Virus record (IMG/VR): IMGVR_UViG_3300022752_000007
Location: 1-34,663 of that record
Length of the DNA stretch: 34,663 nt
Reading direction: 5' to 3' (one strand)
From: a virus
This document shows positions 1-34,663 of the stretch, piece after piece. The notes below the pieces were generated by a model that had not been told where the DNA came from, made no database searches, and saw only the letters and a list, made by a program, of their open reading frames with translations. Within the stretch, counting starts at the first letter, position 1. Each line of letters opens with the position of its first letter. Position numbers and translations under genes: made by a program.

Positions 1-102
1 TGCGGTGGCGAGGAACTGCTGAAGTCTCGCGGCTGGGTTAAGACCAAAGCGGGTTGGGTATCACCACAACGCGCAGCGCACGACAAACGCCGTGGAGTTT
101 GA
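1..102 (+). CDS. 3' part of small zinc-finger-like protein (gene starts at 34462)
   Basis: This is the C-terminal 33 codons of the 58-aa protein whose complete copy lies at 34462-34638; the stop is the TGA at 100-102. The visible part is basic and Lys/Arg/Trp-rich and carries the last Cys of the CxxC...H...C cluster. It is split only because the circle was cut here. The next gene (GTG at 92) overlaps its end. Confidence 0.8.
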   Translation, partial: CGGEELLKSRGWVKTKAGWVSPQRAAHDKRRGV

Positions 103-127
103 GCGGCTGATGAAAAACCGGGATGCG
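1..127. repeat. 127-bp terminal identity (left copy)
   Basis: Positions 1-127 are identical to 34537-34663. The reading frame that starts at 34462 runs on seamlessly into the left copy. An exact 127-base overlap equals a common assembler k-mer size, so I read this as the closure of a circular contig rather than a biological terminal repeat. Confidence 0.95.
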
Positions 128-472
128 CCGCATATTGATTACGGCGCGTTCCTTGGGCTGCTGCCGAACAACCCTAAAATCACGCCGTGCAACATCGACG
201 GCATTATCGAGAGGAGGGGAAAATTCCTTGTGCTTGAGTGGAAGCGCCAGAACGAGGCCATGTCCGAAGGACTGCGCCGAACTTTACAGGCGCTCGCAGG
301 CACACCGGGGTTTCAGGTGTGGGTGGTGCGAGGCGATACCGACGATGGGCTTAACATCGGCAGTTTCTGGTTCGTGCCGCCATCTGGTAACCCCATGAAG
401 TTGGGCGAGGGCGTGGACGAGTTCATCACCGCCTACCGGCTCTGGTACGAATACGCCGACGGGCAACCTTGA
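92..472 (+). CDS. PD-(D/E)XK-type phage nuclease-like protein
   Basis: A 126-aa protein with a compact PD-(D/E)XK nuclease signature: Asp36 in NIDGII, then Glu49 and Lys51 in LVLEWKRQ, separated by a beta-hairpin-like stretch. In this fold those residues bind metal and cut DNA, as in resolvases and VRR-NUC enzymes; the substrate here is unknown. The GTG at 92 overlaps the preceding gene by 11 nt; an ATG at 110 would give a protein six residues shorter that keeps the motif. The stop TGA (470-472) overlaps the ATG of the next nuclease gene. Position at the end of the rightward early block suggests a role in DNA replication or recombination. The fold is a motif-based inference. Confidence 0.7.
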   Translation: MEFERLMKNRDAPHIDYGAFLGLLPNNPKITPCNIDGIIERRGKFLVLEWKRQNEAMSEGLRRTLQALAGTPGFQVWVVRGDTDDGLNIGSFWFVPPSGNPMKLGEGVDEFITAYRLWYEYADGQP

Positions 473-768
473 TGCGTTACGCCGCGCGTCGGGATGCTAA
501 CGATGCCGCCATCACCGAAGCCGTCCGGGCGGCAGGGTTCACCGTCCATGACCTTGGGTTAGCCGGTCAGGGCGTCCCCGATAAACTGGTGGTCGCCCCC
601 GGCTTTGCTGCCTTCCTCGAAATCAAGACCCCGAAGGGCAGGCTGAGGCAGGGGCAGGAACGCTTCAAGGAGGCGTTTGAGCCGCTCGGGATGTGGTATC
701 TGGCCCGTGACCCTGCCGAAACGGTGGCGTGGCTTCAGGCGCGGCTAACGACGACCCAGAAGCCCTGA
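472..768 (+). CDS. VRR-NUC domain nuclease
   Basis: A 98-aa protein with the core of the VRR-NUC branch of PD-(D/E)XK nucleases: GVPDKLV (Asp37), a hydrophobic strand, FLEIKTPKG (Glu50, Lys52), then Gln61 in LRQGQERF. Stand-alone VRR-NUC proteins of about 100 aa are common in phages and are thought to act on branched DNA. The ATG at 472 overlaps the previous stop (TGATG), so the two nucleases are probably translationally coupled; a TTG three bases earlier is less likely. Its last 34 bp overlap the 3' end of the converging methyltransferase gene on the other strand. Confidence 0.85.
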   Translation: MRYAARRDANDAAITEAVRAAGFTVHDLGLAGQGVPDKLVVAPGFAAFLEIKTPKGRLRQGQERFKEAFEPLGMWYLARDPAETVAWLQARLTTTQKP

Positions 769-1259
769 CCCATCAACTGGTGGTGCTGAAGGTGGTGGAT
801 GTGGAACTTCTCGCAGAGGCGCGGTAGCCACCAACGCGCCGGCTGCTGGATTAGGTGGGCATTACGACCGTCGGGCAGCACTTTTCCCGCCGCTCCGGTG
901 TGGACGCTGAAAAACCCGATTCGGGGCATGATGACCGCCAGTTCGTTCAGCACGGCATCCAGCCGGTCGGGTTCGATGTGCTCAAGGACATCAATGCAGC
1001 AGACCATATCGGCCTCTACGGGCGGCCCGTACTCGGGGAAGGCGGGGTCATAGGGGTAATACCCCAAGTCCAGCCCAGCGCCCTGTAATGCGGTCTGGAG
1101 GTGCTTCTTTCCCGCGCCGTAATCCGATATGGACTTGACCCCGTTATCCACAGCCAGTTTGGCAACGAGCGGGGCGAAGGCGAGGGAGGCGACCCCGTAG
1201 TTAGGATTTGTGTGCAGTTCGACCTGCTGCGCCCGATAGGCCTCGGAAATGGTGTCCAT
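735..1259 (-). CDS. class I SAM-dependent methyltransferase
   Basis: A 174-aa protein with a Rossmann methyltransferase core: motif I SDYGAG at residues 45-50 (SAM-binding glycine loop), an acidic post-I region near 70, and DMVCCIDVLEHIEPD at 84-98, the usual motif IV/post-IV pattern of small-molecule-type methyltransferases. No DPPY/NPPY motif of adenine-N6 or cytosine-N4 DNA methylases and no PC motif is visible, so DNA methylation is not indicated; the substrate is unknown. It is the only minus-strand gene in this region, facing the nuclease pair and back to back with the late block. An AGGGAG about 11 nt upstream of the ATG at 1259 is a plausible ribosome site. Confidence 0.8.
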   Translation of the reverse strand: MDTISEAYRAQQVELHTNPNYGVASLAFAPLVAKLAVDNGVKSISDYGAGKKHLQTALQGAGLDLGYYPYDPAFPEYGPPVEADMVCCIDVLEHIEPDRLDAVLNELAVIMPRIGFFSVHTGAAGKVLPDGRNAHLIQQPARWWLPRLCEKFHIHHLQHHQLMGQGFWVVVSRA

Positions 1260-1261
1260 GC

Positions 1262-1290
1262 TTGCATTGCTCCCTGTGGGGGTCTAGAGT
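1262..1290 (+). promoter_or_regulatory. weak sigma70-like promoter ahead of the late block
   Basis: TTGCAT (1262-1267), a 17-nt spacer and TAGAGT (1285-1290) lie in the short gap between the divergent methyltransferase and the first late gene. Both hexamers match consensus only partly (3/6 and 4/6). The call rests mainly on position. Confidence 0.3.
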
Positions 1291-1316
1291 CATGCTAACC
1301 CAAAGTGGGGGAAAAA

Positions 1317-1685
1317 ATGGCCGCTCACGAGAAAAATGTTGCTTTGTTCGTCGGCACGATGCTGCACAGCGCGACCATTACGCATTTCCAGCATCTCGCC
1401 ACCAAGTCCTACGCCCAGCACAAGGCGTTGCAGAAATACTACGAGTCCATCCCGGACAGCGTGGATGCCTACGCCGAGGCGTATCAGGGTCGTTACGGCC
1501 TCATCACCGGCTACGATGTCGAGTTCCACAAGCACCGCGACCCCAAAGCGTATGTGAAAGGGCTGCTGAACTTCCTCGACGAAATTAAGCCGACGCTGCC
1601 GAAGGATACCGACCTCGTTAACCTATTCGATGCGGTGGTTAACGATGTCACCAGTCTCAAGTACAAACTCGAAAACTTGAGTTAA
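1317..1685 (+). CDS. small helical phage protein, ferritin-like/DUF5856-type
   Basis: A 122-aa all-helical protein. The helix with His in HSATITHFQHLATKSYAQH, followed by YYESIPDSVDAYAEAYQG, resembles small ferritin/Dps-like phage proteins of the DUF5856 type, where His and Glu side chains line a helix bundle. I cannot confirm metal ligands. I chose ATG 1317 because GGGGG at 1307-1311 sits at ribosome-site distance; a GTG at 1305 would add four residues. It is the first gene of the long rightward late block and lies 2 nt before the next ATG. Role unknown: a structural or storage-like function is possible. Confidence 0.6.
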   Translation: MAAHEKNVALFVGTMLHSATITHFQHLATKSYAQHKALQKYYESIPDSVDAYAEAYQGRYGLITGYDVEFHKHRDPKAYVKGLLNFLDEIKPTLPKDTDLVNLFDAVVNDVTSLKYKLENLS

Positions 1686-1687
1686 CG

Positions 1688-3670
1688 ATGGCAAAAACCA
1701 ACGAAAACAAAAAGCCGCAACCTTCAAGGGTGGCGGCTGCGCTGCGTTATTTGGAGGACATGGGCCAAAGGTTAACTAGTCTTGATGCCCCTCGAGACGA
1801 GAGCGTTGCTGACATTGCCGCAGACATCGCGCTCGGATTTACCCCGTTGCAATACCCGCAGGCCGCGAGAGATTTTGAAAGAGCGCGCCGCGAGAACGAC
1901 CCGTTGGGAATGGGGCTGGCAACTTTGGCCGCAATTCCTGTTGTAGGCGGCGTAGCAAAAGCCGCTGGAAAAGCAAGAAAAGGGTCTGACATTGCCGAGG
2001 CGCTTGTAACACGGGCCAAACGCAGAGTTGGGACAACTGGGCAATATGTAGGAGCGCCGCCGGGGGTTGATTCTCCGCAAAAACTTGGCGCAATGGTCAA
2101 CAATTATGTAAACGCCATGCAGGAAGGACTGCCGGGGCGCAATTTTTATGTTGATAGCAGCAAGGATGTATTCGCAAGAACAGGGAACAATCCAATCGAA
2201 GCCGATTTATTTAATCAAAACCTTGCTGCGTTAAGTCGTGCAAACAATGTCGCCGGTAATACGGCAATGTCTGCAAAAGGGCATATCCAAGCCGTGACGG
2301 GTGAGCCAGTTCTTACGGGTAGATTCCCCTCGAGAGACAGCCCTCCCTTGCAAGCAATGTATGACGCTGGTCAAGCAGATTATCTCGGGCATAAGCGTGA
2401 CCCGTTTGCCACGCAACTAGGCGTTGCATATGCGCCGGAACGGATTGGCCGCGGCGTTAACGATATGCACGAAGCGGAATTGATGGGGTATCCATCAGGC
2501 GCTGTTGGTGGCGCGACCCAGCACGCATTTATGGACGAAATTCGACAACGCGCAATTGAGCGCGCAAACCGTGAAAAGTTAGGCGGTTTCAGCGATTGGA
2601 ACACCGGCAACGCACAAGCGGCGGCATGGTCGGGAAACAAAATTAGGCGCGGCGATATTTTGCCGGGAGAAGCGGCGCGGTCGTATGCCGACTATTTGCC
2701 CCTGCAAGAGGCTAATGCAACCTACGAGGCGGTCAGTTCGCCGGCGACGGGCCATCTGCAAGGATTGCTGAACGCGCCATTTGACACGCGGTCGGCTTAT
2801 ACCGCGGATGTTCGTGGTTCATGGAACACCAGCCCGTCAGGTCGCGATATAGGCTACACGGCGGCTAGAATGTTGCCGGGAGAAACTGTTAACACCGTAG
2901 GCAGATTTAAAGACACCGCCAACCCTGCAATGGTGGCGCGTCCCGTAACCGGAACCTACACCACGGCAGACAAATCTCGCGCCCTAACGCCGGGGTCTGT
3001 GCAAGCACTAAACGCAGTAGAAGCGGCCCGAGCGTATTTTGATGTTCAAGAGGCTGGCGCATGGCACAAGTTACTGCCTGCAAAGTCAGCCGCAGATTAC
3101 TCTGGAGCATCCATTGACTTGGGTAAAAACATGACTCAAGCGGACATGGAGCGTATTGCTCCTCTGTTTGAGCAACGAGGTTATTACCTTGCAAGTGCGC
3201 CAAACGGCATAACAATTCTTGCAAACGAAGGCACAGCGCAGGGTGAAAAGTTTGCGAAAGAAGTGCGTGATATCGTAAAGAAAAACCCAGAGGCGTTTGG
3301 CAAAACAGAAATTGACTTTGGACGCGCCGAGACTGGATACATTGATTACGGGGACGCTTACCGCAGCAACACTCCGGGTGCGGTTACTGCGCGAATGCTT
3401 CAGATGATGGAACAAGCGCCCATGACGATGAAAAATTTAGATGTAAACCCTGCATATCGAGAAACCGTTGCAGCAAGAAATGCTCGGGACATTGATTACG
3501 CCGCAAAAGGATTTGGCGTTGCTAGAGAAGATGTGATTCGCGCCAGAAACATTTTCAAGGCAGAAGGGTTTGAGGGTTTGAGGAAAGCCGCAAAAGCGGG
3601 AATTGTTCCTGCGGTACTTGCAACATTTGGCGCACAGCAAATGCTTTCGGAAAACGAGGAAAAAAGATGA
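1688..3670 (+). CDS. large putative virion-associated protein upstream of the terminase genes
   Basis: A 660-aa protein of no certain family. The N-terminus has a pattern I associate with large virion or ejected proteins of environmental podoviruses: ADIALGFTPLQYPQAARDFE followed by an apolar Gly/Ala stretch (IPVVGGVAKAAGKA, about residues 87-100). The middle is rich in Asn, Gly and Tyr and looks soluble. The extreme C-terminus has another apolar stretch (AGIVPAVLATFGAQQML) and a charged tail. No protease or nuclease motif is evident. Codon use is more A/T-rich in third positions (AAA, TTT, GTT) than in the neighbouring terminase and portal genes, suggesting a different history. Its stop overlaps the next ATG (ATGA). 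A DNA-ejection or internal capsid role is inference. Confidence 0.6.
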   Translation: MAKTNENKKPQPSRVAAALRYLEDMGQRLTSLDAPRDESVADIAADIALGFTPLQYPQAARDFERARRENDPLGMGLATLAAIPVVGGVAKAAGKARKGSDIAEALVTRAKRRVGTTGQYVGAPPGVDSPQKLGAMVNNYVNAMQEGLPGRNFYVDSSKDVFARTGNNPIEADLFNQNLAALSRANNVAGNTAMSAKGHIQAVTGEPVLTGRFPSRDSPPLQAMYDAGQADYLGHKRDPFATQLGVAYAPERIGRGVNDMHEAELMGYPSGAVGGATQHAFMDEIRQRAIERANREKLGGFSDWNTGNAQAAAWSGNKIRRGDILPGEAARSYADYLPLQEANATYEAVSSPATGHLQGLLNAPFDTRSAYTADVRGSWNTSPSGRDIGYTAARMLPGETVNTVGRFKDTANPAMVARPVTGTYTTADKSRALTPGSVQALNAVEAARAYFDVQEAGAWHKLLPAKSAADYSGASIDLGKNMTQADMERIAPLFEQRGYYLASAPNGITILANEGTAQGEKFAKEVRDIVKKNPEAFGKTEIDFGRAETGYIDYGDAYRSNTPGAVTARMLQMMEQAPMTMKNLDVNPAYRETVAARNARDIDYAAKGFGVAREDVIRARNIFKAEGFEGLRKAAKAGIVPAVLATFGAQQMLSENEEKR

Positions 3671-3840
3671 AACTTGGCAAGTCTGCAAAAAGTGCAGCGC
3701 AGTTAACATGGAAACAGGAGCGTTCCGACAAACGGTGGGAACGCCGTGCCGATATGCTGATGTTCAAATTTTCCCATGTGTCGGTCATGCTGCCGTCGCA
3801 GATAACGCACCTTAACGCTAACCGAGGCATTGCGGCGTAA
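3667..3840 (+). CDS. 57-aa basic hypothetical protein
   Basis: ATG at 3667 overlaps the previous TGA (ATGA) and the frame stays open to TAA at 3838-3840. The product begins MKLGKSAKSAAQLTWKQERS, is strongly basic in its first half, contains a KRWERRADMLMFKF segment and ends NRGIAA. The coupling and tight packing suggest a real gene; no family is recognised. It sits between the large virion-type gene and the small terminase gene. Confidence 0.5.
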   Translation: MKLGKSAKSAAQLTWKQERSDKRWERRADMLMFKFSHVSVMLPSQITHLNANRGIAA

Positions 3841-3865
3841 CGGTAAACAGAAGTAAACTGTTCAC

Positions 3866-4162
3866 ATGGTTAACGAAGGTTCTTTCAAAAAGGGCAGAAA
3901 GGGTGGCCCCGGTAGACCGAAGGGCGTGCCTAACGAGTCAACGCAACTGGCTAGAGAAGCCATTGCGCGATTTGTAGACGGCAACGCAGGTCGGCTACAG
4001 GGTTGGCTCGACGAGATACACGCAAACAAGGGCGCAGAGGCGGCGTTTAAGTGCTTCAGCGACTTGCTTGAATACCATGTGCCTAAACTCGCACGGCACG
4101 AACACAGCGGCGTAGATGGCAAACCGCAGGAACTGAACATCCGTTGGGGCGAACCCAAGTAA
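3866..4162 (+). CDS. terS: terminase small subunit-like DNA-binding protein
   Basis: A 98-aa protein whose N-terminus reads SFKKGRKGGPGRPKGVPNES, the Gly-Arg-Pro-Lys DNA-binding start seen in many small phage terminase-like proteins (DUF5681-type), followed by a helix LAREAIARFVDGNAGRLQGW and a second helical region AAFKCFSDLLEYHVPKLARH. Position directly ahead of HNH and TerL supports a packaging role: recognising phage DNA and loading TerL. The ATG at 3866 contains the start of a GTTAAC site. Its TAA overlaps the ATG of the HNH gene. It is shorter than classical TerS, so it could be a partial analogue. Confidence 0.7.
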   Translation: MVNEGSFKKGRKGGPGRPKGVPNESTQLAREAIARFVDGNAGRLQGWLDEIHANKGAEAAFKCFSDLLEYHVPKLARHEHSGVDGKPQELNIRWGEPK

Positions 4163-4650
4163 TGGCAAAGGGCGACCATCGGTATCGCCGGTCATTGTGG
4201 GATAGGTTCCACGATAAGGTCATGCCCGAGCCGAACACGGGCTGTTGGCTTTGGACGGGCGCAACGAAAGAACACGGATACGGGGTCATTGGCCTCGGTC
4301 GCCGCGATGAGGGAACCGCGAAAGCGCATCGAGTAGCATGGCGGCTTTACAAAGGTGATATTCCTCAAGGCGAGTGCATATTGCATCGTTGCGACCAGCC
4401 GTTTTGCGTTAACCCAAGCCATCTGTTCTGCGGAACGCTGTCGGACAATATGAAAGATTGCGTGCGTAAGGGCCGCAACTTTACGCCAAACAATCGTGGT
4501 CGCAATGCAAAATGGGCGCGGTTAACAGAAGATGCTGTGAAGGACATTCGTGCAAAAGCGTTGTCAGGCATTGAATATGCAAAAAAGTATGGCGTAAGCA
4601 AAAGCGCGATTTACCAAGTTTGGCGCGGGAAAAATTGGGCATGGATGTAG
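4162..4650 (+). CDS. HNH endonuclease (free-standing, homing type) with C-terminal HTH
   Basis: A 162-aa protein of the HNH_3-type homing group. Residues 27-33 GCWLWTG and 39-41 GYG precede AHRVAW (55-60), then LHRCDQPFCVNPSHLFCGT (74-92) with His75, Asn84 and His87 as the HNH core and paired Cys residues. The C-terminus (about 120-155) holds a helix-turn-helix, EYAKKYGVSKSAIYQVW, typical of the DNA-recognition module in these nucleases. Start ATG 4162 overlaps the TerS stop; the end overlaps the inferred TerL start by 10 nt. It could be a mobile invader between terS and terL or an HNH recruited for packaging; the AHRVAW/HTH architecture favours the former. The adjacent terL carries a frame break. 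Confidence 0.9.
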   Translation: MAKGDHRYRRSLWDRFHDKVMPEPNTGCWLWTGATKEHGYGVIGLGRRDEGTAKAHRVAWRLYKGDIPQGECILHRCDQPFCVNPSHLFCGTLSDNMKDCVRKGRNFTPNNRGRNAKWARLTEDAVKDIRAKALSGIEYAKKYGVSKSAIYQVWRGKNWAWM

Positions 4651-5976
4651 TCCTGCCATACAACCCTCGAAAGGCGTTTTTGCCTTTTCATGATAGGAGC
4701 AAGCGGTGGGCGTGTTTAGTTGCCCACCGCCGCAGGTGCGGGTAAAACCGTTGCTGCAATCAATGACATTATCCGCGCCGCTATCATGTATCAGGGGCCA
4801 AATGGTCTATTTGCGTATGTTGCCCCTTACGCCAACCAAGCACGCCGCATCGCATGGGACTATTTTAAGTTTTATGCAAAACCCCTTATCGTAGATGCCA
4901 ACGAACAGCAGATGACGCTGACATTGGTTAACGGGGTCAAAATCAGTTTGTTTGGGGCCGACAACGCTGATGGGCAAATCCGAGGCTTGGGACTATCGGG
5001 CGTGTACATGGACGAATTCGGCGACTTTAAGCCGAGCGTCTTTGGCAATGTCATCCGGCCTGCGCTCTCCGACAAACAAGGCTGGGCTGTGTTTGCCGGT
5101 ACGCCGAAGGGCAAGAACCAGTTCTGGGACATTTACGAGACGGCACGGCGCATCCCAGACGAGTGGTTTGTCCTGCGCCTGCCTGCCAGCGAATCAGGCT
5201 TGCTGCCCCAGAGCGAACTCAACGCGGCAAAGGCGCAGTTGTCGGAAGACCAGTACCTCCAAGAGTACGAGTGCAGTTTCGAGGCGGCTATCCTCGGCGC
5301 GTTCTTCGGCACAGAGATGCGGCAGGCAGAGCCGCGTATTAACGAGCGTGTAGTCTTTACGGAGGGGTATCCGGTACATACCGCATGGGACTTGGGGTAT
5401 CGAGACGACACCGCGATATGGTGGTATCAGGTCGTGGGCGGCGAGGTGCGCGTCATCGACTTCTTCGCCATCTCGGGTGCAGACATCCGCGCCATTGCGG
5501 AGGTAGTCGTTAACAAGGGTTACACCTACGGCAAGCATCACCTGCCGCATGACGCACGGGCGAAGTCGCTTCAAACGGGGCGCAGCATCGTAGAACAGTT
5601 GGCTGACCACCTCGGCATCAACCATTTGTCTGTGGTGCCAAACATCGGCTTGCAGGATGGAATCCAAGCAATTCGTCAAATGTTGCCCCGAACTTGGTTC
5701 AATTCCGTAAAATGTGGCGACGGAATTGAGGCTTTACGCCAGTATCAGCGGGAGTATAGTGAAGACACGAAAGCGTTCAGGGCATCACCCCGACACGATT
5801 GGACATCACACCCTGCCGACGCTTTCCGTATGTTAGCCGTTGCGTGGAGGGCTGAACCGTCCGCGCAGAGGCCGTTAGAGAGCAAGACCTTGATTGTTGG
5901 GCCACAGAATGAGGTCACGCTAAACGATATGTGGCAGGTTCACGAGCGTAGCGTCTCAAGGAGGGCGCGAATATGA
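4641..5976 (+). CDS. terL: terminase large subunit, frame changes at Walker A
   Basis: ATP-driven DNA packaging motor and nuclease. ATG 4641 opens a frame giving MDVVLPYNPRKAFLPFHDRS and then KRWACLVAHRRRCG, a typical TerL N-terminus, but it meets TAA at 4743-4745. The remainder is in the +1 frame and is full-length: GKT of Walker A, Walker B VYMDEFGDF, coupling motif AGTPKGKN, nuclease HTAWDLGYRDDTAIWW, HDARAKSLQTG and the final HDWTSHPADAFRM. A TAG at 4717-4719 blocks the +1 frame upstream, so initiation at TTG 4720 would lose about 26 residues and part of Walker A. The parts make one protein only if the ribosome shifts +1 at GGG-TAA, or if the sequence carries an indel. The family is certain; the expression mode is not. 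Confidence 0.9.
4734..4745 (+). promoter_or_regulatory. candidate +1 frameshift site in terL
   Basis: AGGTG (4734-4738) matches the anti-Shine-Dalgarno sequence. The triplet TGC separates AGG from GGG (4740-4742), which is followed by the zero-frame stop TAA (4743-4745). A P-site tRNA-Gly slipping from GGG to GGT would resume at AAA and give HRRRCGKT. This has the same order as the prfB recoding site: SD-like word, 3-nt spacer, slip codon, stop. Removing the four bases AGGT at 4734-4737 would instead give HRRAGKT, which matches my memory of this family, so an insertion is the main alternative. Confidence 0.4.
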
Positions 5977-6278
5977 GTGGCGTAAATCTTCCGTATCAAT
6001 ACCCCTACGAGACGGTCGCCGTTTCGCAGACCGCGCAGGTGCTTGGCACTAATGGCGCAGCCAACGACTACCTGCATCGCATCGTGGTGACTGTCTCGAC
6101 CGCTGCATCGTCCACGGTCAGCATCATCGACGGCAGCACGACCGTCCTCGCCATCCCGGCTAACACCCCGGTTGGCGTGTATAGCCTCGACCTTGGCCTC
6201 AACGCGGCTACCGGCCCGTGGAAGGTCACGACGGGTGCAGGCGCTGCCGTGCTGGCAGTTGGACTGTTTAGCAAATGA
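5973..6278 (+). CDS. small beta-rich putative virion protein
   Basis: A 101-aa protein rich in Thr, Val, Ala and Ser with alternating hydrophobic strands (RIVVTVSTAASSTVSIIDGS, then GVYSLDLGLNAATGPWKVTT), consistent with a small beta-sandwich or head-decoration-type protein. No family is recognised. ATG 5973 overlaps the TerL stop (ATGA), and AAGGAGGG at 5958-5965 is one of the strongest ribosome sites in the window, suggesting high expression. It lies between TerL and two small basic proteins ahead of the portal gene. Confidence 0.65.
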   Translation: MSGVNLPYQYPYETVAVSQTAQVLGTNGAANDYLHRIVVTVSTAASSTVSIIDGSTTVLAIPANTPVGVYSLDLGLNAATGPWKVTTGAGAAVLAVGLFSK

Positions 6279-6439
6279 ACCGTAAGCCCGGACTCTACGC
6301 CAACATCCTAGCGAAGCAGGAGCGCATCAAGGCTGGCTCCGGCGAGAGGATGCGAAAGCCCGGAGAGGCTGGTGCGCCGACCGCAAAGGCGTTCCGCGAG
6401 TCTGCCAAGACCGCTAAACCAGAGAAAAAGGGTTACTGA
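6275..6439 (+). CDS. 54-aa basic conserved phage protein
   Basis: Starts at ATG 6275, overlapping the previous TGA (ATGA), and ends with TGA at 6437-6439. The product starts MNRKPGLYANILAKQERIKA and continues with GSGERMRKPG, GAPTAKAFRES and AKTAKPEKKGY. This short Lys/Arg/Gly-rich pattern is familiar from environmental podovirus genomes next to portal genes; its function is unknown, possibly nucleic-acid binding or virion-associated. Its stop overlaps the ATG of the next small basic gene, so the pair is probably co-translated. Confidence 0.7.
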   Translation: MNRKPGLYANILAKQERIKAGSGERMRKPGEAGAPTAKAFRESAKTAKPEKKGY

Positions 6440-6732
6440 TGAGCGCAGCGTGGCAGCGTAGCGAAGGCAAGAACCCGAAGGGTGGTCTCAACGCCGCTGG
6501 TCGCGCATCGTATAAGCGTGAGACGGGTGGCACCCTCAAGCCCCCGGTGAAGGGCGGCGACAATCCTCGCCGCGCATCGTTCCTCGCACGCATGGGCAAC
6601 ATGGCTGGGCCGATGAAGAAGAACGGCAAGCCGACACGCCTTGCGCTTGCGCTGCGTGCTTGGGGTGCGTCGAGCAAGGAAGATGCGAAGGCAAAGGCTA
6701 GAGCCATCTCTGCGCGAAACAAGAAGGATTGA
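6439..6732 (+). CDS. small basic phage protein, DUF6321-like
   Basis: A 97-aa basic protein with blocks SEGKNPKGGLNAAGRASYKR, GDNPRRASFLARMGNMAGP and RLALALRAWGASSKEDAKAK. I associate this order with the DUF6321-type proteins found beside portal genes in many uncultured podoviruses; the domain number is from memory and should be checked. The many Lys/Arg residues suggest nucleic-acid binding, but no function is established. The ATG overlaps the previous stop (TGATG) and the portal gene begins 3 nt after this stop. Confidence 0.7.
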   Translation: MSAAWQRSEGKNPKGGLNAAGRASYKRETGGTLKPPVKGGDNPRRASFLARMGNMAGPMKKNGKPTRLALALRAWGASSKEDAKAKARAISARNKKD

Positions 6733-6735
6733 CAG

Positions 6736-8988
6736 ATGGACGAGCGCGTTAGTCAAGAACTTGAGAAGTACCTGCGAGTCATCGGCACCTACGAGAATGA
6801 GTTTGCCAAGTGGCAGGCGCGGGTAAAGAAACTCGTCAAGCGTTACCGCGACGACACCAGAGGCTCGGGCGGCAACGAAACCGCCAAGTTCAACATCCTC
6901 TGGAGCAATGTCCAGACGCTCATCCCTGCCGTCTACGCCAAACTGCCAAAGGCTGATGTAAGCAGACGCTTCGGCGATAACGACCCCGTTGGGCGTGTCG
7001 CTGCACAATTGGTCGAACGCGCCATCGACTTTGAGATTGAGCACTACCCCGATTTCCGCTCGACCATGAAATACGATGTCGAGGATAGGTTCCTCGGCGG
7101 TCGAGGCACGGCATGGGTGCGGTACGAGCCGCATGTTGCCCCCATTGGCATTGAGGACGATGGCGTATCCATTACCTCTGCCATCGAACAGGGCGAGGGC
7201 GCACCGCCGCCGCTTGAGCAGATTGAGTACGAACGCGCCCCGGTCGATTATGTCCATTGGAAGGACTTTGGACACTCACAGGGCCGCACTTGGGAAGAGG
7301 TGGGTCAGGTATGGCGCTGGGTCTACATGACCCGTGAGGCGCTTGTAGAGCGTTTTGGCGAGGAAATGGCGCGTCAGATACCGACTGACCAAGGCCCGGA
7401 GACGCTCAACGCCTACCGCGACAGCAAAAGGCAGTACAACCTCGCCAAAATCTGCGAACTCTGGGACAAGGAGACGCTGAAGGTCTACTGGTTGTCGAAG
7501 GGTATGTCGCACTTCATTGATGTGCGTGACGACCCGCTCAACTTTGAGGGGTTCTTCCCCTGCCCGAAGCCGCTTTACGCCACGACGACCTCGGACAACC
7601 TTGTACCTGTCCCCGACTTCGTGCTGTACCAAGACCAAGCGATGGAGTTGGACATCCTTTCTGACCGCATCGATGGTCTGGTCAAGGCGCTGCGTGTGCG
7701 CGGCGTGTACGATGCCAGCCAACCGGCGTTGCAGCGGCTGATGACCGAGGGCGACAACAATGCCCTCATCCCGGTGGACAAATGGGCGGCGTTCAGCGAG
7801 AAGGGCGGCTTGAAGGGCAGCGTTGACCTGTTGCCGCTCGACACCATCGCGCAGGCGCTCATCCAATGCTATCAGGCACGCGCTGACATCAAGGGTCAGA
7901 TATACGAAATCACGGGCATCAGCGACATCATCCGTGGTCAATCTGCGGCCTCGGAGACGGCGACGGCGCAGCAAATCAAGGGTCAGTACGCTGGCCTGCG
8001 CCTGCGGTCGATGCAGGAAGATGTGGCGCTCTTCGCAACCGAGGTCATCAGGCTCAAGGCGCAGGTGATGTGTATGCGGTACCAGCCGCAGACCATCCTC
8101 GCCTACTCTGCCGCAGAGCAGATGTCGGACGCTGACAAGGCGCTCATCCCGCAGGCGTTGCAACTCATCCGCGACAAACCGCTGCGTAACTTCCGCATTG
8201 ACATTGCCGCTGACAGCCTCGTGCAGATTGATGAGGTGCAAGAGAAGCAGGACAGGCTCCAATTCATGCAAGCCTTCGGCGGTTTCTTGCAGCAGGCGCT
8301 GCCGGTTGGTCAAGCCTCGCCGGAACTTGTCCCGGTGATGATGGACTTGCTCAAGTATGGCGTGCAGGCGTTCAAGGCGGCGCGTCCGCTTGAGGGTACT
8401 ATTGACGCTGCAACGGAGCAGTTGAAGCAGATTGCCGCGCAGCCCCGTGAGAACCCCGCCGCGCAACAGGCGCAGATGGAGGCACAGGCTGAACAGGCCA
8501 AGTCGCAGATGCTCATGCAGATTGAGCAAGCCAAGTTGCAGCAATCGGCGCAGGTCGAGGCGCTCAAGGCGCAGAATGACCAGCAACTAGAGCAGATGAA
8601 GCAGCAGTTTGAGGCGCAACTTGCACAGCAGAAAATCGCCGCAGACCAGCAAATGGCGAAGTACAAAGCCGACTTGGACGCTGCCACAAAGGTCATGGTC
8701 GCCCGTATCTCGGCTAACCCCGGCCTTGACATCCCCGCTCTGGAGCAGCAGCAAGCCGTCACCGAGCGCGTCATGCAGGACATGGGCGGCGAGGTAAGGC
8801 AAGCGATGCAGAACCTCGTGGCGCTCTACGGTCAGATGGCATCGTCCAACGACGAGAACATGAAGGGCGTGCGTACTGCCCTTGCCACGCTGACTGCCCC
8901 CAAGCGCATCGTGCGCGGCCCTGATGGGCGTGCGGTGGGCGTGGAGGCGGTGCAGCAAACTCTTGAACTGGAGCCGCGACTGCAATGA
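6736..8988 (+). CDS. portal protein
   Basis: A 750-aa podovirus-type portal, the dodecameric ring at the capsid vertex through which TerL pumps DNA and to which the adaptor binds. The N-terminal region contains RYRDDTRGSGG and FNILWSNVQTLIPAVYAKLP (about residues 52-75), characteristic of this portal group. The central region has VLYQDQAMELDILSDRIDGL and the helix ITGISDIIRGQSAASETATA (about 394-413), the stem/clip-like portal segment. The C-terminal third (about 570-655) is a Gln/Ala/Glu/Lys-rich coiled coil (repeated QAQMEAQAEQAK-type sequence), consistent with a barrel as in P22-like portals. The large size fits that type. Confidence 0.93.
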   Translation: MDERVSQELEKYLRVIGTYENEFAKWQARVKKLVKRYRDDTRGSGGNETAKFNILWSNVQTLIPAVYAKLPKADVSRRFGDNDPVGRVAAQLVERAIDFEIEHYPDFRSTMKYDVEDRFLGGRGTAWVRYEPHVAPIGIEDDGVSITSAIEQGEGAPPPLEQIEYERAPVDYVHWKDFGHSQGRTWEEVGQVWRWVYMTREALVERFGEEMARQIPTDQGPETLNAYRDSKRQYNLAKICELWDKETLKVYWLSKGMSHFIDVRDDPLNFEGFFPCPKPLYATTTSDNLVPVPDFVLYQDQAMELDILSDRIDGLVKALRVRGVYDASQPALQRLMTEGDNNALIPVDKWAAFSEKGGLKGSVDLLPLDTIAQALIQCYQARADIKGQIYEITGISDIIRGQSAASETATAQQIKGQYAGLRLRSMQEDVALFATEVIRLKAQVMCMRYQPQTILAYSAAEQMSDADKALIPQALQLIRDKPLRNFRIDIAADSLVQIDEVQEKQDRLQFMQAFGGFLQQALPVGQASPELVPVMMDLLKYGVQAFKAARPLEGTIDAATEQLKQIAAQPRENPAAQQAQMEAQAEQAKSQMLMQIEQAKLQQSAQVEALKAQNDQQLEQMKQQFEAQLAQQKIAADQQMAKYKADLDAATKVMVARISANPGLDIPALEQQQAVTERVMQDMGGEVRQAMQNLVALYGQMASSNDENMKGVRTALATLTAPKRIVRGPDGRAVGVEAVQQTLELEPRLQ

Positions 8989-9170
8989 TTACGACGACCA
9001 AGGGGATGATGGACGAAGCCCTGCTGGATAAGCGCGAGGGCGAGGTCGATAACGACCACGAACATACCCGCTGGGTAGAATACTGGCATGAGGGCGAGTT
9101 GGTGCATCGGTCTGTCCATGTCCACCTAAAGGAAGCCCCGGCCCTCTTTGGCGAACTGGAGAAATTCTGA
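8985..9170 (+). CDS. 61-aa hypothetical protein
   Basis: A small acidic protein with a His-rich centre (DNDHEHTRWVEYWHEGELVH and RSVHVHLKEAP). ATG 8985 overlaps the portal stop (ATGA) and its TGA overlaps the next ATG, so it is embedded in a chain of coupled genes. No transmembrane segment and no recognised family. Position between portal and a virion protein suggests a small head-assembly or accessory factor, which is inference only. Confidence 0.6.
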   Translation: MITTTKGMMDEALLDKREGEVDNDHEHTRWVEYWHEGELVHRSVHVHLKEAPALFGELEKF

Positions 9171-9625
9171 TGCCTAACACGCAGGCAATGTGTACCTCGT
9201 TTAAGGTTGAAATCCTCGGCGGCGTACACGCCATCGGCACCCCGCCTACTCGGGCAAACACCAATAAAGACACCTTCAAGGCTGCGCTTTACCTTGCCAG
9301 CGCAACGGTTAACGCTGCCACGACCGCTTATAGCGCGACTGGGGAGGTGTCGGGCGCGGGGTATACCGCAGGCGGCATCACCGTTTCCAACGCCACAGCG
9401 CCCACCTCAACGGGAACCACGGCGTATTGGACACCCTCTGCCTCGCTGACCTATACCGGGGTGACCCTGACCACGGCGTTTGACGCTGTGTTGATGTACA
9501 ACAGCACGCAGGCCGACAAAGCGGTAGCGGTCTACACCTTTGGGTCGCAAACGGTAACGGCGGGTAACTTCATCCTCACGATGCCGACCAACGATGCGTC
9601 AACCGCGCTTCTGCGGATTGCGTGA
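9170..9625 (+). CDS. conserved beta-rich virion protein
   Basis: A 151-aa protein rich in Thr, Ala and Ser: KVEILGGVHAIGT, DTFKAALYLASATV, TAYSATGEVSGAGYTAGGIT, LMYNSTQADKAVAVYTFGSQ and a C-terminal LLRIA. This order is one I recognise from podovirus virion modules, where the protein is usually listed only as a structural or hypothetical protein. It is probably an all-beta head-surface or vertex component. The ATG at 9170 overlaps the previous stop. Confidence 0.65.
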   Translation: MPNTQAMCTSFKVEILGGVHAIGTPPTRANTNKDTFKAALYLASATVNAATTAYSATGEVSGAGYTAGGITVSNATAPTSTGTTAYWTPSASLTYTGVTLTTAFDAVLMYNSTQADKAVAVYTFGSQTVTAGNFILTMPTNDASTALLRIA

Positions 9626-9631
9626 TGAGTC

Positions 9632-10336
9632 GTGGCAAAAGGGCCGTGGAACACAGGTACATGGGATGACGCGCAATGGGACAGCCTCCCGGTCACCAGC
9701 GTCACCGGAACCGGCGGCGTTGGTAGCCTCGGCACCCAGCAAAGCGTCACGCTCACGGGCAACGCTGCAACGGGTGCGACGGGAAGCGTCGGAGCAAGCC
9801 TTGAGACGGGCCTTACGGGTGTCAGCGCCGTTGGAGTCGTTGGAGATGAAACCGATTCGGTCGAGGTTGCCCTTTCCGGTCTGGGAGCATCTGGTCAAAC
9901 AGGTGTTGTTAACCTTCAAGGAGAGGTTGCGCTTGCCGGTGAGCAGGCATCTGGTCAAACAGGAGTTATCAACCCTCAAGGACAAGTTGCACTCACGGGC
10001 GTGGAAGCAACCGGAGCAACCGGCACCCTCACCGCCTCCGTCCAACCCATCATCGTCATCGGCGATTCCCACGAAGGCGATAAGAAGCGCAAGAAGCATT
10101 GGGAAGAAGAGCAAGAAAAACGCGAGAAGCGCAAGCAAGAGTTAATCTCGGTTTACGAGCAACTGCTTGAGGCACGCCCAGAGATTGCTGAAACGATTGT
10201 AGAGCCGCATATAACTGTTAACATCGCACAACCAACAATTAACTGGGACTCCCTGTTAACTGACATTGATAGGGTTGAGCGATTGATGCGAGAGCATCAG
10301 GAAATGGACGACGAAGAAGTATTGTTGCTGCTATGA
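9632..10336 (+). CDS. Gly/Thr-rich repeat virion protein with charged helical C-terminus
   Basis: A 234-aa protein read from GTG 9632 (MAKGPWNTGTWDDAQWDSLP). Residues about 20-138 consist of roughly 20-residue beta repeats of the form V.LTG..A.G.TG.V, including two nearly identical copies encoded by a 60-bp tandem repeat. Residues about 150-170 form a very charged KKRKKHWEEEQEKREKRKQE helix, followed by a mixed C-terminus. The beta repeats suggest a fibre-like or collagen-like surface structure anchored by the helical end. The frame is favoured over the overlapping 9594-10145 frame because the repeats are coherent in this one. Confidence 0.7.
   Translation: MAKGPWNTGTWDDAQWDSLPVTSVTGTGGVGSLGTQQSVTLTGNAATGATGSVGASLETGLTGVSAVGVVGDETDSVEVALSGLGASGQTGVVNLQGEVALAGEQASGQTGVINPQGQVALTGVEATGATGTLTASVQPIIVIGDSHEGDKKRKKHWEEEQEKREKRKQELISVYEQLLEARPEIAETIVEPHITVNIAQPTINWDSLLTDIDRVERLMREHQEMDDEEVLLLL
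9887..10006 (+). repeat. two tandem 60-bp repeats inside the 9632-10336 gene
   Basis: Copy 1 (9887-9946) and copy 2 (9947-10006) both start GCATCTGGTCAAACAGG and differ at scattered, mostly synonymous or conservative positions. They encode ASGQTGV..(L/P)QG.VAL.G units. The 60-bp period is in frame (20 codons), so copy number could change without breaking the gene. Confidence 0.9.
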
Positions 10337-10680
10337 AACGAACTTATGTAATGGTTGACGGTGAGTTTGTCGAGCGCAAGCGTGACGCAAGCGGTCGGCA
10401 TCACTACATCATGCCGGACATCGCGCCGTACAAGTCGATGATTGACGGGCGCATGATTACCTCCCGTTCGCAGCATCGTCTGCACCTGAAGGCTCACGGC
10501 TGCGTCGAGGTTGGCAACGAAGACCCGACAAAGTTCGTCAGCAAGCAAAAACCCAAGAACAATCGAGTGGATGTGCTGCGTCACCAGTTGTCCAGCATGA
10601 CCCACTCGGATGCCAACAAGTTGTTGTCGCGGTTGCGCGATGAAATCCGATTTACCCACGACCCCCACAGGAGACGGTAA
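10333..10680 (+). CDS. conserved phage protein of the capsid module
   Basis: A 115-aa basic protein: RTYVMVDGEFVERKR, then DIAPYKSMIDGRMITSRSQH and RLHLKAHGCVEVGNE. This YKSM.DG.MI.SR..HR.HL..HG..E.GNE pattern recurs ahead of scaffold and capsid genes in podovirus genomes, with no function assigned that I know of. ATG 10333 overlaps the previous TGA (ATGA). The TAA overlaps the scaffold ATG and an ACAGGAGACGG ribosome site for the next gene lies within its last codons. Confidence 0.7.
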   Translation: MKRTYVMVDGEFVERKRDASGRHHYIMPDIAPYKSMIDGRMITSRSQHRLHLKAHGCVEVGNEDPTKFVSKQKPKNNRVDVLRHQLSSMTHSDANKLLSRLRDEIRFTHDPHRRR

Positions 10681-11636
10681 TGGAACAGGCCCCACAGGCA
10701 GAGACGCTCGACCGCAAGGAGTTGCTCGAACAGCAGTTTGAGCAGAGCGAACAAACCCCTTCACAGGGGCGGGACGAGCAAGGCCGCTTTGCGGAGGTTC
10801 AAGAGCAACCCGTAGAAGCCGCCGAGGAACCTGTGTGGCGCAAGCCGCCTGCTTCGTGGAAAAAGGAATATCACGAGCATTGGGCAAAGGCTGACCCCAA
10901 GATTCAAGAATACGCTTGGCAACGCGAAGAACAGATGAAGCGCGGCGTAGAACCGTTGCTTTCCAAGGCGCAGTTTGCCGATGCGATGAATCAGGCGTTG
11001 GAGCCGTACCTGCCGACCATTCAGGGGCTGGGTCTGAAGCCGGAGCAGGCGGTTGCCGCTCTCGCGCAGGCCGATTACACGCTGCGTAATAGCCCCCCGG
11101 CGCAGAAGATGCAGTACCTGACGCAATTGGCTGCGTCCTACGGCATCAACCTTAACCAAGTCATGCAGGGTGGTCAGCAGACCGCCCAACCCTCCGTTGA
11201 CCCGATGGTGTATCAGTTGCAGAACGAACTGAACACCGTCCGTGGCGAGGTCATGGGGTGGAAGCAACAGCAGGAGATGGCTGAAAACCAAACCTTGCTA
11301 AACGAAATCAACAGTTTCTCGATGACGGCTGAACACTTTGAGGAAGCGCGTCCGACGATGATTCAGTTGCTCCAATCTGGGGTGGCTGAAACGCTGGACG
11401 ATGCTTACGAAAAGGCAATTCGGCTTGATTCGGATTTGTTTGACAAAGTGCAATCGGCCCGACAGGCAGAGGTTTCACAGCGTCAGGCAACAGAGAAGAA
11501 CCGTGCGGTGAAAATTGCACGGGCTGCTGCGGTTAGCGTCAGAGGTTCCACACCCGGAACTAACACGGCTCCCAAGGCGCATAGTCGCCGCGCAATGTTG
11601 GAAGAAGCGTTTGAAGAATCCAACTCGCGGTTGTAA
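10680..11636 (+). CDS. capsid assembly (scaffolding) protein
   Basis: A 318-aa acidic, Gln/Glu-rich helical protein directly upstream of the major capsid gene, the standard position for a scaffold that shapes the procapsid and is then lost. Residues about 50-80 (VWRKPPASWKKEYHEHW, then QEYAWQREEQMKRGVEPL) match the pattern found in T7-like and related scaffolds. The middle and C-terminus are predicted helices with many Gln and Ala; the final 50 residues are basic (RAVKIARAAAVSVRGS), as in scaffold ends that bind capsid protein. An AGGAG site precedes ATG 10680. Confidence 0.85.
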   Translation: MEQAPQAETLDRKELLEQQFEQSEQTPSQGRDEQGRFAEVQEQPVEAAEEPVWRKPPASWKKEYHEHWAKADPKIQEYAWQREEQMKRGVEPLLSKAQFADAMNQALEPYLPTIQGLGLKPEQAVAALAQADYTLRNSPPAQKMQYLTQLAASYGINLNQVMQGGQQTAQPSVDPMVYQLQNELNTVRGEVMGWKQQQEMAENQTLLNEINSFSMTAEHFEEARPTMIQLLQSGVAETLDDAYEKAIRLDSDLFDKVQSARQAEVSQRQATEKNRAVKIARAAAVSVRGSTPGTNTAPKAHSRRAMLEEAFEESNSRL

Positions 11637-11659
11637 CCAACTGATATAGGAGCATTGAA

Positions 11660-12679
11660 ATGGCTTATGCCAATTCCAGTATCAGCGACATTATCGCTAC
11701 TAACATTCAGAGCCGTAGCGGTGAACTCGCTGACAACGTGACGAACAACAATGCGTTGCTTCGTCGTCTGAAGGAGCGCGGAAATGTGAAGACATTTTCG
11801 GGCGGTTCAACCATCCTTCAGGAAATCATGTACAATGATAATACGACAAATAATACAAGTTCCTATTCTGGATACGAAGTATTGAATGTCGGCCAGAACT
11901 CGCCCATCTCTGCGGCGCAGTTCAGCATCACGCAGTACGCGTCTGCTGTGTCCATCTCGGGTCTGGAGATGATTCAGAACTCGGGTAAGGAAGCCATCAT
12001 CGACCTGCTTGACGGTCGTATGGAGGTTGCCGAGGCGCAACTGGCGAACCGCATCAGCGGTGACCTGTACGGTGACGGCACCGGCAACGCGGGTAAGAAC
12101 CTCACGGGTCTTGCTGCTGCTGTGCCGGATAGCCCGTCAAGCGGCACCTACGGCGGCATCAACCGTGCGGTGTGGTCGTTCTGGCGTTCGGTGGCCTTCT
12201 CGGCTACGACCGACGGCACGGGCGCTGTCACTAGCAGCAATATCCAAGGCTACATGGATTCGGTTGCGGTGCAGTTGATTCGTGGTACTGATAAGCCTGA
12301 CCTCATCGTTGCGGACAACAACTACTATCGGCTGTACCTCCAGAGCCTTCAGGCCATCCAGCGCATCACGGACTCCGGTTCGGGTATGGCTGGCGCTGGC
12401 TTCGCCTCGCTGAAGTATTTCGGCGCTGGCATGGCTTCGGATGTGGTGCTCGATGGTGGTATTGGTTCGTCGTCGTATAACGGCGGCGTGGGCAATGCCA
12501 ACCACATGTGGTTCCTCAACACCAAGTACCTGATGTTCCGCCCCCACAAGGACAGAAACTTTGTCCCGATTGGCGGCGACCGTCAGGCTGTCAACCAAGA
12601 CGCTATCGTGAAACTGATTGGCTGGGCGGGTAACCTTACCTCGTCCGGCCCGCAGTTCTGCGGCGTGTTGATTAACTGA
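11660..12679 (+). CDS. major capsid protein
   Basis: A 339-aa HK97-fold-type major capsid protein. Signs are the N-terminal DNVTNNNALLRRLKERGNVK, the AQFSITQYASAVSISGLEMI strand/helix, the TGLAAAVPDSPSSGTYGGIN loop typical of this group, DKPDLIVADNNYYRLYLQSL in the A-domain, and the C-terminal MWFLNTKYLMFRPHKDRNFV. The length is typical for podovirus capsid proteins that are not proteolytically matured. TAGGAG at 11647-11652 precedes the ATG. Codon use is strongly biased to C/G third positions, fitting high expression. Confidence 0.93.
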   Translation: MAYANSSISDIIATNIQSRSGELADNVTNNNALLRRLKERGNVKTFSGGSTILQEIMYNDNTTNNTSSYSGYEVLNVGQNSPISAAQFSITQYASAVSISGLEMIQNSGKEAIIDLLDGRMEVAEAQLANRISGDLYGDGTGNAGKNLTGLAAAVPDSPSSGTYGGINRAVWSFWRSVAFSATTDGTGAVTSSNIQGYMDSVAVQLIRGTDKPDLIVADNNYYRLYLQSLQAIQRITDSGSGMAGAGFASLKYFGAGMASDVVLDGGIGSSSYNGGVGNANHMWFLNTKYLMFRPHKDRNFVPIGGDRQAVNQDAIVKLIGWAGNLTSSGPQFCGVLIN

Positions 12680-12693
12680 TAGGGGATACGAAA

Positions 12694-13176
12694 ATGACTG
12701 TTATTGTTAACGGGTTTGCGTACCCTGCTCTCGGTAATACCGACTCGACCGCTGCCATTAATCCCGGCACGGTCGTGACGCTCGATGATGGTGGTTTGGC
12801 GGTGTATGTGCAGGCGGCTTCGGCTATCTCGCAGTACAACGCTGTTTGCATCCCTGCAACCAACATTGTGACCAACGCAACGACTGCGCGTGTTGCCAAT
12901 ACAAAGCGTATTGGCTTCGCGCAGGTGTCGATTGCAAGTGGTTATTATGGTTGGGTGCAGTTGGGCGGCTTCGTGCGGGTGAATGTGTCGGCTTCCTGCC
13001 TCCCGGCGGTTGCCCTCTACACCACCAGCACCGAAGGCCGGTTGGATGATGCCACCGTGTCGGGCGCTCTGGTCGCTGGCGTGGTCACGGAAGTGACTGC
13101 CTCGGCTACCTCGGCTATGACTGCGATTGCAGCGTTCACCATGGTTATCCCGGTTCCGTCTAACGCGACCCCGTAA
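12694..13176 (+). CDS. putative capsid decoration protein
   Basis: A 160-aa all-beta, Ala/Val/Thr-rich protein immediately after the major capsid gene. Segments QYNAVCIPATNIVTNATTAR, RIGFAQVSIASGYYGWVQLG and LYTTSTEGRLDDATVSGALV have the pattern of the phage proteins that follow capsid genes and decorate the head. A GATAGGGGATACG stretch at 12678-12690 provides its ribosome site. It could instead be a minor head or vertex protein; no experimental parallel can be claimed from the sequence. Confidence 0.7.
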   Translation: MTVIVNGFAYPALGNTDSTAAINPGTVVTLDDGGLAVYVQAASAISQYNAVCIPATNIVTNATTARVANTKRIGFAQVSIASGYYGWVQLGGFVRVNVSASCLPAVALYTTSTEGRLDDATVSGALVAGVVTEVTASATSAMTAIAAFTMVIPVPSNATP

Positions 13177-13178
13177 CC

Positions 13179-13952
13179 ATGCAAAAACTGGAACTCACGG
13201 TGCAGGCGGCTGGCAAACCGGAGGAACTCTGTTCCAACATTCGCTCGTCGCTTGCCCGTGGGTTGCCAGAGTTGGCCCCCGCTCTCTGCACCCACGATGG
13301 AACATTCGTGTGTGTAGCGAGTGGGTGGTCAATGCCTAGTTTCGTAGAGGACATCCGGGCGCAGCGACAGGCCGGTCGCCCGATTGTCGCTGTAAAGGCC
13401 GCACACGACTTCCTGTGCGAGAACGGCATAGAGCCTGACCTGTGGCTTAACCTCGACCCCCGTGACCGCACAAGCGGTATACAGCGCCATAACGCGCACA
13501 CCACCTACCTCGTTGCCTCCCGCTGCCCCCCGGTCACCTTCGACACGCTGAAAGAGCGCAAGGTCGTCCTGTGGCACTCATGGGCTGAAGGGCCGGAGAT
13601 GAAGGCGCTGGGCGGTGGCAAGTTGGCGGTCGGCGGCGGCACCACCTCGGGGATGCGTGCCATCAACATCGGTTACCTGCTGGGCTTTCGCAACTTTGTG
13701 TTGTACGGATACGACAGTTGCAACAGGCCTGACGGCATCAAGCGGTTTACCGGCGAGATGACCGGCCCGACGATGGATGTTTATGTGGGCGCAGAAAAGC
13801 GCAAGTTCACCTGCAATGCTGCGATGGCGCAGCAGGCAAACGAGTTTCAGATGATTTACTCCGTGATGCCAGAAATCACGGTTGAGGCTAAGGGGCCGGG
13901 GTTGATTGCCGCCATCATCGAAGAGCGCCGCAAGATGGCGTTGGCTGCTTGA
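13179..13952 (+). CDS. DUF115/MptE-like Rossmann protein inside the capsid module
   Basis: A 257-aa protein with the DUF115 (MptE-like, also related to flagellin Maf glycosyltransferases) pattern: FVCVASGWSM (about 43-52), GRPIVAVKAAHDFLCENGIE followed by PDLWLNLDPR (about 67-96), GGGTTSGMRAINIGYLLGF and FVLYGYDSC near 150-185. Family members bind nucleotide-linked substrates; some transfer nonulosonic acid sugars and others are pterin pyrophosphokinases. In phages the substrate is unknown. It sits between two beta-rich virion genes, starts 2 nt after the previous stop, and its position suggests modification of a virion protein or of host surface sugar, which is inference. Confidence 0.75.
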   Translation: MQKLELTVQAAGKPEELCSNIRSSLARGLPELAPALCTHDGTFVCVASGWSMPSFVEDIRAQRQAGRPIVAVKAAHDFLCENGIEPDLWLNLDPRDRTSGIQRHNAHTTYLVASRCPPVTFDTLKERKVVLWHSWAEGPEMKALGGGKLAVGGGTTSGMRAINIGYLLGFRNFVLYGYDSCNRPDGIKRFTGEMTGPTMDVYVGAEKRKFTCNAAMAQQANEFQMIYSVMPEITVEAKGPGLIAAIIEERRKMALAA

Positions 13953-13953
13953 G

Positions 13954-14316
13954 ATGGCGATACCCTCACGAGTGCTAGGCGCAGGGGTAGACAGCCTCAA
14001 GACTATCTCCATCTGCGGTGACGGTGCAGATGGCATCACAGCGGCGGGTACCTCTGCCGGTAACGCAACTAGTCTGGTTGCAGTTTTTAACGCTGTTAGT
14101 ACCGCTGCGGCTTCTACTGGCGTAAAATTGATGAAGTGTGAAATGGGCGCAGTTGTTTTTATTGTTAACTCCGGCGCACATACTTTAACAGTTTACCCGT
14201 TTGATTCAGATGCAATAAACAACACAACATCTGCATCAATAGCGCAAAATCATTCAAGCATATTTTTTGCTGTATCTAACACAAATTGGTACAGCATCAA
14301 TGGCGAACGCAATTAA
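13954..14316 (+). CDS. conserved beta-rich virion protein
   Basis: A 120-aa protein starting MAIPSRVLGAGVDSLKTISI, then CGDGADGITAAGTSAGNATS and a C-terminal half with VVFIVNSGAHTLTVYPFDSD. This is a familiar small protein of podovirus head modules, all-beta and rich in Thr/Ala/Ser, possibly a second decoration or head-surface protein. ATG 13954 lies just after the DUF115 stop; an in-frame ATG at 13906 would overlap that gene by 47 nt and is less likely. The second half of the gene is noticeably A/T-rich compared with the first. Confidence 0.7.
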   Translation: MAIPSRVLGAGVDSLKTISICGDGADGITAAGTSAGNATSLVAVFNAVSTAAASTGVKLMKCEMGAVVFIVNSGAHTLTVYPFDSDAINNTTSASIAQNHSSIFFAVSNTNWYSINGERN

Positions 14317-14337
14317 TCCCCACAGGAGTAAACGACG

Positions 14338-14886
14338 ATGCCTCTAGATAGCGACATTTTCAACGCGGACGAGCAACTCCAAGTCGAGTTCTACATCGCA
14401 AAGGATGTAGACCCGAAGTGGGACGGCAAGCCGTTTGTGCGTATCAACATTCCCGGCGACAAGACAACCATCATCGAACAGCCGATGAATGAAGACCACA
14501 AGAAGCGGTTTCCGCGTCAGTATCTCTATTTCCAGATGAAGCAAAACGAGCAGGATGCCCCCGCAATCGGCACCTCGCTTGATGTCTGGTTTACCGATGG
14601 CAACGGCGACATTACCCGTGGACACATTGAAGAACTTCGCATCCTGAAGTTCCAGACCGTAGAGCAGATTGCCAACGCATCCGATTCGCAGTTGCAGCGC
14701 ATCGGCATGGGTGGCCCCGGTTTGCGTGAGAAGGCGAAAGCGTTTCTTGCAAAGCGGAATCGCTCGGAAACCGAAAACCAATTGGACGACACCAAAAAAC
14801 AACTGGCAGAACTTCAGGCGCAGATGGCAGCGTTGATGACGCGCAAGGCTGGTCGCCCGAAGAAGGAACCCGTTGCGGAGAGTTAA
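14338..14886 (+). CDS. conserved phage protein with helix-hairpin-helix-like region
   Basis: A 182-aa protein: QVEFYIAKDVDPKWDGKPFV, RINIPGDKTTIIEQPMNEDH and RFPRQYLYFQMKQNEQD form a beta domain. Residues about 100-140 (LKFQTVEQIANASDSQLQRI then GMGGPGLREKAKAFL) resemble a helix-hairpin-helix turn, followed by a coiled coil (TKKQLAELQAQMAALMTRK) and a basic GRPKKE tail. The pattern recurs between capsid and adaptor genes of podoviruses without a known role; a DNA-contacting head-completion function is possible. CACAGGAG at 14321-14328 is a good ribosome site. Confidence 0.65.
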   Translation: MPLDSDIFNADEQLQVEFYIAKDVDPKWDGKPFVRINIPGDKTTIIEQPMNEDHKKRFPRQYLYFQMKQNEQDAPAIGTSLDVWFTDGNGDITRGHIEELRILKFQTVEQIANASDSQLQRIGMGGPGLREKAKAFLAKRNRSETENQLDDTKKQLAELQAQMAALMTRKAGRPKKEPVAES

Positions 14887-14889
14887 CGA

Positions 14890-15804
14890 ATGAGCACCAC
14901 AACCATGTTGGCGTTGGTTCAGCAGGTCACCGCTGAACTGGGTTTACCGATACCGGCTACGGTGGCGGGTAACCCCAATCAGGATGTGGTGCAGATTCTT
15001 GCACTGATGAACGCCTCGGGGTACGAGTTGATGCGGCGTGCTGATTGGCGCGAATTGACCAAGCAGCACACCTTCTACACCGAGGCCATTAGCACCACGG
15101 GTACATGGACAACCTCGGCATATACCATTACCGGCATCCCCGATACCTCGCTCATCGACTCGACCTATCAGGTGCAGGGCGTTGGCATCCCCAATGCCAC
15201 CTATGTGACGGGCGTGCTGTCTTCCTCGGCTGTCTCCATTAACTACGAGCCAACAGAGGCGCAGGTCAACGGCGGTTTGGTGTTCCAGAAGGTCAAGTAT
15301 AACTTGCCCTCGGACTACTACAGCAGCGTCAACCGCACGCATTGGGATAAGAGCAAGCGTTGGGAGATGCTTGGCCCAGAGTCGCCGCAACAATGGGAGT
15401 GGCTGCTCTCGGGCTACATCTCGACCGGCCCCCGCATCCGTTACCGCTTGCTCGGCAAATACTTCCAGATTTGGCCCGGAATGAACGCTGGCGAGTTGCT
15501 CGGCTTCGAGTACCGCAGCAACGCATGGGCAGAAAGCGCGGCGGGTGCTGCCAAGACTTCGATGACGGCAGACACCGACACCTGCATCTACCCCGACCGC
15601 GTGATGGTGCTGTCTACCAAACTCAAGTATTTTGAGGCGAAAGGCTTCGATACAACCGCCATTTTCCGCGACTACCTCGCTGAACTTGAGACGGCTGTCG
15701 CACAGGATACGGGCGCTGCCAACCTCTCGTTTGCCCCGCGTCCCGGCACGGTGCTTATCGGCTACGACAACATCCCTGACAGCGGCTACGGGTACGAAAA
15801 CTGA
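14890..15804 (+). CDS. head-tail adaptor / tail tubular A-like protein
   Basis: A 304-aa protein. It begins with a helical LVQQVTAELGLPIP segment followed by MNASGYELMRRADWRELTKQ, the hallmark start of the P22 gp4/T7 gp11-like adaptor group that plugs onto the portal. A beta-rich insert (about 60-120) and the late region YRLLGKYFQIWPGMNAGELL then FEYRSNAWAE are also characteristic. It forms the ring between the portal and the tail nozzle, the gene for which follows directly with overlapping stop and start (TGATG). Confidence 0.8.
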   Translation: MSTTTMLALVQQVTAELGLPIPATVAGNPNQDVVQILALMNASGYELMRRADWRELTKQHTFYTEAISTTGTWTTSAYTITGIPDTSLIDSTYQVQGVGIPNATYVTGVLSSSAVSINYEPTEAQVNGGLVFQKVKYNLPSDYYSSVNRTHWDKSKRWEMLGPESPQQWEWLLSGYISTGPRIRYRLLGKYFQIWPGMNAGELLGFEYRSNAWAESAAGAAKTSMTADTDTCIYPDRVMVLSTKLKYFEAKGFDTTAIFRDYLAELETAVAQDTGAANLSFAPRPGTVLIGYDNIPDSGYGYEN

Positions 15805-17366
15805 TGACTGTTTCTCGTCGCCTTGTCCAACGCGCTGCGGCAAATGTCGCAAGCCTGCCGTCGCCCGTGGGCGGTTGGAACGCTCGGGATTCTCTCGCCA
15901 ACATGGCACCCACGGATGCCGTGCAGTTGGACAATTACTTCCCCGGCGTATCCAATGTTGTCTTGCGCGGCGGCTATGTGAAGCACGCCACGGGGTTCCC
16001 CGACGATGTAGAAACCCTGATGACCTACAGCGGCGGCACCTCTGACCAGTTGTGGGCGGTGTCAGATGGCAAGTTTTACAACGCCACGGCTGCGGGTGCT
16101 ATCGGCGCTGCGGCGGTCAGCGGACTGACCAACTCCAAGTGGGAATACACCAATGTCACGACCGCAGGCGGCAACTACCTGTATGCCGCTAACGGTGTCA
16201 ACACGCCGTATCTTTACAACGGCACCAATTGGACGAGCATTACGGGAGTGTCTACGCCTGCCATCACAGGCGTAACAACGACAAACCTTAACTCGCCTAC
16301 GCTCTTTAAGAACCGTGTGTGGTTTATCCAGAAGGACACGCTAAAAGCGTGGTACCTGCCGACCTCTAGCGTTGGCGGCGCGGCACAGGTTCTCGACCTG
16401 TCATCCATTGCGCGTCTGGGCGGCGTGTTGGTGTCGATGGCCTCGTGGACAATTGACGCTGGCTACGGCGTGGATGACAACCTTGTATTTGTCACCGACA
16501 AGGGCGAGGTAATCGTCTACCGTGGCACCGACCCCTCATCTGCGTCCACATGGGCGTTGATTGGCGTGTGGATTGTGGGTGCGCCTATCGGCACCCGCTC
16601 CCTGATGAAGTACGGCGGCGACCTTTTGGTGCTGACGCTTGACGGGCTGATTCCGATGGCCTCGGCGCTTCAGTCCTCGCGGCTTGACCCCAACATTGCG
16701 CTATCGGACAAGATACAGGGTGCGTTTGCAACGGCTGCTGCGGCGTATAAGGACAACTTTGGGTGGTGTATGTTGTACAACCCGAAGAACAACGCCCTAA
16801 TCGTCAATGTCCCGGTGCGTGAAGGCGCACAAGAGCAGTTTGTGATGAACAACATCACGAAGGCGTGGTGCAGATTTACAAACTGGAACGCTTTTCACTT
16901 TGGGCTTCTTGACGATACGCCGTACTTTGGCGCGGCAAACTTCGTGGCAAAGGCTTGGACAGTAGGTAGCACCGGCTACATTGATGACACAAGCAACATA
17001 AACGGCAAGATTCTCCAAGCCTTTAACTACTTTGAGACTCGCGGCGTAAAGAAGATTTTTACACGCGCACGACCTAGCATTTTCAGCAACGGCACCCCGT
17101 CTGTGCGGGTCGGCATCAATGTTGATTTCAACATTTCAGACAATGTTGCTCCGATATCGTTTTCTACTCCGCTGACTGCCCTATGGGACAGCGCGTTGTG
17201 GAACACGGCTGTGTGGGGTTCCGACCTTGAGATTCAGAACAACTGGCAGGGCGTTACCGGCGTTGGCTACTGCGGGTCGATACAGTTTCAGAGCAGCAGC
17301 AACAAGTTAGCGATTCAATGGGCCTCAACTGATGTGGTGTATCAACTCGGATGGGCTGGCATATAA
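15804..17366 (+). CDS. tail nozzle / tail tubular B-like (P22 gp10-like) protein
   Basis: A 520-aa beta-rich protein. N-terminal LPSPVGGWNARDSLANMAPT, then DAVQLDNYFPG and VVLRGGYVKHATGF, is the recognisable opening of P22 gp10-like and tail tubular B-like nozzle proteins. The centre has repeated propeller-like strands (TLFKNRVWFIQKDTLKAWYL, then WIVGAPIGTRSLMKYGGDLL and VLTLDGLIPM), and the end contains WDSALWNTAVWGSDLEIQNN. It extends the adaptor ring into the short tail. It overlaps the adaptor stop by one base and the next gene by 16 nt. Confidence 0.85.
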   Translation: MTVSRRLVQRAAANVASLPSPVGGWNARDSLANMAPTDAVQLDNYFPGVSNVVLRGGYVKHATGFPDDVETLMTYSGGTSDQLWAVSDGKFYNATAAGAIGAAAVSGLTNSKWEYTNVTTAGGNYLYAANGVNTPYLYNGTNWTSITGVSTPAITGVTTTNLNSPTLFKNRVWFIQKDTLKAWYLPTSSVGGAAQVLDLSSIARLGGVLVSMASWTIDAGYGVDDNLVFVTDKGEVIVYRGTDPSSASTWALIGVWIVGAPIGTRSLMKYGGDLLVLTLDGLIPMASALQSSRLDPNIALSDKIQGAFATAAAAYKDNFGWCMLYNPKNNALIVNVPVREGAQEQFVMNNITKAWCRFTNWNAFHFGLLDDTPYFGAANFVAKAWTVGSTGYIDDTSNINGKILQAFNYFETRGVKKIFTRARPSIFSNGTPSVRVGINVDFNISDNVAPISFSTPLTALWDSALWNTAVWGSDLEIQNNWQGVTGVGYCGSIQFQSSSNKLAIQWASTDVVYQLGWAGI

Positions 17367-17794
17367 CAAGCGGCCCCGAGGTGGGCGAATGGGTTTGTGG
17401 GCATACGGGCGGCGGGTATCACGCTGAACGCTCTAACGCCATCGGACTGCGTAAGGGAGAGAACATTGTCGGCGGCGTGGTTTACGAGAACTGGAACGGG
17501 CGCAGCGTGGTTTGCCACATCGCCATTTCTGACCGCTTAACCCCCGCTTACATTGCAGCTATGTTTGACTATCCTTTCAATGTCTGCGGGGTTGACAAAA
17601 TCATCGCCCCCGTGGGCAGTAAAAACGCGAAAGCCATCAGGCTTGTGCGTAAAATGGGTTTCACCGAGGAAGCGCGAATAAAGAACGCCGACACCGACGG
17701 TGATATTGTTTTCCTAACCATGACACGCGATGCGTGCCGTTTTTTGGGACACCGTTATGGGCAAAAAATCACCGAAGCCGCCTCCGGCACCTGA
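17351..17794 (+). CDS. GNAT-fold phage protein
   Basis: A 147-aa protein with the acyl-CoA-binding part of the GNAT fold: VGSKNAKAIRLVRKMGFTEE (about residues 93-112), where N-KAIRL-RKMGF-EE is the typical motif A/B ending. The N-terminus (GGVVYENWNGRSVVCHIAIS) supplies the expected central strands. GNAT-like proteins occur regularly between nozzle and ejection genes in short-tailed phages, where they appear as virion-associated proteins of unknown substrate. ATG 17351 overlaps the nozzle gene by 16 nt; the 3' end overlaps the next gene by 38 nt. Confidence 0.75.
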   Translation: MGWHITSGPEVGEWVCGHTGGGYHAERSNAIGLRKGENIVGGVVYENWNGRSVVCHIAISDRLTPAYIAAMFDYPFNVCGVDKIIAPVGSKNAKAIRLVRKMGFTEEARIKNADTDGDIVFLTMTRDACRFLGHRYGQKITEAASGT

Positions 17795-20021
17795 CTACGC
17801 AGCCGCAGCGCAACAGCAGGGCATCGCCAACCTAGAGGCGGCGCGTCTTACTGCGCGGCTTTCTAACCCCAATGTCATTACCCCGCTTGGTGGTCAGCGC
17901 GTGACTTACGGGCGACCGCAATTCAACCGCGCTGCGTATGACGCGGCGATGGCTAACTACAATGCGCGTCAGGCGCAAAAGCCTAGCGCACCGGCTACCG
18001 GCGCACCGGCTACTGGCAACGCGCCCCCGACCGCCCCTGTAAACATTGGCGGCGGCGCTGCACAGCCCACTACGGGCGGCGGTGGCGTGCAGATGGGCGG
18101 CGGTATGTATGGCGGCGGCGTTGACCTCGGCGTTACGCCGGAGCCTATGGCATCAAAGGCTGACGGTATGCCCGCTGCGCGGCGCGAGGCTCTGGGAATG
18201 GGCGATGACCGCGCATACACGCAGGGCGGTCGAGCCAACTTCACCACGCTCCCTACCGGAGCGCAGGTTCCTACTGCCATGCTTATCGGCGGCGGTCGCT
18301 TTGATGCGTCCGGCATGGGGCCGGGACAGACGCAACGGTTTAATCAGGGCTACGGCGGCGGGGAGTATCTGGGCGATGTGATGCCCACCCGCGAGATGTT
18401 CACCGAGATGGTGGACTTGGACACCCCGACGATTGAACAGTACCTGACCCCCGAGGCACAGGCGACCCTAGAGGCGCAGCAGCGGGTTGAGCGTGCGTTG
18501 TCCGGCCTTGGCGAACAGGCCATTGGGCGCGTGCAAAATGTCTACGGCACGGATTTCACCCCGCAGGGGCTTCCGGCGCAGCAGTTCCAATTTGGCGGTT
18601 ATGGCAACCTGCCGACCCTTCCTGAGTTGCAGGGTCGCGCACGCTCTGATGTTTCGGCGCTGCCGGTTAACTTCGGCCCCACGGCAGGACAGTACGGAAT
18701 GGCTGCGGGTGGCCCACAAGGGCTGAACTTGCAGGGCTTGGACACAAGCGGCATTAGCGGCGTGCAGACCGGCGCAGGCCAGTTTGGCACGGCGCAGGGT
18801 GGCCCCGCTGCCCCAACACTTCAAGGGCAGTTGGATACCTCTAGCCTTGCCGCGATGCCTGTAAACGCGGGTATGACGGCGCAGCAGGCTATTATGTCGC
18901 GCCTCGACCCGCAATTGCAGCGCCAACGGGCGCAGTTGGAAACCCAACTTGCCAATCAGGGTCTGGTGCGTGGTGGCGAGGCGTTTAACGCCGCCATCAC
19001 CGAGCAGCAACAACAGGAAAACGACCTCCGAACGCAGGCCGCGCTACAGGGCATTAGCCTTGATATGGCGGCTCGTCAGCAGGGGCTAGGCGAGGCACAG
19101 GCTCTGGGCGGATTTGCCAACCAAGCGGCTTTGGCGGGGTTTGGCGCGGGTCAGCAGGCCACGGGCGCACAAAACGCTGCAATTGCCCAAAACGCTCAAC
19201 TGGCGCTCCAATCGGGTCAGTTTGCCAACCAAGCGCAGGCGCAGCAGTTCGCACAGCGGCTTGCGGCGGGTGAGTTTGGTCGAGACGCGCAGATGGCATC
19301 CTTCCAGACGGGACAGGCGGCGCAGGAAGCCGTTAACCGTGCCATCGCGCAGAACTTCCAACAGGGCTTGGGCGCGGCAGGTGCGTACAACGCTGCTGCC
19401 GGTCAGCAGTTTGGGCAGGAGATGGACATTGCTGGGCTGTATAACGCCTCGCTTGCCCAGAACCAACAGGCAGCGTTGCAGCAGGCGCAGGCTCAAGCGG
19501 CGCTCCAAGCACAGGGCTTCAACCAAGCGCAGGCGGCGGCAAACTTCCAGAACGCCCAGCGTCAGGCGGCGTTGCAGGAGCAGTTGGCGCTTCGGGCGCT
19601 CCCGCTTAACGAGGTTGCAGCCATCATGGGCGGCGCACAAGTGCAGATGCCGCAGTTCCAAGCCTATCAAGGCGCAGAGGTGGGAGCGGCTCCCATCTTC
19701 GGAGCGCAACAAGCGGCGGGTAACTTCGCGCAACAAAACTACGCTAACCAGACGGCTGCATATAACGCCAAGATGGGTCTTTATGGAGACATTGCTGGTT
19801 CAATAGGAATGGCGGCAGGTCGCAAATCTGACCGTCGGTTGAAATCCAACATTGTTCGCGTCGGCACTCACCCGCTTGGCATCGGCATCTACGAGTACGA
19901 CATCTTTGACCGGCGAGAACGCGGCGTAATGGCTGATGAGGTTGAGCAGGTCAAACCCGAGGCTGTGGCTATAGACCCAGCAGACGGTTATAAGATGGTT
20001 AACTACGGGATGTTGCAATGA
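17757..20021 (+). CDS. large Gln/Ala/Gly-rich virion protein with C-terminal S74 chaperone domain
   Basis: A 754-aa protein from ATG 17757 (MGKKSPKPPPAPDYAAAAQQ). Order: a Pro/Ala N-terminus; a Gly-rich linker (about 80-125); a mixed segment with a PTIEQYLTPEAQATLEAQQR helix; a long Gln/Ala-rich helical region (about 370-680) with irregular repeats such as FANQAQAQQFAQRLAAGEFG; then residues 690-754 with SDRRLKSNIVRVG, YEYDIF and GVMADEVEQVKPEA. The last part is the intramolecular chaperone (Peptidase_S74) domain of tail spikes and fibres, which trimerises the protein and cleaves itself off at the Ser of SDRRLKS. The long helical part looks like an ejection or tail-needle protein rather than a beta-helix fibre. 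Confidence 0.8.
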   Translation: MGKKSPKPPPAPDYAAAAQQQGIANLEAARLTARLSNPNVITPLGGQRVTYGRPQFNRAAYDAAMANYNARQAQKPSAPATGAPATGNAPPTAPVNIGGGAAQPTTGGGGVQMGGGMYGGGVDLGVTPEPMASKADGMPAARREALGMGDDRAYTQGGRANFTTLPTGAQVPTAMLIGGGRFDASGMGPGQTQRFNQGYGGGEYLGDVMPTREMFTEMVDLDTPTIEQYLTPEAQATLEAQQRVERALSGLGEQAIGRVQNVYGTDFTPQGLPAQQFQFGGYGNLPTLPELQGRARSDVSALPVNFGPTAGQYGMAAGGPQGLNLQGLDTSGISGVQTGAGQFGTAQGGPAAPTLQGQLDTSSLAAMPVNAGMTAQQAIMSRLDPQLQRQRAQLETQLANQGLVRGGEAFNAAITEQQQQENDLRTQAALQGISLDMAARQQGLGEAQALGGFANQAALAGFGAGQQATGAQNAAIAQNAQLALQSGQFANQAQAQQFAQRLAAGEFGRDAQMASFQTGQAAQEAVNRAIAQNFQQGLGAAGAYNAAAGQQFGQEMDIAGLYNASLAQNQQAALQQAQAQAALQAQGFNQAQAAANFQNAQRQAALQEQLALRALPLNEVAAIMGGAQVQMPQFQAYQGAEVGAAPIFGAQQAAGNFAQQNYANQTAAYNAKMGLYGDIAGSIGMAAGRKSDRRLKSNIVRVGTHPLGIGIYEYDIFDRRERGVMADEVEQVKPEAVAIDPADGYKMVNYGMLQ

Positions 20022-20293
20022 GAACCCCTTACCAAACCTTTAACGCTCCCCCCATGATGAACGGCGGTCGCGGTCAGCGCATGGCGCGTATGCTCCAGAT
20101 GCAGGGCCAGAGCCAGCAGGTGAGCAACAACGCAGGGGCGCAGACCGATATGCAGTATTCGCCCCCGCAGAACGCTGCCGACATCAACCGTGCGCCGCGT
20201 CAGTTCCTGCGGCAGTACCCGAAGATGCCGAAGTCGCCGGGGATGACCAACCCGCAGGGTGGCCCTGACCGGGGAGGATTCGAGAATGGCTGA
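20018..20293 (+). CDS. 91-aa Gln/Pro/Met-rich hypothetical protein
   Basis: ATG 20018 overlaps the previous TGA (ATGA). The product is low-complexity and probably disordered (RMARMLQMQGQSQQVSNNAG, then PPQNAADINRAPRQFLRQYP), with a Gly/Pro/Asp-rich end. Its last bases hold the GGGGAGG ribosome site (20271-20277) of the next gene, with which it overlaps by 8 nt. It sits between two large candidate ejection proteins and is probably a small virion or linker protein; no family recognised. Confidence 0.6.
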   Translation: MRTPYQTFNAPPMMNGGRGQRMARMLQMQGQSQQVSNNAGAQTDMQYSPPQNAADINRAPRQFLRQYPKMPKSPGMTNPQGGPDRGGFENG

Positions 20294-21794
20294 CGGACGC
20301 TACAAAACAGTCTCAACCTTTGCGCTCCCAGACGAGTACCAGCGGCAAGCCTCCGAGGCACGCCGTCGTCGCCGTATGGCAGAGATGTTGGCGCAGCAGG
20401 CATACCAGCCGGGGGACATCCAGAACGCCCCCATTCCTCGCGGAGCGCCTTTGGTGCAGGGTCTGCAATCGTTCCTCGCTGCCCGTGCTGCCCGTAAGGC
20501 AGATGAGGCTGAAGAAGGCGCAATGAAGGCGCAAACGCAAGAGGCACGGGATTTCCTTCGTGCGTTGACTGAGCCTGCCAAAACGATGACGATTGGCGAA
20601 GCCGCAATGCAAAACATTGCACAAGCGGGAACGCCGGAACTAGTAGACGGTCGGTTGGAATACCGGAAGACCGCTATGCCTGCCCCGACTCCAGAAATGG
20701 TTCCGCAAGCAGGCCCACAAGTGCGCTTGGGGCGCAGACCGGAAGACGACCAAGTGTATATGCCAACCGCAACGGGTCGAGAAACTGACCCGCAACGCAT
20801 GGCTGCAATGCTTGCCAATCCTCAATACAAGGCTGAATTTACGCCCGAACAAAAGCGTGCGCTTGCCCTTGAGGGCGTGTTGACCAGTCAAAACCCGCTT
20901 GTGCAGAAAATCGGGCAGATGCAATACGGGGCGATGCAACCTTCGCAGATGGATGTTAGCGCGGTAAATCTTTCTGACCTTACGCCGGACAGCGCACGAA
21001 AGTTTGCGCGTAGCCGCAACCCCGATGACATTGTTTATCGAACGCCGGAGTCAAAAGAAAGATTGGTAGCGGTAATTAAAAACGGCAGGCCAATTTATGT
21101 AAACGAATCAGAAGCAAAAGGCATGATTCCTGCTACCGCGCAAACAATTCGCGTTTCAACTGGTAGCGGTAGCGCAGACCGTGGGCAATTGTACAAAGTT
21201 ACCGGCCCTGATGGTAAGCCAAAATATGTCACACGCGACGATGCTATCGGTATGCAGCCTGCTCCAACTGCAACAGCGCAAAAAACCGGCGGCCCAACCG
21301 GAGATTCGTCTGTAGATAGGCGGCAATATCGAACAACCAAGCGCGAATTGCAAAATTCGTATATTGCTGTAAACGATTTTTTGCAAGCACTTAAAACAAC
21401 GCCAAAAGAAGAAAGCATTGTTGGTGAAAAGGCTGGCGCGTTGTCTACAAAATACAAACTTGCATTGAGTGCAGTTAGAACTTTGCAAAATACTGGCGTT
21501 ATCAATGTCGGCGAATTGCCGTTTCTTGAAGACGCGCTGCGCGACCCGCAAAAGATTTCGCAATTGTTTAATCCGGGTTCTAGAGAGACAATTACTGGTC
21601 AAATTAACGCGCTTGCTGATTTGCTTGAAGCACAAAGCGATTCGCTTGATGAGTCTTATGGTTACGACGCTGCACCTTTGCGCGGCAGCGAAACCCGTAG
21701 AGCAAACCGAGTTCCAGCAGCAGCAGCGGCAGCAGGCATTACGCAAGAAGAATGGGATAACTCCACAGAAGAGGAGAAAGAGCCGTGGCGTTAA
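20286..21794 (+). CDS. putative internal virion (DNA ejection) protein
   Basis: A 502-aa helical protein from ATG 20286, supported by GGGGAGG 9 nt upstream. N-terminal basic helix EARRRRRMAEMLAQQAYQPG, a Pro/Ala-rich linker, a central region with GQLYKVTGPDGKPKYVTRDD, then helical NSYIAVNDFLQALKTTPKEE and VGELPFLEDALRDPQKISQL, and an acidic end (EEWDNSTEEEKEPWR). The ALSAVRTLQNTGVINVGELP segment is a pattern I know from the large inner proteins of uncultured podoviruses. No lytic transglycosylase motif is visible. Codons shift to A/T third bases from about 20,940 onward, matching the next gene. The role in genome ejection is inferred from size, composition and position. Confidence 0.65.
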   Translation: MADGRYKTVSTFALPDEYQRQASEARRRRRMAEMLAQQAYQPGDIQNAPIPRGAPLVQGLQSFLAARAARKADEAEEGAMKAQTQEARDFLRALTEPAKTMTIGEAAMQNIAQAGTPELVDGRLEYRKTAMPAPTPEMVPQAGPQVRLGRRPEDDQVYMPTATGRETDPQRMAAMLANPQYKAEFTPEQKRALALEGVLTSQNPLVQKIGQMQYGAMQPSQMDVSAVNLSDLTPDSARKFARSRNPDDIVYRTPESKERLVAVIKNGRPIYVNESEAKGMIPATAQTIRVSTGSGSADRGQLYKVTGPDGKPKYVTRDDAIGMQPAPTATAQKTGGPTGDSSVDRRQYRTTKRELQNSYIAVNDFLQALKTTPKEESIVGEKAGALSTKYKLALSAVRTLQNTGVINVGELPFLEDALRDPQKISQLFNPGSRETITGQINALADLLEAQSDSLDESYGYDAAPLRGSETRRANRVPAAAAAAGITQEEWDNSTEEEKEPWR

Positions 21795-23434
21795 CCGCAC
21801 AACAAGCCGCATCGCTCAAAGCAATTAAAGAGCGTAAAAACCAAAACCAAGAGATTGGCGTTGTTCCAATGCTAGTCAAGGCTGGAATTAACGCCCCTGC
21901 AAGTGCGGCGCGGTTTGCACGCGATGTAGTCGAGCCTTTCCTTTCGCCTGTTGATACGGCAAAGGCTGTTGTTAACCTTGGAAGCAGCGTACTTGGAAAA
22001 ATTGGCGTTACGGATTCTGACCCAACTCTTGCTAATCAAGTAGGCAATTATTTTGTAGACAGGTATGGCGGCGTTGATAACGCTATGCGTACTTTTTCTG
22101 AAGACCCCGTTGGCATGGCATCCGATGTTGCTGGATTGTTAACAGGTGGCGGTGCTATTGCGGCAAAAGTACCGCGTCTTGCTCGTTTGGCTGGCGCTTT
22201 AGAAAAAACAGGTCGCGCTGTTGACCCGTTAAACATTGCTGCAAAAGGCGCAAAGGCTACCGGCAAAACTACTGCTTTTTTAACTGGGCTTACTTCCGGC
22301 GCTGGTATGCGCTCTATAGAAGAAGCCGCAAAAGCAGGATATGCAGGCGGTTCACAGGGAGATGCTTTTGTTACTCAAATGCGGCAACCTGAAAAGTTTA
22401 GAAATGTTCTTGATGAAGCCGAGCGTGCGGTTGATGCTGTGCGGCAACAAAGGTCACGCAATTACAAAGCGGGAATGGCTGGCATATCTCAAGACGCTAC
22501 GGTGTTGGATTTTGCGCCAGTACGCAATGCGTTTGACCAGATTAAATCAATGGGGCAATACGCCGGTCGTTCCGGCATGGGTATAGCAAAAAGCATCAAT
22601 GAACCTGCTGTTGCTGCTGTTGAAAAACTTGAAGACATTATTGGCGATTGGGAATTTTCCGACCCAAAAGAATTTCATACGCCGGAAGGATTTGACGCGC
22701 TTAAAAAGAAGATTTACAACCAATCAAGAGGTTATGCTTTTGGCACGCCGGAGCGCGTTGTTGCTGACCAAATGTATAACGCCGTGCGGCAAGTTGTGGC
22801 TAATCAAGCCCCTGACTATTCCCGTGTAATGGGTGCTTACGAAGAAGCAAGCGACCTTCTTAAAGAGTTTGAAAAATCTTTATCGCTTAACGACAAAGCA
22901 ACCGCAGATACTACGCTGCGAAAATTGCAGTCTATTTTAAGAAACAATGCCAACACTAATTACGGTGCGCGAGAGGCATTAGGACAAGAGTTGGTACAAG
23001 CGGGTGCAACTAACCTAATGCCCGGACTTGCCGGACAAATGATGAGTTCGCCAACACCGCGTGCGCTTTCTGGGCAAATGACAGGCGTAGGAACAATAGT
23101 TAACGCGGCGCAGAGTTTTCCCGGTTCGGTTTTAGAACCAACAACTTTAGCGTTAATGGCATCAACAAGCCCTAGAGCAGTTGGTGAAATAGCCTATGCT
23201 GCGGGGCAAGTGGCTGGTGTGCCAAAAAAACTTGCAGCGTTGCTTGGTCAATATGGCGACACTTTGAGTCAGCAAAATCCGCGATTGGCTCCGGTCATTG
23301 CATCAACACGCAAAGCCATTGCAGCAGGCAAGCGCGTTAACCCCGTATATGCACAACAATTGGCTTTGCAACTTTCTAGACTGCAAGAAATAGACGCAGA
23401 GCGTAGAAAGCCAATTACACAGGAACAGGAGTAA
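21785..23434 (+). CDS. putative internal virion (DNA ejection) protein
   Basis: A 549-aa protein starting at GTG 21785 with AGAGGAG at 21768-21774 as ribosome site; the start overlaps the previous gene by 10 nt. The N-terminal third has apolar Gly/Ala stretches (VGMASDVAGLLTGGGAIAAK, then FLTGLTSGAGM) that could insert into membranes. The middle is amphipathic helix (FRNVLDEAERAVDAVRQQRS), followed by KAIAAGKRVNPVYAQQLALQ at the end. This fits ejected channel-forming proteins of short-tailed phages, but no named family can be assigned. Base composition is clearly lower in G+C than in the capsid module. Confidence 0.65.
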   Translation: MALTAQQAASLKAIKERKNQNQEIGVVPMLVKAGINAPASAARFARDVVEPFLSPVDTAKAVVNLGSSVLGKIGVTDSDPTLANQVGNYFVDRYGGVDNAMRTFSEDPVGMASDVAGLLTGGGAIAAKVPRLARLAGALEKTGRAVDPLNIAAKGAKATGKTTAFLTGLTSGAGMRSIEEAAKAGYAGGSQGDAFVTQMRQPEKFRNVLDEAERAVDAVRQQRSRNYKAGMAGISQDATVLDFAPVRNAFDQIKSMGQYAGRSGMGIAKSINEPAVAAVEKLEDIIGDWEFSDPKEFHTPEGFDALKKKIYNQSRGYAFGTPERVVADQMYNAVRQVVANQAPDYSRVMGAYEEASDLLKEFEKSLSLNDKATADTTLRKLQSILRNNANTNYGAREALGQELVQAGATNLMPGLAGQMMSSPTPRALSGQMTGVGTIVNAAQSFPGSVLEPTTLALMASTSPRAVGEIAYAAGQVAGVPKKLAALLGQYGDTLSQQNPRLAPVIASTRKAIAAGKRVNPVYAQQLALQLSRLQEIDAERRKPITQEQE

Positions 23435-23440
23435 TCACAG

Positions 23441-25249
23441 ATGTCTTTTAATGGCTCGGGTACATTCCTTATCAACACGGCAGGCCAGCCTGTCGTCTCT
23501 GGCACCGTCATCTCGTCCACGGCGTTTAACGCCCTGACGGCTGACCTTGCCACCGGCCTCTCGACCGCCATTACGAAGGACGGTCAGACGACAGTTACGG
23601 CTAACATCCCGATGTCCACCTACAAGTTCACGGGGCTTGGGGTAGGCTCTGCCGCCACGGACTCTGCGAACTTGTCGCAGGTACAGTCTACGGTCACCAA
23701 ACTGCTTACGAGCGTCTCTGGGACGGACACCATCACGGCTGTGGGTGCGCCTGTGGTTGCCGCCTACGCTGCCGGACAGATGTTCTATTTCGTCGCCACA
23801 GGCGATAACACGGGCGCGGTGACGCTCAACATCGACTCGCTTGGCGCAAAGGCTGTGACCCGTGACGGGTCTGTGGCGCTTGTTGCGGGTGACATCAAGA
23901 GCGGTGAGGTGGTGGTAGTCGTCTATGACGGCACGCGCTTCCAAGTCGTCTCGCAGTTGAACAGCGCCGGTAACGCGACCTTTGCCAATGTGTCCATCAC
24001 CTCGGCGCTCAATGTTGGCGGCGTGGCTACCTTTACGGCAAACCCTGTTCTCTCCGGCGGCACCGCCAACGGCGTGTTGTACTTGAACGGCAGCAAGGTG
24101 GCGACGAGTGGGAGTGCGCTGACATACGACGGCACGACATTTACAAGCGGCGCACATACGCTTTCAACAGGCGTATTGACTGTTCCTGCCGGTTCTGCCG
24201 CAGCCCCGTCTATCACCACGACCGGCGACACCAACACCGGCATCTTCTTTCCCGCCGCAGACACGATTGCCTTCACGGAGGGCGGCGTTGAGGCTGCAAG
24301 GATTGATAGTTCCGGCAACCTCGGCATCGGGACGACTTCGCCGGGAAGCAAGTTAGAAATATCTGCGTCCAACCCTGTTTTCACCATTTACAACACCAAC
24401 ACAGGCGACAACGGCATTACTTGGGAGTCTGACGCGGCTTCTGGCGCGTCTCGCGCATCGCTGTTTTTAAACTATGTCAACGCTGAATTGCGAATGACGG
24501 CTGGTGCTGGCGGTGGGAGTTATTTCCAATCGTTTTATACCAACGGCACCGAACGCGCCCGCATCTCGGCGACTGGAGATTTTGGGATTGGTACCTCTTC
24601 TCCTGCGTACAAATTGGATGTCAACGGAAACATCCGGCAGAGTTCGACCGCGTTGGTAACTGCCGTTGCGGGGCTTTGGGAGTACGACGGCTCCGTAAAC
24701 TATGTCACTCCATCCGGCACCCAGCGCGGCGTGGTTCCGGGGATGCAGTACTACGCCCTGAACGCATCGCTTGCTGGCGCAAACGTCAACACCGCGCAGA
24801 GTGTTTTAGGTGTCGGCGTGACCCTGAGTAGCAATACCCGGTACGCCTTTGAGGCGGTTTATGCCCTCTCGAAGACCGCCGGAACGACATCGCACACGAC
24901 CGGTATCGGCTTTGGCGGCACGGCTACCATCAACAACATCGGGTACTGGGCGCAGGCTGGCTCCATTAATAGCACCGGATTTGTTGATCTAAGCAACTCA
25001 GGTTCGTTCCAGTACTACATCCAAACGGCAGCCAACACCGTCCTAAACGGCGCTCAGGCGCAGGCCGCTACCTTCCGCATGTACAAAATTAGCGGTACGG
25101 TGTCTGTCGGGACCGGCGGCACATTTATTCCGCAGTACACCTTGTCTGCCGCACCGGGCGGGGCTTACACGACGGCGGCTGGGTGCTGGTTTAGGATCTA
25201 TCCGATTGGCGCGGCTGGCAGCAATGTCAGCGTTGGAACTTGGGCTTAA
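23441..25249 (+). CDS. tail fibre protein
   Basis: A 602-aa receptor-binding fibre. N-terminal ALTADLATGLSTAITKDGQT and PMSTYKFTGLGVGSAATDSA are typical of short-tailed phage fibres. The shaft includes VSITSALNVGGVATFTANPV and two copies of the fibre repeat R(I/L)...G..GIGT(T/S)SP..KL.(I/V), in ARIDSSGNLGIGTTSPGSKL and ARISATGDFGIGTSSPAYKL. The C-terminal 200 residues are a Ser/Thr/Gly-rich globular tip with no S74 chaperone domain, although such a domain often follows these repeats; that domain is instead on the 17757-20021 protein. The tip is the likely host-range determinant. Confidence 0.85.
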   Translation: MSFNGSGTFLINTAGQPVVSGTVISSTAFNALTADLATGLSTAITKDGQTTVTANIPMSTYKFTGLGVGSAATDSANLSQVQSTVTKLLTSVSGTDTITAVGAPVVAAYAAGQMFYFVATGDNTGAVTLNIDSLGAKAVTRDGSVALVAGDIKSGEVVVVVYDGTRFQVVSQLNSAGNATFANVSITSALNVGGVATFTANPVLSGGTANGVLYLNGSKVATSGSALTYDGTTFTSGAHTLSTGVLTVPAGSAAAPSITTTGDTNTGIFFPAADTIAFTEGGVEAARIDSSGNLGIGTTSPGSKLEISASNPVFTIYNTNTGDNGITWESDAASGASRASLFLNYVNAELRMTAGAGGGSYFQSFYTNGTERARISATGDFGIGTSSPAYKLDVNGNIRQSSTALVTAVAGLWEYDGSVNYVTPSGTQRGVVPGMQYYALNASLAGANVNTAQSVLGVGVTLSSNTRYAFEAVYALSKTAGTTSHTTGIGFGGTATINNIGYWAQAGSINSTGFVDLSNSGSFQYYIQTAANTVLNGAQAQAATFRMYKISGTVSVGTGGTFIPQYTLSAAPGGAYTTAAGCWFRIYPIGAAGSNVSVGTWA

Positions 25250-25263
25250 AAAGGGACATTCTT

Positions 25264-25587
25264 ATGGCTACTATCACTTGGAACATCTCGCAACTCGACT
25301 GCCTCCCGCAGGAGGACGGCAATACCGATGTCGTTTTCATCGTTCATTGGTCTTGCAACGGCGTGGACGGAGACTACAACGGAACCGTCTACTCAACCTG
25401 CTCCGTGCCGTTTCAGAAGGACAAGTCCTTCACCCCCTATGCTGACCTCACGCTCGACCAAGTGCTCGGCTGGGTCTGGGCCAACGGCGTGGACAAGGAC
25501 GCTACAGAGGCTGCGGTGCAGCAACAGATTGACAATCAGATTAACCCGCCGGTCGTCTCGCCGCCGCTGCCGTGGGTGTCGCCGTGA
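25264..25587 (+). CDS. DUF7936-like conserved phage protein
   Basis: A 107-aa protein: MATITWNISQLDCLPQEDGN, VVFIVHWSCNGVDGDYNGTV, FTPYADLTLDQVLGWVWANG and KDATEAAVQQQIDNQINPPV. This sequence is highly conserved after tail-fibre genes in many environmental phages (DUF7936 as I recall); its function is unknown, possibly a fibre accessory or chaperone. I start it at ATG 25264, behind AAAAAGGGAC, rather than at the in-frame upstream GTG. Its TGA overlaps the GTG of the next gene. Confidence 0.8.
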   Translation: MATITWNISQLDCLPQEDGNTDVVFIVHWSCNGVDGDYNGTVYSTCSVPFQKDKSFTPYADLTLDQVLGWVWANGVDKDATEAAVQQQIDNQINPPVVSPPLPWVSP

Positions 25588-25730
25588 TTAACCTCACGCT
25601 CACGACCGAAGAGGTCAACGCCATCCTGCAAGTGCTTGGGCAGTTGCCGACGAGCAGCGGTGCGTGGCCCCTTGTCGTCAAAATCAAGGAGCAGGCAGAG
25701 CCGCAGGTGCCGAAGGAGCAGCCGTCGTGA
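25584..25730 (+). CDS. 48-aa conserved small phage protein
   Basis: GTG 25584 overlaps the previous stop (GTGA). The product reads MINLTLTTEEVNAILQVLGQ, then LPTSSGAWPLVVKIKEQAEP and a short tail. This small protein regularly follows the DUF7936-type protein in related phages as I remember them. It is predicted to be a helix pair without a membrane segment. Its TGA (25728-25730) overlaps the GTG of the next gene. Confidence 0.7.
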   Translation: MINLTLTTEEVNAILQVLGQLPTSSGAWPLVVKIKEQAEPQVPKEQPS

Positions 25731-25918
25731 CCACGGTACAAGACCTTGAGGTGACTGTGACGAGTCACATCGATGTTTGCGCGGTGCGCTACGAAGCCAT
25801 CCATGCGCGGCTAAAGCGTCTGGAGAACCTTCTGATGCGGGTTGGCGGGGCGATTATCGTCATCCTGCTGACCGCGTTTGGCACGGTGACGATGATGTTC
25901 TTGGAGTCCATTAAGTGA
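25727..25918 (+). CDS. single-span membrane protein, XhlA/holin-like
   Basis: A 63-aa protein read from GTG 25727 (GTGA overlap). Residues 1-36 form an amphipathic helix (DVCAVRYEAIHARLKRLENL); residues about 38-59 are one transmembrane segment (RVGGAIIVILLTAFGTVTMM). This layout, a cytoplasmic coiled coil plus a C-terminal span, matches XhlA/hemolysin-like phage lysis proteins. It is followed by a second membrane protein and the endolysin, so it is probably part of the lysis cassette as holin or holin regulator. Confidence 0.75.
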   Translation: MTTVQDLEVTVTSHIDVCAVRYEAIHARLKRLENLLMRVGGAIIVILLTAFGTVTMMFLESIK

Positions 25919-26457
25919 TACCTGCCGCAATCCAAGCCATCCTAACGCCGCTTCTGGGCAACGGACTTAACCTTGTTGCCAACGCTGTGCTGGCAAAGGG
26001 CAAGGACTTCGTAGAGAAAAAATTGGGCGTGGAACTCAAGCCCGATATGTCCAGCGAGGATTTGGCGCGGGTACAGATTGCCCAGATGGAGCATGAAGAG
26101 GAACTGCTCAAGTTGCGTCTGGAAGAGGACAAACTTGACCTCGCTGAACTTGAGATGCTGCTCAAGGACACCAACGATGCGCGGGTACGCGAGACGCAGA
26201 TTGTCACCTCCGACAAGGCACCGCTGCTAAACAAACTCATCACGCCGATTTTGGCGCTTGGGCTGCTTGGCATCACCTTCACGCTCTTCGGCATCGTGCT
26301 GTTCCAAGCAAGCCCGATTGACCCTAGCCGCAAGGACATCCTCATCTACATCTTGGGCGTGCTGTCTGCGGTCGCTACGCAGGTTGTCTCGTACTACTTT
26401 GGTTCTAGCCAGTCGAGCAAGGACAAGACCGAAGCACTTAAGGAAGCCATGAAATGA
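25915..26457 (+). CDS. putative holin (GTA-holin-3TM-like)
   Basis: A 180-aa protein from GTG 25915, overlapping the previous stop (GTGA). The N-terminus is amphipathic (IQAILTPLLGNGLNLVANAV), a highly charged coiled coil spans about 50-95 (EEELLKLRLEEDKLDLAELE), and two transmembrane segments follow at about 107-130 and 142-163, ending in SYYFGSSQSSKDKTEALKEA. The DILIYILGVLSAVATQVVSY then YFGSSQ signature is typical of the GTA_holin_3TM-type family. Next to the endolysin, it is the best holin candidate; its relation to the 63-aa membrane protein (holin/antiholin) cannot be decided from sequence. Confidence 0.75.
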   Translation: MIPAAIQAILTPLLGNGLNLVANAVLAKGKDFVEKKLGVELKPDMSSEDLARVQIAQMEHEEELLKLRLEEDKLDLAELEMLLKDTNDARVRETQIVTSDKAPLLNKLITPILALGLLGITFTLFGIVLFQASPIDPSRKDILIYILGVLSAVATQVVSYYFGSSQSSKDKTEALKEAMK

Positions 26458-26792
26458 GCCTCGTAAAAGAACAAGCGGCGTTCCTGCTGGATGTCGCCAA
26501 ACTCATCAACAAGGCGACCGAGTTGGGTTTTGTCGTCACGGGCGGTGAACTTGCCCGTACCCCGGAACAGCAGGCCATCTATGTCAAGACGGGGCGCAGC
26601 AAGACGATGAACAGCATCCACCTCAAGCGATGTGCCATCGACCTTAACTTCTTCAAGGACGGCAAACTGACCTACGACATCCCTGCTCTTACGCCGGTTG
26701 GCAAGTATTGGGAGAGCCTCAACGAGAAGAATCAATGGGGCGGGTTCTGGAAGTCGTTCAAGGATGTTCCTCATTTTGAAAGAAAAGTCTGA
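26454..26792 (+). CDS. endolysin, peptidase M15 family (VanY/L-Ala-D-Glu type)
   Basis: A 112-aa cell-wall peptidase. The zinc site is visible: Ser54-x-His56 and Asp63 in SIHLKRCAIDLNFF and a C-terminal His107 in DVPHFE, the SxHxxxxAxD...H arrangement of M15 enzymes that cut peptidoglycan cross-links. GGELARTPEQQAIYVKTGRS at 30-49 is the usual family lead-in. There is no signal peptide, so it needs a holin to reach the wall. It overlaps the holin stop (ATGA). No spanin-like Rz/Rz1 pair was found nearby. Confidence 0.9.
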   Translation: MSLVKEQAAFLLDVAKLINKATELGFVVTGGELARTPEQQAIYVKTGRSKTMNSIHLKRCAIDLNFFKDGKLTYDIPALTPVGKYWESLNEKNQWGGFWKSFKDVPHFERKV

Positions 26793-26798
26793 TATAAC
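26790..26798 (+). promoter_or_regulatory. extended -10 promoter, would give a leaderless transcript
   Basis: TG-A-TATAAC is a near-perfect extended -10 element. The ATG at 26805 lies 6 nt after it, where the +1 base would fall. No well-placed -35 is evident, which extended -10 promoters do not need. It overlaps the endolysin stop codon. Confidence 0.4.
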
Positions 26799-26804
26799 CC
26801 AGTC

Positions 26805-27152
26805 ATGCAAACTGGAATTCCATCAACATTTTCGTTGTTGGGGCATCAAATTGATGTTGTTGTTATTCCGGCAAAAGATTGGAAGCGTTCAGATTGCGTA
26901 GGAATATGGTTGCCGCAACTATTAAGAATAGAAATAAAAAACACTTCTCGGGTTACTGCGCTTCAACAGGTTTTTTGCCACGAATGGGTACACGCGATGC
27001 TTGACATGATGTCACATCCTCTTTCTACGGACGAACAGTTTGTTGACCAATTAGGCCATCTCCTTCAACAATCTCTCACTACATTTGAAATGAAAAATGT
27101 CCGTAAGAAAAGCAACAGACGAACAAATAATTGCGGCTCTGAAAAGCAATAA
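26805..27152 (+). CDS. HExxH zinc metalloprotease-like protein
   Basis: A 115-aa protein with HEWVH at residues 59-63 in the helix QQVFCHEWVHAMLD, followed by LSTDEQFVDQLGHLLQQSL, in which an acidic residue could be the third ligand. This resembles ImmA/IrrE- or SprT-like zincins of phages. The C-terminal 20 residues are basic and may be poorly structured. No ribosome site precedes the ATG, but an extended -10 promoter ends 6 nt before it. The 3' end overlaps the metallophosphoesterase gene by 56 nt. Composition is A/T-rich relative to the upstream genes. The protease target is unknown; a regulator or host repressor is possible by analogy with ImmA. Confidence 0.7.
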   Translation: MQTGIPSTFSLLGHQIDVVVIPAKDWKRSDCVGIWLPQLLRIEIKNTSRVTALQQVFCHEWVHAMLDMMSHPLSTDEQFVDQLGHLLQQSLTTFEMKNVRKKSNRRTNNCGSEKQ

Positions 27153-28155
27153 CGGCAGTCGCTCTAAAGCGGCTGTTAAGTTGGGTTTGTGCCTTCGTGC
27201 GCTTGCAAGCCGTTTAGTTTCAATGCGTAAAAAAGGCATCGAAATTCCCGAAGTTAATTATTTAAGATTTGTCGATAAAGAAGAATATTCGTTTACTCCG
27301 CTTCCCGAAAGTGATGTTCCGATTGAAGAATTGATTGCACATCGCAAGCGTCAATTTGTTCACAAGCGCGACCACGAAGAAGCCTCCAAACTTATCCCCA
27401 TCCGCATCAAGATTCCCGGCGCTGTAGGGCTGCTGTTTTTTGGCGACCCTCATGTCGATGACGACGGCACCGACATAGAAGCGTTGGAACGCCATACGGC
27501 GCTCGTAAAGGCTACTGAAGGGCTTTTTGCAGTCAATGTCGGGGATACCACTAACAACTGGGTAGGGCGTTTAGCGAGGCTATACGGCGACCAAAGCACC
27601 TCTGCGGCGCAGGCATGGCGGTTGGCAGAGTGGTTCATGGGGCAATGTGATTGGCTGTGGTTGTTAGCCGGAAATCACGACCTATGGAGCGGAGCGGGTG
27701 ACCCGATGCGTTGGATTGCTCGTCAGCAATCAGCCCTTTATAAATCATCAGAGGCTAGAATCAACTTAAAGTTTCCAAACGGCGTTGAAGTGCGAATCAA
27801 CAGCCGTCACGACCACGCAGGGTCATCCATTTGGAACCCCGCGCATGGTTCGATGAAAGCCGCCATCATGGGAACCCGCGACCATATTTATGTTGCGGGT
27901 CACAAGCATGAGTCGGCCTACAGCGTACTTAAAGACCCCATTACTGACATCACTATGCACGCGCTAAAAGTTGCGTCATACAAGGTTTACGACCGATACG
28001 CGAAAGAAAGAGGCTTTCGGGACAACGCCCTTTCGCCCTGTGCGTTGGTGACCATCAACCCAAGCCTGCCGTCTCACCACGCGGATATGATTAAGGTTTT
28101 CTGGGAACCGGAACATGGAGCGGACTACCTCAAGTTTCTCCGACGACAGACCTGA
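27097..28155 (+). CDS. calcineurin-like metallophosphoesterase with N-terminal helix-turn-helix
   Basis: A 352-aa protein. Residues about 8-45 (EQIIAALKSNNGSRSKAAVK then LGLCLRALASRLVSMRKKG) form a Fis/PSQ-like helix-turn-helix. The catalytic domain from about 108 has all metallophosphoesterase blocks: FFGDPHVDDDG (GD-H, 116-119), NVGDTTNNW (149-150), AGNHDLW (GNH-D, 192-195), a His pair near 238-240 and AGHKHES (GH-H, 268-271). These bind two metal ions and hydrolyse phosphodiesters or phosphomonoesters; some relatives are nucleases. The fusion with a DNA-binding helix suggests action on DNA or RNA. It overlaps both neighbours and follows the lysis genes. Confidence 0.85.
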   Translation: MSVRKATDEQIIAALKSNNGSRSKAAVKLGLCLRALASRLVSMRKKGIEIPEVNYLRFVDKEEYSFTPLPESDVPIEELIAHRKRQFVHKRDHEEASKLIPIRIKIPGAVGLLFFGDPHVDDDGTDIEALERHTALVKATEGLFAVNVGDTTNNWVGRLARLYGDQSTSAAQAWRLAEWFMGQCDWLWLLAGNHDLWSGAGDPMRWIARQQSALYKSSEARINLKFPNGVEVRINSRHDHAGSSIWNPAHGSMKAAIMGTRDHIYVAGHKHESAYSVLKDPITDITMHALKVASYKVYDRYAKERGFRDNALSPCALVTINPSLPSHHADMIKVFWEPEHGADYLKFLRRQT

Positions 28156-28321
28156 AGTTTGCAAAAACTGTGTGTTTTGTTGCCCGTGGAACGGCGAGGG
28201 ATGGGGCTGCGGTCATGCTACGGTAAACGGGTTGCTTGATAACATTTGCCGCTGCGACGGCAAACATTTCGTGCAATTTAAACCGTTTAAAATGGCGAGG
28301 GTGGATTCGAACCACCGTTAG
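28115..28321 (+). CDS. 68-aa Cys-rich, putative zinc-binding protein
   Basis: ATG 28115 lies inside the metallophosphoesterase gene and the frame runs to TAG 28319-28321. Seven Cys and a His are arranged as CKNCVFCC, GWGCGH and CRCDGKH, like a small zinc-ribbon protein. No strong ribosome site is visible. The last nine codons read through the tRNA-Gln gene on the opposite strand, which makes the extreme C-terminus suspicious; the Cys cluster upstream still argues for a real protein. Confidence 0.5.
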   Translation: MERTTSSFSDDRPEVCKNCVFCCPWNGEGWGCGHATVNGLLDNICRCDGKHFVQFKPFKMARVDSNHR

Positions 28322-28363
28322 CGGAGTCAAAGTCCGCTGTCCTGCCGCCTAGACGACTCGCCA
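28293..28363 (-). tRNA. tRNA-Gln(UUG)
   Basis: On the minus strand 71 nt fold into a complete cloverleaf: acceptor TGGCGAG/CTCGCCA (7 bp, starting with the U1-A72 pair typical of tRNA-Gln), D-arm GTCT/GGAC, anticodon arm GCGGA/TCCGC with loop CTTTGAC (anticodon TTG), a 4-nt variable loop, and T-arm GGTGG/CCACC with loop TTCGAAT. The CCA end is not encoded; the next base is T. It is the only tRNA gene found and lies at the 3' end of the leftward early block. Confidence 0.93.
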
Positions 28364-28368
28364 GCCGT

Positions 28369-28485
28369 TTACCAAGTATCCCGATAGCCTCGGCTGCACG
28401 CCCAATTAGGCTTTGGCACGCGGCTCCATTCGTAGTGTCTGCGTGCCTTTAGGTTGCGGAACCAGTTGACGAACCATCTAACCAT
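28369..28485 (-). CDS. 38-aa Trp-rich micro-protein
   Basis: Too short for standard gene callers. On the minus strand GGAGG sits 4 nt before ATG 28485, an ideal ribosome site, and the frame runs 38 codons to TAA 28371-28369, ending 5 nt before the tRNA. The product starts MVRWFVNWFRNLKARRHYEW and contains five Trp with many Arg/Lys: an amphipathic, membrane- or nucleic-acid-binding look. It overlaps the end of the upstream gene by 37 nt. Confidence 0.6.
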   Translation of the reverse strand: MVRWFVNWFRNLKARRHYEWSRVPKPNWACSRGYRDTW

Positions 28486-29021
28486 AGTGCCTCCACGCTG
28501 TAGGACTGTGACGGTGATTTCCAATCTTTAGACGGCTCACCTGACAGGTGGCTCGGGTCAATCCAATGCAGTTTGTTGTTGGGGTAGGCGATAAACGGCC
28601 CTGACTCCAGCCGGATAATGTGATGGTCTTTGCTCTGGTCGCTGACCTCTGACCAGCCTCCGTTGTGCCAGAAGATGCTGAACAAATAGACCCCCGGCCT
28701 CCACACTCCGTCCCTGCCTCTGGCGCGGACGCGGTGATTCCGCAGGAACTCCATCTCCCTGACCTCGGCGTGGCGGCTAAAGGAATCCCACCAGCAGACG
28801 AGTTCTAAAGCCATTGGGGGGCATGGCTTGCTGACAAGGGCATGGATAGGCACCCTCGCCCATTGCGCCCCACAGGCTGCCATAACGCTAAACATGGGTA
28901 CTCGGGCGGGTTCAGCCCGGAACCCGAAGATGGTGCAGGGGGTGAACTTTCCTTTGCCCGTCTGGTGGTCATATAGGAATTCGTTGCGGATGTACGCCGG
29001 GGTGTACGGCGTATCTACCAT
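28449..29021 (-). CDS. 190-aa hypothetical protein of the early block
   Basis: From ATG 29021: MVDTPYTPAYIRNEFLYDHQ, then GKGKFTPCTIFGFRAEPARV, a Cys/Trp-containing segment LELVCWWDSFSRHAEVREME, YLFSIFWHNGGWSEVSDQSK and HWIDPSHLSG. It is Trp/His/Tyr-rich and soluble, with no motif I can name; similar proteins occur in phage early regions. I start it here because a longer in-frame start would overlap the DUF1364 gene. The last 37 nt overlap the 38-aa micro-protein. Confidence 0.65.
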   Translation of the reverse strand: MVDTPYTPAYIRNEFLYDHQTGKGKFTPCTIFGFRAEPARVPMFSVMAACGAQWARVPIHALVSKPCPPMALELVCWWDSFSRHAEVREMEFLRNHRVRARGRDGVWRPGVYLFSIFWHNGGWSEVSDQSKDHHIIRLESGPFIAYPNNKLHWIDPSHLSGEPSKDWKSPSQSYSVEALWLDGSSTGSAT

Positions 29022-29026
29022 GAAGG

Positions 29027-29311
29027 TCACAGTAGTCCTTCCCGGTCGAGTTGCGCGAGGGTTCGAGCCATGCCTTCTAGGTGCAACAAGCGCACATAGT
29101 CCCGGTCGAGGTCGGTATGCGCTCGACGGTCGATAGCATCGTGGCACGCGCTACAGGCCCATGCTCCAAGGATGTCGGGCGACTTCATGCCAATCCCAGA
29201 TACCCCGGCAAGCCTGTAGTGCGCCAGCACGGTTGTCTCGCTGTTGTGGTTGCAGACCTCTGGGATACGCACCATGCAGCCGCGTCCTCGGGCTTCCTTA
29301 CGCAGTTTCAT
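29027..29311 (-). CDS. DUF1364 family phage protein (Nin-region type)
   Basis: A 94-aa protein: MKLRKEARGRGCMVRIPEVC, TVLAHYRLAGVSGIGMKSPD and ILGAWACSACHDAIDRR. Cys residues in GC.VRIP.VC and ACSACHDA with the central His pattern form a treble-clef or HNH-like zinc site, diagnostic of DUF1364, a family known from the nin regions of lambdoid phages. A structure-specific DNA role is suspected but not shown. It overlaps the upstream NinB-like gene by 14 nt, and nin-type genes side by side support both calls. Confidence 0.85.
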   Translation of the reverse strand: MKLRKEARGRGCMVRIPEVCNHNSETTVLAHYRLAGVSGIGMKSPDILGAWACSACHDAIDRRAHTDLDRDYVRLLHLEGMARTLAQLDREGLL

Positions 29312-29708
29312 ACGACGGCTCCGGTATCACGATGCCCATATCAAGGCACTTTGTTTCGAGAAACAGCAAGTAATCGCTAAACTCTTGTTTGTCGAGCGCA
29401 GAGGAACGCTTGAGCGGTCGCATACGCTTTCTGCCAAACCCCTCTAGCGTCTCCCATCCAAAACACTCGCCCAGAAAGTAATCGTGCAGGTCATCACGCT
29501 GCCATCCGCGCAATGCCTCACCACCGCCCTCAAGGATGGACGGGTACACCACGCCCCACAGGAACTTGTTCTGTTGGTTGGTGCGCGGCTTCTTCCACTC
29601 CGTAACCTCGACCGCCCATGTTTTGAGCGGGTCAAGGTTAGACACCATCCGCGTTACGACAGATGCCATAGCGTCCGGTCTAGTGCCTCGCGGGAAGATG
29701 CGTTTCAT
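29298..29708 (-). CDS. ninB: NinB-like recombination protein
   Basis: A 136-aa protein from ATG 29708, which overlaps the glycosyltransferase stop (ATGA). WAVEVTEWKKPRTNQQNKFL (about 31-50), then GVVYPSILEGGG, QRDDLHDYFLGECFGWETLE, RPLKRSSALDKQEFSDYLLF and a final MGIVIPEP is the NinB (lambda Orf-like) pattern. Lambda Orf helps load recombinase/exonuclease products on SSB-coated DNA in place of RecFOR. Its presence with an annealing protein, exonuclease and SSB-like protein completes a phage recombination set. Confidence 0.85.
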   Translation of the reverse strand: MKRIFPRGTRPDAMASVVTRMVSNLDPLKTWAVEVTEWKKPRTNQQNKFLWGVVYPSILEGGGEALRGWQRDDLHDYFLGECFGWETLEGFGRKRMRPLKRSSALDKQEFSDYLLFLETKCLDMGIVIPEPSYETA

Positions 29709-30382
29709 CGCTCGGATGCCCTCACCCGTCCAGCCCATTGCTTCCATTCGTGGGCATATTCGACATTCTGGTATTCATCGAACCACGGGCCACCCTCGGT
29801 GAAATGCACGCAAGTCGGGTCAGGAACCTGCGCCCGTGTGTGCCAGCCCTCCAAGTAATTGAAGGTCGGCGGCAACGCACCAATGTTTCGGTCGTTTACC
29901 CACATGAACCGATGCAGGTACATCCCGGTTTCGCTGTTCACGATTTCGGGTGTCAGCCCACCCATTGACGGATGGCTGCAATTGAACCACATAAACGACG
30001 ACCAGTTTTTGCGCGGGTATTGGCGCTGTACCTGCCCGTCCATTTTTGTCAGAGATGTGGGCTTGTAGTCGTGTTGGACACACCACACGGCAACATCAGG
30101 ATTGTTGAAGTCAAGCAACGGCTTCAGACTGTGCCGTACCAGAAAGTCACAGTCCATGAACAAGGCATTGCCTCTGAAGTTGCAGAGCGCAGGCACAAGG
30201 AACCGGCTGAAACTAAACTCCGTGGATGAGAACGGGTCTGGTTCGCGCCAATACATCCCCATTTCACGGAGGTCATCCAGTCGAAGCGCGACAACCTCTG
30301 CCTCCATGTGTTCCAGAATGGACGCACGGGCCACCTCGTAGGCGATGTCCTCGCGGCTATCGTATCCGATGAAGATTTTCAA
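29705..30382 (-). CDS. GT-A type glycosyltransferase
   Basis: A 225-aa protein starting MKIFIGYDSREDIAYEVARA, with FSSTEFSFSRFLVPALCNFR and FMDCDFLVRH: DCD at residues 77-79 is the DxD metal/nucleotide-sugar motif of GT-A fold enzymes (GT8-like). YPRKNWSSFMWFNCSHPSMG and CVHFTEGGPWFDEY complete the phage family pattern. The frame opens at TTG (30382-30380), which overlaps the previous TGA (TTGA), so translation is probably coupled to the SSB-like gene. The acceptor is unknown: modified phage DNA, host surface sugar or a protein. It is unusual to see it among recombination genes. Confidence 0.85.
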   Translation of the reverse strand: MKIFIGYDSREDIAYEVARASILEHMEAEVVALRLDDLREMGMYWREPDPFSSTEFSFSRFLVPALCNFRGNALFMDCDFLVRHSLKPLLDFNNPDVAVWCVQHDYKPTSLTKMDGQVQRQYPRKNWSSFMWFNCSHPSMGGLTPEIVNSETGMYLHRFMWVNDRNIGALPPTFNYLEGWHTRAQVPDPTCVHFTEGGPWFDEYQNVEYAHEWKQWAGRVRASER

Positions 30383-30639
30383 AACGGCAAATCCTCATCG
30401 TCGTTGAACTTCTCGGGGTTCTGTTCTGCCATCGTTTTAGGACGCGCAGCCCGTTTCGGCTCAAACTTGAGCGACAGAAAAGCATCGCCGGTCTTACTGC
30501 TGCGCTTAATCCACGCGCTGATGTTGAGGTCGATATTGTTAAGAACGGCAGAGCCGCGATAATCGGGGGCTTTTTCGTTGCCGCGCTTATCGTTCTTAAA
30601 CAAAACGCCACGGTTGTTGTTGTCGTACTGCTTATTCAC
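30379..30639 (-). CDS. small single-stranded-DNA-binding-like protein
   Basis: An 86-aa protein from GTG 30639 (GTGA overlap with the exonuclease stop). RGVLFKNDKRGNEKAPDYRG, NNIDLNISAWIKRSSKTGDA and FLSLKFEPK have the OB-fold strand pattern of small phage SSB-like proteins, and the last residues DDEDLPF mimic the acidic DDDIPF-type tip by which bacterial SSB recruits repair proteins. It is far shorter than host SSB (about 175 aa). Its place after exonuclease and annealing genes supports a role in recombination-dependent replication. Confidence 0.7.
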   Translation of the reverse strand: MNKQYDNNNRGVLFKNDKRGNEKAPDYRGSAVLNNIDLNISAWIKRSSKTGDAFLSLKFEPKRAARPKTMAEQNPEKFNDDEDLPF

Positions 30640-31244
30640 AGGGTCACCTTTTCTAGTTTGTTAAGTTTGTCGTCCAACTCTTGCAGGAAAGTAATTACCT
30701 CCTGCTCAAGTATCTTGATGTAGTCGTCATCACGCGGGACGCGCACGACTAACAGTTGCAGGCGCTCGGGCAAACGCGGGTCGTAGGACACGAAATCGCA
30801 CCACGGTCTGCCCGTGCAAGCCATCTGCCATTGCATCTGCGTGAAGTATTTAAGGGGGGGAAGTTCTGCCAACACATACTCAAGGTGAGTAGCGGTGTTC
30901 GGGCATTTGATTTCCACCAAACCCTCCTCGGCAAACCCGTCGGGGGAGGCACCAGACATTGCAACAGTCGGATGGTCTATAAAGCCGACATCCTCAACCA
31001 GTATCCCGGTCTTTGCGGCGTAGGCTGCTTTGGCTTGCGGCTCGGTTTGGGTACCCCATTCCATCGCTGCATTGCTGAACGAAGATGCCTTCTGCCCTGT
31101 CAGGCGCTCGACCACAAGGTCAGCCATATAGTTAGCGCGGCCTGCGCCATAGCCGGTCTTGGTCTTGGCGATGACATCAGCCACACGCGAGGCCGTGACC
31201 TTGCCAAGCCGTGCCGCAAACCAATCGTCAGTTCTCTGTTCCAT
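30636..31244 (-). CDS. YqaJ/lambda-exonuclease-like viral recombinase nuclease
   Basis: A 202-aa PD-(D/E)XK nuclease. N-terminal QRTDDWFAARLGKVTASRVA is the typical start of YqaJ enzymes; Asp102 in GASPDGF and Glu111-x-Lys113 in LVEIKCPN form the active site, followed by KYFTQMQWQMACTGRPWCDF. The enzyme resects 5' ends of double-stranded DNA to expose 3' tails for the annealing protein encoded just upstream. ATG 31244 overlaps that gene's stop (TAATG). Confidence 0.93.
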   Translation of the reverse strand: MEQRTDDWFAARLGKVTASRVADVIAKTKTGYGAGRANYMADLVVERLTGQKASSFSNAAMEWGTQTEPQAKAAYAAKTGILVEDVGFIDHPTVAMSGASPDGFAEEGLVEIKCPNTATHLEYVLAELPPLKYFTQMQWQMACTGRPWCDFVSYDPRLPERLQLLVVRVPRDDDYIKILEQEVITFLQELDDKLNKLEKVTL

Positions 31245-31762
31245 TAGGCTAATTCCTTCTTGCGTGCGCTGAACGCATCCATGTGCGTTGCGCGGATGGC
31301 GGGGTCAAGTGATTTGAACAAGGTAACAAGCGCAGCCGCGTCAGTCACAGACGCAATCTGCGCCAGCACTTCGGGGTTAGGCTCGACCTTTTCCGACTCT
31401 GGCAAGTCCTCGCCTGCGTAGATGTAAAGCCCAAGCCCGTGCATTGCGATGGTCTTTGTAAGACAACGCATGATGGCGCTATTCACGGCAAACGCATCAG
31501 GGTTGACGATTGCCCGGTTCCGGTTGTCCATCACCGGCAGGACGCAAGTCTTGGTGTTACCCTTCACCTCGACCGACACCTTGACCATAGCGGTGCCGTC
31601 CGGCAGGAACATCGCAGGGCGGTCGGCCCATTCGTGCGCGTTCCACCACGCGCCGGGGTCGAGTTTCAGCACCTCGGCCCACGCCCATGCCCATGACAAG
31701 TAGGTGAGGTTGCCCTTGCGCTCGGTGTGACCGTTGACATTGATTTTCAGAAGTTCCGACAT
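31244..31762 (-). CDS. single-strand annealing protein, DUF1071/Sak-type (Erf/Rad52-like)
   Basis: A 172-aa protein: LLKINVNGHTERKGNLTYLS followed by WAWAWAEVLKLDPGAWW is the diagnostic opening of DUF1071 (a phage Sak/Erf-group annealing protein), with MVKVSVEVKGNTKTCVLPVM and FAVNSAIMRCLTKTIAMHGL completing the core. It pairs with the exonuclease downstream as a two-component recombinase. GAGGAG precedes ATG 31762, which lies inside the preceding 52-aa gene by 16 nt. The C-terminal 45 residues are variable and acidic then basic. Confidence 0.9.
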   Translation of the reverse strand: MSELLKINVNGHTERKGNLTYLSWAWAWAEVLKLDPGAWWNAHEWADRPAMFLPDGTAMVKVSVEVKGNTKTCVLPVMDNRNRAIVNPDAFAVNSAIMRCLTKTIAMHGLGLYIYAGEDLPESEKVEPNPEVLAQIASVTDAAALVTLFKSLDPAIRATHMDAFSARKKELA

Positions 31763-31905
31763 TTCTTGCTCTCCTCAATCATTTGTTTAAGTTCGCGCCG
31801 CAGTTCGTTGTGGCGGTCGATGTCTGCCTGCGTCCAAGTAAAGATGACCGGCTCGGTGTAGTACCGGTGTTCCTCACATTCGCGCTGCTGTTGCCAGTCG
31901 TCCAT
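31747..31905 (-). CDS. 52-aa charged hypothetical protein
   Basis: ATG 31905 overlaps the stop of the 25-aa membrane peptide (TAATG). The product starts MDDWQQQRECEEHRYYTEPV and continues with WTQADIDRHNELRRELKQMI, a strongly charged helix. No family recognised. It overlaps the start of the annealing-protein gene by 16 nt and contains that gene's GAGGAG ribosome site. Confidence 0.6.
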   Translation of the reverse strand: MDDWQQQRECEEHRYYTEPVIFTWTQADIDRHNELRRELKQMIEESKKCRNF

Positions 31906-31982
31906 TAGAAAGTCCTCACAGCAAGCCACGCGAGGGCGGCAAACATGGCAAACGAGAACAGGTACAGGCCAACGGTTTTCAT
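31905..31982 (-). CDS. 25-aa single-span membrane micro-peptide
   Basis: ATG 31982 overlaps the upstream TGA (ATGA) and the TAA overlaps the downstream ATG (TAATG), so it is a coupled cistron of 25 codons. The product is MKTVGLYLFSFAMFAALAWL followed by AVRTF: one transmembrane helix with short charged ends. It is below normal gene-calling limits; double coupling is the main evidence for a gene. Confidence 0.6.
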   Translation of the reverse strand: MKTVGLYLFSFAMFAALAWLAVRTF

Positions 31983-32173
31983 ATTGAAGCCCTCGCCATG
32001 TGCAGGGCTTGGAACATCAGCCGTTGGTTGGTTCGAGCGCAAATAACAAACGCTGCACGGATGTCTGCGTGCGCTCTGGCGTGCTTCATCGCAAGGTCAC
32101 GGGCTGCTCTGGATTCACCTGCTGCGATTGCCCATCTGATTGAGGGCGGCAGGTGTTGGGGGATGGGTCGCAT
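31979..32173 (-). CDS. 64-aa first gene of the leftward early block
   Basis: ATG 32173 has AGGAG about 8 nt upstream on the minus strand. The product begins MRPIPQHLPPSIRWAIAAGE and is an Ala/Arg/His-rich helical protein (AARDLAMKHARAHADIRAAF). No family recognised. As the promoter-proximal leftward gene it could be a small regulator or host-takeover protein, which is speculation. The frame also extends upstream to a start near 32221, but that would cover the promoter region. Confidence 0.65.
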   Translation of the reverse strand: MRPIPQHLPPSIRWAIAAGESRAARDLAMKHARAHADIRAAFVICARTNQRLMFQALHMARASI

Positions 32174-32210
32174 ATCTGTTGCTCCTGTCTGTGGATTGAC
32201 TCGACAGGGA

Positions 32211-32239
32211 TAGGTTAACACAGGTTACGGGTATGTCAA
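32211..32239 (-). promoter_or_regulatory. leftward early promoter
   Basis: On the minus strand, TTGACA (perfect -35, plus-strand 32239-32234) is followed 16-17 nt later by TAACCT/AACCTA as a weak -10 near 32217-32211. It lies about 40 bp upstream of the first leftward gene (ATG 32173) and would drive the recombination block. Confidence 0.6.
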
Positions 32240-32242
32240 CAC
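32214..32242 (+). promoter_or_regulatory. operator-like direct repeats between divergent promoters
   Basis: GTTAACAC (32214-32221) and GTCAACAC (32235-32242) start exactly 21 bp apart, two helical turns, so a protein could bind both on one DNA face. The second overlaps the leftward -35. A Cro-like protein encoded next door is the likely binder. Confidence 0.45.
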
Positions 32243-32247
32243 CCCCC

Positions 32248-32275
32248 TTGAAATATTTTTCACGCCCGTTAACTT
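32248..32275 (+). promoter_or_regulatory. rightward early promoter (cro side)
   Basis: TTGAAA (32248-32253), a 16-nt spacer and TAACTT (32270-32275). The start point would fall about 32282, only 2 nt before the cro ATG at 32284, and there is no Shine-Dalgarno sequence, so the cro message would be leaderless or nearly so. The -10 match is weak. Confidence 0.4.
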
Positions 32276-32283
32276 ACCGCTTC

Positions 32284-32493
32284 ATGGACATCCAAGACGC
32301 CCTCGCAGTCGCAGGTAGCAAAGCCGCCCTCGCCCGTAAACTTGGGGTGTCCCGCCCTGCCGTCAGCAGGTGGGTCAAGGCAGGGAAACTACCTGCCATG
32401 CGCGTATGGCAATGGAAGGCTCTAGAAGCCGTCACCCCGCCGATTACAGCCGATTCTACGCCTACCCCCGGCCGACCCCTTCCCCGGCTGTAA
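32284..32493 (+). CDS. cro: Cro-like helix-turn-helix regulator
   Basis: A 69-aa protein: residues 1-45 contain MDIQDALAVAGSKAALARKL then GVSRPAVSRWVKAGKLPAMR, a textbook Cro/YdaS-like helix-turn-helix with the recognition helix RPAVSRWVK. The C-terminal 25 residues are Pro-rich and probably unstructured. The gene is divergent from the leftward early block, as cro and its partner promoter are in lambdoid phages, and probably binds the 32214-32242 repeats. No CI-type repressor gene or integrase was found, so control of a lytic cascade rather than lysogeny is the simpler reading. Confidence 0.85.
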   Translation: MDIQDALAVAGSKAALARKLGVSRPAVSRWVKAGKLPAMRVWQWKALEAVTPPITADSTPTPGRPLPRL

Positions 32494-32559
32494 AGCCGCC
32501 AGAATCTCTCTGGTGCGGGTTCCTGTGCGATTAAACGTTGTAAGGCTTTTTAAGCATCT

Positions 32560-32577
32560 GCGTCTTTTGCGTCTTTT
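32560..32577 (+). repeat. two tandem 9-bp repeats (GCGTCTTTT)
   Basis: GCGTCTTTT occurs twice in direct tandem. With the 9-bp repeats at 32631-32657 it forms an iteron-like setting. Confidence 0.7.
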
Positions 32578-32589
32578 ACCTAGTCCCCC

Positions 32590-32610
32590 CGTATACGCGC
32601 GCGCACGCGC
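32590..32610. other. alternating purine-pyrimidine tract
   Basis: Twenty-one bases alternate strictly between pyrimidine and purine (centre TACGCGCGCGCACGCG). Such CG/CA-rich tracts can flip to Z-DNA under negative supercoiling. It sits between the two sets of 9-bp repeats. Confidence 0.6.
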
Positions 32611-32630
32611 TAACGGTACTCTTAGGAAAA

Positions 32631-32657
32631 AGCCGCAGAAGCCGCAGAAACCTCAGA
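32631..32657 (+). repeat. three 9-bp iteron-like repeats (ARCCKCAGA)
   Basis: AGCCGCAGA, AGCCGCAGA and AACCTCAGA follow each other directly. Short tandem repeats next to a replication-type gene (33582) are typical of initiator binding sites. Confidence 0.6.
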
Positions 32658-32666
32658 AACGACAAA

Positions 32667-32681
32667 CCCCCTGAACGGGGG
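32667..32681 (+). terminator. CCCCC/GGGGG hairpin, possible terminator
   Basis: A 5-bp G/C stem with loop TGAAC, preceded by AAA and followed by CTTG. No real U-run follows, so termination would be weak; it may only be a structural element. Confidence 0.3.
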
Positions 32682-32779
32682 CTTGACGCGGCAGGGGGGC
32701 TGCCTATACGCTTGCGAGGCTATTCGAGCGTGATGGTTAATCTACACGGCTGTTCTAGTCGTGTCAAACACCCCAGCAC

Positions 32780-32860
32780 GCAGCCCCTCGACATGGGTTA
32801 AATCTGTCGGCAGCGGGGCCGGTGCAACTCCGGTTGGCGTAAGCCACGACCTCGGGCTGC
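32780..32860 (+). ncRNA. candidate cloverleaf-like structured RNA, about 81 nt
   Basis: A perfect 7-bp closing stem (GCAGCCC 32780-32786 with GGGCTGC 32854-32860) encloses three hairpins: CGACA/TGTCG with an 11-nt loop (32789-32809), CCGG/CCGG with loop TGCAACT (32819-32833), and TGGC/GCCA capped by a GTAA tetraloop (32835-32846). An upstream GGGGCTGC (32696-32703) can take over GCAGCCCC (32780-32787), so two folds compete. It is not a tRNA on either strand. Strand and function are inferred. Confidence 0.45.
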
Positions 32861-32876
32861 TTAAATCGCCGGGGCG

Positions 32877-32906
32877 GGTTATATCGACGGGTATACGGGC
32901 ATAACC
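32877..32906 (+). other. GGTTAT/ATAACC inverted repeat
   Basis: A 6-bp inverted repeat (32877-32882 with 32901-32906) flanks an 18-nt loop containing GGGTATACGG. It lies just downstream of the structured RNA candidate and may belong to the same element or be a protein-binding site. Confidence 0.4.
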
Positions 32907-32980
32907 GGAACCTCTCGACATCCCTACATGATGTGGGGGTTAGGGGGGTTTTCTCTGGGTTCCGAGCATAGGGGTGAAGA

Positions 32981-33514
32981 ATGGGGAATCATACTCATAG
33001 AGTCATCTTGACCTCTGCATATCTTCGAGCCGTGCGCGGTCAAAATCTGTCGAAAGGCGAATCGCCAATCAAACTTGCCGTGCAATGGTTGCAGCAAATG
33101 CAAGGCACTCGGCAAAAAAATCTTGATGAAAGTGATGCAAGTTATTTAGATGCACACAAACAAGTGATGCGGGAAACCACCAGAAAAGCCGTTAAAACGC
33201 CGAAAAAAAGAACACAGCAAAAATCAACAAGAATTAAAAAAAGAAAATTTGATTTTCGCGGAACTTCTGATTTTCTTGAAACATATGAGTGGCGCAAACT
33301 GCGGATGCAGGTGCTTTTGAGATACGGCCCTCGGTGTATGTGTTGCGGTGCAACGCCGCAGACCGGGGCGGTGATAAATGTTGACCACATCAAACCTCGC
33401 GCAACCCATCCAGAACTTGCGCTTGATGCCGAAAACCTGCAAATCCTTTGCAATTCCTGCAATCACGGCAAAGGCAATTGGGACACTACGGATTGGAGGC
33501 CCAAACCAGCCTAA
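32981..33514 (+). CDS. HNH endonuclease with basic N-terminal domain
   Basis: A 177-aa protein. The C-terminal domain (about 115-170) is a standard zinc-bound HNH nuclease: RCMCCGATPQ, VINVDHIKPRATHP (Asp135-His136), ENLQILCNSCNHGKGN with paired Cys and His162. The N-terminal 90 residues are helical and very basic (KAVKTPKKRTQQKSTRIKKR), probably binding DNA. TYEWRKLRMQVLLRYG is the usual lead-in to phage HNH domains. The gene is A/T-rich against its neighbours, suggesting recent acquisition. It lies after the structured intergenic region and before the replication-type gene, so it may act in replication or be a mobile endonuclease. Confidence 0.88.
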   Translation: MGNHTHRVILTSAYLRAVRGQNLSKGESPIKLAVQWLQQMQGTRQKNLDESDASYLDAHKQVMRETTRKAVKTPKKRTQQKSTRIKKRKFDFRGTSDFLETYEWRKLRMQVLLRYGPRCMCCGATPQTGAVINVDHIKPRATHPELALDAENLQILCNSCNHGKGNWDTTDWRPKPA

Positions 33515-33581
33515 ACTAAAGTTGTTGCATTAACCTCCGTGAACAGTTACGCTTGTCCTGTCTAACCACAAAGAGGTTTTT

Positions 33582-34106
33582 ATGCACGAACTAGACGAAG
33601 CCGCATGGGAGCGATGGGTTGCCTACCGCAAGGCCATTCGCAAGCCCATAAAGGAAGTCAGCGAACACGCGATGAAACTCAAACTGTCGCGCTTTGGCGC
33701 TGACCAAGATGCCGTAGTCGAGCAGTCCATTGCTAACCAGTATCAGGGGCTGTTCGAGTTGAAGAAGTCCGCACCCCGCCCCGGCGAGAAGGTCGAGAAG
33801 ACCGATAAGCAGAAAGCCGCCGACATTTCTCGTCACGCTGAACAAGATGCGTGGAACGCGAAGGGCTGGAACACGCAGGAGCCGACCCCGCTAAACCGGC
33901 TCAAGTTGTGTGAGGCATATCTTGCTCGATTAACCATCAGCCCTGATGCGGATGCGATGGAGCGTCTGAAGGACTCAACCGCCGCCGCGTTGCGGTCAGC
34001 GGATGCAGCCGAGGTGCTGGGTCACCCGCACCTGATGTCGATGGTTCGCCAACTTTTTGGTGAACGCGGTCTGAACAAACTCAAAAAGCGAGAGGTGCAA
34101 TCGTGA
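33582..34106 (+). CDS. putative replication-associated protein
   Basis: A 174-aa protein. The N-terminal segment AWERWVAYRKAIRKPIKEVS, then QDAVVEQSIANQYQGLFELK, is a motif I know from the C-terminal ends of phage replication initiators, where the IANQYQGLF element is very common; here it is at the N-terminus with no initiator domain in front. The rest is charged and helical, with RLKLCEAYLARLTISPDADA. AAAGAGG at 33570-33576 is the ribosome site. Its place after the repeat-rich gap suggests a replisome-organising or helicase-loading role, which is inference. Confidence 0.6.
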   Translation: MHELDEAAWERWVAYRKAIRKPIKEVSEHAMKLKLSRFGADQDAVVEQSIANQYQGLFELKKSAPRPGEKVEKTDKQKAADISRHAEQDAWNAKGWNTQEPTPLNRLKLCEAYLARLTISPDADAMERLKDSTAAALRSADAAEVLGHPHLMSMVRQLFGERGLNKLKKREVQS

Positions 34107-34465
34107 AGGCAACAATAAACGACATGTGGGATGCGTTGAAGGCGTATCAGTCGCAGGCAAACGCCGACGGTCACGGCCAGTCGTGGCAAATAGCGTGCCA
34201 AACAAAAACCGTAGCCGACATGGACGCTGCAATCGAGGATTCGAGTGAACGGATGCAGGAAGCCGACCCCGATTACGAACGGATGCAGGAAACCGACACC
34301 GATTACGAGTTGTTTGGTGGTCGCCCGAACGACGATTACGAGCGGATATACACCGCAGGCGAGGCAATGATTAACGCGGTATATGTGATGCAATCGGATG
34401 TTTCGCAGCAGGAAAACATCACGATGGCGATTCGACTCATCCAAAAGGCGCAGGAAATCGGATGA
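34103..34465 (+). CDS. 120-aa acidic hypothetical protein with a short internal repeat
   Basis: GTG 34103 overlaps the previous TGA (GTGA). The product starts MKATINDMWDALKAYQSQAN and contains two tandem 10-residue units, ERMQEADPDY and ERMQETDTDY, followed by a related ELFGGRPNDDYERIY. The C-terminal part is helical (NITMAIRLIQKAQEIG). No family recognised; acidic and probably a small early protein. Its stop overlaps the ATG of the zinc-finger-like gene. Confidence 0.6.
   Translation: MKATINDMWDALKAYQSQANADGHGQSWQIACQTKTVADMDAAIEDSSERMQEADPDYERMQETDTDYELFGGRPNDDYERIYTAGEAMINAVYVMQSDVSQQENITMAIRLIQKAQEIG
34247..34306 (+). repeat. two tandem 30-bp repeats inside the 34103-34465 gene
   Basis: Two copies starting GAACGGATGCAGGAA and ending GATTAC, differing at three positions, encode ERMQE(A/T)D(P/T)DY twice. 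The unit is 10 codons, so copy changes keep the frame. Confidence 0.9.
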
Positions 34466-34638
34466 CCCGCACTTGTAAGCAGTGCGGACAAAAGTTCAGC
34501 GGCGCGTCGAGCATTCTCCAGCATCGCAGCGGTGCGTGCGGTGGCGAGGAACTGCTGAAGTCTCGCGGCTGGGTTAAGACCAAAGCGGGTTGGGTATCAC
34601 CACAACGCGCAGCGCACGACAAACGCCGTGGAGTTTGA
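34462..34638 (+). CDS. 58-aa small zinc-finger-like protein (complete copy)
   Basis: ATG 34462 overlaps the previous stop (ATGA). The product begins MTRTCKQCGQKFSGASSILQ, then HRSGACGGEELLKSRGWVKT: CxxC followed by H and C forms a C2HC-type zinc knuckle, and the tail is basic with aromatic residues. It probably binds DNA or RNA. The gene is complete only here; the window start repeats its last 33 codons. It is followed across the join by the PD-(D/E)XK nuclease gene, which it overlaps by 11 nt. Confidence 0.7.
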   Translation: MTRTCKQCGQKFSGASSILQHRSGACGGEELLKSRGWVKTKAGWVSPQRAAHDKRRGV

Positions 34639-34663
34639 GCGGCTGATGAAAAACCGGGATGCG
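34537..34663. repeat. 127-bp terminal identity (right copy)
   Basis: Identical to positions 1-127; see the left copy. Removing one copy leaves a circle of about 34,536 bp in which the zinc-finger-like gene and the nuclease genes are contiguous. Confidence 0.95.

Follow-up and report, generated by a model that had tools for sequence, protein, structure and literature searches.

The oop RNA of phage lambda is approximately 77 nt long, and in ColE1 a short three-hairpin RNA (RNA I) faces a structured sense RNA (RNA II). In lambda, replication is tuned by the leftward promoter pO, which opposes pR at gene O (PMC3985674), and the early rightward operon of phage HK022 contains, past its first promoter, the put RNA, which is approximately 70 nt long and forms two stem-loops (PMC9378689). 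Here we analyze a conserved non-coding element of 319 bp in a viral DNA of 34,663 nt (IMG/VR record IMGVR_UViG_3300022752_000007; hereafter, the window) that combines a predicted oop-like RNA on the minus strand with a putative sense RNA containing tandem pseudoknots (Table 1).

The initial annotation of this locus noticed the middle part of the element and placed it in a gap flanked by cro and an HNH gene; the gap is confirmed, its upstream neighbour being a cro-like HTH gene, and the gene after the HNH gene encodes an O-like replication protein. Of the 346 positions in the O-like profile, this protein aligns only to 222-317, and its N-terminal origin-binding part seems to be missing. The O-like gene of one relative, L525, looks even shorter. 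The HNH protein of the window, used as a query, retrieved 80 viral loci, and the 20 of these that were aligned to the window have in common with it approximately 320 nt of non-coding DNA with a sharp start at 32656 and a sharp end at 32974. Pattern scans with parts of the element yielded further relatives, so that approximately 60 distinct ones were found, and in most loci the nhmmer profile matches span model position 2 to about 307. Among the 59 distinct loci from which synteny was counted, a cro-like gene is located upstream in 50 of the 52 and an O-like gene downstream in 40 of the 41 that have enough flanking sequence; the element is therefore tied to this position and not to the HNH gene. 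The relatives are environmental phages represented by fragmentary metagenomic contigs. A blastn search against named phages and plasmids detected no homologue of the element, a genome scan with GNNTATACGGGCATARNC, which proved too loose, returned 120 bacterial stretches with no real element among them, and a scan with the pattern GGCTGCTTAAATNGC gave no new element.

Several other features of the surrounding DNA can be mentioned. Between cro and the element, the window contains a 26-nt imperfect inverted repeat (32557-32582 and 32623-32648) with the tandem words TGCGTCTTT (twice) and AAGCCGCAG (twice), and L356, L358 and L343 have similar words on the upstream side of the element. The change of GC skew near 32 kb coincides with a change of gene orientation and does not locate an origin. 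A tRNA-Gln (TTG) gene is present on the minus strand at 28292-28363.

Table 1. Features of the conserved element and its neighbouring genes, in window coordinates
Feature	Coordinates	Strand	Description
Cro/YdaS-like HTH regulator	32233-32493	+	Upstream neighbour; PF15943, E 2.8e-09; PF14549, E 1.4e-06 (just under cutoff)
Whole conserved element (module)	32656-32974	.	Sharp ends in nhmmer profile search
Predicted oop-like RNA	32656-32733	-	About 78 nt; hairpin H1, hairpin H2, intrinsic terminator; 5' end predicted from promoter
Intrinsic terminator	32663-32685	-	Stem-loop CAAGCCCCCGTTCAGGGGGTTTG, tail continues TCGTTT; 9 pairs
Hairpin H2/P2	32690-32704	-	Dyad GGCAG..CTGCC; fills spacer of plus promoter-like site; dyads with different letters in most lineages
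Hairpin H1/P3	32708-32731	-	ACGCT..AGCGT
Plus promoter-like site	32683-32712	+	TTGACG-N18-TACGCT; below threshold of generic scan
Minus promoter-like site	32739-32767	-	TTGACA-N17-TAGATT; faces plus site; 10/12 consensus
Predicted sense RNA	32719-32974	+	About 250 nt; two tandem H-type pseudoknots; start predicted from promoter-like site
Hairpin P4	32744-32764	+	ACACGGC-UGUUCUA-GUCGUGU; first hairpin of plus RNA; fills minus-site spacer; double changes in most pairs
Pseudoknot 1	32782-32809	+	S1 AGCCC 32782-32786 x GGGTT 32795-32799, crossing P5; loop AAATC
P5 of pseudoknot 1	32789-32793 x 32805-32809	+	CGACA x TGTCG
Pseudoknot 2	32810-32874	+	S3 GCAGC 32810-32814 x GCTGC 32856-32860, crossing P7
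P7 of pseudoknot 2	32850-32855 x 32869-32874	+	CCTCGG x CCGGGG
3' part	32877-32974	+	P8 GGTTAT..ATAACC 32877-32906; conserved TATACGGGCA
3' part, outer stem	32907-32912 / 32958-32963	+	GGAACC / GGTTCC
3' part, G-rich stretch	32935-32948	+	GGGGGTTAGGGGGG; end of the 3' part CCGAGCATAGGGG
HNH endonuclease	32981-33514	+	Just past element, outside RNA; optional in relatives; PF01844, E 2e-08
Replication O-like protein	33582-34106	+	Downstream neighbour; phrog_678, E 4.4e-14

Across the approximately 320 nt, 49 distinct homologues can be aligned, a number that does not equal independent events given the many near-identical sequences per lineage; their middle part comes in three kinds, namely A (which includes the window), B and C, along with some outliers. 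The pseudoknots were first read by hand from these aligned sequences and then counted formally. In pseudoknot 1, 96.4% of cells are paired and the covariation score is 0.653, compared with 0.238 for shuffled sequences and at most 0.125 when the pairing is slid; in this count, two C-G pairs of S1 were fixed by the extraction, so that only the other S1 pairs bear weight, and the type C loci, which keep P5 but only part of S1, were left out. The partners in S1 covary in the relatives (GTTCC/GGAAC, GTACC/GGTAC, GTCC/GGAC), as do those in P5 (GGTA/TACC, AACA/TGTT, GTCA/TGAC, ACCA/TGGT, ATCA/TGAT). Pseudoknot 2, between the helices of which the hairpins 32819-32833 and 32835-32846 are located, is 100% paired with a covariation score of 0.349 versus 0.189 for shuffled sequences, and S3 appears as CCAGC/GCTGG or CAAGC/GCTTG in relatives and as GCGG/CCGC or GCGA/TCGC in type B. 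Seven sequences that were found after the model had been built have fully paired P5, S3 and P7 and four to five of the five S1 pairs, and the later-found sequences include forms of P7 that had not been seen before (CCTGAG/CTCAGG, TGTCGG/CCGGCA). Read on the plus strand, the wobble pairs of P7 and S3 are always G-T rather than A-C, and the right part therefore behaves as a plus-strand RNA; likewise, the wobbles of P4, which would be C-A in the minus-strand letters, are G-T on the plus strand in most lineages. The right part folds better on the plus strand in eight of the nine sequences tested, and all 49 elements fold more stably on this strand, a preference to which base composition alone contributes. 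The comparative data thus make the pseudoknot structure well supported.

In the same middle part, the initial annotation proposed a cloverleaf closed by a 7-bp stem around three hairpins, together with an upstream 8-bp pairing that would compete with the closing stem. All these pairings do exist in the window, namely GCAGCCC (32780-32786) with GGGCTGC (32854-32860), the hairpins at 32789-32809, 32819-32833 (CCGG) and 32835-32846 (GTAA loop), and GGGGCTGC (32696-32703) with GCAGCCCC (32780-32787); short exact inverted repeats are cheap here, with 20 inverted pairs listed in 500 bases. Among the homologues, the closing stem is intact by alignment column in only 4 of 45 sequences (two more have it otherwise whole with G-U pairs) and fails also in L334, L412, L415 and L382, and the competing stem is intact in only 4 of 37. 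The conserved partner of GGGCTGC is the second copy of GCAGC (32810-32814) and not 32780-32786, and GGGGCTGC belongs to a hairpin of the left region that fits the minus-strand RNA better. The general notion of a structured RNA with mutually exclusive or crossing pairings thus stands, whereas the particular stems do not. The compensatory changes in homologous phage gaps that were suggested as a check are indeed observed: the 32789-32809 hairpin is real, with compensated changes in its stem, and the CCGG hairpin keeps a UGCAAYU loop in type C with the stem replaced by GUGGG/CCCAC. Taken as a whole, the aligned region is far from chance.

No Rfam family accounts for these structures. At the gathering score, the whole window matches no Rfam family except one tRNA, and at E values up to 5 the gap yields no meaningful match; sul1, mir-1258 and Transposase-2 appeared as meaningless below-threshold matches when the window and two relatives were scanned. 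By these searches, the tandem-pseudoknot plus-strand RNA is absent from Rfam and the predicted sense RNA is new. Two further pairings were considered and rejected: a conserved long-range stem UUGAC/GUCAA, which is lost without compensation in L307 and L026 (TTTAC), and a pairing of the C-rich H2 loop with GGGGGTTAGGGGGG, which is not universal among the relatives. The RNAalifold consensus, which cannot show pseudoknots, placed a CCCC/GGGG pairing instead.

The left part of the element is organized differently. In a blind scan, the nine-pair minus-strand terminator (32685-32663) and the minus promoter with 10 of 12 consensus letters (32767-32739) rank at the top. The terminator stem changes with compensation in the relatives (CCCTCC/GGAGGG, CCCACC/GGTGGG, CCCCGCC/GGCGGGG), the predicted minus RNA is 74-84 nt long in nearly all of them, and the eight minus RNAs that were folded all adopt the order hairpin, hairpin, terminator. 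The plus site conforms to TT(G/T)NNN-N17/18-TANNNT in each of the 58 modules, although its spacer takes 35 different forms; variants such as TTTACT..TATGAT (L026) and TTGCGT..TATTGT (L538) are included. A minus site of the form TTGACN-N16/17/18-NANNNT is also found in 58 of 58 modules, a count that is less strict than that for the plus site because three spacings were allowed in the search for the minus -10 box. Both promoter spacers are dyads the letters of which change with compensation while the spacing is kept. Conserved linkers of the minus RNA alone could mimic the -35 and -10 boxes of the plus site. The left part does not favour the same strand throughout: measured against shuffled sequences, it folds better on the minus strand in six of nine cases tested, including the window, with one tie, and the left parts of L347 and L307 fold better on the plus strand.

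Not all loci follow the cro-O arrangement. L334 carries a diverged copy of the pseudoknot body, devoid of the left module and with very AT-rich DNA after it, just upstream of a primase/helicase gene (phrog_239, E 7e-77) and on the opposite strand from it; the module is therefore not simply the leader of that gene, with the proviso that, away from O, the pseudoknot body has a clear context in this single contig only. Among the relatives of the L334 helicase, L536, L534 and L538 carry at the same place the left module joined to another RNA body, and L533, L535 and L539 have no element there (only 113 nt are available upstream in L539), and therefore the module is not essential in this position. 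In the podovirus MW202691, the synteny is the same and the left module is similar, and only the G-rich 3' end is in common. Together with the L536-type loci, this implies that the left module and the RNA body are exchangeable separately and that the module can be gained or lost. The second RNA body (L536, positions 2450-3010, minus strand; L534; L538), which follows the same 5' module, itself looks structured, and the L536 type gives a sub-threshold Rfam match to Transposase-2 (19.1 bits, cutoff 42.7).

The downstream edge of the element is often occupied by endonuclease genes. In one set of loci, HNH-type ORFs, or their N-terminal domain alone, start 5-7 nt beyond the element (the count did not separate the two forms, and a protein search gave a full HNH match for most of the set), DUF559/Vsr-like ORFs occupy the same slot in a second set, and a third set has neither. 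In addition, an HNH-like ORF was read by eye behind the left module and the different RNA body of L534. ORFs of approximately 73 aa that resemble the N-terminal domain of the window HNH protein stand alone in the endonuclease place in L090, L091 and L347, and the DUF559/Vsr-like nuclease ORFs are those of L087, L088, L117, L525 and L526. The DUF559/Vsr-like proteins are likely to represent a second homing endonuclease family at one site.

The pseudoknots, the plus-strand character of the right part, the conserved promoter-like sites, the terminator and the synteny are all apparent in the sequences themselves, whereas the production of the two RNAs, their action on replication and the mode of this action are what we infer. 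The replication genes that adjoin the element in both contexts (O-like and primase/helicase of phrog_239), the AT-rich tract and the precedent of lambda pO lead us to favour replication control, and we tentatively propose a replication-linked convergent RNA pair in which mutual exclusion of the two promoters would tune phage replication. Specifically, two facing sigma-70-type promoters would have their -10 boxes approximately 27 bp apart, and this facing arrangement is the only competition suggested by the data. The leftward promoter would yield the RNA of 74-84 nt, which comprises two hairpins followed by a terminator and matches lambda oop in position and direction, and the rightward promoter a 250-nt RNA that starts with P4, continues through the two tandem H-type pseudoknots and has its G-rich end beside an AT-rich tract. 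Given that the spacer of each promoter encodes a hairpin of the opposite transcript, the promoters should exclude each other. The sense transcript would enter the AT-rich tract and there either cause transcriptional activation, as in lambda, or form an R-loop, as in ColE1; it would be restrained by the minus-strand promoter and the short RNA made from it, and the module would thereby tune the initiation or timing of replication. In endonuclease-free loci, the 60 nt past the element are among the most AT-rich (median percentile 0.005), which is weak evidence because intergenic DNA is often AT-rich. A related scheme, which we consider possible but doubtful, is that of a new RNA class in phages, a mobile two-promoter cassette in which the exchangeable pseudoknotted sense RNA would act directly at the replication origin, by DNA opening or priming, under the control of the facing three-hairpin RNA.

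The same observations can be read in other ways. A terminator-ended three-hairpin RNA that faces a structured sense RNA, independent of the strand of the neighbouring gene and with the same 5' module joined to different RNA bodies in different phages, could be part of a free-standing regulatory pair for immunity or copy control, like P4 CI RNA, C4 or ColE1 RNA I/II, the short RNA pairing either with the long RNA of the module or with transcripts of incoming phages. We regard this as somewhat unlikely: with a sense RNA initiated at the predicted promoter, the two RNAs would have only about 15 nt in common, and L347, L096, L026 and others lack the C-rich H2 loop, which leaves no universal seed. 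Among the alternatives, the one best known for structured RNAs of early operons is processive antitermination of the HK022 put type, which needs no protein factor and whereby the nascent pseudoknotted RNA would bind RNA polymerase and ensure read-through of the replication-to-late operon. The element follows cro and heads a long rightward operon, putR lies approximately 270 nt from the PR start (PMC9378689), and endonuclease insertions between the element and O are tolerated, so that the effect need not be exerted at the O start codon. Nevertheless, such a function is unlikely given that the size and fold differ from those of put, that the element is single-copy with the leftward partner absent, that there is no excess of plus-strand terminators downstream, and that the L334 element points away from the primase/helicase gene with no same-strand gene within approximately 500 nt after it.

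An intron-like mobile RNA element carried by homing endonucleases would explain why HNH, DUF559/Vsr-like and further HNH-like ORFs start directly after the RNA in different loci, as well as the presence or absence of the element among relatives with 76-86% identical helicases. However, the element is present in many loci that have no endonuclease, the same two genes almost always flank it, no gene is interrupted, and neither the group I nor the group II intron catalytic core has a match in Rfam, making this explanation quite improbable. The original proposal of a cloverleaf/anti-stem switch acting as a riboswitch or attenuator, derived from the pairings present in the window, is largely refuted by the homologues, where neither stem is conserved; moreover, the element contains no plus-strand terminator and is not always followed by a same-strand gene, and we assign this reading a very low probability. 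Finally, a packaging site (cos/pac) or an operator array might likewise appear as conserved, dyad-rich non-coding DNA next to an HNH gene, and three contigs end at profile positions 297-304. Such a role is hardly credible because the neighbour is a replication gene and not a terminase, the stems show compensated changes and plus-strand G-T pairs, and the other contig ends scatter, with assembly breaks being expected at the edge of a conserved stretch.

The present analysis contributes a family of structured RNAs with tandem pseudoknots that is well supported, missing from Rfam and represented in dozens of environmental phages, and the predicted RNA stands at the entry to the phage replication genes. 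Concrete tests now become feasible of how replication starts in phages without a full O protein and of why homing endonucleases settle at one edge of the element.

Comparison with described systems shows different degrees of similarity. The cobalamin riboswitch (RF00174), the core of which the initial annotation thought to be echoed here, shares only a recurring loop word, GGUGCAAUUCC; the absence of a B12 box noted at the time is borne out, there is no cobalamin gene, and the Rfam covariance search gave no match to this family at the gathering score or at E values up to 5. HEARO and IscB omega-RNA are similar in being structured RNAs directly 5' of an HNH gene, but the HNH protein here is 177 aa long with no RuvC part found, it is absent or replaced by DUF559 in many loci, and neither a link to an IscB-type RuvC-HNH nuclease nor an Rfam match was detected. 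ColE1 RNA I/II resembles the module in that a three-hairpin RNA faces a sense RNA, with a G-rich stretch here beside a possible origin; the differences are the phage setting, the phage's own replication proteins and the small predicted RNA overlap. HK022 put is likewise a structured RNA in an early rightward operon, whereas the RNA described here, at approximately 250 nt with tandem pseudoknots, does not correspond to a two-stem-loop RNA of approximately 70 nt, occurs in a single copy and is also found divergent from a replication gene. The closest counterpart is lambda pO/oop, with which the module shares a short leftward terminator-ended RNA just 5' of O from a promoter convergent to rightward transcription (PMC3985674). 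A leftward promoter-like site 5' of O is present in all 58 modules, and the predicted RNA ends at an intrinsic terminator with a T-rich tail. No cII is seen to the 3' end of which this RNA could be antisense, and in the window it ends approximately 160 nt beyond the stop codon of the cro-like gene. The second facing promoter-like site, the large pseudoknotted sense RNA and the dyads in both spacers distinguish the module from lambda. On the basis of sequence comparison, the best reading is therefore that of a variant of lambda pO/oop with an additional new sense RNA, in which the arrangement takes a far more elaborate form and the promoter spacers double as hairpins of the opposite RNA.
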